Below are positions 1 through 64,000 of a stretch of DNA of 64,000 nt, in pieces. The notes below the pieces were generated by a model, which did no database searches, was not told where the DNA came from, and saw only the letters and a list, made by a program, of their open reading frames with translations. The position numbers were made by a program, and so were the translations under genes. Position 1 is the stretch's first letter. Each line of letters starts with the position of its first letter. Source of the DNA: Halalkalicoccus tibetensis (lineage in GTDB: Archaea; Halobacteriota; Halobacteria; Halobacteriales; Halalkalicoccaceae); contig NZ_JBBMXV010000003.1 of NCBI RefSeq assembly GCF_037996645.1, forward strand, positions 1-64,000, read 5' to 3'.

Positions 1-492
1 ATCCTGAAGGGGCGCGGCGCGAGCGCGAACCACATCAGTATCGCCTTCGCGGGCGAGGGTCAGGACATCGACACGGGCGCGAAGGTGTATCACAACGCTC
101 CGAACACCAACTCGACGATCGAGTCCAAATCGATCTCGAAAGATGGCGGGCGGACCAACTATCGCGGACTCGTCCACATCTCGGACGGGGCGCACGATTC
201 GTCGACGGCAGTCGAGTGTGACGCCTTGATGTTCGACAACGAGTCGATCTCGGACACGATGCCGTACATGGAGATCAACGAGTCGAAGGTCGACGTCGCC
301 CACGAGGCGACGGTGGGCAAGATCGGCGACGAGGACGTCTTCTACCTCCAGTCGCGTGGTCTGGACGACGACGACGCCAAACAGATGATCGTTTCGGGGT
401 TCATCGAGCCGATTACGGAAGAGCTGCCCATCGAGTACGCCGTCGAGCTCAACCGGCTCATCGAGCTCGAGATGGAAGGCAGTCTGGGCTGA
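1..492 (+). CDS. sufB: Fe-S cluster assembly protein SufB, C-terminal part (5' end outside window)
   Basis: The frame is open from base 1 to a TGA at 490-492, giving the last 163 residues. SufB is a scaffold subunit of the SufBCD complex, which builds Fe-S clusters in the cytoplasm. The stretch [15 protein letters not shown] and the terminal MIVSGFIEP...[18 protein letters not shown] are characteristic of SufB rather than SufD, whose C-terminus differs. A sufD often follows sufB in haloarchaea, but trpB follows here, so any sufD must lie upstream or elsewhere. SufB identity is strong; only the C-terminal beta-helix end and helical tail are visible. Confidence 0.9.
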
Positions 493-550
493 TCGCCCGG
501 GTCCGAGCTCGTTTTTCGCGTTTTTCATTTCCCGAGCGGGTAGCCAAGGG

Positions 551-562
551 TGTCCTTTATGC
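551..562 (+). promoter_or_regulatory. Putative TATA box for trpB
   Basis: CCTTTATGC lies about 25-30 bases before the ATG at 585, the spacing expected for a leaderless haloarchaeal transcript. Inferred from position and AT content only. Confidence 0.4.
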
Positions 563-584
563 GCTCCGAGGAGAACCCTCGGGT

Positions 585-1736
585 ATGTCGACGGGAGATT
601 TCGAGGGATACGGCGGCCGACACGTCCCCGAGGCGCTCGAGGGACCGCTCTCGGAGCTGGCCGAGGCCTACGACGAGGTCGGGAAGAGCGAGGGGTTCCA
701 GGAGGAGTTCCGGAGCTATCTCGAGGAGTTCGCGGGCCGGCCGACGCCGCTGTATCACGCGCGCAACCTGAGCGAGCGCTACGGTGCCGAGATCTACCTC
801 AAGCGCGAGGACCTCCTGCATGGCGGCGCCCACAAGATCAACAACTGCCTGGGCCAGGCCCTGCTGGCAAAGCGGGCAGGCCGCGAGCGCCTGATCGCCG
901 AGACGGGCGCCGGCCAGCACGGGGTCGCGACCGCGATGGTGGGCGCGCTGTTGGGCCTCGAAACGGAGATCTACATGGGCGAGAAGGACGTCGCCCGCCA
1001 GGAGATGAACGTCTTCCGGATGCGCTTGATGGGCGCGGAGGTCAACGAGGTCACTCGCGGCGGGGCCGGACTGGCGGATGCGGTCGACGCCGCCTTGGAG
1101 GACTTCGCCGAGAACGTCGCGGACACCCACTACCTCGTGGGCAGCGTGGTCGGCCCCGACCCGTTCCCGCGGATGGTCCGCGATTTCCAGTCGGTGATCG
1201 GCCGGGAGGCCCGCGAGCAGTTCCGCGAGCGAGTAGGTGAATTGCCCGACGCGGCGGTGGCCTGTGTGGGCGGCGGCTCGAACGCCATCGGGCTGTTTCA
1301 CGCCTTCCGCGACGACGACGTGGACTTCTACGGCGCGGAGGGCGGCGGCGAGGGCAGCGACTCGACGCGCCACGCCGCCCCGCTCGCGAAGGGCCGCGAC
1401 GACGTCCTCCACGGGATGCACACTCGAGTCCTCGACGAGGACGTCGAGGTCCACTCGGTCTCGGCGGGACTGGACTACCCCGGCGTCGGTCCCGAACACG
1501 CGATGTTCCGGGCGGTCGGGCGCTGCGAGTACACCGGCGTCACCGACGAGGCGGCGCTGGCGGCCTTCCGAGAGCTGAGCGAGGCCGAGGGGATCATCCC
1601 CGCCCTGGAATCGAGCCACGCGGTCGCGCGCGCGATCGAGCTGGCCGAGGAGGGCACCCACGAGACGATCCTCGTGAACCTCTCGGGTCGGGGCGATAAG
1701 GACATGGAGACCGCGGCCGAGCGCTTCTCGCTCTAG
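585..1736 (+). CDS. trpB: Tryptophan synthase beta chain (stand-alone copy)
   Basis: 383 residues, PLP-dependent, predicted to join indole (normally from TrpA) with L-serine to give tryptophan. The PLP lysine is K84 in GGAHKINN, the catalytic glutamate is E106 in ETGAGQHG, and the phosphate-binding GGGSNAIG loop lies near residue 229. The length and the HKINN and GGGSN motifs fit the TrpB1 type; the longer TrpB2 type is less likely. No trpA or trpC is nearby, although haloarchaeal trpB is usually in a trpCBA cluster, so this may be a paralogue or a dispersed copy. Its stop overlaps the convergent gene by 4 bases. Confidence 0.88.
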
Positions 1737-2107
1737 CGCAGCACGGAGCCGATGGCGCTCGCGAGCGCCTCGAAGTCCTGCATGCTGATGCCGTCGGTGG
1801 TGACGAGCACGCCCTCGCGGTCGGTCGTCAGGCGCACGAGGTAGCCGCCGTCGAACACCCGGATGGTGTAGCTGTAGTCGCCGAGCTCCGAGCCCGCGTA
1901 GGTGTCCTCGGTGAGCTGGAAGCCGCGCCACTCGTGGCCGATGAACGTCGAGAGGTCGGCGTCCTGCTCGAGGTCGCTCCTGAGGTAGAGCTGCTCGAAG
2001 TCGTCGCGCGTGAAGTAGGTGACCGACCGGAGGCTGTCGCCGATCGCGGTGCGACAGGTACGGACGATGTGGTCTGCGGTCTCGGGGTCGACGAGGTCTG
2101 CGGTCAT
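1733..2107 (-). CDS. Small conserved haloarchaeal protein, function unknown
   Basis: 124 residues, acidic, with no membrane segment or Cys motif. The ATG at 2107 was chosen because the upstream frame runs antisense through the next gene. The second half ([19 protein letters not shown], then a beta-rich FDGGYLVRL) looks like a compact alpha/beta fold, and the ending [14 protein letters not shown] is helical. I recognise it as a haloarchaea-specific type without an assigned role. It converges on trpB with a 4-base overlap and diverges from the SDR gene. Confidence 0.72.
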
Positions 2108-2258
2108 GCCGGAAGGGGTCGGGCCAGCCACATAAACCCTTACAGTGACTGTGAAACAGTGGCACATGCGGTCGTGCAACGAGAAGGGGGACCCGGACCG
2201 GATAGGAACTGCCGCCACGCCAATCCTTTTGATCCTCGCTCGCGCGGGTAGGGCTGTC

Positions 2259-3050
2259 ATGGATCTACAGATCGAGGGCAACGCGGCGCTCGTCACGGCG
2301 TCCTCAAGCGGGCTGGGGAAGGCCTCCGCGAAGGCGCTCGCGCGCGAGGGCGCGAACGTCGTGATCAACGGACGCGACGAGGAACAACTGGAGGAGGCCC
2401 GCGAGGAGATCGAGGAGGTGGCCGAGGGCGAGGTCGTCGCCCAGCCGGGCGACCTGACCGACGCCGACGACATCGAGACGCTGGTCGAGACCACGGTAGA
2501 GGAGTTCGGCGGGCTCGACCACCTCGTGACCAGCGCGGGCGGGCCGCCCAGCGGGCCGTTCATGGAGACCGAGGAGGACGAGTGGTATCACGCCTACGAC
2601 CTGCTCGTGATGAGCGTCGTCCGCCTCGTGAAGGCGGCCGCCCCACATCTCGAGGAGGACGGCGGCGGCACGATCGTCACCATCACCTCCCGGAGCGTGA
2701 AGGAGGCGATCGACTCGCTGGTGCTCTCGAACTCGGTTCGGATGAGCGTCATCGGGCTCGAGAAGACCCTCTCCCAGGAGCTCGCGCCCGAGGTGCGCGC
2801 CAACGCGGTGTTACCGGGGCCCCACGAGACAGCGCGGATCCAGGAGTTGGTCGACCAGGCCGTCGAGCGGGGCGACTACGACTCCTACGAGGAGGGAATC
2901 GACGACTGGAGCGACGGCATTCCCCTCGAGCGGATCGGCGACCCCATCGAGCTCGGTGACACCGTCGCCTACCTCTCCTCGCCGCTTTCGGGCTTCGTCA
3001 ACGGCGTCTCGGTGCCGATCGACGGCGGGTCGGGGAGTTCGAACCTATGA
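2259..3050 (+). CDS. SDR-family oxidoreductase lacking the canonical YxxxK
   Basis: 263 residues with a Rossmann fold. The nucleotide-binding loop is TASSSGLG (13-20) instead of TGxxxGxG, and TSAGG (91-95) replaces NNAG. At the catalytic Tyr/Lys positions it has S157 and R161 (LSNSVR), so the classical YxxxK is absent. This matches the divergent 3-oxoacyl-ACP-reductase-like SDR subgroup with imperfect catalytic residues. Substrate unknown. The start is the ATG at 2259, with the AT-rich CAATCCTTTTGATCC about 30 bases upstream as a likely promoter. Its stop overlaps the cupin start (ATGA at 3047), the first link of a three-gene coupled operon with cupin and FAH proteins. Confidence 0.85.
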   Translation: MDLQIEGNAALVTASSSGLGKASAKALAREGANVVINGRDEEQLEEAREEIEEVAEGEVVAQPGDLTDADDIETLVETTVEEFGGLDHLVTSAGGPPSGPFMETEEDEWYHAYDLLVMSVVRLVKAAAPHLEEDGGGTIVTITSRSVKEAIDSLVLSNSVRMSVIGLEKTLSQELAPEVRANAVLPGPHETARIQELVDQAVERGDYDSYEEGIDDWSDGIPLERIGDPIELGDTVAYLSSPLSGFVNGVSVPIDGGSGSSNL

Positions 3051-3391
3051 AACACGTCGGGTTCGACGACGCCGAGAGCTACGAGCCCGAGGAGGGCTGG
3101 GGACGTCGGGCGCTCGCCGGCAGTGAGAAGTTCACCTTCGAGTGGTTCGAGAAGCCACCGGGCCACAGCTCGCCCATGCACGACCACGAGAACGAGCAGG
3201 TCTGCCTCTGTCTCGAGGGCGAGCTGGTCGTCCACACCGAGGAGGAGACGGTCACGCTGGGCGAGTACGACTCCGTCTGGCTCGACGCCTGGGAGTCCCA
3301 CCGCGTCGAGAACGCGGGCGAGGAGCGTGCCGTCGGCCTCGACGTCTTCGCGCCGGGGCGCTCGTTCGACTTCTGGACAGACCGCGAATGA
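3047..3391 (+). CDS. Single-domain cupin protein
   Basis: 114 residues forming one cupin barrel. Motif 1 is visible as G39...H45-D-H47...E50...G58, and motif 2 contributes H85, giving a plausible metal site of His45/His47/Glu50/His85. Such cupins are small metalloenzymes (isomerases, dioxygenases) or ligand-binding proteins; the substrate cannot be told. It overlaps the SDR gene upstream and the FAH gene downstream by 4 bases each (ATGA), so translational coupling is likely and the three proteins probably act in one small-molecule pathway. Confidence 0.85.
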   Translation: MKHVGFDDAESYEPEEGWGRRALAGSEKFTFEWFEKPPGHSSPMHDHENEQVCLCLEGELVVHTEEETVTLGEYDSVWLDAWESHRVENAGEERAVGLDVFAPGRSFDFWTDRE

Positions 3392-4200
3392 AGTATCTCG
3401 CACGCACCCAAGCGGGACGGGCGCTTCTGGGCGACGAGGAGGGGTTCGTCCCGCTGTCGGCCGCGGGGTTCGAGAGGGTTTCCGCGGCCCTCCCCGCCGC
3501 GGCGGCGGGCGAGCTTCCCGCCCCGAGCGAGCTCCCCGTTCGGCGCGTTCCCCGCGAGGGGATCGCGTTCGGGCTTCCGATCGCGCTGGAGGCGCTCGGG
3601 AAGTGCTGGGGGATCGGGCTGAACTACGAGGAGCACGCGGGCGACCTCGACGAGAATCGCCCGGAGGAGCCAGCGAGCTTCATGAAACCGAAAACGGCGG
3701 TGACGGGTCCCGGCGGTCCCGTTCGACTGCCGCCGACAGCGGAGACCGATCGGGTGACCGCCGAGGCCGAGCTCGGGGTCCTGCTCGGGCGGACCGGGAG
3801 CGACGTCGAGGAGCCCGACGACGCGATCGCGGGCTACCTGCCGGTGATCGACATGACCGCCGAGGACGTCCTCGAGCGCAACCCGCGCTTTCTCACGCGC
3901 GCGAAGAGCTTCGATACGTTCCTCGTGCTCGGGCCCGCGATCGCGGTCCCCGACTCGCCGCCCGAGTTCGGCGAACGGCGGGTCGCAACGGTGCGAAACG
4001 GCGAGGTCGTGGCCGAGAACCGGATGGCGAACATGCTGTTCTCGCCCCGCGAGCTCGCCGCCTTCCACTCGCGGGTGATGACGCTCGAGGCGGGGGATCT
4101 GATCTCGACTGGGACGCCCGGAGCGGGCGTCATCTCGGCGGGCGACGGGGTTCGCGCCGAGGTCGAAGGAATCGGGTCGGTCGACGCCGACGTCGTTTAA
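3388..4200 (+). CDS. Fumarylacetoacetate hydrolase (FAH) family protein
   Basis: 270 residues, the normal size for single-domain FAH enzymes, which use a divalent metal to cleave C-C bonds of, or isomerise or decarboxylate, beta-keto acids. Visible signature elements are GLNYEEHA (77-84), the acidic metal ligands E126 and E128 in EAELG and D155 in VIDMTAED, and the late STGTPGAG loop. It is the last gene of the SDR-cupin-FAH unit, starting inside the cupin stop. The set suggests degradation of an oxo-acid or aromatic ring-cleavage product, but the substrate is not identifiable. The stop overlaps the convergent DUF502 gene by 4 bases. Confidence 0.88.
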   Translation: MKYLARTQAGRALLGDEEGFVPLSAAGFERVSAALPAAAAGELPAPSELPVRRVPREGIAFGLPIALEALGKCWGIGLNYEEHAGDLDENRPEEPASFMKPKTAVTGPGGPVRLPPTAETDRVTAEAELGVLLGRTGSDVEEPDDAIAGYLPVIDMTAEDVLERNPRFLTRAKSFDTFLVLGPAIAVPDSPPEFGERRVATVRNGEVVAENRMANMLFSPRELAAFHSRVMTLEAGDLISTGTPGAGVISAGDGVRAEVEGIGSVDADVV

Positions 4201-4787
4201 TCGTCCGCGGGCGGGGCGGCAAGTTCGCCGCCCGGCCGGTTCTTGTCCCCGAAGCCGGCGCTCAGCAGCCGCGTCATCGCCTCCTCGACGGTCTCGTCGG
4301 TGAGCTCGACGGTCTCGGGTTCAACCTCGATCACGTAGCCCGTCGTGACGTTGGGGGCGGTCGGCATGAACAGGAGCAGGCGGCCGTCGTCGGTCGTCTT
4401 GCCGGTCTTGAACGCGGTCACGCGGGCGCCCATCCAGGTGGTGATTTTGACGGGCTCCTTGAGGTCGGTGTCGCCCGAGACGGCCGTTTCGACGGCGATC
4501 TGGGAGGCGTTGTAGACGACCCGGAGGATCGGAACGCGGTTGATCGCCGTGTCGAGCCAGCCGCTCGCGAGCGCGCCCCCGGCGGTGCGCGTCGCCACCC
4601 CGACGACCGCGACCGCGAGGGCGAAGACGGCGATGGTGGCGGCGACCCGAGCGAGGGGGTCCTCGATCACGCCGACCAGCGGGAGCCCCGCGATGAGGAG
4701 GAACAGCCAGCCGGTCGCGTACAGCGTCACCAGGAGCGGCACCAGGACGACGAGCCCGCTCCCCAGGTCGCGCTTCCACTCTGACAT
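4197..4787 (-). CDS. DUF502 family membrane protein
   Basis: 196 residues. Two hydrophobic segments near the N-terminus (about 11-35 and 45-68) are followed by a soluble domain with the family-typical LLFMPTAPNVTTGYVIEV. The N-terminus is MSEWKRDLGSGLVVLVPLLVT, as is usual for DUF502. The biochemical role of this family is unknown. It is monocistronic as far as visible and convergent with the FAH gene. Confidence 0.85.
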   Translation of the reverse strand: MSEWKRDLGSGLVVLVPLLVTLYATGWLFLLIAGLPLVGVIEDPLARVAATIAVFALAVAVVGVATRTAGGALASGWLDTAINRVPILRVVYNASQIAVETAVSGDTDLKEPVKITTWMGARVTAFKTGKTTDDGRLLLFMPTAPNVTTGYVIEVEPETVELTDETVEEAMTRLLSAGFGDKNRPGGELAAPPADD

Positions 4788-4892
4788 CGCGAGTGAGTAG
4801 CGCGCGGACCGTTATGAACGTGCTGGGCGAGGAAAAAGCACGAACGCAGATCGGGCGGAACGGTTTTGCTATCGGATCCAGTGCTCGAAGAC

Positions 4893-5108
4893 ATGCCCGG
4901 CGAGGTCGGGTCAGTACGAAGACGACTGGCCGTCGGAATCGTACTAGTCATCTGTGGTGCCGTTGCATCCGCAGCGGTCGGCGTTCGCCAACTGGGTCGG
5001 TTCGAGGTGACAGTGATGGTCGGTGGCATGATCGCCGCCAGCTGGGTGGTTTTACTCGTTATCGGAGTCGCTGTCGGTTACCAGCGAATTCGTGAGTGTC
5101 TGCGGTGA
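4893..5108 (+). CDS. Small two-helix membrane protein, unknown
   Basis: 71 residues from the ATG at 4893. Alternative in-frame TTG (4866) and GTG (4881) starts are less likely because TTTTGCTAT at 4863-4871 looks like a TATA box, which would give a leaderless mRNA starting at the ATG. Two transmembrane segments are visible (LAVGIVLVICGAVASAAVGV and MIAASWVVLLVIGVAVGY), separated by a short loop. Base composition is a little more AT-rich than its neighbours. No family recognised. Confidence 0.55.
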   Translation: MPGEVGSVRRRLAVGIVLVICGAVASAAVGVRQLGRFEVTVMVGGMIAASWVVLLVIGVAVGYQRIRECLR

Positions 5109-5124
5109 GGAAAACGGTAGTCGG

Positions 5125-5406
5125 TTACTCGCTGGCCGCGTCGACCCGGTCGGCCTGCTTCTCCAGATCGGCGGCGAGCGTCCGGGCCTGCTCGGCCGAC
5201 AGCGTCACCGAATCGGCGTGAGCGGGCAGGTTCTCGAGGTCGGTGTTGTCGAGTTCGAGTTCGAGCGAGACGTGGTCGGGGTCCTCGCGGGGCGCGGTGA
5301 CGTTGAGGATCGCGAGCGCCTCGTCCGTCCAGCCGTGGCCCTTCGCCTCGCCGTCGAGCAGGTCGAACGTCGTGTAGGCGTTGACCTTCATGATTCGGTC
5401 GGGCAT
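5125..5406 (-). CDS. Small haloarchaeal conserved protein (DUF6360-like)
   Basis: 93 residues starting MPDRIMKVNAYTTFDLLDG, an N-terminus I associate with the haloarchaeal DUF6360 family, though I cannot verify the accession here. The protein is soluble and acidic, ending in a helix (SAEQARTLAADLEKQADRV). It lies between the convergent small membrane protein and the upstream reductase on the same strand, separated from the reductase by about 70 bases. Function unknown. Confidence 0.75.
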   Translation of the reverse strand: MPDRIMKVNAYTTFDLLDGEAKGHGWTDEALAILNVTAPREDPDHVSLELELDNTDLENLPAHADSVTLSAEQARTLAADLEKQADRVDAASE

Positions 5407-5475
5407 GTCGGGACGAAGGCGAGGCAGACACTTAGCGGATGTGGAAAACGGGGCGGAACGGCGGAGCGACTGCCG

Positions 5476-7251
5476 TCAGTCGTCCGCGGACATCGGCGTG
5501 TCGTCGGGGTACGCCGGCGCGGGGCTGGAGTCGAGGTCGTCGTCCTCGGCGTAGGGGTACCAGGTCTGCTTCGTGTTGTGCATGTAGGGGTCCTCATACG
5601 AGGTCTCCTCGGGCTCGACGAGCGCCGAGAGCGTCTCCTCGTCGCGGTCGACGACGAACTCCCGGAAGGTCTCGCCGTCCTCGCGCTCGGCGGCGAAGCC
5701 CTCGACGAGGTTCGCGATCGCGCCGGGGACCTCGTCGGCGGGCACGCGCTGGGTGACCCAGTCGGCGAAGTTGGGGTTCTCGCCCAGCCCGCCGCCCAGG
5801 CCGATGTCGAGCGCTTCGACCGGTTCGCCGTCCTTGCGGGTCTTCATCCCCCGCAGCGAGACGTCGGCGATCTGGGGCTGAGCGCACGAAGCCGTACAGC
5901 CCGAGAGGTGGATGTGGAAGTCCTCGATGTCCTCGGGGAGCTCGACGTTCTCCTTGAGCCAGCGCGAGTAGCGCACCTGTCGGTTCTTCGTCTCGACGAT
6001 CGACAGCGAGCAGAACTCCGTACCCGTGCAGGCGATCGAGCCGCGCTGGAACGGGTGGGGATCGGGGCTGTACTCCGAGAGCAGGGGCTCGTCCAGGAGC
6101 CCGTCGAGGTTCTCCTCGGGGACGTCCGTGAGGATGACGTTCTGGCGCTGGGTGACGCGGGCCTCGCCGCTACCGTACTCGTCAGCGATGTCGGCGAGTT
6201 CGATCACCTCGTCGGCGCCCATCCGACCCACCAGCACGTTCAGGCCGACGTAGTAGTTCCCGTCCTTCTGCTCGTGGACGCCGACGTGGTCGGCGTGGCC
6301 GTGGGTCGTGCCGGCGTTGTACGAGTAGTTCTCGCGGAGGTCCTCGCCCGCGGTCTCGAGCTCGAAGTCGACGTAGTCCTCCTGGAGGACCTCGCGGAAC
6401 TTCTCGGGACCCCACTCGTCCATGAGGAATTTTATTCTAGCGTTGTAGCGGTTCTCGCGGTCGCCGTGGTCGCGAAACAGCGCGCTGATCCCGCCCGAGA
6501 CCTCCACTGCTCGTTCGGGCGTCGCGAAGACGTCGATGTTCTTCGCGAAGCGGGGCTCGTTTCGCGCCAGCCCGCCGCCGACGCGGATGTTGAACCCTTC
6601 GACCGTCTCGCCGTCGATCTCCTTCTCGGCGGGTTCGAGCGCCAGGTCGTTGATGTCGCCCTGGCCACAGCCCTCGTCGCAGCCCGTCACCGAGACCTTC
6701 CACTTGCGGGGGAGGTTCGAGTGCTCCTCGTTGCCCTTGAACGTGTCGTGGAGCTCGTGGATGGTGTCGAGCGCGTCGACGTGCTCGTTCTTGTCCTTGC
6801 CGGCGACCGGACAGCCGACGATGTTCCGCCAGGAGTCCCCACACGCCTGGATCGTCGAGAGGCCCGCCTCCTCGAGCTCGTCCCAGATGTCGGGGACGTC
6901 CTCGATGTTGATCCAGTGGAGCTGGATCGCCTGCCGCGTGCTGTAGTCCGCCCAACCGTTGCCGAACTCGGGGTTCTCGGCGGGGCCGGTCGAGTACTTC
7001 TTTGCGACCTCGCCGATCGCCCGGAGCTGGCCGGGCTCGAGCACGCCGTTGGGCGGGCCGATCCGCATCATGAAGTAGCTCTCCTGGCCGGCGCGCTGGT
7101 GGTACAGCCCGTACCACTTGAAGCGCTCGAACCAGGCGTCGTGTTCGTCGTCCGGGATCGCGTCCCAGCCCTCCTCGGCGAACCGCTCCATGTGGTCTCG
7201 GATCTCCATCCCGTAGACCTCGTCCTTCCACTCCTCGGTATCGGTCGGCAT
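5476..7251 (-). CDS. nirA: Ferredoxin-dependent nitrite (or sulfite) reductase
   Basis: 591 residues from the ATG at 7251; an earlier in-frame start would add 11 residues of non-conserved leader. It has two tandem sulfite-reductase-type half domains. The siroheme/4Fe-4S cysteines are C408 and C414 (CTGTEFC) and C452 and C456 (GCTASC). The N-terminal half keeps a vestigial Cys pair at C191/C195. It would reduce nitrite to ammonium (or sulfite to sulfide) with six electrons from ferredoxin in the cytoplasm. The C-terminal extension ending in DDTPMSADD is acidic and low-complexity. No nitrate reductase, nitrate transporter or cys gene is adjacent, so the substrate choice is inferred from the family. 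Confidence 0.85.
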   Translation of the reverse strand: MPTDTEEWKDEVYGMEIRDHMERFAEEGWDAIPDDEHDAWFERFKWYGLYHQRAGQESYFMMRIGPPNGVLEPGQLRAIGEVAKKYSTGPAENPEFGNGWADYSTRQAIQLHWINIEDVPDIWDELEEAGLSTIQACGDSWRNIVGCPVAGKDKNEHVDALDTIHELHDTFKGNEEHSNLPRKWKVSVTGCDEGCGQGDINDLALEPAEKEIDGETVEGFNIRVGGGLARNEPRFAKNIDVFATPERAVEVSGGISALFRDHGDRENRYNARIKFLMDEWGPEKFREVLQEDYVDFELETAGEDLRENYSYNAGTTHGHADHVGVHEQKDGNYYVGLNVLVGRMGADEVIELADIADEYGSGEARVTQRQNVILTDVPEENLDGLLDEPLLSEYSPDPHPFQRGSIACTGTEFCSLSIVETKNRQVRYSRWLKENVELPEDIEDFHIHLSGCTASCAQPQIADVSLRGMKTRKDGEPVEALDIGLGGGLGENPNFADWVTQRVPADEVPGAIANLVEGFAAEREDGETFREFVVDRDEETLSALVEPEETSYEDPYMHNTKQTWYPYAEDDDLDSSPAPAYPDDTPMSADD

Positions 7252-7342
7252 GGATACCGGTTGTCCTCCCACGCCTAAACCCACCGCCCTCTCGTCAACG
7301 GTGGCCGGTGCTCGGGGTTACCGGAGAATGCTGCCGCCAGTG

Positions 7343-7651
7343 TCAGGCGGGCCTGACGCTGTGTTCGCGCGAGGGATCGACGGGGACGAACCGACCGTCC
7401 TCGACGTGGCCGATCGTGAGCCAGCCCATCGAACCCCGTTCCCCGCAGGTGATGCAGTGGCCGACCGCGCGGACCTCGACCGCGTCGCCGTTCGGGCGGA
7501 CCTCGAAGAAGGCCTCGAGCAGTACGTCCGCGGTCTCACACTCACAGAACTCGTGCTCGGAGAGCCGCCAGAGGTCGCTGACGCCGACCTCCCGGGAGTC
7601 GTCGACGCTGATCCACGCCCCGTCGTCGAGGATCCGAACTGGAACGTCCAT
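7343..7651 (-). CDS. Conserved haloarchaeal protein with paired cysteines
   Basis: 102 residues. CECETADVLL gives a C-x-C pair and HCITCGERG gives a C-x2-C pair, a spacing compatible with one zinc site. The rest is beta-rich (FFEVRPNGDAVEVRAVGHC). The start at 7651 gives the conserved-looking MDVPVRILDDGAWISVDD. It is upstream of the nitrite/sulfite reductase on the same strand, with a 91-base gap, so a functional link is possible but unproven. Function unknown. Confidence 0.7.
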   Translation of the reverse strand: MDVPVRILDDGAWISVDDSREVGVSDLWRLSEHEFCECETADVLLEAFFEVRPNGDAVEVRAVGHCITCGERGSMGWLTIGHVEDGRFVPVDPSREHSVRPA

Positions 7652-7830
7652 ACCGGGACTACGCCCGCCGGCCCCTTAGCCCATCGGCCCGCGCAAGGCG
7701 TACCGACCCTGATGACGGGTGGTTTCGGGACAACCGCACGAGGGCAGCCGTTCGGCGATGATTTCGGCGACAGAGATAGGGACAACAATCCCCGGTATGT
7801 GGGAGTTGGGGTAGGGCTTGACCCTGCACG

Positions 7831-7842
7831 CGGGTCTATACG
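7831..7842 (+). promoter_or_regulatory. Putative TATA box upstream of two coupled micro-ORFs
   Basis: GGGTCTATACG is centred about 26 bases before the ATG at 7863/7866. This is the spacing for a leaderless transcript beginning at that codon. Confidence 0.45.
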
Positions 7843-7862
7843 CGACCCTCACGAACGGGAGG

Positions 7863-7946
7863 ATGATGACACGGAACCGCGACGAGGAACGCCAGCACGC
7901 CCCGGCGGATGTCGCACCGGAACTCCACGAGGGGGGCGAACGATGA
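7863..7946 (+). CDS. 27-codon micro-ORF, possibly leaderless
   Basis: ATGATGACACGG... encodes MMTRNRDEERQHAPADVAPE followed by LHEGGER and a TGA at 7944-7946. The TGA overlaps the ATG of the next small gene (ATGA at 7943). A TATA-like CTATA sits about 26 bases upstream, placing transcription start at or next to this ATG. The peptide is charged and resembles no family I know. It may be a real micro-protein or a translated leader that delivers ribosomes to the downstream ORF. Confidence 0.35.
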   Translation: MMTRNRDEERQHAPADVAPELHEGGER

Positions 7947-8062
7947 GCGACGAGAAACGCGACGACGAGCATCTCGCGGACATCGAGGAGGGCGCCGGCT
8001 GTACCGAGATCTGGGAGCACCTCTCGGAGAAACGCGAGCGCGAGCGCGACCAGTCCGACTAG
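7943..8062 (+). CDS. 39-residue conserved haloarchaeal protein
   Basis: MSDEKRDDEHLADIEEGAGC followed by TEIWEHLSEKRERERDQSD. It is very acidic and helical with a single Cys, and is a small-protein type I have seen in other haloarchaea. It is coupled by ATGA to the preceding 27-codon ORF, with GGGGGGCGA just upstream as a possible weak ribosome-binding site. It lies about 45 bases before the next gene on the same strand. Function unknown. Confidence 0.6.
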   Translation: MSDEKRDDEHLADIEEGAGCTEIWEHLSEKRERERDQSD

Positions 8063-8108
8063 CCCGTTCGGCGACGACGTTTTGAGGGCGGGAACTAACG
8101 GGTAAGTA

Positions 8109-8774
8109 ATGACCACTGAGCGACCGGACGATTCGTCGAGCGGCCGGGAGTCCCCGGTCGGCAAACCGGTCGTCAGGGGTGACGCGACCGTCGCCGGCGA
8201 GCGCGCCCGCGAAGCTGTCCAGTTCGACCCCGAGGACCGAGAAAGCCTCGCGGAGGCCGCTGAAACCGTCAGGCAGTTCTCCGAGAACACCGCCGGCAGC
8301 GAGGACAACATCTACATGCTGCGCGGGGCGGCGGCCTGTGCCGCACTGGTCCGCGGCGAGGGCTCGTACAAGGCGGCCGCGGAACGGGCCGGCGGCAAGG
8401 CCTCGGTCGCGTTCATCCGCAAGTGGGCGAGGGTCCACGACCTCCCGCAGGCGATCCGGCGCCACGTCGCGATGGGTCACATCGCCCCGACGGCGGCGAA
8501 ACACATCGCCCGCGTCGCCGGCGACGCCCGGTTCCAGGTCGCGTGGGTGACCGTCGACAACGATCTCACCGTCCGTGAGATCCGCTCGATCGCGAGCGCG
8601 ATCAACGACGGGGCCGCCCCCGAGGAGGCCCTCGCGGCCCACGGAATCGTGGCCGGAGAGCTCATGGTCCGACTGCCCATCGAGAGCTACCGCGAACTGC
8701 GCCGGGAGGCCGCCTTCGAGGGCGTCCCCCCGGGTGAGATCGTCGACAGGGCGCTCAACGAGTACCTCGAGTGA
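8109..8774 (+). CDS. Haloarchaeal DNA-binding-like protein (DUF7119-like)
   Basis: 221 residues. The middle (about 90-150: RGEGSYKAAAERAGGKASVA, then AIRRHVAMGHIAPTAAKHIA) resembles the helix-turn-helix of ParB/KorB proteins, including the pattern in which failed clones are retried at successive helices. The C-terminus (about 185-221: MVRLPIESYRELRREAAFEG, then IVDRALNEYLE) looks like a ribbon-helix-helix module. I believe it corresponds to DUF7119. No parA partner or CTP-binding ParB N-domain is seen, so a transcription factor is as likely as a segregation role. A TATA-like TAACGGGTAAGT precedes it. Its end overlaps the convergent M20 gene by 20 bases. Confidence 0.75.
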   Translation: MTTERPDDSSSGRESPVGKPVVRGDATVAGERAREAVQFDPEDRESLAEAAETVRQFSENTAGSEDNIYMLRGAAACAALVRGEGSYKAAAERAGGKASVAFIRKWARVHDLPQAIRRHVAMGHIAPTAAKHIARVAGDARFQVAWVTVDNDLTVREIRSIASAINDGAAPEEALAAHGIVAGELMVRLPIESYRELRREAAFEGVPPGEIVDRALNEYLE

Positions 8775-9990
8775 GGAACTCCCGGCCCGCCCGCTCGAAC
8801 AGTTCCGCCGCTTCCGTCACCTCCCCCCAGTCGATCGTCTCGTCGGGGAAATGCGCCTGCTGGACCGATCCCGGACCGAAAACGACGGTCGGGATCCCGG
8901 CCTCGATGTAGTGGCGCGCGTCGGTCCCGTAGGTCGCGCCCCGAGCCCCGGAATCGCGCCCGGCCGAATCGAGCGCGGAGCGGACGGCACGGACGATCGG
9001 CTCCTCGGCGTCGACCTCGGCGGGCTCGAACTGCACCGAGAACCGCTCGAACACCGGCGGGTGAGCCGAGAGCCACTCCGAGCCGGCGACCAGCTCCGCG
9101 ATCCGCGCGTCGACCGCTTTCTCGACCGCGTCGACGGTCTCGCCCGGCGCGACCCCGATGCGGAACTCGCTTTCGAGCCGCGCGGGGACGGAGGAGGCCC
9201 ACGAGCCCGCCCGAACGGTACCGGCGACGATCGGCCACGGCCGGGGAAACTCGTCGTACAGGGGGTGGGTCACCTCGCGGGCGCGTTCGGATTCGAGATC
9301 CGCGAGCGCCCGTCGGATCCGCTCGAAGTGGGGGAGAACGCTCTCGCCGTGCCAGGGCGTGGCCGCGTGGGCCGATCGGCCCGTCAGCGTGAGCCGCTTC
9401 ATCAACGACCCCTCCGTGGCGATCACGGGGGCCAGCCGGGTGGGCTCGGCGACGATCGCTGCGTCGGGCTCGTAGGGATACGGTGACTCCAGCGCCGAAC
9501 TCGCCGCCCCGATCCCGCCCTCCTCCTCGCCGACGACGCTCTCGACGATCACGCGCCCGTCGAGGTCAGCCTCCGCGAGCGCCGAGGCGGCGAAGACGCA
9601 GGCCGCGAGCCCACACTTCATGTCGGCCGCGCCGCGGGCGGTCAGCTCGTCGCCGGTCCACGCTGGCTCGAACGGGTTGGAGGACCATCCCTCGGCCTCG
9701 GCGGGGACGACGTCGACGTGGCCGTTGAGCAGCAGCGTCGGCCCGTCGCCCGAACCGAGCTCGAGGACCCCGGCGACGCTCGGCCGGCCCTCAGTTTCGA
9801 TCGCCCCGGGGTCGTCGGGAAAGGAGGAATGGGCGGCGAGGCGCTCGGGGGAGGCCTCCCATCGGTAGGTCTCGAAGCCCAGCCGATCGAGGCGACCCTC
9901 GAGCCACTCCTGTGCGGGTGCTTCGTCGCCGTCGGTGGTGTCGAACGCGAGGAGGCGCTCGGCGAACGCCCGCCGTTCCGCGTCGTTCAT
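8755..9990 (-). CDS. M20 family metallo-deacylase (ArgE/DapE/ACY1-like)
   Basis: 411 residues, zinc-dependent amidohydrolase removing acyl groups from amino acids or cutting small peptides. The metal-binding motif is GHVDVVPAEAEGW near residue 90, followed by RGAADMKCG (second metal Asp) and VVGEEEGG (catalytic Glu pair). The dimerisation domain follows and the C-terminal part returns to the catalytic fold, with FGPGSVQQAHFPDE supplying a His ligand. Substrate cannot be fixed by sequence alone; N-acetylornithine, succinyl-diaminopimelate and acyl-amino acids are all possible, and no arg or dap gene is nearby. Confidence 0.85.
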   Translation of the reverse strand: MNDAERRAFAERLLAFDTTDGDEAPAQEWLEGRLDRLGFETYRWEASPERLAAHSSFPDDPGAIETEGRPSVAGVLELGSGDGPTLLLNGHVDVVPAEAEGWSSNPFEPAWTGDELTARGAADMKCGLAACVFAASALAEADLDGRVIVESVVGEEEGGIGAASSALESPYPYEPDAAIVAEPTRLAPVIATEGSLMKRLTLTGRSAHAATPWHGESVLPHFERIRRALADLESERAREVTHPLYDEFPRPWPIVAGTVRAGSWASSVPARLESEFRIGVAPGETVDAVEKAVDARIAELVAGSEWLSAHPPVFERFSVQFEPAEVDAEEPIVRAVRSALDSAGRDSGARGATYGTDARHYIEAGIPTVVFGPGSVQQAHFPDETIDWGEVTEAAELFERAGREFLTRGTR

Positions 9991-10040
9991 GGAGAGGGGT
10001 CGCGGACCGAGGGCTTAGGGGTTCGGATCGAATCCTGAAC

Positions 10041-10047
10041 GCTTATG
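10041..10047 (+). promoter_or_regulatory. TATA-like box for tRNA-Lys
   Basis: GCTTATG lies about 30 bases before the first base of the tRNA, fitting a haloarchaeal tRNA promoter. Confidence 0.5.
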
Positions 10048-10073
10048 TCCGTGGCGCGGCGAGTTCGTCGTGA

Positions 10074-10147
10074 GGGCCGGTAGCTCAGTCCGGCAGAGCG
10101 TCTGACTCTTAATCAGACGGTCGCGTGTTCAAATCGCGCCCGGCCCG
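10074..10147 (+). tRNA. tRNA-Lys (anticodon CUU)
   Basis: A 74-base cloverleaf. The acceptor stem GGGCCGG pairs with CCGGCCC, with discriminator G at 10147. The D-arm GCTC/GAGC, the anticodon stem TCTGA/TCAGA with loop CTCTTAA, and the T-arm GCGTG/CGCGC with TTCAAAT are all present. The 3' CCA is not encoded. No intron. Degenerate copies of its 3' half follow downstream. Confidence 0.97.
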
Positions 10148-10370
10148 CTTTTGCGACGAGCAAGCTCGCGAGTGGCAAAACGGTCAGAGCGATTTGAACG
10201 CAGGGAACACGCAGCGCAAACGGAGTGAGCGACCGTGTGACCGAGTGTTCAAATCGCGCCCGGTCCGCTTCTGTGAGGAACGGACGTGACGAGCGAAGCG
10301 GCCACCAGCACGTTCGAACGCAGCGAGCAGCTCCGCTGTGACCGAGTGTTCGAATCGGGCCCGGTCCGCG
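10125..10370 (+). repeat. Tandem degenerate copies of the tRNA-Lys T-arm/3' end
   Basis: The tRNA 3' segment GTGTTCAAATCGCGCCCGG (from 10125) recurs at 10245-10270 with one change (GGTCC for GGCCC) and at 10346-10370 as GTGTTCGAATCGGGCCCGG. An inverted partial copy, GCGATTTGAAC, is at 10189-10199. The intervening 100-120 base units share pieces such as CGCAGCG, GAGTGAGCGACC and GTGACCGAGTGTTC. This resembles scars of repeated integration at a tRNA attachment site or tandem duplication of the tRNA 3' flank. No integrase gene is present. Confidence 0.65.
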
Positions 10371-10528
10371 TTCCCGGCGCCACCGGATCGATAAGCCGTC
10401 CATAGCTGTTGTGGACGGTACGAGCGGAGCGCTAGAGGCCCGTCACGGACGCGGAAGGCCGCTGCAAGAACTGGGAGGGGATACTGACGCGCAGCCGTTG
10501 GGCCGGTACTGGCCGGGGTCGGTGAGAG
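10371..10528. other. Intergenic, no gene seen
   Basis: Mixed-composition DNA after the tRNA-end repeats. I find no ORF with haloarchaeal coding character and no clear RNA structure. Confidence 0.5.
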
Positions 10529-10708
10529 CTATCCCCTGACCGGCAGATACGACATCGAGACGAGCAGGAAGACGGTGATGCCACTGAGAACGGTGATCCA
10601 GAGGAGCCCCTCCTGGTTCGGTACGAGCCCGAAGGCGCCGGCCGCCCACGCGCCGGCACCGACGAGGACGAAGAGCGCCGCGTACACTGCGGCCGCGCGT
10701 CGTTGCAT
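10529..10708 (-). CDS. 59-residue small membrane protein
   Basis: The ATG at 10708 reads MQRRAAAVYAALFVLVGAGA onward to a TAG at 10529-10531. Two hydrophobic segments (about 7-27 and 36-54) are separated by the turn GLVPNQEG. The N-terminus MQRRAAAVYAA resembles that of several small haloarchaeal membrane proteins. A TATA-like TTCTATACC at about 10733-10740 lies 26-30 bases upstream, supporting a leaderless transcript and this start. No function assignable. Confidence 0.6.
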   Translation of the reverse strand: MQRRAAAVYAALFVLVGAGAWAAGAFGLVPNQEGLLWITVLSGITVFLLVSMSYLPVRG

Positions 10709-11047
10709 ACTGCGAGGGATGTACTCCCGGGGGTATAGAAGTTACTTTTCGCCACAGGGCACCGTCCCCGGTTGGAAAGTGCGTACACCAATCACTGTCC
10801 CTGATTCACTGGCCTCGTCGAGGGCGATCTCGAGGACTACGAGCCGATCGTCGAGATGATCGACGAACTCGGCTTAGACTTCAGCGACGAGGAGCTCGTC
10901 GATGACGACTGATCGGTAATCCGGGTCGCCCCCTCGGTCGCCACGAGGAACGGCGCTGCGTTCGGGATCGGACGGATGGTGTGCGTGATGTGATGGAATC
11001 ACTGGAACGGACGTCCGTCGACGCTATCACTTCTGGTGGGAAGAATA
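10709..11047. other. Intergenic region between small membrane protein and tRNA-Cys
   Basis: It contains the likely promoter of the small membrane protein (10733-10740) and a remnant of a coding sequence (10805-10912). From 10913 to 11047 I see nothing that looks coding or structured. Confidence 0.5.
10805..10912 (+). pseudogene. C-terminal remnant of an acidic protein gene
   Basis: An open frame after a stop at about 10802 reads FTGLVEGDLEDYEPIVEMID followed by ELGLDFSDEELVDDD and TGA. Its strongly acidic ending is typical of a haloarchaeal protein C-terminus, and GC-rich third positions support coding origin. There is no start codon or promoter, so it is probably a fragment left by a deletion beside the rRNA operon. 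The parent gene is not recognised. Confidence 0.35.
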
Positions 11048-11123
11048 AGCCAAGGGCCGGATTCGAACCGGCGATGGGCGGCTCTGCAGGCCGCTGCGTT
11101 AGGCCGGACTCTGCCACCTTGGC
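11048..11123 (-). tRNA. tRNA-Cys (anticodon GCA)
   Basis: Minus-strand cloverleaf with acceptor GCCAAGG/CCTTGGC and discriminator U. The anticodon stem is GCGGC/GCCGC with loop CTGCAGA, and the T-arm is GCCGGTTCGAATCCGGC-like. It lies downstream of 5S, its normal place in haloarchaeal rRNA operons, but a terminator separates it from 5S. Confidence 0.95.
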
Positions 11124-11148
11124 GCGTGCGAAACTACCCGCCTGCCGG

Positions 11149-11161
11149 ACATAAGGATAGC
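11149..11161 (-). promoter_or_regulatory. Putative separate promoter for tRNA-Cys
   Basis: On the minus strand CTATCCTTATG sits about 27-35 bases before the tRNA 5' end at 11123. Because a strong terminator lies between 5S and the tRNA, an own promoter is expected. Confidence 0.45.
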
Positions 11162-11194
11162 GGTCCGGGACGGTGCTGTCGCTGTCTGTAAATG

Positions 11195-11229
11195 AAAAAA
11201 GCCCGCGACCCCGAAGGGTCGCGGGCTTT
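11195..11229 (-). terminator. UUCG-capped intrinsic-type terminator after 5S rRNA
   Basis: A perfect 14-bp stem (AAAGCCCGCGACCC with GGGTCGCGGGCTTT) is closed by a TTCG tetraloop and runs into TTTTTT on the minus strand. It begins 12 bases after the 5S 3' end. Stem 11216-11229 / 11198-11211, U-run 11195-11200. Confidence 0.85.
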
Positions 11230-11240
11230 GAAGTATGAAT

Positions 11241-11471
11241 GGAAGGCGGCGAACCACCAGTTGCGAGCCGTTGTAACGGACCGGTCTCGGGTTCCACCGG
11301 GACGGACCCAGCGTGTACTTCCGATTGCGGTCCTGGGCTCGTACTTGGCCCCTCTTGCGAGGCAGTTTTCCCAGAGGCTCGCGCACTCCAGTACTCGCGG
11401 GAACGCTGGCGGGCTTATCTGCCGTGTTCGGAATGGGTACGGGAGTCGCCCCGCCGCTATGGCCGCCTTAA
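11241..11471 (-). rRNA. rrf: 5S rRNA, 231 nt, with about 108-nt insertion
   Basis: The 5' end TTAAGGCGGCCATAGCGG is at 11471, and the 3' end CGCCGCCTT pairs with AAGGCGG of the 5' end (helix I). The first ~107 nt align with ordinary haloarchaeal 5S, through ACACGGCAGATAAGCC and GAGCCTCTGGGAAAACTG. An extra ~108 nt then intervenes before the normal terminal segment CTGGTGGTTCGCCGCC. Total 231 nt against about 122-123 nt usually. The size and site match the enlarged 5S rRNA known from Halococcus morrhuae, where the insert stays in the mature RNA. Confidence 0.93.
11256..11363 (-). other. Insertion within 5S rRNA (approximate ends)
   Basis: About 108 nt between the conserved GGGAAAACTG and the terminal GGTTCGCCGCC. 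Exact ends are ambiguous because CTG/CTGG occurs at both junctions. The insert has several self-complementary pieces, for example CCGTTACAACGG, and no ORF or transposon-like terminal repeats. Confidence 0.75.
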
Positions 11472-11522
11472 TGCCGATCAACGGAATCGAACCGTTGTAA
11501 TGCCATCATCGGTGCTTGCCGT

Positions 11523-11568
11523 TGTGTACGTGCGATTCAGTTAACGCCTGGATCCGTTTACTGGTCAC
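11523..11568 (-). other. 23S rRNA processing stem, 3' strand
   Basis: TGTGTACGTGCGATTCAG at 11523-11540 is the perfect 18-base complement of 14613-14630. CTGGATCCGTTTACTGGTCAC at 11548-11568 pairs with 14584-14605 with a small bulge. Together they form the long helix with bulges expected for bulge-helix-bulge excision of pre-23S. Confidence 0.8.
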
Positions 11569-11581
11569 GGAACAATGCGGT

Positions 11582-14499
<2,918 letters not shown>

Positions 14500-14503
14500 G
14501 CTG

Positions 14504-14575
14504 GTTGATCGCTGGCTGTCGATCAGCCAGCAATCGAATGTTGATCGCTAGCTGTCGACCAACTAGCAATCGATA
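14504..14575 (-). repeat. Two tandem 36-bp hairpin repeats in the 23S leader
   Basis: GTTGATCGCTGGCTGTCGAT... at 14504-14539 and GTTGATCGCTAGCTGTCGAC... at 14540-14575 are near-identical direct repeats. Each can fold on itself (GCTGGCTG with CAGCCAGC; GCTAG with CTAGC). They lie between the 23S processing stem and the mature 5' end. Confidence 0.7.
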
Positions 14576-14583
14576 TTGTCACT

Positions 14584-14630
14584 GTGACCCGGTAAACGGA
14601 TCCAGTGGACGTCTGAATCGCACGTACACA
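14584..14630 (-). other. 23S rRNA processing stem, 5' strand
   Basis: It pairs with 11523-11568: 18 perfect base pairs in the outer part and about 20 bulged pairs in the inner part, separated by an internal loop. Long stems enclosing pre-23S are standard for archaeal rRNA excision by the EndA endonuclease. Confidence 0.8.
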
Positions 14631-14740
14631 CGGCATCATCTACACACCCGCTGCGAAGCGGTGCGTGCATCGACCCTTCCCACCCACGCTTGCACGGGGC
14701 GGTGCATCAGTCTCGTTCGGATTCGATCATACTCCCTTGC

Positions 14741-14756
14741 CCCACTTAAGGGACAC
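14741..14756 (-). promoter_or_regulatory. Internal promoter in the 16S-23S spacer
   Basis: Minus-strand GTGTCCCTTAAGTGGGG repeats the CCCTTAAGTGG core of a leader promoter (16763-16786). An internal spacer promoter of this type is known from other haloarchaeal rRNA operons. Confidence 0.55.
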
Positions 14757-14777
14757 GGTTTCGATCTCCTCCGGACA

Positions 14778-14849
14778 TGGACCCACTGGGATTCGAACCC
14801 AGGGCATCCTCCTTGCAAAGGAGGCACTCTACCGCTGAGCTATGGGCCC
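14778..14849 (-). tRNA. tRNA-Ala (anticodon UGC) in rRNA spacer
   Basis: A 72-base cloverleaf with acceptor GGGCCCA/TGGGTCC and discriminator A. The anticodon loop is TTTGCAA in stem CTCCT/AGGAG, and the T-arm is CTGGGTTCGAATCCCAG. It sits between 16S and 23S, as usual in haloarchaea. Confidence 0.97.
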
Positions 14850-14866
14850 GTCCTCTTTCGAGGGGT

Positions 14867-14929
14867 GTAGCCCTGGTAGTTCTGAAGTGCCCGATCGAAG
14901 GGCGGGCGGTCGCAAACTACGGACTGCCT
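14867..14929 (-). other. 16S rRNA processing stem, 3' strand
   Basis: Plus-strand GTAGCCCTGGTAGTTC...CCCGATCGAAG...AAACTACGGACTGCC is an imperfect inverted copy of 16498-16558, so the 16S leader and trailer form a long helix around pre-16S. Confidence 0.75.
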
Positions 14930-14965
14930 AAGGTGGGTCAGGCGCGTCGGCCTGATCCCGGTCAG

Positions 14966-16439
<1,474 letters not shown>

Positions 16440-16497
16440 GGTCCTGAGCGAATGCTCAGGGTTAGGCGGGTACACAAAGTTGTGTACACATTGCATG

Positions 16498-16558
16498 GTC
16501 CGTAGTTCGGCGACCAGTCCCGAACTTCGATCGGGTGTCACCGAACTACCAGGGCTAA
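16498..16558 (-). other. 16S rRNA processing stem, 5' strand
   Basis: It pairs with 14867-14929 through the blocks CCGTAGTT, CTTCGATCGGG and GAACTACCAGGGCT, and lies about 60 bases upstream of the 16S 5' end. Confidence 0.75.
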
Positions 16559-16762
16559 CATCAGATCCCATCTGTACGGCGGACCGCAGGGGTGGAATCC
16601 TCATTTCCTTCGGACCTGAGTGTTGGCTTCGATGGGTCATAAACCCTTCGAAGCTCGTCGGCGAGGAGAGGTGAATCCCCTCACCCATCAGGCCTCGATT
16701 GTAGGGCGCTGTGAACGCCCTACGATCACATCGTGTCTTTCTCCGCATCACATCCGAGTGCC

Positions 16763-16786
16763 CATAACCACTTAAGGGCATCGGAT
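16763..16786 (-). promoter_or_regulatory. rRNA promoter, proximal copy
   Basis: On the minus strand TCCGATGCCCTTAAGTGG is the conserved haloarchaeal rRNA promoter core with a TATA-like TTAAG. The predicted start is about 16744. Confidence 0.75.
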
Positions 16787-16848
16787 CGAGGTCGGCGCCG
16801 GAATCGGATACCGGCGTCGACTTCGCGGTGTTCAATCCGACGCCCCTG

Positions 16849-16870
16849 AACCGTATAAGGGCATCGGATT
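16849..16870 (-). promoter_or_regulatory. rRNA promoter, middle copy
   Basis: Minus-strand AATCCGATGCCCTTATACGG shares TCCGATGCCCTTA with the proximal copy. The predicted start is about 16828. Confidence 0.75.
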
Positions 16871-16956
16871 CCCACTGGCGTTGGAACGCAACGCCAGCGG
16901 GGGATCGCCCCGGAGTCGCCCGGGGCGTCCTTCGCATTTCTTCGAATGGCAGGTGA

Positions 16957-16980
16957 ACATATAAGGCCGTCGTTCGATCG
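16957..16980 (-). promoter_or_regulatory. rRNA promoter, distal copy
   Basis: Minus-strand CGAACGACGGCCTTATATGT contains a good TATA (TTATAT) with a partly conserved upstream CGA...GGCC. The predicted start is about 16935. Confidence 0.7.
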
Positions 16981-17237
16981 GCGCCTCGTCCTGCGATACC
17001 ATGATCCGGAGTGGCGTGGTCGTCGCGGCCACAGTCCCGTATGGGCGCCGCTACCCGAGCTCGTGTGTACCGGTAGAACTGTCGCACGGATGGAGGTCGG
17101 CAGGTCATCCCGTAGCCGTGGGCCGTCGGTCGCGCCGAGTGGTGTCCGCGCGTATGTGTGTGCGTCCGCGAAGGTTGTATGTGTGGCGAAACGCTCCGCT
17201 GTGGATCGGGAGAACGACGTCCCCCACCCGAGTCGGA
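16981..17237. other. Upstream flank of the rRNA operon, no gene seen
   Basis: No convincing ORF. It includes a short alternating G/T-rich stretch near 17150-17190. It may hold upstream elements of the rRNA promoters. Confidence 0.4.
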
Positions 17238-17546
17238 CTACTCGTCGATGTGCTCGATCCCCTCCTTCGAGACGTTCGCCTCGGTGATCTCAGAGGGCAT
17301 CCAGTCGGGGCTGTCGTCGGGGGCGGTCTGCTTCCACGCCCATCCCTCGTAGAGATGGACCTTGTCCGTCCCCTTCTCGCGGAGTTCGATCGGTGTTCGA
17401 TCCGCCTCGTCCTCGCTCGGGGCGGGGTCGAGGCGACGGGCCGCCTTCAGTGCGGCCTGTCGGGGGGTGTTACCCGAGAACACGCTCGATTCGTCGCCGT
17501 CGTCTTCGCGCAAGGCGAAGTTTCGTTTACCGTCTTCGCGGACCAT
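17238..17546 (-). CDS. MC1-family chromosomal protein
   Basis: 102 residues. The N-terminal REDGKRNFALREDDGDESSV then TPRQAALKAARR and the later ELREKGTDKVHLYEGW are the hallmark of MC1, a monomeric DNA-bending architectural protein first known from methanogens and widespread in haloarchaea. Unlike methanogen MC1, this copy is acidic, with an extra acidic linker (APSEDEADR) and a C-terminal extension after the GW. The ATG at 17546 was chosen over an upstream extension that runs through the promoter; TTTATTATG at about 17578-17590 is the likely TATA. It lies just upstream of the rRNA promoters, same strand. Confidence 0.88.
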   Translation of the reverse strand: MVREDGKRNFALREDDGDESSVFSGNTPRQAALKAARRLDPAPSEDEADRTPIELREKGTDKVHLYEGWAWKQTAPDDSPDWMPSEITEANVSKEGIEHIDE

Positions 17547-17575
17547 TGTAGTGCTCCATGTCAGCCCAACACATC

Positions 17576-17592
17576 CCACATAATAAATATAT
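17576..17592 (-). promoter_or_regulatory. TATA region of the MC1 gene
   Basis: Minus-strand GATATATTTATTATG, about 30-45 bases before the ATG, is the most AT-rich spot of the intergenic region. Confidence 0.5.
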
Positions 17593-17727
17593 CCCCCGAA
17601 TCGAGTGCCGGCGGCCGGTTCACTTATATGCCCACTCGGACGCGGCGTGCCCCGAGCGGGCCGCCCGAACCCCTGATGAGAAAACACTTATGTAGAACCT
17701 GGGCTGAACGTTCGATAGAACTCCCCG

Positions 17728-17925
17728 ATGGTGCGAAAAAAGAAACTGAGCCCGAGTGGCGCGAAGGACGACCAGGGCCAGTATCACAACGTACATCTCA
17801 ACCTCCACGAGGACGAACTGGCCGTCGCGGGGATGGATATCGGTGACGAGGTGTTCGTCCGCGTCCGGGAGGACAAGATCATCATCCAGAAGGCCGACAA
17901 GGACGAGGTCGAACACGACTTCTGA
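17728..17925 (+). CDS. AbrB/SpoVT-like small DNA-binding protein
   Basis: 65 residues. After a basic N-terminus (MVRKKKLSPSG), the segment VHLNLHEDELAVAGMDIGDE and VFVRVREDKIIIQKAD has the strand-turn-strand pattern of swapped-hairpin AbrB domains, with the conserved G-D turn. Such proteins act as dimeric transcription regulators. A TATA-like ACTTATG is at about 17687-17693. It lies 16 bases upstream of pyrD on the same strand and may be co-transcribed with it. Confidence 0.75.
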   Translation: MVRKKKLSPSGAKDDQGQYHNVHLNLHEDELAVAGMDIGDEVFVRVREDKIIIQKADKDEVEHDF

Positions 17926-17941
17926 CCCCCATCGGTCCCGA

Positions 17942-19000
17942 ATGTCCTTATACTCCGTTCTCCGGCCGGCGCTGTTCCGGCTGCCGGCCGAGACCGCACA
18001 CACTGCGGTCACCGATCTCCTGAAGCTCGCCCAGCGAACGCCGGCGAGCTCGCTTCTCGAAGGTCGCTATCGGGTGGACGACCCCCGACTCGAGGTCGAT
18101 CGCCTCGGGCGGCACTTTCCCAACCCCGTTGGGGTCGCGGCCGGCTTCGACAAGAACGGCGAGTTCCCGCTCGCGCTCGCGGCGCTCGGCTTTGGCCACC
18201 TCGAGATCGGCGGCGTCACCGCCGACCCCCAATCGGGGAACCCCAGACCCAGGATGTTCCGCCTCCCGGAGGACGACGCCATCGTCAACCGGATGGGCTT
18301 CAACAACGACGGGGCCGACCGCGTCGGGGCGCGCCTCGAGCGCGCCGCGCTCCCCGACGTCCCCGTCGGCGTGAACCTCGGCAAGTCAAAGGCGACCCCT
18401 GCCGAGCGGGCACCCGAGGACTACCGCTACACCTACCGCCGGCTCGCCGAGCACGGCGACTTCTTCGTCGTCAACGTCTCGAGCCCGAACACTCCCGGAC
18501 TGCGCGAGCTCCAAGGGGAGGACCACCTCCGGGGGATCCTCACGGCGCTCCGGGACGCCGGCGCGGATCCCCTGCTGGTCAAGCTCTCGCCCGACCTCAC
18601 CGACGGGGCGATCGAGGACGCCATCGGCGTCGTCGAGGAGCTCGACCTCGACGGGATCATCGCGACCAACACCTCGACCGATCGACCCGAGAGCCTCCGG
18701 GGAGAACACCGCCAGGAGGCGGGTGGCCTCTCGGGTAAGCCGATCGAACCGCGGGCGACCGACGTGGTCCGGTTCATCGCCGAGCGGACCGACGTCCCGA
18801 TCGTCGGCGTCGGCGGCGTCTTCACCGCCGAGGACGCCTACCGGAAGATCCGCGCGGGCGCGAGCCTCGTCCAGCTCTACACGGGCCTGGTCTATCGGGG
18901 CCCCTCGATCGCCCGCGAGATCAACGAGGGGCTGCTCGCGCTGCTCGAGCGCGACGGGTTCGACTCGGTAGAAGCGGCGATCGGCGCGGACCTCGAATAG
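17942..19000 (+). CDS. pyrD: Dihydroorotate dehydrogenase (quinone), class 2
   Basis: 352 residues. It oxidises dihydroorotate to orotate, passing electrons through FMN to membrane quinone (fourth step of pyrimidine synthesis). Class 2 is indicated by the N-terminal helical membrane-association segment (LYSVLRPALFRLPAETAHTA) and by a catalytic serine in NVSSPNTPGLR, where class 1 has Cys. FMN-binding parts FPNPVGVAAGFDKNGE, NRMGFNN and GVGGVFTAEDAYRKIRAGA are intact. The start at 17942 gives this conserved N-terminus. Confidence 0.95.
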   Translation: MSLYSVLRPALFRLPAETAHTAVTDLLKLAQRTPASSLLEGRYRVDDPRLEVDRLGRHFPNPVGVAAGFDKNGEFPLALAALGFGHLEIGGVTADPQSGNPRPRMFRLPEDDAIVNRMGFNNDGADRVGARLERAALPDVPVGVNLGKSKATPAERAPEDYRYTYRRLAEHGDFFVVNVSSPNTPGLRELQGEDHLRGILTALRDAGADPLLVKLSPDLTDGAIEDAIGVVEELDLDGIIATNTSTDRPESLRGEHRQEAGGLSGKPIEPRATDVVRFIAERTDVPIVGVGGVFTAEDAYRKIRAGASLVQLYTGLVYRGPSIAREINEGLLALLERDGFDSVEAAIGADLE

Positions 19001-19009
19001 CTCGAAAAG

Positions 19010-20575
19010 TCAGACGCGCTCGGGATCAAGCTCGATGTCGAGCTCCGCGAGCAGCTCCCTCGCCTCCTCGCGTTTCTCCTGGTGTTCCTCGAGGAACTCT
19101 TCCATCAGTACTGCCGCCTGCTCCTTACAGCCCCCACAGAGGCGTTCGCCGCCGACGCACTCGTCGTAGACCTCCTTCGCGAACTCGTCGTCGTCGCCGG
19201 CCAGGAGGTAGGCGTACAGCTCGTAGACGGGACACTCGTCGGCCTTCCCGCCGAGCTCGCGCTGCTTCTCGGCGGTCTCGCGCCCGCCCGTGGTCGCGGA
19301 GTTGACCTTCTCGTAGCCCGTCTCGGGGTCGTCGAGCAGGCTGATGTGGCTCGCCGGGATCGACGAGGACATCTTCCCTCCGGTGAGGCCGGTCATGAAC
19401 CGATGGTAGAGCGAGGAGGGCGCACGGAAGCCGTAGCCGCCGTGGTCGAGTTCGACCTCGCGGGCGAGCTCGTCGGCCTCCCCTTGGGAGAGCTCGAACG
19501 TGTCGATGTGGGCCTCGTAGACGCGCTTCTCGCCCTCGACGGCCTCTATGAGCGCCTCGAACGCCGCCTCGGTCGCGTTCCGATCGAGGAACCGTACCCG
19601 CGGGCGGAGCGGCTCCTTGCCCGCCGCCCGCAGCTTCTCGACCGTCGAGTCGATCGTCGCGGGGTCGTGGAGGTCCGCGAGCGTGTCGTACTCGGCGATC
19701 CAGTCGGCGGCCTCGACACAGCGCGGTCGGTCGGGCTCCTCGGCGAACTCCCCGCGCTCCTCGTAGGCGCGCGCGAGCACTGCCCGCTCGCCGGGGTCGG
19801 CCTCGAAGCTCGCGTAGGCCTCGGTGACGCCGAAATAGCGGGTCCGAGCGGCCAGATCGCGCGCCAGCCGGACGTGGGGGTCCTGGTCGGGCCCTACCGG
19901 GATCACGGTGGGCTTGGGCTCCTCGAGCTGCGGGTAGAGGATGTCGGCCATCTGGGTGACGACCGACTGCATATGTGAGACAGACGTCTCGCCCTCGAAG
20001 CCGTAGATCGCCGCCATCTCCGAGAAGTTGACCTCGCTGCCCAGCTCGAAGGCGAGGTCCTGCAGGTCGTGGTTCTCCGACTGGCGGTAGAGCTCGCCCT
20101 CCTCGGGATCGAATCCGAGCGCGAGCAGGCTGAGGAGGTAGTCCCGGGCGTGTTCGTCGATCTCCGCCCACGACATGCCCCGCGCGGAGTGGGCCTCGAG
20201 GTCGGCGATCAGCCCGTAGGTGTCCCCGCCCTGCTCCTGGTGCCAGATCAGCTCGTCGAAGACGAGCTTGTGGCCGATGTGGGGATCGCCCGTCGGCATG
20301 AACCCCGAGAGCGCGGCGAAGGGCTCGCCCTCGCGCATCGCGCGGGCCACCGGGCCGTAGTCGCGATGGCCGAAGATCACGCCCCGGCGCATCAGGTAAT
20401 GGGGGTCGGCGACGTCGGGGAAGATCCCGTCGAACTCCTCGATGCCGAACTGCTCGAACAGGTTCCGGTAGTCGTCGACCGCCGAGGAACCCCACGGGTC
20501 GAGGGCGACGTCGTCGGTGGCGGCTCCCCCGTCGGGCTGTACGTCCTCGGCCTCGTGTGGTGGTTCCTCGCTCAT
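19010..20575 (-). CDS. trpS: Tryptophanyl-tRNA synthetase
   Basis: 521 residues, class I synthetase charging tRNA-Trp. The HIGH motif is PHIGH at 98-102 and the KMSKS motif is GGKMSSS near residue 400. The archaeal/eukaryal type is indicated by FMPTGDPHIGHK and the N-terminal extension. The C-terminus carries a CGGCKEQA segment. Its start overlaps the endA stop by 4 bases, so endA and trpS are translationally coupled. In haloarchaea the tRNA-Trp precursor has an intron removed by EndA, giving the pairing biological sense. Confidence 0.94.
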   Translation of the reverse strand: MSEEPPHEAEDVQPDGGAATDDVALDPWGSSAVDDYRNLFEQFGIEEFDGIFPDVADPHYLMRRGVIFGHRDYGPVARAMREGEPFAALSGFMPTGDPHIGHKLVFDELIWHQEQGGDTYGLIADLEAHSARGMSWAEIDEHARDYLLSLLALGFDPEEGELYRQSENHDLQDLAFELGSEVNFSEMAAIYGFEGETSVSHMQSVVTQMADILYPQLEEPKPTVIPVGPDQDPHVRLARDLAARTRYFGVTEAYASFEADPGERAVLARAYEERGEFAEEPDRPRCVEAADWIAEYDTLADLHDPATIDSTVEKLRAAGKEPLRPRVRFLDRNATEAAFEALIEAVEGEKRVYEAHIDTFELSQGEADELAREVELDHGGYGFRAPSSLYHRFMTGLTGGKMSSSIPASHISLLDDPETGYEKVNSATTGGRETAEKQRELGGKADECPVYELYAYLLAGDDDEFAKEVYDECVGGERLCGGCKEQAAVLMEEFLEEHQEKREEARELLAELDIELDPERV

Positions 20576-21603
20576 GGTGTGAGTCTGCCGACCGAGATCC
20601 AGGCCGGCTCCGTACCGTCGTTCGCGTCCGTCAGCGCAAAAACCATTCGTTTGCGCACCCCGTGGGCCAGCCGGACGTCGAGCGCGAGCTCCCGGGGCGA
20701 GCTGACGTGATCGGGGCGCAGCACCCGGACGAGGGACTCGGAGTGGCCCAGCTCGTCGACCGAGTCGACGTCGGCGTAGACCCGGAAGTCAGCCCCGAAC
20801 TTGAAGCCGGTCTTCGGGACGACCCCCCGCTCGCGCAGCGCAGCGTAGACCGCGAGCCGGCGGTCGAACCGCTCACCCTCGACGGCCCGGCCGCGGTCGA
20901 GAACCCCGTCGTCGATCGAAAGCGAGCCCCGATCCGCGAGATAGGCGGCCTCGACCAGCGAGAGCTGGATCGGGCCGTCGGCCCCGCTCTCGCGGCCGGC
21001 CAGCGGCTGACCGTAGAACCCCTCGGAGAACAGCGCCTCGGGCGGGTCCCAGGCGACTGCCCGATCGGCGAGCAGGTCCGCCTCGGTCGACCCGGAAAAC
21101 CCCGTCGAGGTACCCTCCACGGCGGGCCGCCCGACCTCGAAGTAGGTCACCTCGCTCTCCTCGTCGACGACGGCGATCGACCCCTCGAGGTCGGCGACGG
21201 GGAGCGACTCGCGCTCGCCGGCGACCCGGAGCTCGTAGAGCCGATCGTCGTCCCACGGGCCCGAACCCCGCTCGTAGACGACGAAGTGGGCACCCTCCGA
21301 CGGGTCGGGAACCCAGCCCTCGCGTGCGGGCGAGAGGTAGAAGCCCCGTTCGCGGAGGTCGGCGTAGACGAGAAAGCGGACGAGGAAGGTCGGGTCCGCC
21401 ATCCGCCGGACGAACGCCGGGAAGTCGAGGTCCCCCACCCGGAGGTCGCCCCGGGAGAGCAGATGGGCCGCCTCGACGGGCGCCAGCGCGATCTCGTTGC
21501 CCTCGACCGGGCGGCCGTAGCCCCGCGAGTCGTAGTAGCGCTGGCGGGCGTCGCCCGCGACGCGGACCACCCCGTCCTCGAGTCGGCCCCGCGGTTCGTT
21601 CAT
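20572..21603 (-). CDS. endA: tRNA-splicing endonuclease
   Basis: 343 residues, about twice the single-unit archaeal EndA, built of two endonuclease-like repeats in one chain, as known for Euryarchaeota with homodimeric enzymes. The catalytic C-terminal unit contains FKFGADFRVYADVD (Tyr region), the His in LDVRLAHGVRK and the following basic residue. It cuts bulge-helix-bulge introns in pre-tRNAs and the rRNA processing stems such as those seen in this window. It sits between a zinc-finger protein (30-base gap) and trpS (4-base overlap). Confidence 0.92.
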   Translation of the reverse strand: MNEPRGRLEDGVVRVAGDARQRYYDSRGYGRPVEGNEIALAPVEAAHLLSRGDLRVGDLDFPAFVRRMADPTFLVRFLVYADLRERGFYLSPAREGWVPDPSEGAHFVVYERGSGPWDDDRLYELRVAGERESLPVADLEGSIAVVDEESEVTYFEVGRPAVEGTSTGFSGSTEADLLADRAVAWDPPEALFSEGFYGQPLAGRESGADGPIQLSLVEAAYLADRGSLSIDDGVLDRGRAVEGERFDRRLAVYAALRERGVVPKTGFKFGADFRVYADVDSVDELGHSESLVRVLRPDHVSSPRELALDVRLAHGVRKRMVFALTDANDGTEPAWISVGRLTP

Positions 21604-21633
21604 GTCCGCCCTTGCGCGAGGGCTCTCAAAGGC

Positions 21634-22356
21634 TCACCGGTCGTCGCACGTGGAGTCGAGACAGCGCCGTCCCCTGGGGGTCTCGAAGCGCGGCAATCCA
21701 CACTCGCAGGCCCCGATCACGACCCCGTCGGGGATCACGTAGCCGACCTCGCAGTCGGGGTAGTTCTCACAGCCCGCGAGCAGCCCGCCCCGGCGGATGA
21801 TCCGGAGGGATCCGTCGCAGTCCGGACAGTCCCACTCGCGATCGAAGCACTCGCGCACGGCGTCGTCGAGCGACTCGCACTCCCGGGAGAGACAGAGCTC
21901 GAAGCGCTCGCCGCGCGCGACCGACATCCTCGGCAGCCCGCAGTCACAGCGCTCGTCGAGGACGCTCGCGCCGTCGGGCAGCCCGTAGCGGGCGTCGCAG
22001 CCGAGACAGGAGACGGCCCCGCCGGCACGCACGAGAACGCGCTCGCAGTCGGGACAGTCCCCGATCGGGATCCCGGCCCTCGATCCGGGATACTCGCCGA
22101 AGCCATAGGCGCTCCTCGACTCGACGCGGAGGGTTCGGTCGCCTGCGATCGCCGTAATGGAAAACCCACCGTTTCGGGTGCGGGCCACGGAGTCGGCGCG
22201 GGTGAGCCACGCCACCGGTTGGTAGCCGTCAGTATCGTGGACGAGCACGGTGTTGTCGGGCTTGAGCAGGACGACCACCTCGCCGCGGTGAGTCCCCTCA
22301 CCGGTGTGAACGAGGCAGTCGCCGGCGAACACGGAGAGCGTATCGGCGTCTGGCAT
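21634..22356 (-). CDS. Protein with NucS-N-like domain and four C4 zinc modules
   Basis: 240 residues. The first ~60 residues (LSVFAGDCLVHTGEG, then VVVLLKPDNTVLVHDTDGYQ and PVAWL) resemble the N-terminal DNA-binding domain of NucS/EndoMS. No nuclease domain follows. Instead there are four cysteine clusters: C101/104/117/120, C137/139/155/160, C177/180/196/202 and C217/219/232/237. The first and third look like topoisomerase I C-terminal zinc fingers (CPDC...GCxxYPxC). It is probably a single-strand or branched nucleic-acid binder. It is first in a unit with endA and trpS. The precise role is unknown. Confidence 0.8.
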   Translation of the reverse strand: MPDADTLSVFAGDCLVHTGEGTHRGEVVVLLKPDNTVLVHDTDGYQPVAWLTRADSVARTRNGGFSITAIAGDRTLRVESRSAYGFGEYPGSRAGIPIGDCPDCERVLVRAGGAVSCLGCDARYGLPDGASVLDERCDCGLPRMSVARGERFELCLSRECESLDDAVRECFDREWDCPDCDGSLRIIRRGGLLAGCENYPDCEVGYVIPDGVVIGACECGLPRFETPRGRRCLDSTCDDR

Positions 22357-22437
22357 GGGCCAGTTGGTCCGCCGCCCGTATATGAACGTTCGCGCGGCGG
22401 TCGGCAGGACTTTGCCGTGCGAGCGGGCAGGTCCGGT

Positions 22438-23088
22438 ATGGACTGTGTGCTGTTCGACATGGACGGCGTGATCGTCGACTCGGAGGACTACTGGGTCGAT
22501 CGCGAGCGCGAGGAGCTACTGCCGGCGGTCGTCGAGGAGGACGTCCCCGTGAGCGAGATCACCGGCATGAACTATAAGGAGATCTACGAGTACCTCGATT
22601 CGAACTACACGACCCTCGTCGATCGTCCGGAGTACATCGACCGGTTCGAGGAGATCGCCCGCGAGATCTACACCGAGCACGCCGAACTCATGCCCGGGTT
22701 TCGCGACCTGCTCGCCGACCTCCACGAGCACGGCGTCCGAACGGCGATCGTCTCCTCGTCGCCACCCGACTGGATTGAAACCGTCACCGACCGGTTCGAC
22801 CTGGAGAGGTTCGACGAGATCGTCAGCGCCGAGCACATCGACGGGCCCGGCAAGCCCGAGCCGGCGATCTACGAGCACGCCGCCCGGGAGATGGGCGTCG
22901 AGCCCGGCGACTGTATCGTCGTCGAGGACTCCGAACATGGCGTCGAGTCCGCCGCGGCGGCGGGCGCGTACACCCTCGCCTACGAGACCGCCACGAACGA
23001 CGACCACGACCACTCCGCGGCCGACGAAAGCGTCTCGGGGCCCGATGAACTCCGCGAGCGACTGCTCGCCCTATGTGACGCGGACTGA
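22438..23088 (+). CDS. HAD-superfamily hydrolase (phosphoglucomutase/phosphatase-like)
   Basis: 216 residues. Motif I is DMDGV with D7 as nucleophile and D9 as acid/base. Motif II is the Ser of IVSSSPPD, motif III is the Lys in GPGKPEP, and motif IV is VVEDSEHG. The helical cap between motifs I and II fits subfamily I (beta-phosphoglucomutase, phosphoglycolate phosphatase). The His-rich tail NDDHDHSAAD is unusual. Substrate unknown. The ATG at 22438 gives the conserved N-terminus. Its end overlaps the helicase gene by 18 bases (convergent). Confidence 0.85.
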   Translation: MDCVLFDMDGVIVDSEDYWVDREREELLPAVVEEDVPVSEITGMNYKEIYEYLDSNYTTLVDRPEYIDRFEEIAREIYTEHAELMPGFRDLLADLHEHGVRTAIVSSSPPDWIETVTDRFDLERFDEIVSAEHIDGPGKPEPAIYEHAAREMGVEPGDCIVVEDSEHGVESAAAAGAYTLAYETATNDDHDHSAADESVSGPDELRERLLALCDAD

Positions 23089-25407
23089 TCGGCTCTCGGC
23101 CACGGGCCGAAGCGGCAGGTCGGGGAAGACCACCTCGATCGTGTAGGTGAGCTCCTCGGCGTTCCCGCCAAAGACACCCACGGGAACCGTCGTCGAGCCG
23201 AGGAACGTCTCGGTCTCGGTCATCTCCACGTCATTGACCGTCACGCGAACCGCGGCGTTGGCCCCGCCCGCGATCGACTCGACCTCGACCTCGCACATCT
23301 CGTTTTTCCCCTGACCGATGGATTCGGGGAACGCGCCCCAATCGAAGCGGAGGGCGGGCAGCGAGCCGGCGTTCTCCAGCACTCGCTCGGCGACGCTCTC
23401 GGTCAGCCCGGCCTCGACCAGCCCCTCGACGCCGGCCTCGCGCACGTCGCCCGGCGAGGTGAGCCCCTCGCCCGCGAGCTTGCTCGCGCGGCCGGGCCCG
23501 ATCCCCGAGACCGCCGTCAGCCCGACCGCGTCGTCGCTAACGCCGTACTCGACGCGCCCCTCGATCCGGCTCACGAGGTTCGCGCTCCGGGGGTCGGCGA
23601 AGCGCTCGCAGAAGGCGTGGAACGCCGCCAGCAGCCGGAGCGTGTTCTGGCGGATCACCCACGCGTCGCCCGAGAGCTCCGAGGGCGTCGTGCCGGTCAT
23701 CGCCCCCCGGAGGATCGCGAGCACCTTCCGCTCGCCCGCGTCGAGGTCGCCCCCACGCCCCGAGAGCGCCGCGTCGATCGCGTCGCGCTCGGACTGGCGA
23801 GCGCTGACGCTGTCGAACTCGCTCGCGCGCGCGATCGTCTCGAGGACCGCGTCCTCCTCGATGGACTCGCGGATCGCCAGGTCGTGAAAGCGGGCGGCCG
23901 TCCCCAGGCGGAGGTAGTACTTCGAGGCGAGCACGCCGAGCGGGGTGGTGTCGACCGACAGGTCCTCGTCCACCGTGAGGAACCCCCGCTCGACCAGCGA
24001 GTCGAGGGTCTCGCGCACGCGCTCGCGGAGCGTCTCGAACCCGTACTCGGCGGGCTGGCTCCGTGCGCGCACGTAGTAGAACGTCGTCTCGAGCCACTCC
24101 ATCACGTCCTCGAGGCTCTCGATGGTGCCCATCGCCACCTCGGCGTTCAGGTGGGCGTCGATGTCCTCCGCCAGCCGGGACTCGATCTCCTTTCCCTCCC
24201 GCAGGAGGCGGCGATAGCGGTCGGCCTCCGAGCGATCGCAGATCACCCAGCCGTAGCCCACGTCGTCGTAGCCCGGCCGGCCCGCCCGCCCGAGCATCTG
24301 CAGGACGTCGAGCGGGCTCATGTCGACCTCGCCCTCGAGCGGGTCGTGGTACTTCGTATCGCGGATGACGACGCAGCGCGCGGGCAGGTTCACGCCCCAG
24401 GCGAGGGTCGAGGTCGAGAACAGCAGCTGTATCTTGCCCTCCTTGAACCACTCCTCGATCAGGTCCCGGTCGTTCTTCGAGAGGCCGGCGTGGTGGAAGC
24501 CCACGCCGTCGAGCGCGGACTGGCGCAGCGTGTTGTTCTCCAACCGTTGGGTTTCGGTGTGGAAGTCGTAGTCGCCGCGCGCGCCCATCGGGACGTCGCG
24601 CTCGACGAGCTCGTCGCGGGCCTTCTTCGCGGCCTGCACGGTGTCCTGGCGGGAGGCGACGAAGACGAGCGCCTGGCCGTCCTCACGGACGTGGGGCTCG
24701 GCCAGATCGAGCGCCCGGTAGAGCCGGCGGTACTTGTCCGCGAAGGAGTTCTCGCCGTGCGAGTAGGTCTTCACGTCGGCGTGGAGGTCGACCGGGCGGT
24801 AGTCGTCGCCGAAGGCGAAGGTCGTCTCGGGGCCGGCGTCGAGCCAGTCGGCGACGTCCCCGATGTTCGGCATGGTCGCGGAGAGCGCGACGATCCGTGG
24901 CTCGCAGAGCCGTCGGAGCCGCGAGATCGTTACCTCCAGCACCGAACCCCGCCGATCGGAGTCGAGCAGGTGGACCTCGTCGATCACGCAGCAGTCGACG
25001 TCGGTGACGAAGTCGTATCTGCGGGAGTCGTGTTTTCGGGTCGCCGAGTCGGCCTTCTCGGGAGTCATCACGAGGATGTCCGCGCGGCGCGCCCTGCGCG
25101 GGTTGAGGTCGCGCTCGCCGGTGACGACGTAGACCGAGTAGCCCAGCTCCTCGAAGCGTTCCCACTCGCCCTCCTTCTCGTTGGTCAGCGCGCGCATCGG
25201 CGCGATGAAGAGCGCGGTGCCGCCGTCCTTGAGCGCGCGACAGATCGCCAGCTCGGCGAGCGCGGTCTTGCCGCTGGCGGTGGGTGCGCTGGCGACGACG
25301 TTCTCGTCGCCCTCGATCAGCGCCGGCAGCGCCTCGCGCTGCATCGCGTTGAACGACTCGAAGGGGAAGGCCTCCGCGAACTCGGGGAGCGCCTCGGCGA
25401 CCTGCAT
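23071..25407 (-). CDS. Ski2/Brr2-like DEAD/DEAH-box helicase
   Basis: 778 residues, superfamily 2 helicase. Motif I is APTASGKT, motif II IDEVHLL, motif III LSATMPN and motif VI QMLGRAGRPGYD. After the two RecA domains come a winged-helix region and a Sec63/Brl-like part with a helix-hairpin-helix (VSGIGPGRASKLAGEG). A C-terminal beta-sandwich follows (MCEVEVESIAGG...EVVFPDLPLRP), as in Brr2/Slh1-type proteins rather than Hel308, which lacks that last domain. The role is probably RNA or DNA duplex unwinding. The partner is unknown. Confidence 0.85.
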   Translation of the reverse strand: MQVAEALPEFAEAFPFESFNAMQREALPALIEGDENVVASAPTASGKTALAELAICRALKDGGTALFIAPMRALTNEKEGEWERFEELGYSVYVVTGERDLNPRRARRADILVMTPEKADSATRKHDSRRYDFVTDVDCCVIDEVHLLDSDRRGSVLEVTISRLRRLCEPRIVALSATMPNIGDVADWLDAGPETTFAFGDDYRPVDLHADVKTYSHGENSFADKYRRLYRALDLAEPHVREDGQALVFVASRQDTVQAAKKARDELVERDVPMGARGDYDFHTETQRLENNTLRQSALDGVGFHHAGLSKNDRDLIEEWFKEGKIQLLFSTSTLAWGVNLPARCVVIRDTKYHDPLEGEVDMSPLDVLQMLGRAGRPGYDDVGYGWVICDRSEADRYRRLLREGKEIESRLAEDIDAHLNAEVAMGTIESLEDVMEWLETTFYYVRARSQPAEYGFETLRERVRETLDSLVERGFLTVDEDLSVDTTPLGVLASKYYLRLGTAARFHDLAIRESIEEDAVLETIARASEFDSVSARQSERDAIDAALSGRGGDLDAGERKVLAILRGAMTGTTPSELSGDAWVIRQNTLRLLAAFHAFCERFADPRSANLVSRIEGRVEYGVSDDAVGLTAVSGIGPGRASKLAGEGLTSPGDVREAGVEGLVEAGLTESVAERVLENAGSLPALRFDWGAFPESIGQGKNEMCEVEVESIAGGANAAVRVTVNDVEMTETETFLGSTTVPVGVFGGNAEELTYTIEVVFPDLPLRPVAESRSVRVT

Positions 25408-25443
25408 CTGTCGGGTAGGGGGGCCGGCGGAGGAAAGGCGTTT

Positions 25444-27000
25444 CTAGTCGTTGCCGTCCTCGCCCTCGCTCTCGATGTCGGTCCCGAACCCCTTGATCAG
25501 CACCCGCGCCAGCGCGGCGACCGGAATGATCTCGAGGCGGCCGATCCACATGTTGAGCATGAGGATCCCCTTCGCGGCGTCGGGCATCCCGTGGCCCGTG
25601 AGCCCGGCCGAGATCCCGACGTTGCCCTGGGCGCTCGCGACCTCGAAGAGGACGGTCTCCAGTGGCTCGCCGAGGACGACCAGCAGGCCGACGACGCCGA
25701 CCAGCAGGAGGAGGATCCACAGCAGCCCGACCGCGGCGGCCTGATCGAACTCCGAGGAGGACTGGTCGACGGTGGCCTCGCCCTCCTCGCTTGCGACGTC
25801 GGGCGTCCGGTCGACGTCGTTGAAGAACGCCTGGGTGATCCGGTAGTAGGATCCCTTCATCAGCGAGATCAGCCGGATGACCTTGATCCCGCCGGCGGTC
25901 GAGCCCGAGGCGCCCCCGATCGTCATCCCGGCGACCAGCATCAGCATGGCCTCGCCCGACCAGAGCGTCCCCAGCGCGCCGTCGGTCTGGAAGCCGGTAC
26001 AGCTGAGTGCCGAGACGAACTGGAAGACGCCGAAGCGGATCGCCTCGCCGCGGGTCTCGAAGGGGCCGCCGAACAGGAACATCGAGACCAGCAGCGCGCC
26101 GACGGCGAACAGCACGAACAGCCAGCGCGTCTGGCGGTCCTCGTAGAGCGCGCGGACCGACCCCTTGAGGACGTAGTAGTGGACGGCAAACGAGATCGCC
26201 CCTAGCGCCATGATCGGCAGCAGGACGGCCTCGATCAGCGGGCTGTCGTAGGCGGCGATGCTGTCGTCGACGACGGTGAACCCGCCGGTCGAGATCCCGG
26301 TCATCCCGTGGTTGATCGCGTGCCAGGCGGGCATCCCCGCGAGCCAGAGCGCGACGATCGCGATCACGGTGACGGCGACGAACACCCACCAGATCGCGCG
26401 CATGGTCTCGCGCGTGCTCGATCCGATCTCCTCGACGGCGGCCTTCTCCTCGTAGAGCTGGCGAAAGGAGCCGCTCTCGCCGGTGAGGACGATCGCCGCC
26501 GCGAGCACGACGACGCCGATCCCGCCGATCCACTGGATCAGCGAGCGCCACCACTGGATCGTCGCGGGGTGTTGGGCCTCGTCGAGACTCATCGTCAGGC
26601 CCGTCCCGGTGACGCCGCTGGTCCCCTCGAAGACCGCGTCGACCGGCGAGAGGAAGACGGCGAGGGTCCGATTCAGTTCGGGGGTGGCGAGCCAGCGCGG
26701 GTCGAGCGCGACCGTCCAGGCGACGAAGAGGATCGGCAGGCTACAGAGGACGCCGCTGAACAGCCACGCCAGCGCCGCGGTGACGAGCCCGTGGGCGGGA
26801 TCGGTGTCGGGCGCGTCGCTCCCCCAGCGGGTCAGCAGGGCGCCGAGCCCACCGGTGAGCGCCGCCGAGAGCAGGAGGGCGGGGATCGCGTACCACTCGC
26901 CGAAGACGACGGCGACGATCGACGATCCGGCCATCAGCCCCGCCAGCAACACGAACAGCGTGCCGAGGTCGCCCCCGATCGTCCGCGCGTCGTCCCACAT
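25444..27000 (-). CDS. trkH: TrkH-type potassium transporter, membrane subunit
   Basis: 518 residues from the ATG at 27000. It has about 10 hydrophobic segments arranged as repeated TM-pore-TM units. The four selectivity-filter regions are recognisable: TSGVTGTGLT, ISTGGFT, LSCTGFQTDG and NVGISAGLT. Haloarchaea accumulate molar K+, and TrkH with soluble TrkA mediates uptake. A cytoplasmic loop (DVDRTPDVASEEGEATVDQ) is long and acidic. No trkA is adjacent in the window. Divergent from lipA. Confidence 0.9.
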   Translation of the reverse strand: MWDDARTIGGDLGTLFVLLAGLMAGSSIVAVVFGEWYAIPALLLSAALTGGLGALLTRWGSDAPDTDPAHGLVTAALAWLFSGVLCSLPILFVAWTVALDPRWLATPELNRTLAVFLSPVDAVFEGTSGVTGTGLTMSLDEAQHPATIQWWRSLIQWIGGIGVVVLAAAIVLTGESGSFRQLYEEKAAVEEIGSSTRETMRAIWWVFVAVTVIAIVALWLAGMPAWHAINHGMTGISTGGFTVVDDSIAAYDSPLIEAVLLPIMALGAISFAVHYYVLKGSVRALYEDRQTRWLFVLFAVGALLVSMFLFGGPFETRGEAIRFGVFQFVSALSCTGFQTDGALGTLWSGEAMLMLVAGMTIGGASGSTAGGIKVIRLISLMKGSYYRITQAFFNDVDRTPDVASEEGEATVDQSSSEFDQAAAVGLLWILLLLVGVVGLLVVLGEPLETVLFEVASAQGNVGISAGLTGHGMPDAAKGILMLNMWIGRLEIIPVAALARVLIKGFGTDIESEGEDGND

Positions 27001-27099
27001 CCCTTCGACCTCCGCATCCCACGGGGGAGGGAGTTGGCCCTTCGATCGCCGGGTCGCGATCCCCGCAGGTTTTTGCCCCGCCGCTCCCCAGTGGTGACA

Positions 27100-28035
27100 A
27101 TGAGCCTTTCGCGCAAGCCCAACTGGCTGAAGACGCGGCCGCCGTCGGGCCGGGAGTTCGCCGGGATCAGACGCACCCTGCGCGAGCACGACCTCCACAC
27201 GGTCTGTGAGGAGGCCAACTGCCCGAACCTCGGGGAGTGCTGGAGCGGCGGGGCCTCCGGCGACGGGGGGACCGCGACGTTCATGCTGATGGGCGATCGC
27301 TGCTCGCGGGGCTGTAACTTCTGTGACGTCGAGACGGGCGGGATGGAGCCGCTGGACGAGGACGAACCCGCGAACGTCGCGAGCGCCATCGCCGAGATCG
27401 GCCTCGACTACGTCGTGCTCACCAGCGTGGATCGCGACGACCTGCCCGACCAGGGGGCGGGCCACTTCGCCGAGACGATCCGCGAGATCAAGGCGCGCCA
27501 TCCGGGCATCCTCGTCGAGGTGCTGATCCCCGACTTCCAGGGCGAGCCCGAACTGGTACGGAAGATCGTCGACGCCGAGCCCGACGTGATCGCCCACAAC
27601 ATCGAGACCGTCGAGCGGCTGCAGTTCCCCGTGCGCGACCGGCGGGCGGGCTACGAACGGAGCCTCTCCGTGCTGGAGCAGGTGAGCGCCGAATCGGGGA
27701 TCCACACGAAGACGAGCCTGATGCTCGGCGTCGGCGAGCACGGCCATGAGATCTACCAGACCCTCTCGGACCTCCGGGAGGCGGCGGTCGACGTCGTGAC
27801 GCTGGGGCAGTACCTCCAGCCCTCGCGCTCGCACCTCGACGTCGAGCGCTACGTCCACCCCCACGAGTTCGAGACCTGGCGGCGGGTCGCCGAGGAGGAG
27901 CTGGGCTTTCTCTACTCCGCGTCGGGGCCGATGGTCCGCTCGTCGTACAAGGCGGGCGAGCTGTTCGTCGAGGCCGTTCTCCGGGAGGGCGAGTCCGTCG
28001 AGGCCGCCCGACGGACGGCCCGCGCCGGCCGGTAG
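27100..28035 (+). CDS. lipA: Lipoyl synthase
   Basis: 311 residues, radical-SAM enzyme inserting two sulfurs into protein-bound octanoyl groups. The auxiliary-cluster motif is C36-x4-C41-x5-C47 (CEEANCPNLGEC), the radical-SAM cluster is C68-x3-C72-x2-C75 (CSRGCNFC), and the C-terminal RSSYKAGE serine motif is present. It lies just upstream of the 2-oxoacid dehydrogenase operon, whose E2 needs lipoate; a 216-base promoter region separates them. Confidence 0.95.
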   Translation: MSLSRKPNWLKTRPPSGREFAGIRRTLREHDLHTVCEEANCPNLGECWSGGASGDGGTATFMLMGDRCSRGCNFCDVETGGMEPLDEDEPANVASAIAEIGLDYVVLTSVDRDDLPDQGAGHFAETIREIKARHPGILVEVLIPDFQGEPELVRKIVDAEPDVIAHNIETVERLQFPVRDRRAGYERSLSVLEQVSAESGIHTKTSLMLGVGEHGHEIYQTLSDLREAAVDVVTLGQYLQPSRSHLDVERYVHPHEFETWRRVAEEELGFLYSASGPMVRSSYKAGELFVEAVLREGESVEAARRTARAGR

Positions 28036-28072
28036 TACCGACCGAACGTCCAATCGGAATCGACGTCACGGT

Positions 28073-28183
28073 AGGAAGGTTAACGACCGTTCGGTTTCGT
28101 TTCCGCTACTGGCGACATCGTCATCCGAGAGGCCGGTTCCCACGTGCGGCGTCCGGATTCGTGGCGGGGGCGTTACCTTCCTT
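28073..28183. promoter_or_regulatory. Inverted repeat in the dehydrogenase operon promoter region
   Basis: AGGAAGGTTAACG (28073-28085) and CGTTACCTTCCTT (28171-28183) are near-perfect inverted copies about 85 bases apart. The AT-rich CTTAAAAACCG overlapping the second arm and AATCCTATAACC (about 28199-28210) are TATA candidates, the latter about 45 bases before the E1 alpha start. This is a possible operator. No regulator binding is known. Confidence 0.4.
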
Positions 28184-28251
28184 AAAAACCGTTACGAAAA
28201 TCCTATAACCCGAGCGGGAGACGGTCGTGGTATGTTGCGGAGTGGATATTC

Positions 28252-29364
28252 ATGAGTACGTTAGACGGCGATCCCCGGGACCGGGTACAGGTCCTCGCCG
28301 ACGACGGGTCGGTCCTCGAGGACGCGGAGGTCCCCGACATCGGCGAGGAGGAGGTCGTCGAGATGTATCGCCAGATGCGCCTGGCCCGGCGTTTCGACCA
28401 GCGGGCGGTGAGCCTCCAGCGCCAGGGGCGGATGGGGACCTATCCGCCCCTCTCGGGCCAGGAGGGCGCCCAGGTCGCGAGCGCGCACGCGCTCGACGAG
28501 GCCGATTGGACGTTCCCGAGCTACCGCGAGCACGGGGCCGCCCTCGTTCGGGGGCTCTCGCTCGAGCGGACCCTCCTGTACTGGATGGGCCACGAGGACG
28601 GCAACGCGGTTCCCAACGGGGCGAACGTCTTTACCGTCGCCGTCCCGATCGCCTCCCAGCTCCCCCACGCCGTCGGCTGGGCGTGGGCCGCGAAACTCGA
28701 CGGCGCCGACGAGGCCGCGATCTGCTACTTCGGCGACGGCGCGACGAGCGAGGGCGACTTCCACGAGGCGCTGAATTTTGCAGGTGTTTTCGACACCCCC
28801 AACGTCTTCTTCTGTAACAACAACCAGTGGGCGATCTCCGTTCCACGGGAACGCCAGACCGCGAGCGAGACGCTGGCGCAGAAGGCGACCGCCTACGGCT
28901 TCGAGGGCGTCCAGGTCGACGGCATGGACCCGCTCGCGGTGTATCAGGTGACCCGCGAGGCGATCGAGAAGGCGAAGGACCCCGGCGAGGGCGAGGCCCG
29001 ACCGACCCTGATCGAGGCGGTCCAGTACCGCTTCGGCGCCCACACCACCGCCGACGATCCCTCGATCTACCGCGAGGACGACGAGGTCGAGGAGTGGAAG
29101 AAGAAGGACCCGATCCCGCGATTGGAGACGTTCCTCCTCGAGAACGGCTACCTCGACGGGGAGGGCGTCGAGGCCATCGAGGCCGGGATCGAGGAGGAGG
29201 TCGCCGACGCGATCGACGCCGCGGAGTCGGTCGAGCGACCCGAGCCCGAGGAGATGTTCGCGGAAGTCTACGCCGGGATGCCGGGGCGACTGGAGGAGCA
29301 GTTGGACTGGTTCCGGTCGATCCGCGAGACACACGGCGACGCGGCATTACTGGAGGACCACTGA
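28252..29364 (+). CDS. pdhA: 2-oxoacid dehydrogenase E1 component, alpha subunit
   Basis: 370 residues, thiamine-diphosphate enzyme decarboxylating a 2-oxoacid. The TPP/Mg motif runs from G161-D-G to N189-N-N with the family's [18 protein letters not shown]. The phosphorylation-loop region is [12 protein letters not shown]. First gene of a four-gene operon; the stop TGA is directly followed by the E1 beta ATG. Haloarchaea oxidise pyruvate mainly through a ferredoxin oxidoreductase, so the true substrate of this complex may be a branched-chain or other 2-oxoacid. The pdh name is by homology. Confidence 0.92.
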
Positions 29365-30354
29365 ATGAGCGAGACTGAGACACGGAACCTGACCCTGGTA
29401 CAGGCGGTGCGGGACGGACTGGCCGACGAGATGCGAGCCGACGACGACGTGCTCGTCATGGGCCAGGACGTCGGCAAGAACGGCGGCGTCTTCCGGGCGA
29501 CCGAGGGGCTCTACGACGAGTTCGGCGCGGATCGCGTGATCGACACCCCCCTCGCGGAGTCGGGGATCGTCGGCACCGCGATCGGGATGGCTGCCTACGG
29601 CCTGAAACCCGTCCCCGAGATCCAGTTCTCGGGGTTCATGTACCCCGCGTTCGACCAGATCGTTTCCCATATGGGACGCCTCAGGACGCGCTCGCGCGGG
29701 CGCTTCACCTGTCCGATGGTGCTTCGCGCGCCCTACGGCGGCGGGATCCGCGCGCCAGAGCACCACTCCGAGTCCAAGGAGGCGTTCTACGTCCACGAGC
29801 CCGGCCTCAAGGTCGTGGTCCCCTCGACGCCCTACGACACGAAGGGGCTGCTCACCAGCGCGATCCGCGACCCCGACCCCGTCGTGTTCCTCGAGCCCAA
29901 GCTCATCTACCGGGCGTTCAGGGAGGAGGTGCCCGACGAGTCCTACGAGGTTCCCCTCGGGGAGGCGGCGATCCGCCGCGAGGGCTCGGACGTCTCGGTC
30001 TTCACCTGGGGCGCGATGACCCGGCCGACGCTCGAGGCGGCGGAGAACCTCGCGGGCGAGATCAGCGTCGAGGTGGTCGACCTCCGGACGCTCTCGCCGC
30101 TCGACGAGGACGCGATCGTCGATTCCTTCGAGAAGACGGGGCGGGCCGCGGTGGTCCACGAGGCGCCCAAGACCGCCGGGCTTGGCGCGGAAATCGTCGC
30201 CACGATCCAGGAGGAGTCGCTGCTCTACCAGGAGGCGCCGGTAAAGCGGATCACGGGCTTCGACACGCCGTTTCCGCTCTACGCGCTGGAGGACTACTAC
30301 ATGCCCGAACCCACCCGCATCGAGGAAGGTATCAGGGAGGCCGCCGAGTTCTAA
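29365..30354 (+). CDS. pdhB: 2-oxoacid dehydrogenase E1 component, beta subunit
   Basis: 329 residues. It forms the alpha2-beta2 E1 with the previous gene. The N-terminal TLVQAVRDGLADEM and the VMGQDVGKNGGVFRATEGL region contribute to the TPP site. PLAESGIVGTAIGMA and the C-terminal GFDTPFPL, followed by EDYYMPEP, are standard family segments. It starts at the base after the E1 alpha stop and is followed by the E2 gene after 2 bases. Confidence 0.93.
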   Translation: MSETETRNLTLVQAVRDGLADEMRADDDVLVMGQDVGKNGGVFRATEGLYDEFGADRVIDTPLAESGIVGTAIGMAAYGLKPVPEIQFSGFMYPAFDQIVSHMGRLRTRSRGRFTCPMVLRAPYGGGIRAPEHHSESKEAFYVHEPGLKVVVPSTPYDTKGLLTSAIRDPDPVVFLEPKLIYRAFREEVPDESYEVPLGEAAIRREGSDVSVFTWGAMTRPTLEAAENLAGEISVEVVDLRTLSPLDEDAIVDSFEKTGRAAVVHEAPKTAGLGAEIVATIQEESLLYQEAPVKRITGFDTPFPLYALEDYYMPEPTRIEEGIREAAEF

Positions 30355-30356
30355 CC

Positions 30357-31898
30357 ATGGTCAGGGAGTTCAAACTGCCCGACGTCGGCGAGGGCGTCGC
30401 CGAGGGCGAGATCGTCCGGTGGCTGGTCGAGGAGGGCGAGGAGGTCAGCGAGGACCAGCCCGTCGCGGAGGTCGAGACCGATAAGGCGGTCGTCGAAGTG
30501 CCCTCGCCGGTGAACGGCTCGGTGAAGGAGATCCTCGCCGAGGAGGGCGAGGTCGTCCCCGTCGGGAACGTGATCGTCACGTTCGAGGTGGAGGGCGAGG
30601 CCGGGACCGAGAGCGGCGAGGACGAGGAGCCGACCGAGTCCCAGGAGCAGGTCAGCGAGGAGCCCGCCGATATCGGCGGCGAGCCCGCGATCACCGAGGC
30701 CGACGACGATGCGGGAGCGGACGCGGAGCCCGAAACGCCGTCGGGCCGCGTGTTCGCTCCGCCGCACGTCCGGCGGCTGGCCCGCGAGCTCGGCGTCGAG
30801 ATCGGGAGCGTCGAGGGGTCGGGCCCGAGCGGCCGGGTCACCGAGGGCGACGTACGAGAGGCCGCCGAGAGCGACGACGACGAGGAGTCGAAGGGCCCCA
30901 AGCAGTTCGACACGGAACTGAAGTCGGCCACGAGAAAGCGCGGCGAGGATCGTGAAGAGGGCGAGGCCGCCGAGCCCGCGGATCGCGAGCGGACGCTGGC
31001 TGCGCCGGCCACTCGAAAGCTCGCCGAGGACGAAGGGGTCGACCTGAACCGGGTTCCCGCGACGGAGGAACGGGACGGCGAGGCGTTCGTCACCCCCGAG
31101 GCGGTCCGGGAGTACGCCGAAGCCCAGCGCGAGGCCCAGGCCGCCGACGCCGAGGCACTCGCGGCGACCGGACGGGAGGGCGAGCGCGAGGAACGGGACG
31201 AACGCGAGGAGCGGGTCCCCTACCGGGGCATCCGCCGGACGATCGGCACGCAGATGGCGAACTCGAAGTTCACCGCGCCCCACGTCACCCACCACGACAC
31301 CGCCGAGGTCGAGGGGCTGGTCGGGGCGCGCGCCGATCTGAAGGCTCGCGCCGAGGAGCAGGGGACCCGGCTGACGTACATGCCGTTCGTGATGAAAGCG
31401 ATCGTCGCCGCCCTGCAGGAGTACCCTGAGCTGAACGCCTCGCTCGACGAGGAGGCGGGGGAGATCGTCCGGAAGAACTACTACAACGTCGGGATCGCGG
31501 TCGCGACGGACGCGGGGCTGATGGTGCCCGTAGTAAAGAACGTCGACGAGAAGGGACTGCTCCAGCTCGCCGAGGAGGTCGAGGAGCTCGCGGGGAAGGC
31601 CCGCGATCGATCGATCTCGAGAGAAGAGATGCAGGGTGGCACCTTCACCATCACGAACTTCGGGGCGATCGGCGGCGAGTACGCCACCCCGATCATCAAT
31701 CATCCCGAGGTGGCGATCCTGGGGCTGGGCGAACTGGCCGAGCGGCCGGTCGCGGAGAACGGCGAGGTGAAGGCGGCTCACACGCTGCCGCTGTCGCTGT
31801 CGATCGACCACCGCGTGGTCGACGGCGCGGAGGCGGCGGGCTTCACGAACCGCGTGATGGAGTACCTCGAGAACCCACTGCTGCTGCTGTTAGATTAA
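30357..31898 (+). CDS. pdhC: Dihydrolipoamide acyltransferase E2 component
   Basis: 513 residues. The lipoyl domain is at 1-80 with lipoylated K43 in the DKA motif. An acidic linker follows, then a peripheral-subunit-binding domain at about 131-171 (FAPPHVRRLARELGVEIGSV...GSGPSGRVTEGDV). A second, weaker copy is at about 214-255 (LAAPATRKLAEDEGVDLNRV). The catalytic acyltransferase domain runs from about 287 to the end, with DHRVVDG at 484-490. Two binding domains in one chain are unusual; most E2 proteins have one. It forms the core of the complex with neighbouring E1 and E3. Confidence 0.92.
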   Translation: MVREFKLPDVGEGVAEGEIVRWLVEEGEEVSEDQPVAEVETDKAVVEVPSPVNGSVKEILAEEGEVVPVGNVIVTFEVEGEAGTESGEDEEPTESQEQVSEEPADIGGEPAITEADDDAGADAEPETPSGRVFAPPHVRRLARELGVEIGSVEGSGPSGRVTEGDVREAAESDDDEESKGPKQFDTELKSATRKRGEDREEGEAAEPADRERTLAAPATRKLAEDEGVDLNRVPATEERDGEAFVTPEAVREYAEAQREAQAADAEALAATGREGEREERDEREERVPYRGIRRTIGTQMANSKFTAPHVTHHDTAEVEGLVGARADLKARAEEQGTRLTYMPFVMKAIVAALQEYPELNASLDEEAGEIVRKNYYNVGIAVATDAGLMVPVVKNVDEKGLLQLAEEVEELAGKARDRSISREEMQGGTFTITNFGAIGGEYATPIINHPEVAILGLGELAERPVAENGEVKAAHTLPLSLSIDHRVVDGAEAAGFTNRVMEYLENPLLLLLD

Positions 31899-31900
31899 CA

Positions 31901-33325
31901 ATGGTCGTTGGAGACATCGCAACTGGCACGGACGTACTGGTGATCGGCGCGGGACCGGGCGGCTACGTGGCCGCCATCCGCGCGGGACAGCTCGACCTCG
32001 ACGTGACACTCGTTGAGAAGGACGCGTATGGAGGGACCTGTCTGAACCACGGCTGCATCCCCTCGAAGGCGCTCATCACGGCGACGGGAGTCGCCCACGA
32101 GGCCGCGAACGCCGAGGAGATGGGTATCCACGCCGATCCCGCCGTCGACATGGGCGGGATGGTCGAGTGGAAGGACGGCGTGGTCGACCAGCTTACGGGC
32201 GGCGTCGAGAAGCTCTGTAAAGCGAACGGAGTGAACCTCGTCGAGGGGCGCGCGGAGTTCGCCGACGGGAACACGGCCCGGGTCGCCCACGGCGGCGAGG
32301 GCCAGGGGAGCGAATCGATCGAGTTCGAGCACGCGGTCGTCGCGACCGGCTCGCGCCCGATCGAGATCCCCGGCTTCGAGTTCGACGGCGAGCACGTCCT
32401 GAGCTCGCGCGAGGCCCTCTCGCTCGACTCGGTGCCCGACTCGCTGGTGATCGTCGGCGGAGGTTACATCGGGATGGAGCTCGCGGGCGTGTTCGCGAAG
32501 CTCGGCACCGACGTGACGGTGGTCGAGATGCTCGACGAGGCGTTGACGGGCTTCTCGGACGACCTCGCCAAGCCGGTGATCGACAACATGGAAGAGCTCG
32601 GCGTCGAGATCCGCCTCGGCGAGGCCGCGAGCGAGTGGCATGAGACGGGCGACGGGATCAGCGTCACTACGGAGACCGAGGACGGCGAGGAGACCGGCCA
32701 CGACTGCGAGAAGGTCCTCGTGGCCGTTGGCCGCCAGCCCGTGACCGACACCCTGAACCTCGAAGCGATCGGCCTGGAGCCCGACGACGGCGGGTTCCTC
32801 GCGACCGACGACCGCGCGCGGACCGACGTCGGGAACGTCTTCGCGGTCGGTGACGTCGCCGGCGAGCCGATGCTGGCCCACACGGGCATGGCCGAGGGCC
32901 AGGTCGCCGCGGAGGTCATCGCGGGCGAGCCCGCGGCGCTCGACCACCAGGCGATCCCCGCGGCGGTGTTCACCGAGCCCGAGATCGGGACGGTCGGAAT
33001 GACCCCCGAGGAGGCCGAGGAGGCGGGCTTCGAGCCCGCGGTCGGCGAGATGCCGTTTCGCGCGAGCGGGCGGGCGCTCACGACCGGCCACACCGAGGGG
33101 TTCGTCCGGATCGTCGCCGACGCCGAGAGCGGCTTCGTCCTGGGCGGGCAGATCGTCGGCCCCGAGGCCTCCGAGCTGATCGCGGAGATCGGGCTGGCGA
33201 TCGAACTGGGCGCGACCTTAGAGGACGTCGCGGCGACGATCCACACCCACCCCACCCTCTCGGAGGCGGTCAACGAGGCCGCCGAGAACGCGCTTGGCCA
33301 CGCGATCCACACGCTCAACCGCTGA
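31901..33325 (+). CDS. lpdA: Dihydrolipoamide dehydrogenase (E3)
   Basis: 474 residues, FAD flavoprotein reoxidising dihydrolipoamide with NAD+. The FAD-binding GAGPGGY motif is near residue 17, and the redox disulfide is C47/C52 in GGTCLNHGCIPSKAL. The NAD-binding VIVGGGYIGME is central, and the C-terminal interface HTHPTLSEAVNEA supplies the active-site His-Glu. Last gene of the operon, 2 bases after E2. Its stop abuts the convergent zinc-ribbon gene. Confidence 0.95.
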   Translation: MVVGDIATGTDVLVIGAGPGGYVAAIRAGQLDLDVTLVEKDAYGGTCLNHGCIPSKALITATGVAHEAANAEEMGIHADPAVDMGGMVEWKDGVVDQLTGGVEKLCKANGVNLVEGRAEFADGNTARVAHGGEGQGSESIEFEHAVVATGSRPIEIPGFEFDGEHVLSSREALSLDSVPDSLVIVGGGYIGMELAGVFAKLGTDVTVVEMLDEALTGFSDDLAKPVIDNMEELGVEIRLGEAASEWHETGDGISVTTETEDGEETGHDCEKVLVAVGRQPVTDTLNLEAIGLEPDDGGFLATDDRARTDVGNVFAVGDVAGEPMLAHTGMAEGQVAAEVIAGEPAALDHQAIPAAVFTEPEIGTVGMTPEEAEEAGFEPAVGEMPFRASGRALTTGHTEGFVRIVADAESGFVLGGQIVGPEASELIAEIGLAIELGATLEDVAATIHTHPTLSEAVNEAAENALGHAIHTLNR

Positions 33326-33628
33326 TCAGAGCGAACGCTCGGAGGGCGAGTGGTTCCGGTAGCCCGGGATCGACTCGCCCGAGAGGTCGGCGACACAGTC
33401 CCGGCAGTAGCGGTACTCGGGGTCGTTCTCGGCGCCACACTCGTTACAGGAAACCGCCTCGCGCCCGTCGGTCGCCTCCGCGCCGTCGACGTCGACCGTC
33501 TCGGGAGCGAGCGCCCCCGGGTCACGGTCGTCGGAGTCGTCCCTAACGCGGTAGTAGAAGTAGGCGAGTGCGAGCAGTTGGACGACGGCGAACGCCGCCA
33601 CGATCTCGAGAGCCCAGGTCTCGAGCAT
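33326..33628 (-). CDS. Membrane-anchored zinc-ribbon protein
   Basis: 100 residues from the ATG at 33628. One N-terminal transmembrane helix (ALEIVAAFAVVQLLALAYFY) is followed by an acidic linker and a zinc ribbon, CNECGAENDPEYRYCRDC. Such small anchored zinc ribbons are common in haloarchaea and have no assigned role. The end abuts the lpdA stop. Confidence 0.75.
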   Translation of the reverse strand: MLETWALEIVAAFAVVQLLALAYFYYRVRDDSDDRDPGALAPETVDVDGAEATDGREAVSCNECGAENDPEYRYCRDCVADLSGESIPGYRNHSPSERSL

Positions 33629-33676
33629 TGGTCTACCGAACGCAGGGAATCGACGCACTTAGCATTTGTGCCGGCC

Positions 33677-35626
33677 CTATCGCCGGTGAACGGTGAGCGC
33701 CTGCAGGCGGAGGTTCGAGCTCCCGACGCCGGGGATCCCCGAGAGGAAGCCGGCGAAGTCGGCGGTGTTGACGGGCCACTGGCTCCAGCGATACGACCGC
33801 ACGAGCGTCGGCGCCTCGAGGTAGATCCGCTCGGCGGCCTCGCGCACCAGCTCGTCGCGCCGGTCGGCGTCGGGCTCGCCGCGGGCCGCCTCGATCGCCT
33901 CGTCTGCGCTGGGGCCTTCGAGACCGTAGCCGGCCGCGTTGTACCCGAACGACCCGTCGGCAGGGGCGTTGTCGCTGTGAAAGAGGTCATACAGGGTGGG
34001 AGCACCGTGCGCCGAGAGCGCCGACCACTGGCCCGGGTAGAGGTCGAACTCCGCCTCGAGATACGCCCGATCCGCGATCTCGATTTCGCTCGCGATCTCC
34101 CGCTCGACGGGGATCCCGAGCCGCCGGAGGTCCCGGACGTACTCCCCGATGAACTCGGCCTCGCGGGGGTTCGCCTCGTCGGGCGGCGCCAGCAGCTCGA
34201 TCGGGCCGCCGTGGAGCTCCTCGACCGTCTGACCGTCCGCGTAGAGCTCCGCCTCGACCCCGGCCTCCGCGAGGACGTCCGAGCGCACCTCGCCGAGCTC
34301 GTAGTCGTAGGCCGCCTCGTTCTGACCCGTGGTGCCGAACCCGGTGAGGCTGCCGGGGTACTCGCGGCCGGCGTAGCTTCCCTCGCCCCCGTCGACGACC
34401 GCGCCCGACGCGAGGAACTCCTGGATCGACCCCGCGTCGAGTTCGCCGTCCGTTCCACGGAAGCCGAGCACCTCGAGAACCGGGTGGGGATCCTCCGCAG
34501 GGGTCTGCTGGACGGGCTCGCCCGCCGCCGTTTCCGGGCGGAGGTGCTCGAAGCCGGGCGGGACGACGACGCTGCCCGGGATCGCGTAGCCGCGCTGGAT
34601 GTCGGCCCAACGGTCCCGGTCCATCGCCATGCCGAGCGCCTGGCGGAACGCCTGGTCGTCGAGCGGGGGCGTCCGCACGTCCATCGTGTAGTGGTCGTAG
34701 CCGTCGTCGTGGCCGGCGACCAGGCCGAGCCCCTCCCGATCGTCGATCGCGTCCGCCCGCGCGGGGTCGAACCCGGCGTCGTGGATCGCGTCGATCCCGC
34801 CGCCGGCGAGCTCTCGGTCGAGGGCGTCGGTGCTCCCGAAGGGGCGGAGCTCGATCGCATCGAGGAAGGGGCCGCCCTCGATCAGCAGGCCGTGCTCCTC
34901 GACCCAGTCCTGACGGGTGAGCGGCCAGTCGTCGGCGAGGGCGATCTCGAACCCCGACTCGGGGTCGCCCGCCGTGAGCCGTCCCGGGCCGAGGCCGACC
35001 GGCTCGTCGGGCTCGTGGTCGGCGGGATCGTCGACGTCGCTCCAGACGTGTTCGGGCAGCAGGGGGACCGAGAGCTGTTCGGCCTCGTAGCTGCCGATCG
35101 CCTCCGAGAGGACGAGCTCGACGTCGGCGCCGTTCCCCTCGCCGACCGACTCGATGGGATCGACCGTCGAGCGAAAGCGTCCGGGCTCGTGTTCGGCGTA
35201 GTACTCGTAGGTGAACAGGACGTCCTCGGCGGTGAACGCCTCGCCGTCGGTCCACTCGAGGTCGTCGCGGAGATCGATCGAGACCGTCGTCCCCTCGCCG
35301 GTGTCGTCGGCGCTCCAGTCGACGAACGCCCAGGGCATGGCCTCGAACCCGTCGGGCTCGATGAGGACGCCTGGCTGGTAGAGCAGATCGAGCAGCGCGT
35401 CCGTGGGGGCCGAGCCCGCGGTCAGCGGGTTCGGCGCCTCGAGGGCGCCCGGCAGGCCGACCGTGAAGGTCCCGCCGCGTTCGATCGTCTCGGAGTCGGC
35501 CTCGCCCGGCCGGGTATCGGAGTCTTCGTCCCCGTCGTCGGACAGACAACCCGCGACCGGGAGCGCGAGCACCCCCGCCCCCGCCCGCAGCAGGGAGCGG
35601 CGCGCGGCGTCGATGGGCTCCGCCAT
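33677..35626 (-). CDS. ABC-type peptide/nickel-like substrate-binding lipoprotein
   Basis: 649 residues, family 5 extracellular solute-binding protein. The twin-arginine signal RRSLLRAGAGVLALPVAGC has a lipobox (VAGC), so it is exported folded and anchored by a lipid at C27. The mature part begins with an acidic spacer, and the family blocks GGTFTVGLPGALEAPNPLT and DGEAFTAEDVLFTYEYY are present. It would bind oligopeptides or similar solutes for an ABC importer, but no permease or ATPase gene adjoins it. It is longer than the usual 520-600 residues. Confidence 0.87.
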   Translation of the reverse strand: MAEPIDAARRSLLRAGAGVLALPVAGCLSDDGDEDSDTRPGEADSETIERGGTFTVGLPGALEAPNPLTAGSAPTDALLDLLYQPGVLIEPDGFEAMPWAFVDWSADDTGEGTTVSIDLRDDLEWTDGEAFTAEDVLFTYEYYAEHEPGRFRSTVDPIESVGEGNGADVELVLSEAIGSYEAEQLSVPLLPEHVWSDVDDPADHEPDEPVGLGPGRLTAGDPESGFEIALADDWPLTRQDWVEEHGLLIEGGPFLDAIELRPFGSTDALDRELAGGGIDAIHDAGFDPARADAIDDREGLGLVAGHDDGYDHYTMDVRTPPLDDQAFRQALGMAMDRDRWADIQRGYAIPGSVVVPPGFEHLRPETAAGEPVQQTPAEDPHPVLEVLGFRGTDGELDAGSIQEFLASGAVVDGGEGSYAGREYPGSLTGFGTTGQNEAAYDYELGEVRSDVLAEAGVEAELYADGQTVEELHGGPIELLAPPDEANPREAEFIGEYVRDLRRLGIPVEREIASEIEIADRAYLEAEFDLYPGQWSALSAHGAPTLYDLFHSDNAPADGSFGYNAAGYGLEGPSADEAIEAARGEPDADRRDELVREAAERIYLEAPTLVRSYRWSQWPVNTADFAGFLSGIPGVGSSNLRLQALTVHRR

Positions 35627-35739
35627 ATACGTTTCCCAGCCGGTATGGACACGTAAACATCGGGGTCGACCCGGCTCGGGATGTGGTAGCGCCGGCCGTA
35701 TCCGAGGCCTTTTAGCGATGAGCGCGAAACCCGTCGGCC

Positions 35740-36591
35740 ATGAGAGCAGTCACGCTGGGGCCGGCCGGGACCTACTCACACCGGGCGGCCGGGGCCGTCG
35801 CCAGCGAGGTCGACTTCCGCGAGTCGGTGTCCGGGATCGTCGAGGCCGTCGCGACCGGCGGGGCCGATCGCGGCGTGATCCCCATCGAGAACAGCATCGA
35901 GGGCAGCGTCACCGAGAGCCTCGACGCGCTCGCGGACTACGAGGTGAGCGTCGTCCGCGAGATCGTCACGCCGATCCGCCACGCGCTGCTCGCCCAGGGC
36001 GAGGAGTTCACGACCGTCGCGAGCCACTCCCAGGCGCTCGCCCAGTGCCGGGAGTATCTCGACCGGGAGCACCCCGACGCCGAGATGGAGCCGGTCGCGA
36101 GCACCGCCCGCGGGGTCGAGCGCGCCCGCGAGGACGCCTCGATCGCGGCGATCGGCCACCCGGAGAACGCTGCAGGACCACGTCCTGCTGGCAGTCGGAC
36201 GGAGTCCGACGACGCCGGGGATGACCTCCGGGTCCTCGCCGAGGACATCCAGGACCGCACCTCCAACGCCACCCGCTTTCTGGTCGTCGCCCCCGTCGAC
36301 GCGCGCTCGGAGGCCGGCGGGAAGTCCTCGTTCGTCGTCTATCCGAGCATGAACTACCCCGGCCTGCTGCTCGAGCTCTTGGAGGCGTTCGCCGACGAGG
36401 ACATCAACCTCTCGCGGGTCGAGTCCCGACCGAGCGGCGAACGGCTGGGCGATTATCTCTTCCATTTCGACTGCGAGACCGGCATGTACGAGGAGCGAAC
36501 CCAGAGGGCGCTCGAACGGATCGAGGCGATCGCCGAGAAGGGATGGGTGCGCTGGCTCGGCTCCTACGACACCGAGCACGTTCTGGAATGA
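35740..36591 (+). CDS. pheA: Prephenate dehydratase with a short in-frame insertion
   Basis: 283 residues. It converts prephenate to phenylpyruvate in phenylalanine synthesis. The dehydratase domain has GPAGTYSHRAA, IPIENSIEGSV and the substrate-binding SNATRF (TRF 178-180). The ACT regulatory domain has LLLELLEAFADEDINL and the ESRP motif. Between PENAAG and DDLRVLAEDIQ there is an extra stretch of about 15 residues (around 146-161) encoded by two adjacent perfect DNA palindromes, suggesting an in-frame insertion in a surface loop. All catalytic motifs remain intact, so it should still function. Confidence 0.92.
   Translation: MRAVTLGPAGTYSHRAAGAVASEVDFRESVSGIVEAVATGGADRGVIPIENSIEGSVTESLDALADYEVSVVREIVTPIRHALLAQGEEFTTVASHSQALAQCREYLDREHPDAEMEPVASTARGVERAREDASIAAIGHPENAAGPRPAGSRTESDDAGDDLRVLAEDIQDRTSNATRFLVVAPVDARSEAGGKSSFVVYPSMNYPGLLLELLEAFADEDINLSRVESRPSGERLGDYLFHFDCETGMYEERTQRALERIEAIAEKGWVRWLGSYDTEHVLE
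36172..36210. repeat. Two perfect triloop palindromes inside pheA
   Basis: GCAGGAC-CAC-GTCCTGC (36172-36188) and GTCGGAC-GGA-GTCCGAC (36194-36210). Each is a 7-bp perfect stem with a 3-base loop, separated by 5 bases. They lie exactly where the protein has non-family residues. Confidence 0.8.
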
Positions 36592-36601
36592 AATCGGACA
36601 G

Positions 36602-36613
36602 GTATATAATAAC
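36602..36613 (+). promoter_or_regulatory. TATA box of the 5'-nucleotidase gene
   Basis: GTATATAATAAC is a strong TATA element about 45 bases before the ATG at 36653. Confidence 0.55.
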
Positions 36614-36652
36614 AAGGGCAAGTAATATCAAGTTCGGCCAGTAGTTGATCGT

Positions 36653-38608
36653 ATGTCCCACGACTGCGGGGGCGACCACGAGGAGTACGAGCAGCGGGGA
36701 ACGCCGGCTGGGGATCGAAGCACGGTCAGCAAGCGGGGTCACGCGAGCCGGCGGACGGTGCTCGGCGCGGCGGCCGCCGGCCTCGCGGGGACGGCCCTGT
36801 CGGGGGCAGCCGGTGCGGAGAACGGCGACGGCGGCGACACCGTCACGATCGTCCACGACCTCCACAGCCACAGCGACATCGGCGAGGTCGGCGAGCCGAA
36901 CATCGCGCGCTACCAGGCGACGATCCGGGAGCGCCTCGCCGAACGCGAGGACAGCGTCTTCCTCACGAGCGGCGACGAGCTGGGCTCCTCGCTGATCTCG
37001 TTCTACACCGAGGGCGCCCACAAGGTCGAGTTCATGAACGACATGGGGATCACCGCCGCCGGGGTGGGCAACCACGACTTCGACTACGGGATCGAGACCG
37101 CGATCGATCGCTTCGGCGCGAGCGAGTTCCCCTGGCTCAACTCCGCGCTGTTCACCCCCGACGGCGAGCCGCTCCCGAACACCGAGCGCTGGCGGATCGT
37201 CGAGGTCGGCGACGTCACACTGGGGCTGTTCAACGTCGTACTCCGGGGCTTTCACGACATCACCGACTACCCCGACGAGTACGAGGCCCGCGACCCCATC
37301 GAGGTCTCCCGGGAGATGGTCGACTGTCTCCAGCGCGAGGGCGCGGACGTGATCGTGCTCGCCTCCCACGTCGCCCACGAGACCCACTACGAGATCGCGG
37401 AGGCGGTCGACGGGCTCGACGCCATCTTCGGCTCGCACTCGCACGTCACGTTCGACGAGGCCGAGATCCACCACGGCACCGTGATCAGCGAGATCGGCTA
37501 CGCCTACGAGCATCTGGGCGTGATGACGCTGGACAGGGAGGGCGGGCTGGTCTCCTGGGAGCGGGTCGATCTCGACGAGGGGATCGAGCCCGACCCCGAG
37601 TTCAAGGCCCGGCTCGAGGCACAGTACGACGAGCTCGACGAGGAGTTCTCGGCGGAGGTCGGCGAGACCGAGGTCGAGCTCGACGCCTCGGGTGCCGTCA
37701 ACTACGCCCGCGAGAGCCGACTGGGCAACCTCGTGGCCGACGCGATGCTCGACGCCGGCGAGGACGCCGACGTCGCCTTCCAGAACGCCGGCGGGCTGCG
37801 GACCAACGACACCTACGGCCCGGGGACGCTGACCGCGGGCGACGTCCTGGGAATCCTCCCGTTCGCCAACGCGGTGGTGACCTTCGAGGCGACGGGCGCG
37901 GAGATCCGCGCGGCCCTCGAGAGCCGCGTCGACACGCTACCGGAGGCGCCCTTCGGCGCTCAGCAGGGCCAGCAGGTCGGCGGGCTGAGCTACGAGTGGA
38001 GCGGCCACGGGGAGGCGGCGATCGGCGAGGTCTTCGTCGACGGCGAGCCCCTCGATCCCGAGGGCAGCTACACGGTGGCGACGACCGACTACATCAAGGA
38101 CACCGCGAGCGGCTACGACAGCTTCCGCGGGGCGGAGGTTCTCTGGCAGTCGAGCGACCTCCTCGGCCCGGTCGTGATGCAGTACATCGAGGAGCAGGGC
38201 TCGGTCGCGCCCGAGATCGAGGACCGGATCCTCCGGGTGGACGAGGACGTTGGCGAGCAGACCGACTGGTCGATGGCCGGCGGCGAGCTCACGCTGTGGT
38301 TCGATCTCCCGGAGGAAGCGACGGGGATCGACCCCGAGGGCTTCTTCGCGCTCGCTCCCGACGGCGAGCGCTTCGAGGCCGCCGGCGTCGAGGAGGACGG
38401 CGGGGCGGTCGCGGTGACGTTCGACGGCGAGCGGCTTCCCGAGCTGGCGAGCGGGGAGACCCCGCTTCGGGTGTTCGGCGGGTTCGATCCCGACAGCGAG
38501 GCCTACGGCTACACCGACGAGGACGGCGCGCTCCGGGAGCTTCCGGTCTCGGCGGCCTACGGGACGTTCGTGATGAAGGGGTCTGTCACCGCACCCGTCG
38601 ACGGGTAG
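36653..38608 (+). CDS. Secreted 5'-nucleotidase/2',3'-cyclic phosphodiesterase-like metallophosphatase
   Basis: 651 residues. A twin-arginine signal is present (SRRTVLGAAAAGLAGTALSG, 33-52) after a long n-region. The metallophosphatase domain has DLHSHSD, SGDELGSS, GNHDFDYG and GSHSHVTF as metal and catalytic motifs. The 5'-nucleotidase C-domain has QNAGGLR and PFANAVVTFEATG. A further beta-rich domain of about 110 residues follows the usual end (from near residue 540). It probably recovers nucleosides and phosphate from extracellular nucleotides. Monocistronic with its own TATA. Confidence 0.87.
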   Translation: MSHDCGGDHEEYEQRGTPAGDRSTVSKRGHASRRTVLGAAAAGLAGTALSGAAGAENGDGGDTVTIVHDLHSHSDIGEVGEPNIARYQATIRERLAEREDSVFLTSGDELGSSLISFYTEGAHKVEFMNDMGITAAGVGNHDFDYGIETAIDRFGASEFPWLNSALFTPDGEPLPNTERWRIVEVGDVTLGLFNVVLRGFHDITDYPDEYEARDPIEVSREMVDCLQREGADVIVLASHVAHETHYEIAEAVDGLDAIFGSHSHVTFDEAEIHHGTVISEIGYAYEHLGVMTLDREGGLVSWERVDLDEGIEPDPEFKARLEAQYDELDEEFSAEVGETEVELDASGAVNYARESRLGNLVADAMLDAGEDADVAFQNAGGLRTNDTYGPGTLTAGDVLGILPFANAVVTFEATGAEIRAALESRVDTLPEAPFGAQQGQQVGGLSYEWSGHGEAAIGEVFVDGEPLDPEGSYTVATTDYIKDTASGYDSFRGAEVLWQSSDLLGPVVMQYIEEQGSVAPEIEDRILRVDEDVGEQTDWSMAGGELTLWFDLPEEATGIDPEGFFALAPDGERFEAAGVEEDGGAVAVTFDGERLPELASGETPLRVFGGFDPDSEAYGYTDEDGALRELPVSAAYGTFVMKGSVTAPVDG

Positions 38609-38714
38609 GTCTCGGCCGACCACGACCCCGTGTCGGGGGAGGACCGACCCGGATGATCGACCGGGAACGAACGAGCCGACAGACACAAAGTGGCTCCACG
38701 TATTAACCCCGACC

Positions 38715-40199
38715 ATGCCATCTCATGCCCCCTATCCTCAGCTCGACGGACCCCTCTTCGAGATGGCCCAGCGAAACGGCGTCTTCCCCGACTCGAAGAC
38801 GCTCGTGGACTGCGTGCCCGCCATGGACCCCGAGGAGATCGACCACCGCTTCGAGGACGAGGAGGACGCCGACCTCGAGCGGTTCATCACGGAGCACTTC
38901 GTCCTCCCGGAGGACCCGATCACGGGCGGGGATCCCGCGACCGCCTCGATGGAGTGGTACATCGACAGCCTCTGGGAGCATCTGATCCGCGACCCCGTCG
39001 AGACCCGTGAGGGCGAGACGATCATCCCGCTGCCCCACCGCAGCGTCATTCCCGGCGGACGGTTTCGCGAGACATACTACTGGGACAGCTACTTCACCGC
39101 CGAGGGGTTGGCCGTCACCGGCCGGCTCGACCTGATCGAGGAGATCGCGGCCAACTTCGCGTCGCTGATCGAGCGCTTCGGATTCGTCCCCAACGGCGGG
39201 CGGGTCTACTACACGAGCCGGTCGAACCCGCCGCTGTACCACCGCCTGCTCGACCTGCTCGCTCACCAGCGCGGGCCCGAGTCGGTCCGCGAGTTCCTCC
39301 CGGCGCTCGAGAGCGAGTACGAGTTCTGGATGGACGGCACCGAGGGCCTGAAGCCGGGCGAGACCCACCGCCGGGCCGTCGGCGTCGAGGGCGGCACCCT
39401 CAACCGCTACTGGGACGACCGTGCCCGCCCGCGCGTCGAGTCCTACCGCGAGGACGTCGAACTCGCCGAGAGCACGAACCGCGATTCCAAGGGGCTCTAT
39501 CGCGACGTCCGGGCGGCCTGCGAGTCGGGCTGGGACTTCTCCAGTCGCTGGTTCGCGGGCGAGGGGATCGAGACGATCCGGACCACCGACCTCGTCCCGA
39601 TCGACCTCAACGCCTTCCTCTACGGGATGGAACGGTCGCTCGCGGGCTGGCACGAACGCGCCGGCGACGACGAGCGGGCCGCCGACTACCGTCGGCGGGC
39701 GGACGAACGTCGGGCGCTGGTCGACGAGCACTGTTGGAGCTCCGAGGAGGGCTTTTACTTCGATCACGCTTGGGCCGAGAACGATCGGACGGATGCCTGG
39801 ACCCTCGCAGGGACAGTCCCGCTGTTCACCGGGATGGCGAGCGAGGAGCAGGCGGCGGCGGTCGCCGAGGTCGTAGAAGAGCGGTTCCTTCATCCGGGCG
39901 GGCTCGTGACCACGCTCACCGAATCGGGCGAGCAGTGGGACTTTCCTAATGGATGGGCGCCCCTCCAGTGGATGGCGGTCGTCGGGCTCGCGGGCTACGG
40001 CCACCAGAAGCTCGCGACGCAGATCGCCGGCCGGTGGCTCGACCTCAACAGAAGCGTCTTCGACGAAGCGGGGCAGATGCTCGAGAAATACGACGTCACA
40101 GGGGGCTCGGGCGAGGGTCTGGGCGGGGAGTACCCGCTGCAGTACGGCTTCGGCTGGACCAACGGCGTCGCGCTCGCGCTGCCCGAACTGCTCTACTAG
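38715..40199 (+). CDS. treA: GH37 alpha,alpha-trehalase
   Basis: 494 residues. Both trehalase signatures are present: PGGRFRETYYWDSYF and QWDFPNGWAPLQ. It hydrolyses trehalose to two glucose. No signal peptide is seen, so the enzyme is cytoplasmic; trehalose is an osmolyte in some halophiles, including Halococcus. The N-terminal GPLFEMAQRNGVFPDSKTLV and the C-terminal EKYDVTGGSGEGLGGEYPLQ match the family. The stop overlaps the convergent membrane-protein gene by 4 bases. No trehalose synthesis or uptake gene is in the window. Confidence 0.93.
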   Translation: MPSHAPYPQLDGPLFEMAQRNGVFPDSKTLVDCVPAMDPEEIDHRFEDEEDADLERFITEHFVLPEDPITGGDPATASMEWYIDSLWEHLIRDPVETREGETIIPLPHRSVIPGGRFRETYYWDSYFTAEGLAVTGRLDLIEEIAANFASLIERFGFVPNGGRVYYTSRSNPPLYHRLLDLLAHQRGPESVREFLPALESEYEFWMDGTEGLKPGETHRRAVGVEGGTLNRYWDDRARPRVESYREDVELAESTNRDSKGLYRDVRAACESGWDFSSRWFAGEGIETIRTTDLVPIDLNAFLYGMERSLAGWHERAGDDERAADYRRRADERRALVDEHCWSSEEGFYFDHAWAENDRTDAWTLAGTVPLFTGMASEEQAAAVAEVVEERFLHPGGLVTTLTESGEQWDFPNGWAPLQWMAVVGLAGYGHQKLATQIAGRWLDLNRSVFDEAGQMLEKYDVTGGSGEGLGGEYPLQYGFGWTNGVALALPELLY

Positions 40200-40600
40200 A
40201 CCAACAGCTCCCAGAGATACGTCGTCGAACCGGCTCCACAGTGACATCCCTCGACACGGACCAACGTGCCGGCCGCCCCGCTCGCGAGAAGGGCCCCCAG
40301 AGCCACCCCGGAACGGGAGCCGACGACCGCGAGAAGGAGCCCGACCGAGAGCAGCGCCGCCGACAGCCCCGTGAGGTAGAGCCAGCTCTGGCCGATCCCG
40401 ACCGAGGCGACGATCAGGAGGGGATCGGCCCCGGCGGTCTCGAGGGGGATCCGGCTCGGCAGTAGCGTGAAGTCGTACAGCGGGCCGCCCAGCGAGGTGC
40501 GCCGGACGAGCGCCCCGAGCGCGAGCAGGAACGCCACGCCCGTGACGAGGGACGCGGCGATCCGTGCGGCGGGTCGCGGGGGGGAACGCGCGAGGCTCAC
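40196..40600 (-). CDS. Small membrane protein at the end of the ABC operon
   Basis: 134 residues from a GTG at 40600 that overlaps the permease TGA (GTGA). Four hydrophobic segments are visible (ASLVTGVAFLLALGALV, LLIVASVGIGQSWLYL, GLSAALLSVGLLLAVVG, ALGALLASGAAGTLV). The C-terminus has CHCGAG. Its tight coupling to the upstream permease suggests a role with this transporter, but I know no such family. The GTG start is chosen for the coupling; no ATG is available in frame. Confidence 0.6.
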   Translation of the reverse strand: MSLARSPPRPAARIAASLVTGVAFLLALGALVRRTSLGGPLYDFTLLPSRIPLETAGADPLLIVASVGIGQSWLYLTGLSAALLSVGLLLAVVGSRSGVALGALLASGAAGTLVRVEGCHCGAGSTTYLWELLV

Positions 40601-41352
40601 GCCGCCTCGACCTCCTTCCAGCCGATCTGCCAGTTCGCGAACAGCCGCACCAGCGCCGAGGAGACCGCCCCGAGCACGCCGATCGTGATGATGCCGACGA
40701 TGATCGCCGGGTAGGAGCCGCTGGTGTAGGCCGACCAGGTGAGAAAGCCCAGTCCGGTGCCGCCGGCGACCATCTCGGCGGCGATGAGGTTGACCCACGC
40801 CAGCCCCATGCCGACGATCATGCCGGCGTGGATCGCGGGCAGCGCGCTGGGATAGATGACGTGCCGGAACGTCTGAAACGAGGTCGCGCCCAGCGACTGT
40901 GCGGCCCGCGAGAACTCGACCTCGACGCCGCGGGCGCCCTGGATCGTGTTCAACAGGATCGGGAAGAACGCCCCCAGAAAGGTGATGAACATGATCGAGA
41001 GCTCCGCCGCGGGCAGGACGAGGATCGTGAAGGGGATCCACGCGATCGGCGGGATCGGGCGCAGCATCTCGAGGGCCGGAAACGTCAGGTCGGCGAAGAC
41101 GGTGTATCGGCCGATCAGCAGCCCGAGCGGGATCGCGATCGCCGCCGCGACGACGAACGAGGCGAGTACGCGAACCGTGCTCCGGACCGTCGAGATCCAG
41201 AAGTCCTCGCGGTAGAGCTCGGCGGAGAAGGCCGTCGCCACCTCCATCGGCGTCGGCAGCCCCGAGACGAGCCCGAGGCGACTGGCGGCGAGCCAGAGGA
41301 TCGGGACCGCGAGGATCGAGGCCAGTCGGACGAGCCTTCGTCGGGACTCCAT
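40597..41352 (-). CDS. ABC transporter permease, nitrate/sulfonate/taurine type
   Basis: 251 residues with six transmembrane helices. The EAA loop EFSRAAQSLGATSFQTFRHV-like sequence that contacts the ATPase is clear (EAA-like AAQSLGA ... IYPSALP). It belongs to the SsuC/TauC/NrtB family. Its start overlaps the ATPase stop (TGATG). It is the second of two different permeases in the operon, implying a heterodimeric channel. Confidence 0.88.
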   Translation of the reverse strand: MESRRRLVRLASILAVPILWLAASRLGLVSGLPTPMEVATAFSAELYREDFWISTVRSTVRVLASFVVAAAIAIPLGLLIGRYTVFADLTFPALEMLRPIPPIAWIPFTILVLPAAELSIMFITFLGAFFPILLNTIQGARGVEVEFSRAAQSLGATSFQTFRHVIYPSALPAIHAGMIVGMGLAWVNLIAAEMVAGGTGLGFLTWSAYTSGSYPAIIVGIITIGVLGAVSSALVRLFANWQIGWKEVEAA

Positions 41353-42194
41353 CAGGCGCTTTCCTCCTGTTCGAGCGCGCGTTGGGCCTCCTCGCGGATC
41401 ACCGACAGCGCGCGTTCGCGCAGCTCGGTGAAGCGCTCGGTGGTGACGACCTCGGGATCACGCGGCCGGTCGAGATCGACGTCGATGACCTCCTTGACCT
41501 GCCCCGGTCGGGCGGTCATGACGACCACGCGGTCGGCCAGGAGGATCGCCTCCTCGACGTCGTGGGTGATGAAGAGCACCGTCCGGTTGTCGCGCTCCCA
41601 GACCTCGATCAGCTTCTTCTGCATGATCTCCTTGGTCAGCGCGTCGAGCGCGCTGAACGGTTCGTCCATCAGCATGATGTCGGGGTCGTTCGCGAGCAGC
41701 CGGGCGAGCTCGGCGCGCTGTTGCATCCCGCCCGAAAGTCCCGAGGGATAGGCGTCCTCGAACCCGTCGAGGCCCATCTCGTCGAGGATGCTCCGGGCAC
41801 GGCCCTCCTCGACGCCGTTTCGCATCTGCGGGCCGAACTCGACGTTCTCCTGGACCGTCTTCCAGGGGAACAGGCGGTTCTCCTGGAAGACGACGCCGCG
41901 CTTGGGGTCGGGGCCGGAAACGCGGTCGCCGTCGACGACGACGTCGCCCTCGGTGGGGTCGAGGTAGCCGGCGATGCAGTCCATGACCGTGCTCTTCCCG
42001 CAGCCGGACGGGCCGAGCAGCGCGACGAACTCCTCGGCCTCGATGTGGAGGTCCATGTCGTCGACGGCGAGGACGTCCTCGCCCTCGGGGTCGTAGACCT
42101 TCGTCAGGTGGTCGATGTCGATGGCGCCGGTCGCCTCCGTGGTCGGTTCCGCGTCGGCCGTCGAGTCGTGCGTGGTCCGTGTCTGGTTGCTCAT
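41352..42194 (-). CDS. ABC transporter ATP-binding protein, nitrate/sulfonate/taurine type
   Basis: 280 residues. Walker A is GPSGCGKST, Q-loop FQENRLFPWKTV, signature LSGGMQQR, Walker B IMLMDEPFSALD and H-loop FITHDVEEA. The family features fit SsuB/TauB/NrtD. The N-terminus has a 25-residue acidic extension before the nucleotide-binding domain. It energises uptake by the two permeases that flank it. Confidence 0.92.
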   Translation of the reverse strand: MSNQTRTTHDSTADAEPTTEATGAIDIDHLTKVYDPEGEDVLAVDDMDLHIEAEEFVALLGPSGCGKSTVMDCIAGYLDPTEGDVVVDGDRVSGPDPKRGVVFQENRLFPWKTVQENVEFGPQMRNGVEEGRARSILDEMGLDGFEDAYPSGLSGGMQQRAELARLLANDPDIMLMDEPFSALDALTKEIMQKKLIEVWERDNRTVLFITHDVEEAILLADRVVVMTARPGQVKEVIDVDLDRPRDPEVVTTERFTELRERALSVIREEAQRALEQEESA

Positions 42195-42216
42195 GGTAGT
42201 GTAGTGGTGAGTGGTG

Positions 42217-43044
42217 TCAGTCGATCTCCTGCCAGCGGGTGAGTCGGTGGCCGGTGCGGTGGACCGCGGCGGCCGAGACGTAGCCGAGGAACCCGATCGC
42301 GATCATGCCGACCGCGACGGTCGGGGTGTCGAGCAGCCGGTAGGCCTGGAAGATGATGTAGCCGATGCCGACGCCGCCGGCGATCATCTCGGCGGCGACG
42401 ACGGTGATCCAGGCCAGCCCGACGCCCAGCGAGACGCCCGTGATTATCGAGGGCGTCGTCGCCGGGATGATGACGTGTCGGAAGATCTGTCGCGAGCCCG
42501 CACCCAGGCTCGAAGCGGCCTGAACGTACTCCTGTTCGACGGTCTCGACGCCCTCGATGGTGTTGACGAGGATCGGGAAGAAGGCCCCGACGAAGACGAC
42601 GAAGATCACGCCGCTCCTGAAGGTGGGCATCAGCAACAGCGCGATGGGCACCCAGGCGACGGGCGGCACCGGCCGGAAGACCTCCAGGGCCGGGAACAGC
42701 GCGTCCTCCCAGCGCCGGCTCGTCCCGATGATCAGTCCGAGCGGGATGGCGATCGCCATCGCGAGCAGGACCGCGACGACGACGCGGAACGCCGAGTAGG
42801 CGGCGTGTTCGTAGATCGTCTCGCCGCCCTCGGTCATGGGCGCGCCGGCGAGCGCCTCCGCCAGCGCCGCGAGCGTCACCTCGGGGCCGACGAAGTTGTC
42901 GAACCCGAGGACGCCGATCCGGACGACCGCCGACCAGACGAGGAAGAAGAGGACGATCGAGAGGAGCTGCAGGACGCGCCGTGGCGGCGTCGGAACGCTC
43001 CCGTCGAACTGGCGCTGGAGCCGGTCGATGGTGCTCGTGCTCAT
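42217..43044 (-). CDS. ABC transporter permease, nitrate/sulfonate/taurine type
   Basis: 275 residues with six predicted transmembrane helices. The EAA loop is YVQAASSLGAGSRQIFRHVI then PATTPSI. It is related to the downstream permease (both have PIPPIAW/PVPPVAW and VVAAEM/LIAAEM blocks) but distinct. Its start overlaps the binding-protein stop by 4 bases. It lies in the order binding protein - permease - ATPase - permease - small membrane protein. Confidence 0.9.
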   Translation of the reverse strand: MSTSTIDRLQRQFDGSVPTPPRRVLQLLSIVLFFLVWSAVVRIGVLGFDNFVGPEVTLAALAEALAGAPMTEGGETIYEHAAYSAFRVVVAVLLAMAIAIPLGLIIGTSRRWEDALFPALEVFRPVPPVAWVPIALLLMPTFRSGVIFVVFVGAFFPILVNTIEGVETVEQEYVQAASSLGAGSRQIFRHVIIPATTPSIITGVSLGVGLAWITVVAAEMIAGGVGIGYIIFQAYRLLDTPTVAVGMIAIGFLGYVSAAAVHRTGHRLTRWQEID

Positions 43045-44171
43045 CGTTCGGCCTCCCGGAGGGGGTCCCAGTCGGCCTCCTCCTCGAGCTCCTCAACCGC
43101 CGCGGCGAGCGGCTCGGTCCGGTAGCGCTCGTCGGGCGGGACCTGCGAGATGACCTCCTGGTTCTCGTGGAGGAACTCGGGGGCCTCCTCGCGCATCAGG
43201 CGCTCGGCCGGCTCGACGGCCTCGTAGTCGGTGTAGAACAGCATCCGCTCGACGTCGGGGTTGACGTCGATGTTCTCGTAGAGGGTGCCGTAGAGCGTCT
43301 CGCGCTCGTAGTCGCGCAGCTGGCCCTCCTCCTGGATGAGGTCGATCGTCCGCTCGGGGTCCGTGGCCATGATGTGTTTGGCCTCGAGCTCGGCCTTGAG
43401 CCAGCCGCGTGCGGCCTCGGGATGGTCCTCGACCAGCGAGTCGAGCATGAGGAGGCCGGCGGCGTCGTTCGCGTCGTACTCGACGCCGGTGAAGAGGTAC
43501 TCGGCGGCCTCCTCCTGGTAGACCGACCGCGAGGGAGCCGGCTCCCAGCCGGCGCCCGCCGCGAGGTTGCCCTCCCGGATGTTGGTCACGACCGTCTCCA
43601 TGCCCTGGTCCGAGAGCTCGACGTCGATGCCTTCCTCCTTGATGGCCTCGAGCAGGAACCGGTGGGTGCAGGTCCCGGTGGTGACGCCGATCTCGCCGCC
43701 GTCGAGGTCGGCCGGCTCCTCGAAGTCGCTGTCGGCGGGGACGAAACAGAGGTTACACTGCTGGCCCTCCGAGAAGCCCGCGAGCGCGACCAGGTCGATC
43801 GGGGTCTCCTCGTTGGCGATCGCGGTGATCGTCGGCATGTCGCCGGTGTAGCCGATGTCGTTCTGTTCGGAGATCATCTTGTTGCCGATCACCGCGCCCT
43901 GGAGGGCGACCTCCCAGCTCGCCACCGAGTAGCGATCCGGGAGGTACTTCTCCCAGAGGTCGGCGTGGCGGATCACCAGCGCCGACCACGACTCCGTGTA
44001 GAAGGGCTGGTAGCCCACGATGAACGACTCGTCGTCGAACCCCGCGACGGCGCCGCCGAACACGTCGCTTTCGGTACAGCCCGCGAGCAGCCCCGCGCCG
44101 GCCGCGCCGGCGGTCGCCAGTGCCCCTCGCCGAGTGGTCGTTCGAGTCGATGCCCGCTCGTCGTCAGCCAT
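43041..44171 (-). CDS. ABC transporter substrate-binding lipoprotein (NrtA/SsuA/TauA-like)
   Basis: 376 residues. The N-terminus TRRGALATAGAAGAGLLAGC is a twin-arginine signal with a lipobox, so the protein is exported and lipid-anchored outside the membrane. The mature part has FIVGYQPFYTESWSALVIRH, SEQNDIGYTGDMPTITAIAN and GVTTGTCTHRFLLEAIKEEG, typical of the NMT1/SsuA-like fold binding nitrate, sulfonates or similar anions. The ligand cannot be decided. First gene of the operon; a TATA-like TTATTTATC lies at about 44237-44247 on the minus strand. Confidence 0.88.
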   Translation of the reverse strand: MADDERASTRTTTRRGALATAGAAGAGLLAGCTESDVFGGAVAGFDDESFIVGYQPFYTESWSALVIRHADLWEKYLPDRYSVASWEVALQGAVIGNKMISEQNDIGYTGDMPTITAIANEETPIDLVALAGFSEGQQCNLCFVPADSDFEEPADLDGGEIGVTTGTCTHRFLLEAIKEEGIDVELSDQGMETVVTNIREGNLAAGAGWEPAPSRSVYQEEAAEYLFTGVEYDANDAAGLLMLDSLVEDHPEAARGWLKAELEAKHIMATDPERTIDLIQEEGQLRDYERETLYGTLYENIDVNPDVERMLFYTDYEAVEPAERLMREEAPEFLHENQEVISQVPPDERYRTEPLAAAVEELEEEADWDPLREAER

Positions 44172-44552
44172 TGTCGTGAAGGTCCATGATCGATGTCCGA
44201 ACCCGCTGCGGTGATGCCCCCCACCACGGCGATGGGATAAATAATTCGTCGTCCGTTATCATCAGATATTTTCTCTTCGCTCTCAGAACAGTTAGGCCTG
44301 ATGATGCAAGGAGGTTAATGCTGAAGTAGCTATACCGACGCAATCAGGGACTGTCGACCGAAGTTTTAACAGAGGGATGGAGGACGCTACAGGCGGGGAT
44401 GACGTAGTCGTATTCCGTCGTCCGTGATCGCACAGTTCGTCGGTTCGATTCGACCTCGTGTCCCTGGTTGCCGAACACCACTCCCGAGGGGACCGAGGGG
44501 ATTGGTGGATGGAAAGCTATAGGGAGATCTCCCGACCATCCGTATATAAGAA
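44172..44552. other. Intergenic region between divergent ABC operon and leuS
   Basis: 381 bases, more AT-rich than the surroundings, with no convincing ORF. It holds a TATA candidate for the ABC operon (44237-44247, minus), an 8-bp inverted repeat ATCATCAG/CTGATGAT (44258-44265 and 44298-44305), and two TATA candidates for leuS, AAAGCTATAG (about 44511-44520) and GTATATAAG (44542-44550). Confidence 0.5.
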
Positions 44553-47204
44553 ATGAGCGAGCGGAATTACGACCACACGGCGATCGAGCGCCGGTGGCAG
44601 GAGGCGTGGGACGGGGCGGACGCGTATCGCACGCCGGACGAGGTCGAGGACCCGACGTACGTCCTCGGGATGTACCCCTATCCGTCGGGGAAGCTCCACA
44701 TGGGCCACGTTCGGAACTACACGATCACCGACGCGTACGCGCGCTACCGTCGGATGCGTGGCGACAGGGTGCTCCACCCGATGGGGTGGGACGCCTTCGG
44801 CCTCCCCGCCGAGAACGCGGCCAAGGAGCGCGACACCAACCCCCGGGACTGGACGTTCGACTGCATCGAAACGATGCGCGACCAGATGAAGTCGATGGGC
44901 TTCGGCTACGACTGGGACCGGGAGATCGCCACCTGCACGCCCGAGTACTACAAGTGGAACCAGTGGCTCTTTGCCCGGTTCCACGAGGAGGGGCTGGTCG
45001 AGCGCCGGGACGCCGAGGTCAACTGGTGTCCCAACTGCGAGACGGTGCTCGCGGACGAGCAGGTCGAGGGCGACGAGGAGCTCTGCTGGCGCTGTGACAC
45101 GCCGGTCGAGCAGCGCGAGCTCGAACAGTGGTTCCTGCGGATCACCGAGTACGCCGACGAACTGCTCGAGGCGATCGACGAGCTGGAGGGGTGGCCCAAC
45201 TCGGTACGCCAGATGCAGCGCAACTGGATCGGCCGGCAGGACGGGACCGAGCTCGAGTTCGAAATAGAAGGACACGGTCCGGTCACCGCCTTCACCACCC
45301 GCGTCGACACGATCCACGGCGCGACGTTCTTCGCACTCGCGCCGGACCACCCGATCAGCGAGGAGCTGGCCGAGAAGGACGAGGAGGTCCACGAGTTCGT
45401 CGAGGAGGAGGCCGATCCCGAGGGCGACGAGCCCAACGGCGTTCCGACGGGACTGACCGCCACGAACCCCGCGACGGACGAGGAGATCCCGGTCTACGTC
45501 GCCGACTTCGTGCTCTCGGACGTCGGAACGGGCGCGCTGATGGCCGTGCCGGGCCACGACGAGCGCGACCACGCCTTCGCGACGAAGATGGACGAGGAGA
45601 TCCGCCCCGTCATCGCGCCCGAACCCGAGGAGGGCAGTGAACCCGAGGCGCCGGACGTGAGCGAGGAGGCCTTTACCGACGACGGCGTCCTCGTGAACTC
45701 CGGCGAGCACTCGGGGCTCGACAGCGCGAGTGCTCGCGAACGGCTCACCGAGGGGATCGAGAGCGCCGAGGAGTCGACGCAGTACCAGCTGCGCGACTGG
45801 GGGATCTCCCGCCAGCGCTACTGGGGGACGCCGATCCCGATCGTCCACTGTCACGACGACTGTGGCCCCGTCATGGTGCCCGAGGAGGAGCTGCCCGTCG
45901 AGCTACCGGAGTTCATCAACACCACCGGCAATCCGCTGGACGCCGCCGAGGAATGGAAGGAGACGACCTGTCCCGACTGCGGTGCCGACGCCACCCGCGA
46001 GACCGACACGATGGACACGTTCGTCGACTCCTCGTGGTATTTCTTGAGGTATGTCTCGCCGGACCTCGAGGACGCCCCGTTCGACCGCGAGCGGGCCAAC
46101 GACTGGATGCCCGTCGACCAGTACGTCGGCGGCATCGAACACGCCGTGATGCACCTGCTGTACTCCCGGTTCTTCACGAAGGTGCTCGCCGACCACGAGG
46201 GTCTGGAGCACCGCGAGCCCTTCGAGAACCTGCTGGCCCAGGGGATGGTCCAGCTGGAGGGCGAGAAGATGTCGAAATCGGTCGGCAACGTCGTCTCGCC
46301 CCAGCGCATCGTCGAGGAGTACGGCGCCGACACCGCCCGCCTGTTCATGATGCAGGCCGCCCAGCCCGACAAGGCATTCGACTGGAGCGAGGACGGGGTG
46401 CAATCGACCTACGCCTTTCTGAATCGGCTGAAGGGGATGGTCGAGGGGTTCGTCGAAAACGAGCCGGACGGGACGGACGACGCCGTCGCCAGTTACGTCG
46501 GAAGCGAGATCGACGCGGCGATCGCCATCGCCACCGACGAGTACGACGAACTGACGTTCAACAAGGCGCTGCGCGAGAGCCAGGAGCTCGTCCGGACGCT
46601 CCGGCAGTACGCCGAGTACGCCGAACCCCACGGGGGGACCTATGAGCGCGGGCTGTCGGCGGCCGTCCGGCTGCTCGCGCCGGTCGCGCCCCACCTCGCC
46701 GAGGAGCTGTGGGAGGAGCTGGGCGAGGAGGGGTTCGTCGCCGAGGCCGACTGGCCGGGCGCCGAGGTCGACCGCGCGTTCGTCGAGAAGCGCCGTCGGC
46801 TGGTCGAGAACACCCGCGAGGACGTCCGCGACATCGTCGAGGTCGCCGGCATCGAGGACCCGAAGGCGATCGACGTCGTCGTCGCGCCCGACTGGAAGTA
46901 CGACGCCCTGGAGATCGCGATCGGGAGCGACGCCGACAACCTGATCGGCGAGCTCATGGGGGAGGACCACATCCGCGAGCAGGGCGACGCCGCGGCCAGC
47001 TACGGCCAGGACCTGCAGGCCGAACGCGAGGCCCTCTCGATGACGCTCCCCCCCGAGGAGGAACACGCGGCCCTGGAGGCCGCCGCGTGGCTGCTCGAAC
47101 GCGAGTTCGAGGCCCCGGTCTCGGTCGTCCGGGCCGACGGGGCCGACGACGACGTGGTCGGGAAAGCCGAACCCGGTCGGCCGGCGATCGAGATCGAGGA
47201 CTGA
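44553..47204 (+). CDS. leuS: Leucyl-tRNA synthetase, bacterial type
   Basis: 883 residues, class I synthetase. HIGH motif HMGH at 49-52 in YPYPSGKLHMGHVRNYT; KMSKS at 572-576 in GEKMSKSVGNVV. The catalytic core (MGWDAFGLPAENAA; WYFLRYVSPD) follows the bacterial LeuRS pattern rather than the longer archaeal/eukaryal form. The CP1 editing domain has the TTRVDTIHGATF-like TTRVDT motif and GTGALMAVPGHDERD. A zinc ribbon CPNCETVL...CWRCD is present. The start at 44553 gives the usual N-terminal helix IERRWQEAWD. This suggests an ancient bacterial acquisition, as noted for haloarchaeal LeuRS. Confidence 0.93.
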   Translation: MSERNYDHTAIERRWQEAWDGADAYRTPDEVEDPTYVLGMYPYPSGKLHMGHVRNYTITDAYARYRRMRGDRVLHPMGWDAFGLPAENAAKERDTNPRDWTFDCIETMRDQMKSMGFGYDWDREIATCTPEYYKWNQWLFARFHEEGLVERRDAEVNWCPNCETVLADEQVEGDEELCWRCDTPVEQRELEQWFLRITEYADELLEAIDELEGWPNSVRQMQRNWIGRQDGTELEFEIEGHGPVTAFTTRVDTIHGATFFALAPDHPISEELAEKDEEVHEFVEEEADPEGDEPNGVPTGLTATNPATDEEIPVYVADFVLSDVGTGALMAVPGHDERDHAFATKMDEEIRPVIAPEPEEGSEPEAPDVSEEAFTDDGVLVNSGEHSGLDSASARERLTEGIESAEESTQYQLRDWGISRQRYWGTPIPIVHCHDDCGPVMVPEEELPVELPEFINTTGNPLDAAEEWKETTCPDCGADATRETDTMDTFVDSSWYFLRYVSPDLEDAPFDRERANDWMPVDQYVGGIEHAVMHLLYSRFFTKVLADHEGLEHREPFENLLAQGMVQLEGEKMSKSVGNVVSPQRIVEEYGADTARLFMMQAAQPDKAFDWSEDGVQSTYAFLNRLKGMVEGFVENEPDGTDDAVASYVGSEIDAAIAIATDEYDELTFNKALRESQELVRTLRQYAEYAEPHGGTYERGLSAAVRLLAPVAPHLAEELWEELGEEGFVAEADWPGAEVDRAFVEKRRRLVENTREDVRDIVEVAGIEDPKAIDVVVAPDWKYDALEIAIGSDADNLIGELMGEDHIREQGDAAASYGQDLQAEREALSMTLPPEEEHAALEAAAWLLEREFEAPVSVVRADGADDDVVGKAEPGRPAIEIED

Positions 47205-47268
47205 TCACCACCCGGGACGCGCCGGGCGACTCGAAAAAGGTTATTCCGTCGGGCGACCTACTCGAGCC

Positions 47269-47475
47269 ATGAGCGAATCGGACGACTCCACGGTCAAGGA
47301 AGCGCTACGAACGGTGACGCCGCCCTACCGGGGGCGACCCGACCGCGAGATGAACCTGATCGGTTTCGCGTACTTCCTCGTGCTGCTGGTCGTCCTCGTC
47401 CCCCTGCTTCCCTTCCTCCTCATCGTCTGGGTGCTGACGAAGGTCCTCGGAGCCGTCCGGCAGAAGGCGGCGTGA
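47269..47475 (+). CDS. Small haloarchaeal membrane protein
   Basis: 68 residues. A soluble N-terminus (MSESDDSTVKEALRTVTPPY then RGRPDREMN) precedes one long transmembrane segment (FAYFLVLLVVLVPLLPFLLI) and a basic tail. This type is widespread in haloarchaea (I believe DUF7535); its role is unknown. AAAAAGGTTATTCC about 30 bases upstream is a promoter candidate. Confidence 0.72.
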   Translation: MSESDDSTVKEALRTVTPPYRGRPDREMNLIGFAYFLVLLVVLVPLLPFLLIVWVLTKVLGAVRQKAA

Positions 47476-47481
47476 ACCGGG

Positions 47482-48468
47482 TCAGTTGAGCCCGAGCAGG
47501 TCGAACGGGTAGCCGTTGTCGTTCTCGTCGGCGTGCTCGTAGACGACGTGAGCCGCGGCCACGTCCTGGATCGCGAGGCCCGTCGAATCGAAGACGGTGA
47601 GCCCGTCCTCGGGAGTGCGACCCTCGCGCTCGCCGACGACGATCTCGCCGATCGCGGCGTGGATGTCGTCGTCGGTCAGCGTCCCCTCGTTGTACGGGAC
47701 GTTGATCTCGCCCGAGTGGGTCGTCTGGGCGTGGTCGTCGATGACGAGCTTCGAATCGAGCAGGACCTCGTCGGCGATCTCGTGTTTGCCCTCGGCGTCG
47801 GCACCCATCGCGTTGATGTGAGTGTGCTCGCCGACCGCCTCCCGGGAGACGATCGGGTCCTCGACGGGCGTAACGGTAGAAAGGACGTCACACGAAGCGG
47901 CCTCCTCGATCGACCCGGCCGAGACGTCGAAGCGGTCCTCGAACTGGGAGACGAAGCGCTCGACGCGCTCGTCGTCGAGGTCGCTGATGACCACCTCCCG
48001 GATCGGGCGGATCTCGGCGATCGCCTCGAGCTGGGTGTAGGCCTGCACGCCCGCGCCGACGATCCCCATCGAGCTCGCGTCCTCGACCGCGAGGTGGTCG
48101 GTGGCGACCGCGGCGGCCGCGCCGGTGCGCTGCATCGTGAGCTCGGTGCCGTCCATGATCGCGAGCGGCACCGCGGTCTCGGGGTCCGAGTAGACCATCG
48201 TGCCGAGCACGGTGGGAAGGTCCTTCTTCGGGTTGTCGGGATGGACGTTCACCCACTTGATCCCGGCGGCGTCCCAGTCACCCGCGTCGAGGTAGGCGGG
48301 CATCGAGCGGAAGTCGCCGTTGTACTGGGGCAGGTCGATGTAGGACTTGGGCGGCATCTGGGCGTCGCCGCGCTCGTAGGCCGCGAAGGCGTCCTCGATG
48401 GCGGGAATGAGCTCCGAGAGACGCGCGTTCTCGGCCACGTCGTCGCTGTTCAGAAGTAACGTCTGCAT
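47482..48468 (-). CDS. Ornithine cyclodeaminase / alanine dehydrogenase family protein
   Basis: 328 residues, mu-crystallin family, NAD(P)-dependent. The substrate-binding segment is MPPKSYIDLPQYNGDFRSMP, with K75-like residues in GIKWVNVHPDNP. The dinucleotide site is GIVGAGVQAYTQLEA, and the NAMGADAEGKHEI region closes the active site. Archaeal members of known function include alanine dehydrogenase and ornithine cyclodeaminase. The sequence does not decide between them, though the archaeal alanine dehydrogenase type seems closest. Confidence 0.85.
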   Translation of the reverse strand: MQTLLLNSDDVAENARLSELIPAIEDAFAAYERGDAQMPPKSYIDLPQYNGDFRSMPAYLDAGDWDAAGIKWVNVHPDNPKKDLPTVLGTMVYSDPETAVPLAIMDGTELTMQRTGAAAAVATDHLAVEDASSMGIVGAGVQAYTQLEAIAEIRPIREVVISDLDDERVERFVSQFEDRFDVSAGSIEEAASCDVLSTVTPVEDPIVSREAVGEHTHINAMGADAEGKHEIADEVLLDSKLVIDDHAQTTHSGEINVPYNEGTLTDDDIHAAIGEIVVGEREGRTPEDGLTVFDSTGLAIQDVAAAHVVYEHADENDNGYPFDLLGLN

Positions 48469-48514
48469 GGCGGCGAATATTGCGGAGGGAACTTAGTTCC
48501 ATCTGAATAGGAGG

Positions 48515-49219
48515 CTACTCCCCGAGGATCCTCCATCTTGGTCCAGATTCAGTCCGATAGCAAAGAGCAGGATCTGCGTCGTCAGGGCCATACTGATAAT
48601 CTACTAATGCGGAAGAGTACAGAGATCCGATACCGGCAGAAGGATTGGCGAGACCTGCTTCTCTCGCAATCCTCCACATTATCCGCGTTGTCGTCTCCGA
48701 AGAGGCGTTTTCGTTATCAGGTACCTCACCCAGCCCAACAGCTCGTCTTTTGCCTTCACTATAATCAGCCGCTGTTTTCAGCCGGTCTTTGGTCGTAGCG
48801 TCGTTGTAAAGGCGCCCTAATGGCGCATTCCCCGTAGCAACAGCGAATACCTCCGGCTCGATAAGTTCGCCATCAATTCGGTACTCGTCTTGACCTAATT
48901 CATGGCGTTTCCAGTATCGAGGCAGTTGAACCGCAGCATCATAGATCGCAGAGCCATCGTTCCCGATCTTTACCTCTAGCGCCGTTGTTGGCCATTTTGA
49001 ATCAGGGGACTCTATCAAGAGGTCGGGCTTATCGGCGGCATCTGTCGATACAAATCGGTCATATCCGTAACTGGGTTCTTTTTCCCAGTAGATATGGGAG
49101 TCATACTTCCCGAACCATCTGGATAGAACCAATTTCGCTTGGTTTTCGGGCTCAATGTCGCTGGACGTATCGGGAGCCCACCCGTGTTTCGGGTCGAAAT
49201 CGCCAATTGAACCGTTCAT
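48515..49219 (-). CDS. PD-(D/E)XK nuclease-like protein, lower GC
   Basis: 234 residues from the ATG at 49219 (a GTG at 49327 would add 36 residues but lies in repeat DNA). The core is PDLLIE (D66) followed by LEVK (E82, K84), the D...ExK triad of restriction-endonuclease-fold nucleases, then VQLPRYW, a QxxxY motif (Q98, Y102) as in RecB/Cas4-like nucleases. Codon use and GC content are clearly lower than in the neighbours, and no methylase, helicase or cas gene is near, so it looks horizontally acquired. It could be a solitary restriction or defence nuclease, or an inactive relative. No family name recognised. Confidence 0.62.
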   Translation of the reverse strand: MNGSIGDFDPKHGWAPDTSSDIEPENQAKLVLSRWFGKYDSHIYWEKEPSYGYDRFVSTDAADKPDLLIESPDSKWPTTALEVKIGNDGSAIYDAAVQLPRYWKRHELGQDEYRIDGELIEPEVFAVATGNAPLGRLYNDATTKDRLKTAADYSEGKRRAVGLGEVPDNENASSETTTRIMWRIAREAGLANPSAGIGSLYSSALVDYQYGPDDADPALCYRTESGPRWRILGE

Positions 49220-49418
49220 AAACCTCGACAAAAATAAAACGGGCTCAGTGATGAGAGTCCCGGGTACGAAAGTAGTCTCAACGGACGAGTTGCCGTCCGC
49301 GAGGGCCGTAGGTCCGAGCGGTAGCACAAGGCGACCAACGGGAGCCTTGTGCGCTTTTGGTCCAGCTTTTACCGAACGAAGCCGCCGAAGGCGGCTGAGT
49401 GTAGCGTAAAAGGTGGGT
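49220..49418. other. Intergenic, palindrome-rich, 3' of thermosome gene
   Basis: It contains GCACAAGG...CCTTGTGC (49324-49352), a triloop palindrome GCCGCC-GAA-GGCGGC (49381-49395), and two words shared with the other flank of the thermosome gene: GCGACCAACGGGAGC (49331-49345) and TGGTCCAGCTTTT (49358-49370). The thermosome stop is at 49419. Confidence 0.6.
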
Positions 49419-51092
<1,674 letters not shown>

Positions 51093-51116
51093 AGTCACCT
51101 GAATCGTTGTTTGTGG

Positions 51117-51129
51117 TTCTATATAAAAG
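51117..51129 (-). promoter_or_regulatory. Thermosome TATA box
   Basis: Minus-strand CTTTTATATAGAA is centred about 32 bases before the ATG at 51092, giving a very short leader. Confidence 0.65.
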
Positions 51130-51158
51130 TGCCGATCATGGCGGAACGGCCCGAATCG

Positions 51159-51178
51159 CCCGTTCGGGAGAGAACGGG
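51159..51178. promoter_or_regulatory. Inverted repeat upstream of thermosome TATA
   Basis: CCCGTTC-GGGAGA-GAACGGG is a perfect 7-bp inverted repeat about 30 bases upstream of the TATA box. It may bind a heat-shock regulator. Inferred from position only. Confidence 0.35.
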
Positions 51179-51261
51179 TGAAATGCCGTCGCTCCGGCAT
51201 ATCGGCCCGATTCATGCCATGTGATATCAAGGTTCTTCGGATCGAGAACGGTGCGGCGGAA

Positions 51262-51325
51262 CGGCGTTTAAATACTAATGCCGACAGTAGGGCCGGCGTG
51301 AGCGGGGCGGCCACGTCCGGCCGCC
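51262..51325 (+). promoter_or_regulatory. Plus-strand promoter-like element with downstream GC hairpin
   Basis: GCGTTTAAATACTAATG (from 51264) is a good TATA candidate on the plus strand. About 40 bases later GCGGCC-ACGTCC-GGCCGC (51307-51324) can form a hairpin. The nearest plus-strand gene, mcm, starts 350 bases downstream, so this may be the promoter of a long leader or of a small RNA. Confidence 0.3.
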
Positions 51326-51395
51326 TCGCGAACGGGGCGGGGGAGGGCAGGTTTACTCAGTGTACTCATCGCGAGTGAACGGAGTGAGCGAGCGA

Positions 51396-51573
51396 TCGGT
51401 CCGAGCGACCAACGGGAGCGAGGAGCGTTTTTGCCGCCGGAAAGCGATGCTTTCCGGCTGCTAACCAGAACGCGCCGCGTTCTGGTGATGGTCCAGCTTT
51501 TGCCAGCGAGCGAAGCGAGTGTGGTTCGAGACGGCGGAGCCGTCTCGTCATCCCGAAAGGCTTCGCCTTTCGG
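51396..51573. repeat. Cluster of four perfect triloop palindromes before mcm
   Basis: CCGGAAAGC-GAT-GCTTTCCGG (51437-51457), ACCAGAACGC-GCC-GCGTTCTGGT (51464-51486), GAGACGGC-GGA-GCCGTCTC (51528-51546) and CCGAAAGGC-TTC-GCCTTTCGG (51553-51573). All have perfect stems of 8-10 bp and 3-base loops. Words GCGACCAACGGGAGC (51405-51419) and TGGTCCAGCTTTT (51489-51501) recur at 49331-49370. No ORF in this stretch. Confidence 0.8.
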
Positions 51574-51632
51574 ACGACAGCAATAGGTGGGTCCCGAAGG
51601 TTCATACACGGTCGGCGGCTACAGAAAGCAGT

Positions 51633-53735
51633 ATGGCTAGTGCGGAGAACCAGGAGCTCGTCGGCCGGTTCGAGGAGTTCTACCGGAACTACTACCACGA
51701 CGAGATCGGCACGCTGGCACAGCACTACCCGAACGAACAGCGCTCTCTCTATCTCGACTGGACCGACCTGAACCGCTTCGATCCCGACATCGCGGACGAC
51801 TTCCGGAACCAGCCCGAGCAGATGCAGCCCTACGCCGAGGAGGCGCTTCGCCTCTACGACCTCCCGGTCGACGTGAGCCTCGGCCAGGCCCACGTCCGGG
51901 TGCGGAACCTCCCGGCTCCGACCGATATTCGAGAAATTCGCTCGAAGAACGTCAACACGCTGGTCGAGGTCCGCGGGATCGTCCGCAAGGCCACGGACGT
52001 CCGCCCGAAGATCCAGCAGGCGGCCTTCGAGTGCCAGCGCTGTGGCACGCTCACCAGGATCCCCCAGACGGGCGGCGACTTCCAGGAGCCCCACCAGTGT
52101 TCGGGCTGTGAACGCCAGGGCCCGTTCAAGATCAACTTCGACCAGTCGGAGTTCATCGACGCCCAGAAGCTTCGCGTCCAGGAGTCCCCCGAGGGATTGC
52201 GCGGCGGCGAGACCCCCCAGAACCTCGACATCCACATCGAGGACGACGTCACCGGCGAGGTCACGGCGGGCGACCACGTCCGGGTGACGGGCGTGCTGCA
52301 TCTCGAACAGCAGGGTTCGAACGGGGAGCAGTCGACCATGTTCGACATCTACATGGACGGCCACACGGTCGAGGTCGAGGAGGAGCAGTTCGAGGACATG
52401 GAGATCACCGCCGACGACAAACAGGCCATCGTCGAGCTCTCCGGCGATCCGAACATCTACGAGCGGATGGTCGACAGCCTCGCGCCGTCGATCTACGGCC
52501 ACCGCCAGGCGAAGCTCGCGATGACGCTGCAGCTCTTCTCGGGGGTCACGAAACACCTCCCCGACGGCTCGCGCACCCGCGGGGACATGCACATGCTGTT
52601 GATCGGGGACCCCGGGACCGGGAAGTCCGCGCTGTTGCAGTACATCCGCAACATCGCGCCCCGCTCGGTCTACACCTCCGGGAAGGGCAGCAGTTCGGCC
52701 GGCCTGACCGCCGCCGCCGTGCGCGACGACTTCGGCGAGGGCCAGCAGTGGACCCTCGAGGCGGGCGCGCTGGTACTCGCCGACCGGGGGATCGCCGCGG
52801 TCGACGAGCTCGACAAGATGCGCCCCGAGGACCGCTCGGCGATGCACGAGGCCTTGGAACAGCAGTCGATCTCGATCTCGAAGGCCGGGATCAACGCCAC
52901 CCTGAAATCCCGGTGTTCGCTGCTCGGTGCCGCGAACCCGAAATACGGGCGGTTCGACCAGTACGAACCCATCGGCGAGCAGATCGACCTCGAACCCGCG
53001 TTGATCTCACGGTTCGACCTGATCTTCACCGTCACAGACAAGCCCGACGCCGACGAGGACCGCAAGCTCGCACAGCACATCCTCCAGACGAACTACGCCG
53101 GCGAGCTCAACACCCAGCGGACGAACCTCCCCTCGCCGGACGTCACCCGCGAGGAGGTCGACGCCGTCACCGAGGAGGTCGCGCCGGACATCGACTCCGA
53201 CCTCCTGCGGAAGTACATCGCCTACGCCCAGCAGAGCTGCTACCCCCGCATGACCGACGAGGCCCGCGAGGCGATCCAGGAGTTCTACGTCGATCTGCGC
53301 TCGAAGGGCGCCGACGAGGACGCCCCAGTCCCCGTCACGGCCCGGAAGCTCGAGGCGCTCGTCAGGCTGGGGGAGGCGAGCGCGCGCGTCCGGCTCTCCG
53401 ACACCGTCGACCGCGAGGACGCCGAACGCGTCATCGAGATCGTACGCTCCTGTCTGCAGGACATCGGGGTCGACCCCGAGACGGGCGAGTACGACGTCGA
53501 CGTGATCGAGACGGGCCGCTCGAAGACCCAGCGCGATCGGGTGAAGGGGATCAAGGAGATCATTCGCGAGCTCCAGGAGGAGTACGACGGCGAGCCCGGC
53601 GCGCCCCAGGAGAAGGTCATCGGACGCGCGGCCGAGGCGGGCATCGAGGACAGCAAGGCCGAACACGAGATCCAGAAGCTGCGCGACAAGGGCGAGATCT
53701 ACTCGCCCGACCAGGACCACCTCAGGCTGGTCTGA
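51633..53735 (+). CDS. mcm: Replicative DNA helicase MCM
   Basis: 700 residues, hexameric 3'-5' helicase of the replication fork. The N-terminal domain with an OB fold has zinc ligands C134, C137, C156 and C159. The AAA+ domain has Walker A GDPGTGKS (325-332), Walker B VDELD (391-394) and arginine finger SRFD (459-462). A C-terminal winged helix follows ([20 protein letters not shown]). Many haloarchaeal MCM genes carry inteins in these motifs; none is present here. The ATG at 51633 follows a 540-base palindrome-rich intergenic region. Confidence 0.97.
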
Positions 53736-53740
53736 GCGGC

Positions 53741-54469
53741 TCAGGCGACCGCTTCGATCGCCTCCTCCAGCGAGAACCGCCCCTCGTAGAGCGCCGTCCC
53801 CACCACCACGGCGGCCGCGCCGGCTTCCTTCAGCGCGCGGACGTCCTCGACGCTCGCGACGCCGCCGCTGGCGACGACCGGGATCGAGACCGCCTCCGTG
53901 ACCCGCTCGACAGGGCCCGTCTTCACGCCCTCCAGCTGTCCCTCGACGTCGACGTTCGTGAAGAGGATCGCGCTCGCGCCCAGCTCCTCGTAGCGTTCGG
54001 CGGCCTCGGCGGGGTCCTGCCCGGTGCCCTCGGTCCACCCGGAGACGACGACCTCGCCGTCCTTCGCGTCGAGGCTGACCGTCACGCTCCCCGGGTACTC
54101 GTCGCTGATCCCCCCGACGATCTCGGGGTTCTCGACCGCCGCCGTCCCGAGGATCACGCGGTCGACGCCCCGGTCGAGCAGGGCGATCGCGTCCTCGACG
54201 GTGCGGATCCCGCCGCCCAACTGGATCGCCACCTCGTCACTCACGGTGTCGAGAACGGCCTCGACGGCAGGGGCGTTCCGGCGCTCGCCCTCGAACGCGC
54301 CGTCGAGGTCCACGAGGTGGAGCGTCCGTGCGCCGGCCTCGACCCACCGGCGGGCGGCCTCGGCGGGATCGCCGTAGCGTTTCTCCGTGCCGCGCTCGCC
54401 CTGCACCAGCTGGACGACCTCCCCGCCCTGCATGTCCACGGCGGGGATCACCTCGAAGCCCTCGTACAT
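53741..54469 (-). CDS. hisA: ProFAR isomerase
   Basis: 242 residues, a TIM barrel opening the ribose ring in the fourth step of histidine synthesis. The half-barrel phosphate loops and catalytic aspartates are visible in [18 protein letters not shown] (first Asp) and [11 protein letters not shown] (second Asp). The phosphate motifs are [20 protein letters not shown] and [12 protein letters not shown]. The start at 54469 is the standard N-terminus. It is isolated from other his genes except hisI 3 kb away, and convergent with mcm. Confidence 0.94.
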
Positions 54470-54691
54470 GCTCCGGGCCACGGGGCCGGCGCGCCTAAAC
54501 ACACCGATCCCGATCGCCACGACGCGATCCCCCGTCTATGGGCCGTCACGCGGGTTTTGGTCGGCCAAATTTACGATCGAATTATGTTCGTATGTAGCCG
54601 CCAGAGTCCCTGTGCCCACCATAATCGACAGGTGCGACGATTCAAAAATGAACAGCAAGGTCTAACAGGCATGCCGACGAATGACCGAGTG

Positions 54692-55081
54692 ATGCCAACA
54701 GTAGAATACCTCAACTACGAAGTGCTGGACGACCAAGGCTGGGAGATGGACGACGACGACCTCTTCGACGAGGCCGCCGACGCGGGCCTCGACGAGGAGG
54801 ACTACGGTACGCTCGAGGTCAACGAGGGCGAGTACATCCTCGAGGCCGCCGAGGCCCAGGGCTACGACTGGCCCTTCTCGTGCCGCGCCGGCGCGTGTGC
54901 GAACTGCGCGGCGATCGTCTACGAGGGCGAGATCGAGATGGACATGCAGCAGATCCTCTCGGACGAGGAGGTCGAGGAGAAGAACGTCCGCCTGACCTGC
55001 ATCGGCTCGCCCGACGCCGACGAGGTCCGGATCGTCTACAACGCCAAGCACCTCGACTACCTCCAGAACCGCGTCATCTGA
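54692..55081 (+). CDS. fdx: Halobacterial [2Fe-2S] ferredoxin
   Basis: 129 residues; the mature form probably lacks Met. The acidic N-terminal insertion ([20 protein letters not shown]) unique to halophilic ferredoxins precedes a plant-type fold with cluster ligands in CRAGACANC and the later C of RLTCIG. It closely matches the long-known Halobacterium ferredoxin from [10 protein letters not shown] to YLQNRVI. It carries electrons for 2-oxoacid:ferredoxin oxidoreductases and could serve the nitrite/sulfite reductase. The ATG at 54692 is preferred to one at 54671 on the basis of the known mature N-terminus. Confidence 0.96.
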
Positions 55082-55160
55082 TCGGGCCCGTCGTCCCGAC
55101 GGCGTTCGTTTCACGTAGAGAACCACAAAACATTCATCGGGCGCCCCCTCCCATAGGACC

Positions 55161-56099
55161 GTGCCCGCTTCGGTTCCCGATCTCCTGCGCCTCGTAGTCG
55201 TTCCCGTCCTCGTCTGGGCGGCCTATCGTGACGTGAAGACCCGCCGGGTTCCGAGCGTCACCTGGAAACCGGTGTTCGCGCTCGGGGCCGTCCTCTTCGT
55301 CTGGGACGGCCTAACGGCGTTCGCCGCCGGCGGACAGCCGTGGCTCTTCTTCCTCGTCGGCGCGGGGATCAGCCTGCTGATCGTGATCCCTGCCGCCTAC
55401 GGGTTCTGGCGCTTCGGCGCGTTCGGCGGCGCCGACGCGAAGGCGCTGATCGTCCTCGCGCTGCTGTTCCCGACCTACCCGATCTACGAGGTCGGTGCCG
55501 TCCAGCTGCCGCTGGTCTGGACGCCGACCGGCGCGTTCGCGCTGACGATCCTCGCGAACACCGTCCTCGTGGGCGCGTGTTACCCGCTCGCGCTCGCGGC
55601 CGGCAACGCGCTCGCCGGACGGTTCACGCCGACGATGTTCGTGGGACGGCCGGTCCGCTGGTCGGAGGTCGAGCGGACCCACGGCCGGCTGCTCGAGGAC
55701 GGCGAGGGGTTCACCCGGTCGGGGCTCGACCTCGACGCCCTGCGGATGTACCTCCGGTGGCGGGGGGCAACGCTTTCGGACCTCCGGGAGGACCCCTCCC
55801 AGTACCGGGACCCCGGATCGCTGCCCGCCGAGCCATCGCCGGCCGGCGACGGTGCAGTGGCCGATGGGGGAGTCGTCGAGGACGAGTGGGGCGCCGAGGC
55901 CTTCCTCGCCGACGTCGGGTCGGCCTACGGTACCACGCCGGCGGGGCTGCGTGCGGGCCTCGACGTGCTCACGACCCGTGAGACGGTCTGGGTGTCGCCG
56001 GGGATCCCGTTCCTGGTCCCGATCCTTCTGGGCCTGCTCGTGGGCCTGACCTACGGCGACCTCCTGATCGGCGCCCTCCTGACTGCCGGTGTGCTATAG
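55161..56099 (+). CDS. pibD: A24-family prepilin/prearchaellin peptidase
   Basis: 312 residues from a GTG. The catalytic aspartates are D24 in [12 protein letters not shown] and D92 in FGGADAKAL (GxxD). Six to eight hydrophobic segments are visible. A large hydrophilic insert (about 165-270, [20 protein letters not shown] onward) lies before the last two helices. It would cleave the signal peptides of type IV pilins and archaellins at the membrane. No pil or arl genes are adjacent, which is common for this gene. Confidence 0.85.
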
Positions 56100-56103
56100 C
56101 GTG

Positions 56104-56116
56104 ACGATAACACTAT
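56104..56116 (+). promoter_or_regulatory. TATA-like element of the regulator gene
   Basis: GATAACACTATAACG, about 27-38 bases before the ATG at 56143, fits a haloarchaeal promoter. Confidence 0.45.
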
Positions 56117-56142
56117 AACGGTCGGTCCGGACAGTCGAGACG

Positions 56143-56931
56143 ATGCCATCCCCGGACGAGCGCGTTCGTTTCCTCGCGACCTCCCCGAACCGCGTCTCCC
56201 TGCTCGCCGAGCTCGAGGAGGGGCCCAGACAGCCCGCCGAGCTCGTCGATCGGCTCTCGCTGTCGCGGTCGGCGGTCCAGCGCAACCTCCGGGAGCTGAC
56301 CGAGCGGGGCTGGGTGCGCCGGGACGACGGCGGCTACGTCTCCACCGTCGGCGGGCGGCTCGTCCTCGGGGCGTACGAGGGGCTGACCGACACGGTCGGG
56401 CTCGTCGAGGAGTACGGCGAGAACCTCGAGGCGCTCGCCGAGGCCGGCTTGGAGCTGTCGCCGGCCGTCCTCGAGGGCGCGACCGTCGTGACGGCGACCG
56501 ACAGCGATCCCCACGCCCCGCTTCGCCACTACACGGATCGCGTGCTGGAGACCGATTCGACGCGCTTTCAGGGGATCGTCCCGGTGGTCAGCCCGCTGTT
56601 CAACGAGGCCCACAAGACGCTGCTCGATCGGGGTATCGAGGGCGAGATCGTGCTCGACTCGACGGCGCTTGCGGCCTCGAAGGAGGAGTACGACGCGGCG
56701 TTCGACGACGCCCTCGCCACCGACGAGCTCTCGCTGTACGCCCACGGCGACTCGTTCTCCTTCGGGCTCACGATCATCGGTGATCGGGTCTTCCTCGGCG
56801 CCTACGAGGGCGGCCAGTTCGTCGCCTGCTTCGAGTGGGTCGACCCCGAGGTCAGGGAGGCGGCGCTCTCGACCTACGAGAGCCATCGGGAGGCCGCCCG
56901 CGAGGTCGACACCGCGGTGCTCTCCTCGTAG
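56143..56931 (+). CDS. Winged-helix regulator with FilR1-type domain (DUF1724)
   Basis: 262 residues. The N-terminal winged helix-turn-helix (residues ~10-70, RQPAELVDRLSLSRSAVQRN then LRELTERGWVRR) is followed by a FilR1/methanogen_HTH sensor domain (FQGIVPVVSPLFNEAHKTLL and a later FLGAYEGGQFVACFEW). Such proteins are haloarchaeal and methanogen transcription regulators of largely unknown ligands. The convergent or neighbouring genes do not suggest a target. Confidence 0.85.
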   Translation: MPSPDERVRFLATSPNRVSLLAELEEGPRQPAELVDRLSLSRSAVQRNLRELTERGWVRRDDGGYVSTVGGRLVLGAYEGLTDTVGLVEEYGENLEALAEAGLELSPAVLEGATVVTATDSDPHAPLRHYTDRVLETDSTRFQGIVPVVSPLFNEAHKTLLDRGIEGEIVLDSTALAASKEEYDAAFDDALATDELSLYAHGDSFSFGLTIIGDRVFLGAYEGGQFVACFEWVDPEVREAALSTYESHREAAREVDTAVLSS

Positions 56932-57178
56932 GGGGTGTCCGACGGCGTGACACATGTGGCGGTGGGTAGCTATAGGATCCACTCGGTCGTAGCATCGGGT
57001 ACGGGTCGCCGGCGTGCCGGATCGGTGGTGCCCCTGACAGACGCACCCGGCCGGCCCGATGTTCGATCCACCCTGCGCTCGTGGTCAGCACCGACCGATC
57101 CACGCTCCTGCTTTCTACCGTCGACCGTCAATCGGCCGACACGGAAGACCTATTCGACGCCGGGGGTTCACTCGAACC
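56932..57178. other. Intergenic region before hisI, nothing recognised
   Basis: 247 bases without a credible ORF. GACCTATTCGACG, about 30 bases before the hisI ATG, is a weak promoter candidate. Confidence 0.4.
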
Positions 57179-57550
57179 ATGAGCAGCGACGCCCCGGACC
57201 TCGAGTTCGACGACCGCGGGTTGCTCCCCGTGATCGCCCAGTCCGCGGAGACGGGCGACGTACTGATGCTGGCGTACGCGAACCGCGAGGCGGTCGAGCG
57301 GACCCGCGAGACCGACCGCGCACACTACTACTCGCGGAGCCGCGAGGCGCTCTGGGAGAAGGGCGCGACCAGCGGCCACGTCCAGGAGATCGAGGAGATC
57401 CGCGTCGACTGCGACGGCGACACCCTGCTCTACCTCGTCGAACAGGCGGGTGGGGCCTGTCACACCGGCCACCGCTCCTGTTTCTACCGGACCGTCGAGG
57501 GCGAGCACGTCGGCGAGCGTGTCTTCGACCCCGATGACGTGTATGAGTGA
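57179..57550 (+). CDS. hisI: Phosphoribosyl-AMP cyclohydrolase
   Basis: 123 residues, third step of histidine synthesis. The metal-binding motifs are DCDGD (Asp ligands) and [13 protein letters not shown] (Cys ligands), with the substrate segment [18 protein letters not shown]. The single-function form, without HisE, is normal for archaea. The ATG at 57179 was chosen because upstream sequence is intergenic in character. Its stop lies within the start of the next gene (8-base overlap). Confidence 0.95.
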
Positions 57551-58673
57551 ACCCGACCCCGAACGCCGGCTGGCCGACGCCCACGACCGCTACGAGGCCG
57601 CCGATGCGGCCGTCGAGGCGGTCGGCGAGGCCGAGCTCCGGCGGATCGCCGAGGCCCGCGAGCGCCTCGCCGACCTCTTCGCGCGCTACGAGGACCGGGC
57701 GACCGGCACCGGCGACTTCAAGGGGTTCATCGAGTTCCAGAGCACGCTCGACGACCTCGTCTCGGGACTCCCGGAGGAACTGCGCCATCGCGAGGTCTTC
57801 GAGGACGTCGAGGACGTCTTCGACAAGCGCCGGCTGAACGAGGGGGATTTCGAGCGCGCCCGCGGGCTGCTCGACCCCGTCGAGGACGACGTCGAGCTCC
57901 TCGAGGAACGCCGGGAGGCCCGCGAGAAACTGCGCGAGGCGCGCCTGGGAGCCCGGCGGCGCATCGAGGAGCTCGACGGGAAGATCGCCGAGTACGATCG
58001 GCTGCTCTCGCTGTCGGAGGTCGACCTCGAGGCGCCGGTCGCGGACCTCCGGGTGCCGATCGAGGGGTACAACGACGCGGTCACGCGGGAGTTCGAGGAG
58101 TACCGCTCGCGCGTGAGCGCCCGCGAGCTCCTCGCCACCCTCGATCGCATCGACTGGTTCCCGCTGGTCGGGACTCCGGAGGTGCCGGCGGATCTGCGGG
58201 CCTACATCGGGCGCGCCGAGGCAGGGACCGAGCCGCTGCCGAAACTGCTCGAGTACGCCGGCTACTCCCGTTCGAAGCTCGAGCACTACGTCGAGGACGC
58301 CGACGCCCTGAAGCGGGCGGTCGCGACCCGGCGGACGGCGATCGAGCGGATCGACGCCGAGCCCTTCGAGATCGAGTGGCCGCCCCGGCCCGCCGACGAG
58401 CTGCGCTTCCGGCTGCGGGAACTGCGGGGAGCGATCACGCGGTTCGCGTCCGAGGAGACGATCGCCCGTCTCCGCGAGGTCCGGACGCTGACGCACGACC
58501 CCGACTACGAACGCCTGCGCCGGGCGGCCGAGGCCCGCGAGCTGCTGGGCGAGGAGGAACGAAAGCGGCTCGCGAGCGGGGCGATCGCCGACGAGAAGGA
58601 GGAGGCGATCGAGGAGAAACGGCGGCTTCGCGAGGCCCTCGAACGCTACGCGCCGACGATCGCGTCCTCGTAG
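57543..58673 (+). CDS. Coiled-coil haloarchaeal protein (DUF7118-like)
   Basis: 376 residues, almost entirely charged alpha-helix. A long coiled coil at about 100-170 ([20 protein letters not shown], then [13 protein letters not shown]) is flanked by helical bundles, with a possible end domain at 200-260 ([20 protein letters not shown]). It has no Walker motif or membrane segment. I believe it is a haloarchaea-only family (DUF7118); function unknown. It is translationally coupled to hisI by an 8-base overlap and overlaps the convergent hemoglobin gene by 28 bases. Confidence 0.78.
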
Positions 58674-59008
58674 CTCGCGACCTCCTCAAGGACCGCCTCG
58701 CGGTCCTCGCCGGGGACGTCGAACTCGACGAGCGCGTCGTTCAGGTGGGTCGCGATCGCGTCGAACTCCTCTTCGGTGATCCCCATCCCCTCGTGGGCGG
58801 CCCGCATGTCCTCGCCGGCGTACTCGACCGGCCCTCCCGTAACGGAGCTGATGAACTGGGCCTGGTGGGCGATCTGCTTCTGCATGTCGGTGTCCTCGAA
58901 ATAGCCGTTAACTAGGTCGTCGGCGAGCACGCGGTCGTAGAACTCCTCGACGACGGCCTCGATCGAGTCCTCGCCGCCGAGTCGGTGATAGAGCGTTTCC
59001 TCTGACAT
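58646..59008 (-). CDS. Group I truncated hemoglobin
   Basis: 120 residues with the 2-on-2 globin fold of group I. The pattern TLYHRLGGEDSIEAVVEEFY followed by VNGYFEDTD is diagnostic, and the proximal heme His is in AAHEGMGITEEEFD. Q43-Q48 in the E-helix region (MQKQIAHQAQF) would line the distal pocket. It probably binds O2 or NO, possibly for nitric-oxide detoxification. Monocistronic; the 3' end overlaps the coiled-coil gene. Confidence 0.9.
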   Translation of the reverse strand: MSEETLYHRLGGEDSIEAVVEEFYDRVLADDLVNGYFEDTDMQKQIAHQAQFISSVTGGPVEYAGEDMRAAHEGMGITEEEFDAIATHLNDALVEFDVPGEDREAVLEEVASYEDAIVGA

Positions 59009-59145
59009 ACGGATCGGCGTTCACGCCCCCGATACATACCTCCTGGGCCGAACGCGTTCGGCCGGGCTCTATCAGTGGCCGGACCTCGATTGTGCTGGAT
59101 TGTCGCTGCAGGACGTGGCGAGGAGCGACACATCTCGCAGCAACC

Positions 59146-59160
59146 AGTTATATATTCCTT
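59146..59160 (+). promoter_or_regulatory. TATA box of a small membrane-protein gene
   Basis: CAGTTATATATTCC is centred about 26 bases before the ATG at 59179, the spacing for a leaderless transcript. Confidence 0.6.
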
Positions 59161-59178
59161 GGTATTGATTTGTATCAG

Positions 59179-59346
59179 ATGGTATCTGAAGAGAACAAAG
59201 TGGTCGCCGTCACGGCGACGACCGCGCTCGTGCTGTTGGTCGGGCTGTCGGCATACACGGACCTCTCGTCGGGAGTCGTTGCCGGCGTCGTGTTCGTCGT
59301 CGGCATCCTTCTCCCGCAAGTATATCTCAACTACGGCCGGGCCTGA
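59179..59346 (+). CDS. 55-residue small membrane protein
   Basis: MVSEENKVVAVTATTALVLL and further to NYGRA. Two hydrophobic helices (about 8-24 and 32-49) are separated by a short polar loop (AYTDLSSG). The start at 59179 is supported by a TATA box 26 bases upstream. No recognised family. It converges on the phosphohexomutase gene with a 9-base gap. Confidence 0.62.
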   Translation: MVSEENKVVAVTATTALVLLVGLSAYTDLSSGVVAGVVFVVGILLPQVYLNYGRA

Positions 59347-59355
59347 GAAGCGATT

Positions 59356-60723
59356 CTAGTCGGCGTCGCTTCGCGCCGCCTCGGCGGCGTCGTAGAGCCG
59401 GGCGGCGAGCTCCTCGGCGCGGGCCTCCCCGCGGGCCTCGGCGTAGACCCGGATGACGGGCTCGGTGCCGCTGGGCCGGGCGAGCACCCAGCCGTCGCCG
59501 AAGTCGAGCCGGACGCCGTCGGTGGCGTTCACCGCCGCGTCGGACTCGCTTGCGACCTGCTCGACGGCCGAGAGCATCGCCTCGCGCTCGGATTCGCTCG
59601 CGTACTCGAGCTTCAGCCGGACGTTGTGGTAGCCGCCGAAGGGCTCGATCACCTCGCTGGCCGGCGTCCCCGCGATGAGCTCGAGGAAGCGCGCGCCGAT
59701 GTAGGCGCCGTCCCGGGCGAGGCTGTACTCGGGGAAGTAGATCCCGCCGTTGCCCTCGCCCGCGACCGGCACGGGGACGCCCTCCTCCTGAAGCTGCTGG
59801 ATCCGGCTGGTGATGTAGGTGCTGCCGATCGGGGTGAGCTCGAGGTCCGCGCCCGTTCGATCGCAGACGTCGACCAGCCGTTGGGAGACGTTGACCGCGG
59901 CGACGGTGGCATCGCCGGGGCCGAGCTCGGCGTCGGCCAGCGCCGCGAGCGCCGTGTCGCCCTCGATATACCCGCCGGATTCGTCGAAGAAGATCGCCCG
60001 GTCGCCGTCGCCGTCGTGGGCGATCCCGACGTCGGCGTCGCTCGTCCGCACGAGGGTCGCGAGGTCCGCGAGGTTGTCCTCGACGGGCTCGGGGTTCCGC
60101 CCGGGGAACCGGCCGTCGGGCTGGGCGTTGACGGTGAGGACCCGACAGCCCAGCTCGCGGAAGAGTCGGGGGCTGGTCGCCGAGGCCGCCCCGTGGCCGG
60201 GGTCGATCGCGACCGTGAGGTCGGCGTCGGCGATCCGCTCCCGGTCGACCGCCGCCAGCACCCCGTCGACGTACTCGCGGGCGGCGTCCTCGACGGCGTG
60301 CTCCCGGCCGGTCCCAGACCAGGAGCGCGAGCCGTCGACCTCCGAGAGGAAGGCCTCCTCGACGGCCTCGAGCTCGCCGACCGAGAGCTCGGTGCCGTCG
60401 CCCCCGATCAGCTTCACGCCGTTGTAGGCCGGCGGGTTGTGCGAGGCGGTGATCATGACCGTCGGCACGCCCTCGCGGGCGGCGTAGGCCTGTGCCCCCG
60501 GCGTCGGCAGCGCCTCCAGCCGGTCGACGTCACAGCCGACGCTCTGGAGGCCGGAGACGGCGGCGTTCTCGAGCATGCGTCCGGTGTGGCGGGTGTCGCG
60601 GGCGACGGCCACCCGGTCGGCTCCCCAGACCATTCCCGCGGCGGCCACGACGTGCAGGACGAACTCCGGGGTGATCTCCTCGTTCACGACCCCGCGCGTC
60701 CCGCTCGATCCGAACACGTCCAT
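59356..60723 (-). CDS. glmM: Phosphoglucosamine mutase / phosphohexomutase
   Basis: 455 residues, four-domain alpha-D-phosphohexomutase. FGSSGTRG is at the N-terminus, the catalytic phosphoserine loop is ITASHNPP, the metal loop is DGDGDR, sugar binding is GEGNGG and the phosphate-binding loop is RPSGTEP. It interconverts glucosamine-6-P and -1-P, or mannose/glucose phosphates. Archaeal members are often bifunctional, so the glmM name is the best guess rather than proven. It feeds nucleotide-sugar synthesis for cell-surface glycans. Confidence 0.88.
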   Translation of the reverse strand: MDVFGSSGTRGVVNEEITPEFVLHVVAAAGMVWGADRVAVARDTRHTGRMLENAAVSGLQSVGCDVDRLEALPTPGAQAYAAREGVPTVMITASHNPPAYNGVKLIGGDGTELSVGELEAVEEAFLSEVDGSRSWSGTGREHAVEDAAREYVDGVLAAVDRERIADADLTVAIDPGHGAASATSPRLFRELGCRVLTVNAQPDGRFPGRNPEPVEDNLADLATLVRTSDADVGIAHDGDGDRAIFFDESGGYIEGDTALAALADAELGPGDATVAAVNVSQRLVDVCDRTGADLELTPIGSTYITSRIQQLQEEGVPVPVAGEGNGGIYFPEYSLARDGAYIGARFLELIAGTPASEVIEPFGGYHNVRLKLEYASESEREAMLSAVEQVASESDAAVNATDGVRLDFGDGWVLARPSGTEPVIRVYAEARGEARAEELAARLYDAAEAARSDAD

Positions 60724-60797
60724 CGCGTGTCAGTCGGGAACGGGAGGGCAAATGAATTCCGGAACAGCCATTTGGCGCCCGGGCGCGAACCCGAGGT

Positions 60798-61568
60798 ATG
60801 AGCAGCATCGAGGAGAAGCGCGTCTACGCCGAGAAGAGCGGCGAGGCGACCCTCCGTCTCGCGAGCGACGTCGGCGTCGTCCGCGTCTCGGTCTCGGCCG
60901 ACTCGATCGGGGAGTTCGGGATCGAACACCGCTGTACCGCCCGCGACCTCTCCTATTGTGGCGGACTCGCGGTCGCCACCGACGAGGACGTCCTGCTGGA
61001 CGGCGAGCCGACGGGGTTCGGCCCCGCAGTCGCGGTCGGCGGAAGCGAGGTACCGATCGCCGCCGGCCCCGAGGGACGGGTCGCTCGGTACGCGAGCGGG
61101 GAGTGGGAGGAACTGGGCCGTCTTGACGGCGTTCGGGCGGCCGACGGCGACCTGCTGGCGGCCGCTGATGGGGTCTACCGCGCGGGTGACGGGCTCGCGC
61201 ACGTCGGCCTCGAGGGCGCGGCCGACGTCTCGGTTCCGGGGGTTCCGCTGGTGGCGACCGCCGACGGGCTCTATCGGCTGGGCAACGGCTGGATGCGCGA
61301 GGCGGAGGGCGGGTTCGAGCGGGTCGCGGCCGACCGGGACTCCCCGCCGGGCGAGCTCGCGCGGGCGTGTGCGCTCGGCGGCGGTGCGCTGTACGTCTAC
61401 GACGGCGAGTGGCGCGAGCGCGACGTCCCCGAACCCCTGGCGGCGGCGACGATCGGCGAGGCGATCTACGGCGCGACCGCCGACGGAACGCTGTACGTCG
61501 ACGCGGGCGACGGCTGGCGCTCGCAGGCGCTCGGCGTCCCCGGGGTGGGGGCGATGCTGGTCGGCTAG
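60798..61568 (+). CDS. HVO_0234-type beta-propeller protein
   Basis: 256 residues starting MSSIEEKRVYAEKSG, with repeated short blade-like segments: GGLAVATDEDVLLDG, DGDLLAAADGVYRAGDGLAH, PLVATADGLYRLGNGWMREA and GEAIYGATADGTLYVDAGDG. This matches a haloarchaeal family annotated as HVO_0234-like beta-propeller, whose function is unknown. No signal peptide. It lies 38 bases before prs on the same strand and may be co-transcribed with it. Confidence 0.82.
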   Translation: MSSIEEKRVYAEKSGEATLRLASDVGVVRVSVSADSIGEFGIEHRCTARDLSYCGGLAVATDEDVLLDGEPTGFGPAVAVGGSEVPIAAGPEGRVARYASGEWEELGRLDGVRAADGDLLAAADGVYRAGDGLAHVGLEGAADVSVPGVPLVATADGLYRLGNGWMREAEGGFERVAADRDSPPGELARACALGGGALYVYDGEWRERDVPEPLAAATIGEAIYGATADGTLYVDAGDGWRSQALGVPGVGAMLVG

Positions 61569-61606
61569 ATCGAAAACGGGTTTAGCGCGCCCGGCAGAAC
61601 CCCTGT

Positions 61607-62455
61607 ATGATCGTACCCGGTTCGTCCTCACAGTCGCTGGCGGCGGCCCTGGCAAGCGAGCTCGACCGGCCGCTCGCGCCCGTCGAGTTCGAGCGCTTCC
61701 CCGACGGCGAGCTGCTCGCGGCGGCGCCCGAGATCGAGACCGATTCGGCCGTCGTGGTCGCCTCGACGACGACGAGCGACGCCCATCTCGAGCTGCTCCA
61801 GCTCCAGGACGCCCTGCGCGAAAGCGGCGTTTCGGAGATCACGACCGTCCTGCCGTACATGGGCTACGCCCGCCAGGACGACGCCTTCGAGCCGGGCCAG
61901 CCCGTCTCCGTCCGCGCGGTCGCCCGCGCGGTGAGCACGGGCACCGACCGCGTGCTGACCGTCTCGCCCCACGAGGAGAGCGCGCTCGAACACTTCCCGG
62001 TGCCCGCACACGCGGTCGACGGCGCGGGCGTGCTCGCCGATCCCCTCCCCGAACTCGCGGATCCCGTCTTCCTCTCGCCCGACGCGGGGGCGATCGAGCT
62101 CGCCGAGACCGTTCGAGAGAGCTACGGCGAGGGCGAGGCCGACTACTTCGAGAAAGTGCGCCATTCGGGCAGCGAGGTCGAGATCACGCCCAGCGACGTC
62201 GACGTGGAGGATCGGGACGTCGTGATCGCCGACGACATCGTCGCGACGGGCTCGACGATGAGTGGGGCGATCGCCGCGCTCGAAGGGCCGAGGAGAGTGT
62301 TCGTGACCTGCGTCCACCCGATGCTCGCGGCCAACGCCAGGACGAAGCTCGCGCGGGCGGGCGTCGAGCGGGTCTACGGCACCGACACGATCGAGCGCGC
62401 CGAGAGCGAGGTCAGCGTCGCCCGGCCACTGGCCGAGGCGATCCGCTCATTCTAG
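61607..62455 (+). CDS. prs: Ribose-phosphate pyrophosphokinase
   Basis: 282 residues, short archaeal form. It makes PRPP from ribose-5-phosphate and ATP, feeding histidine, tryptophan and nucleotide synthesis. The conserved blocks are PVEFERFPDGELL, the flexible loop region LPYMGYARQDDAFEPGQPVS and the PRPP-binding VVIADDIVATGSTM. It starts with ATG at 61607, with TTTAGCGC as a weak upstream element. The 3' end overlaps the convergent ileS gene by 9 bases. Confidence 0.94.
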   Translation: MIVPGSSSQSLAAALASELDRPLAPVEFERFPDGELLAAAPEIETDSAVVVASTTTSDAHLELLQLQDALRESGVSEITTVLPYMGYARQDDAFEPGQPVSVRAVARAVSTGTDRVLTVSPHEESALEHFPVPAHAVDGAGVLADPLPELADPVFLSPDAGAIELAETVRESYGEGEADYFEKVRHSGSEVEITPSDVDVEDRDVVIADDIVATGSTMSGAIAALEGPRRVFVTCVHPMLAANARTKLARAGVERVYGTDTIERAESEVSVARPLAEAIRSF

Positions 62456-64000
62456 CGAGTCGATCGCGATCTCCATCCCGATCCCTTCGACCTCCCACTC
62501 GCGGCGGTGGCCGTCCTCGACGGTCCCCAGCTCCTCCGCGCGGACCTCATCGGTGATCAGCTCCTCGTGCTCCGTGACGAGCCTCGCGACCCGATCGTCC
62601 GCGATGTCGAGGTCGAGGCGGATCGGGGCGTCGAGCGGGAGGTCCAGTTCCTTTCGCATCTCCTGGACCCGCCGGATGACCTCGCGGGCGTAGCCCTCGC
62701 TCTCGATTCCCTCGGTGAGCTCGGTGTCGACGTAGACGACGCCGTGGTCGTCGCCCTCGATGGTGACCCGCGAGCCCGAGATCCCCTCGGGAGTCTCCTC
62801 GGTGAACTCGACCATCTCCTCGCGGAGCTCGACCTCCTCGCCGAGCGCCTTCGAGATGGCGGCCTCGAGGGCCTCTAAGGACGGATCCTCGACGCGAGCC
62901 TCGTTGAGCGCGCCCATGACCTCTCCCGCTCGATCGCCGAATTCGGGCCCGAGCACGCTCATGTCGGCCGCGGCGCTGTAGGCGAGCTCCTCGAAACGCT
63001 CGCCGGGCGCGACCACGCGCACTTCACGGGCGTTGAGCCGGTCCTCGAGGAGTTCCTCTTGGCGGCCGACGGCCTCCGCGAGGCGGTCGTCGCCCGCCGC
63101 GACCACGACCCGAGAGACGGGCCAGCGGAGCTTGCGCTCGGCCCGCTGGCGGGCGTTCGAGCCCGCCTCCTCGACCGCGCGAACGAGCTCGATGTCGGTC
63201 TCGAGGCGCTCGTCGAGCCAGTACTCGTCGACCTCGGGCCACTCGAGCATGTGGACGGTGTCGGGCGCCGACTCGTCGGTGAGCGCGCCGTGGATCTCCT
63301 CGGTGATGAATGGGGTATACGGCGCGAGCAGCGCACAGACCCGCTGGAGGACGTGATAGAGCGTCGCATATGCGGCGTTCTTCGAGGGGCTGTCCTCCTC
63401 GTCCCACATCCGCTCGCGGACGACCTGGATGTAGAAGCGCGAGACGTCCTCGACGACGAACTCCATCAGCGCCGAGAGCGCCTGGTCCTGGCGGAACTCG
63501 TCCCAGGCCTCGGTCATCTCGCCGGTCACGGTCTGGAGCCGGGCGAGGATCCACTCGTCGACGAGTTCGAGGTCCGAATCGACCGCCTCGAGGTCCGTCT
63601 CTTCGGGGTCGAACCCGTCCATGCGCATGTACGGCAGCGGGAACCGGAAGACGTTCCAGAGGATGTTGAGGTTCCGTTCCATCGTCGCCATCTCGTCCCA
63701 CGAGAAGCGCATGTCCTCGCCCTGCGGATTGACCGAGAGCAGGAACAGGCGCATCGCGTCCGAGCCGTGTTTCCGGATCGCCTCGTGGGGCTGGACGACG
63801 TTGCCGACGGACTTGGACATCTTCTTGCCCTCGCTGTCGTTGGCGAACCCGTGCATCAACACCTCGTCGTAGGGGCTCTCGCCGAGCGCGGCGGTCCCCA
63901 TACCTAACTGCGACCAGAACCACCCGCGGGTCTGGTCGTGGGCCTCCATGATGAGGTCGGCGGGCCAGAGCTCGTCGAAGCGCTCCTCGTCGCCGGGGTA
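62447..64000 (-). CDS. ileS: Isoleucyl-tRNA synthetase, C-terminal part (5' end outside window)
   Basis: 518 codons visible, open to the window edge. The frame at the edge reads YPGDEERFDELWPADLIMEA followed by HDQTRGWFWSQLG. KMSKS is in SEGKKMSKSVGNVV. The anticodon-binding domain and the C-terminal region with REVIRRVQEMRKELDLPL follow the archaeal/eukaryal IleRS pattern. The HIGH motif and editing domain lie outside. It converges with prs. Confidence 0.93.
   Translation of the reverse strand, partial: YPGDEERFDELWPADLIMEAHDQTRGWFWSQLGMGTAALGESPYDEVLMHGFANDSEGKKMSKSVGNVVQPHEAIRKHGSDAMRLFLLSVNPQGEDMRFSWDEMATMERNLNILWNVFRFPLPYMRMDGFDPEETDLEAVDSDLELVDEWILARLQTVTGEMTEAWDEFRQDQALSALMEFVVEDVSRFYIQVVRERMWDEEDSPSKNAAYATLYHVLQRVCALLAPYTPFITEEIHGALTDESAPDTVHMLEWPEVDEYWLDERLETDIELVRAVEEAGSNARQRAERKLRWPVSRVVVAAGDDRLAEAVGRQEELLEDRLNAREVRVVAPGERFEELAYSAAADMSVLGPEFGDRAGEVMGALNEARVEDPSLEALEAAISKALGEEVELREEMVEFTEETPEGISGSRVTIEGDDHGVVYVDTELTEGIESEGYAREVIRRVQEMRKELDLPLDAPIRLDLDIADDRVARLVTEHEELITDEVRAEELGTVEDGHRREWEVEGIGMEIAIDSLE

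Follow-up and report, generated by a model that had tools for sequence, protein, structure and literature searches.

The prephenate dehydratase gene pheA in the 64,000-nucleotide window (the whole stretch of DNA analysed) is interrupted in frame by a 45-bp double hairpin. Judged from sequence, this insert is very probably a copy of a non-autonomous mobile hairpin repeat of haloarchaea, kept in genes as a harmless polar linker. The gene and the parts of the insert are listed below.

35740..36591, + strand: pheA, prephenate dehydratase, the host gene; 283 aa, PDT and ACT domains
36166..36168, + strand: AAC, 5' target trinucleotide of the pheA unit
36169..36213, + strand: 45-bp double-hairpin unit GCTGCAGGACCACGTCCTGCTGGCAGTCGGACGGAGTCCGACGAC, in frame, 15 aa AAGPRPAGSRTESDD; missing in most orthologues
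36172..36188, + strand: hairpin 1, GCAGGAC-CAC-GTCCTGC, 7-bp stem, CAC triloop; stem sequence variable among copies, with compensatory changes
36190..36193, + strand: GGCA linker; since the search pattern demands GGCAG, part of its invariance is built in
36194..36210, + strand: hairpin 2, GTCGGAC-GGA-GTCCGAC, 7-bp stem, GGA triloop
36211..36213, + strand: GAC, 3' end of the unit and near copy of its 5' flank; nearly every coding copy ends in GAC or GAT

Pfam assigned PF00800 (E = 1.6e-45) and PF01842 to the PheA ORF. Both hairpins of the insert are perfect and lie 5 bases apart, joined by TGGCA, with the reading frame kept, as an earlier note on this DNA had described for an in-frame palindromic insertion. 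The 45-bp length given there was also correct; in place of the position given, 36172-36216, the best placement is 36169-36213, 3 bases leftward. Deletion of these bases restores HPEN-AGDDL, the usual loop of relatives. The pair is the only one of 7-bp triloop hairpins 3-8 nt apart within the window, and 60 third-order shuffles of the window contained no such pair. Relative to shuffles, the folding z-score of the insert strand was -3.05 as DNA and -2.81 as RNA. The covariance model R1, described below, matched the unit at 36166-36214 (64.5 bits, E = 5e-15), and an Rfam search with the unit returned no family match.

Single 7-bp triloop palindromes are common in the window (26 versus about 12 expected), so that the support which the earlier note drew from neighbouring palindromes is weak. 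It had taken the same architecture to recur in intergenic DNA of the window; these other palindromes are not copies of the unit, and the next-best R1 match there has E = 0.004. The real support for a mobile unit comes from other genomes. An intergenic array at 51432-51578 consists of four short triloop hairpins, weakly unit-like (R1 E 0.02-0.04), followed by GACGACAGC; it is possibly a diverged relative of the unit.

PheA orthologues were located in 92 of 98 related genomes. Three of the 92 carry the insert: the genome of the window (G000), a second genome of the same genus (G002) and one from another family (G042). The 45 bases are missing at the same place from most orthologues; the opposite outcome, that most haloarchaeal PheA proteins have these residues, was tested by alignment and failed. 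Most full-length pheA matches measure 801-819 bp versus 849 in the window, and five further genomes of the same genus have pheA without the insert. Between G000 and G002, 2 of the 45 unit positions differ, and the remaining gene is 82.6% identical. In G042, a degenerate unit occupies the identical place, and its close relatives are empty. The filled genes of G000 and G002 are non-sisters in the pheA tree, which calls for transfer, loss or repeated insertion: the unit reached its present distribution either by repeated hits, by local recombination between lineages or by precise loss in several species. In another genome, G011 (L019), this PheA loop holds an unrelated, longer insertion that lacks the unit's sequence, which shows that this loop tolerates length changes in general.

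Outside pheA, the repeat is dispersed across the haloarchaea. A weak blastn search located in-frame copies of the double hairpin in a phosphatase-family gene of Halolamina and an oxidoreductase gene of Natrinema, and a further copy next to a transposase in halophilic archaeon DL31. Of 392 Halobacteriales genomes, 82 matched an exact 25-base pattern derived from hairpin 2, with about 146 matches in all, and none matched the reversed control. When all bacterial and archaeal genomes were scanned, the matches listed came almost only from haloarchaea; viral contigs contained no copy of the exact pattern. R1, built from 48 coding copies and applied to at most 15 candidates per genome, detected copies in 318 of 382 genomes, from 84 of 93 genera. 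The proposal that a small mobile unit had entered the gene is borne out by these data: copies reside order-wide in dozens of unrelated genes, at the ends of TnpB elements and in intergenic DNA, and exact empty sites exist.

The window's own genome has about 17 R1 matches with E below 1e-3, a count that includes some reverse-strand duplicates. They include chains of tandem units within two histidine kinases, as well as degenerate copies in further genes. One degenerate unit of 51 bp lies in frame in an apparent thioredoxin-family gene (IPTVIVERSSTGSQNSESSGEIVERDGEEVARF; G000:C1:774995-775049, L323). In Halorubrum (L101, L135, L141, L143, L147, L174, L180 and others), the unit sits within a longer conserved intergenic repeat, CGCAGCGAGGCGC...GGCGACGAGGCTGGGGAGGCGTGAGG, present in several copies per genome and perhaps representing a larger mobile element.

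The general form of the unit is AG[stem1-triloop]NGGCA[stem2-triloop]GAC, inserted after (G/A)AC, with the consensus (G/A)AC | AG-C-[GAGGCGC gaa GCGCCTC]-T-GGCA-[GCCGGAC gca GTCCGGC]-GAC | G. Stem 1, which lies outside the search pattern, occurs as 35 different sequences in 85 coding copies, nearly all of them perfectly paired. Across 48 distinct copies, a set limited to those with at most two mismatches in each stem and in which stem 2 pairing is partly imposed by the pattern, 99.3% of pairs are formed, with 121 two-sided changes versus a shuffled mean of 34. Slid versions of the stems pair at 29-43% only. The 5' trinucleotide of the 102 coding copies is GAC in 61 and AAC in 18 ((G/A)AC in 79 of 102), codons with shares of 8.0% and 2.2%, respectively, in host genes. 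Head-to-tail chains of units occur as well, joined at GAC|AG with a spacing of 45 or 90 bp.

Coding copies are strongly biased in orientation, frame and length. Coding status and frame were judged from the codon-usage score of the flanks alone, because a GC3-based call is ambiguous between frame +0 and its mirror; by this score, 101 of 104 copies called coding use one strand and one reading frame. Host genes have GAC in codon phase at 4033 of 6096 occurrences, about two thirds, so that target choice alone cannot yield such a bias. The 102 coding copies fall into 50 unrelated gene clusters, of which histidine kinases are the largest host group (21 copies). Pfam confirmed the used frame in ten hosts, including ValRS, TrpA, a molybdopterin oxidoreductase, a beta-CASP hydrolase, an ABC transporter, a P-type ATPase, a CBS protein and uL2. 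The peptide predicted in this frame is about DSEARSASGSRTQSGD, GSRTQSGD-like in the hosts listed. Most other frames read more basic peptides, which would probably fit acidic haloarchaeal proteins poorly. Anchored coding copies are 45, 48, 51 or 54 bp long, all multiples of 3, in 76 of 78 cases, and transposon-end copies are 47 bp in 19 of 26. Stops in the used frame were found in 1 of 102 coding copies, 11 of 28 transposon-end copies and 13 of 29 intergenic copies.

Individual coding copies show further features. In the window's own genome, a unit within a membrane-protein gene (G000:C2:183220-183268, L322) has an in-frame TAG (VEDSEAS*TPLADGEAVDG); it apparently breaks its gene and looks like an insertion awaiting purge. 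Diverged tandem units lie inside the N-box of two histidine kinases (G000:C1:736596-736802, L321; G000:C3:657472-657571, L320), where the motif reads NSVEHGST...DSVEHG. Stem 1 of these units encodes VEHG, so that the unit repeats the motif it interrupts.

Several sites are available in both empty and filled state. In uL2, GAGGAC is followed by AGCGAGGGACAGAGTCCCTCGGGCAGCCGGACGCAGTCCGGCGAC in one genome (G171), while G063 and G102, which belong to the same genus, continue without interruption, a difference of exactly 45 bp. For ValRS, the alignment of G310 with G238 spans 3660 bp at 97.3% identity, and its gaps total exactly 45 bases, which are the unit. The TrpA unit of G062 is missing from relatives, with about 3 further bases changed. 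The terminal hairpin TGACATCCTCCGCGCCGT-GA-ACGGCGCGGCTTCCC of IS200/IS605-type elements is empty, with a 2-nt loop, in 25 cases; in about 23 cases, the IS200/IS605-IS1341 hairpin holds a 45- or 47-bp unit in its apex. Since these hairpins exist in both states, the unit enters transposon ends and was not born as part of them. At the filled ValRS site (L365, G310), an 11-bp direct repeat, GACAGCGAGGA, flanks the unit on both sides, and empty relatives have GA(G/T/C)TCCGAGGA; the repeat may reflect microhomology or conversion at insertion.

These observations suggest a mechanism in which a 45-bp unit of two short triloop hairpins would insert directly 3' of GAC or AAC, its targets being coding DNA, intergenic DNA and the apexes of IS200/IS605-IS1341 terminal hairpins. 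The unit encodes no enzyme and would have to be mobilised in trans, most likely as a folded single strand; such an intermediate is suggested by the covariation of the hairpins and the preference for hairpin apexes as targets. In genes, the survivors would be copies with a length divisible by 3, free of stops and in the strand and frame that give the short polar peptide, properties that would let the host protein tolerate the unit as a surface linker. The frame bias is probably caused by purifying selection, and the insert peptide is probably translated.

Other explanations were weighed against this one. That the unit is a worn right end of an IS200/IS605-IS1341 (TnpB) element or a piece of its omegaRNA, a PATE-like remnant, is suggested by double hairpins that follow transposase genes closely on the 3' side, within the terminal hairpin, and by terminal-only 52-bp PATEs that seem mobile in Haloquadratum according to passages of PMC3119063. 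We consider it improbable: the identical terminal hairpin occurs without the unit, and coding copies are bounded exactly as the apex insert is, not by the TGACATCCTCC...CTTCCC ends, and lack any transposon terminus. An origin as a transposon-end remnant was rejected on the empty terminal hairpins. Mitochondrial byp elements are hairpins bypassed by the ribosome between matching take-off and landing codons, and a short mobile hairpin insert with matching GAC codons on both sides has a similar layout. The unit could go untranslated, through such bypass or through mRNA splicing, which is very improbable, as neither would need lengths in multiples of 3, a stop-free frame or a fixed strand and frame, and the 5' codon is AAC rather than GAC in pheA as in 18 of the 102 copies. 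Translational bypass elements, whose length and stops are free, differ in this respect from the genic units as read from their sequences. It is scarcely credible that the insert is an ordinary length-variable loop without any mobile unit, its palindromic codons produced by chance or local template switching. PheA loop length does vary elsewhere (G011, G078), and template switching can perfect palindromes. Against this stand the recurrence of the sequence in transposon ends and in some 50 unrelated genes, the exact 45-bp gaps in near-identical DNA and the failure of shuffles to produce the hairpin pair. The dispersed homologous copies refute an ordinary loop, and the shuffles rule out chance palindromes.

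If the pheA insert is a mobile hairpin repeat, as we favour, its mover might be a Y1 (HUH) transposase of the IS200/IS605 or RAYT type, acting as on REP sequences. This sub-case would agree with the hairpins, the short target trinucleotide, the lack of a clear target duplication and the preference for IS200/IS605 hairpin apexes, but it is rather unlikely. No transposase could be linked to the unit: the window's own genome lacks Y1_Tnp, as do 11 of 36 unit-rich genomes, and its presence in 25 of the 36 (69%) versus 252 of 382 overall (66%) shows no co-distribution. No Y1 gene flanked by units was noticed incidentally among the loci. Y1/RAYT was rejected as mover for want of an association with unit-rich genomes. 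A more ambitious view, to which we give about even chances, is that the units are an order-wide class of archaeal protein-coding mobile hairpins with a non-Y1 mover. Their 45-bp length and polar frame would allow entry into essential genes (uL2, ValRS), and they would be a recurrent source of new protein segments, even in conserved motifs such as the histidine-kinase N-box.

In the open-access literature, no description of the unit, its peptide or its DNA strings was found; subscription journals were outside the scope of the search. Among haloarchaeal repeats, SMR-A of Haloquadratum walsbyi is about 110 bp long and has terminal inverted repeats according to the passages describing it in PMC3119063. 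As presented there, it resembles the unit in lacking a transposase and target duplication and in inserting into near-terminal palindromes of IS605-type elements. Compared by description only, the unit differs in being 45 bp long, with two independent hairpins and no terminal inverted repeat; in-frame gene copies are unmentioned in these passages on SMR-A, in contrast to the coding habit of the unit. PATEs, also described in PMC3119063, are likewise short haloarchaeal palindromic repeats linked to IS605-type elements, some of about 52 bp, but they keep transposon termini, whereas the unit lies inside the terminal hairpin and its coding copies end AG...GAC.

REP families (PMC3733652) share with the unit short hairpins, some within genes. 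The reverse strand of the unit starts with CGTC in 77 of 85 copies, partly imposed by the pattern, as in CGTC-REPs and RPE-4/6 (PMC3733652). CGTC-REPs, however, are bacterial and have 8-9 bp stems, 4-5 nt loops and a 3-nt tail (PMC3733652), against 7 bp, 3 nt and always two hairpins in the unit. Unlike GTAG-REPs, the unit has no GTAG tag in its consensus and no RAYT/Y1 association.

The closest known system in behaviour is the Rickettsia palindromic elements (Ogata et al. 2000/2002), bacterial repeats of about 150 bp in the accounts excerpted from PMC10969869 and PMC3733652. In those accounts, they too are in-frame palindromes within protein genes unrelated to one another; they encode a conserved peptide and are tied to no transposase. 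By size and description the haloarchaeal unit is set apart from them: it is archaeal and order-wide, measures 45-54 bp, consists of two separate triloop hairpins and also occupies transposon hairpin apexes. In-frame invasion of coding genes has been found mainly in Rickettsia and was only conceivable elsewhere according to a 2024 MITE review (PMC10969869). In the present data it appears across the whole of a major archaeal order, where empty sites are clean, the hosts include essential genes and the filters on length, strand, frame and stops can be measured. The unit accounts for odd insertions of 15 residues in proteins of haloarchaea, and it is relevant to the ends of TnpB omegaRNAs, which it also enters. 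Haloferax-type genetics could make hairpin movement and the entry of new protein loops testable.
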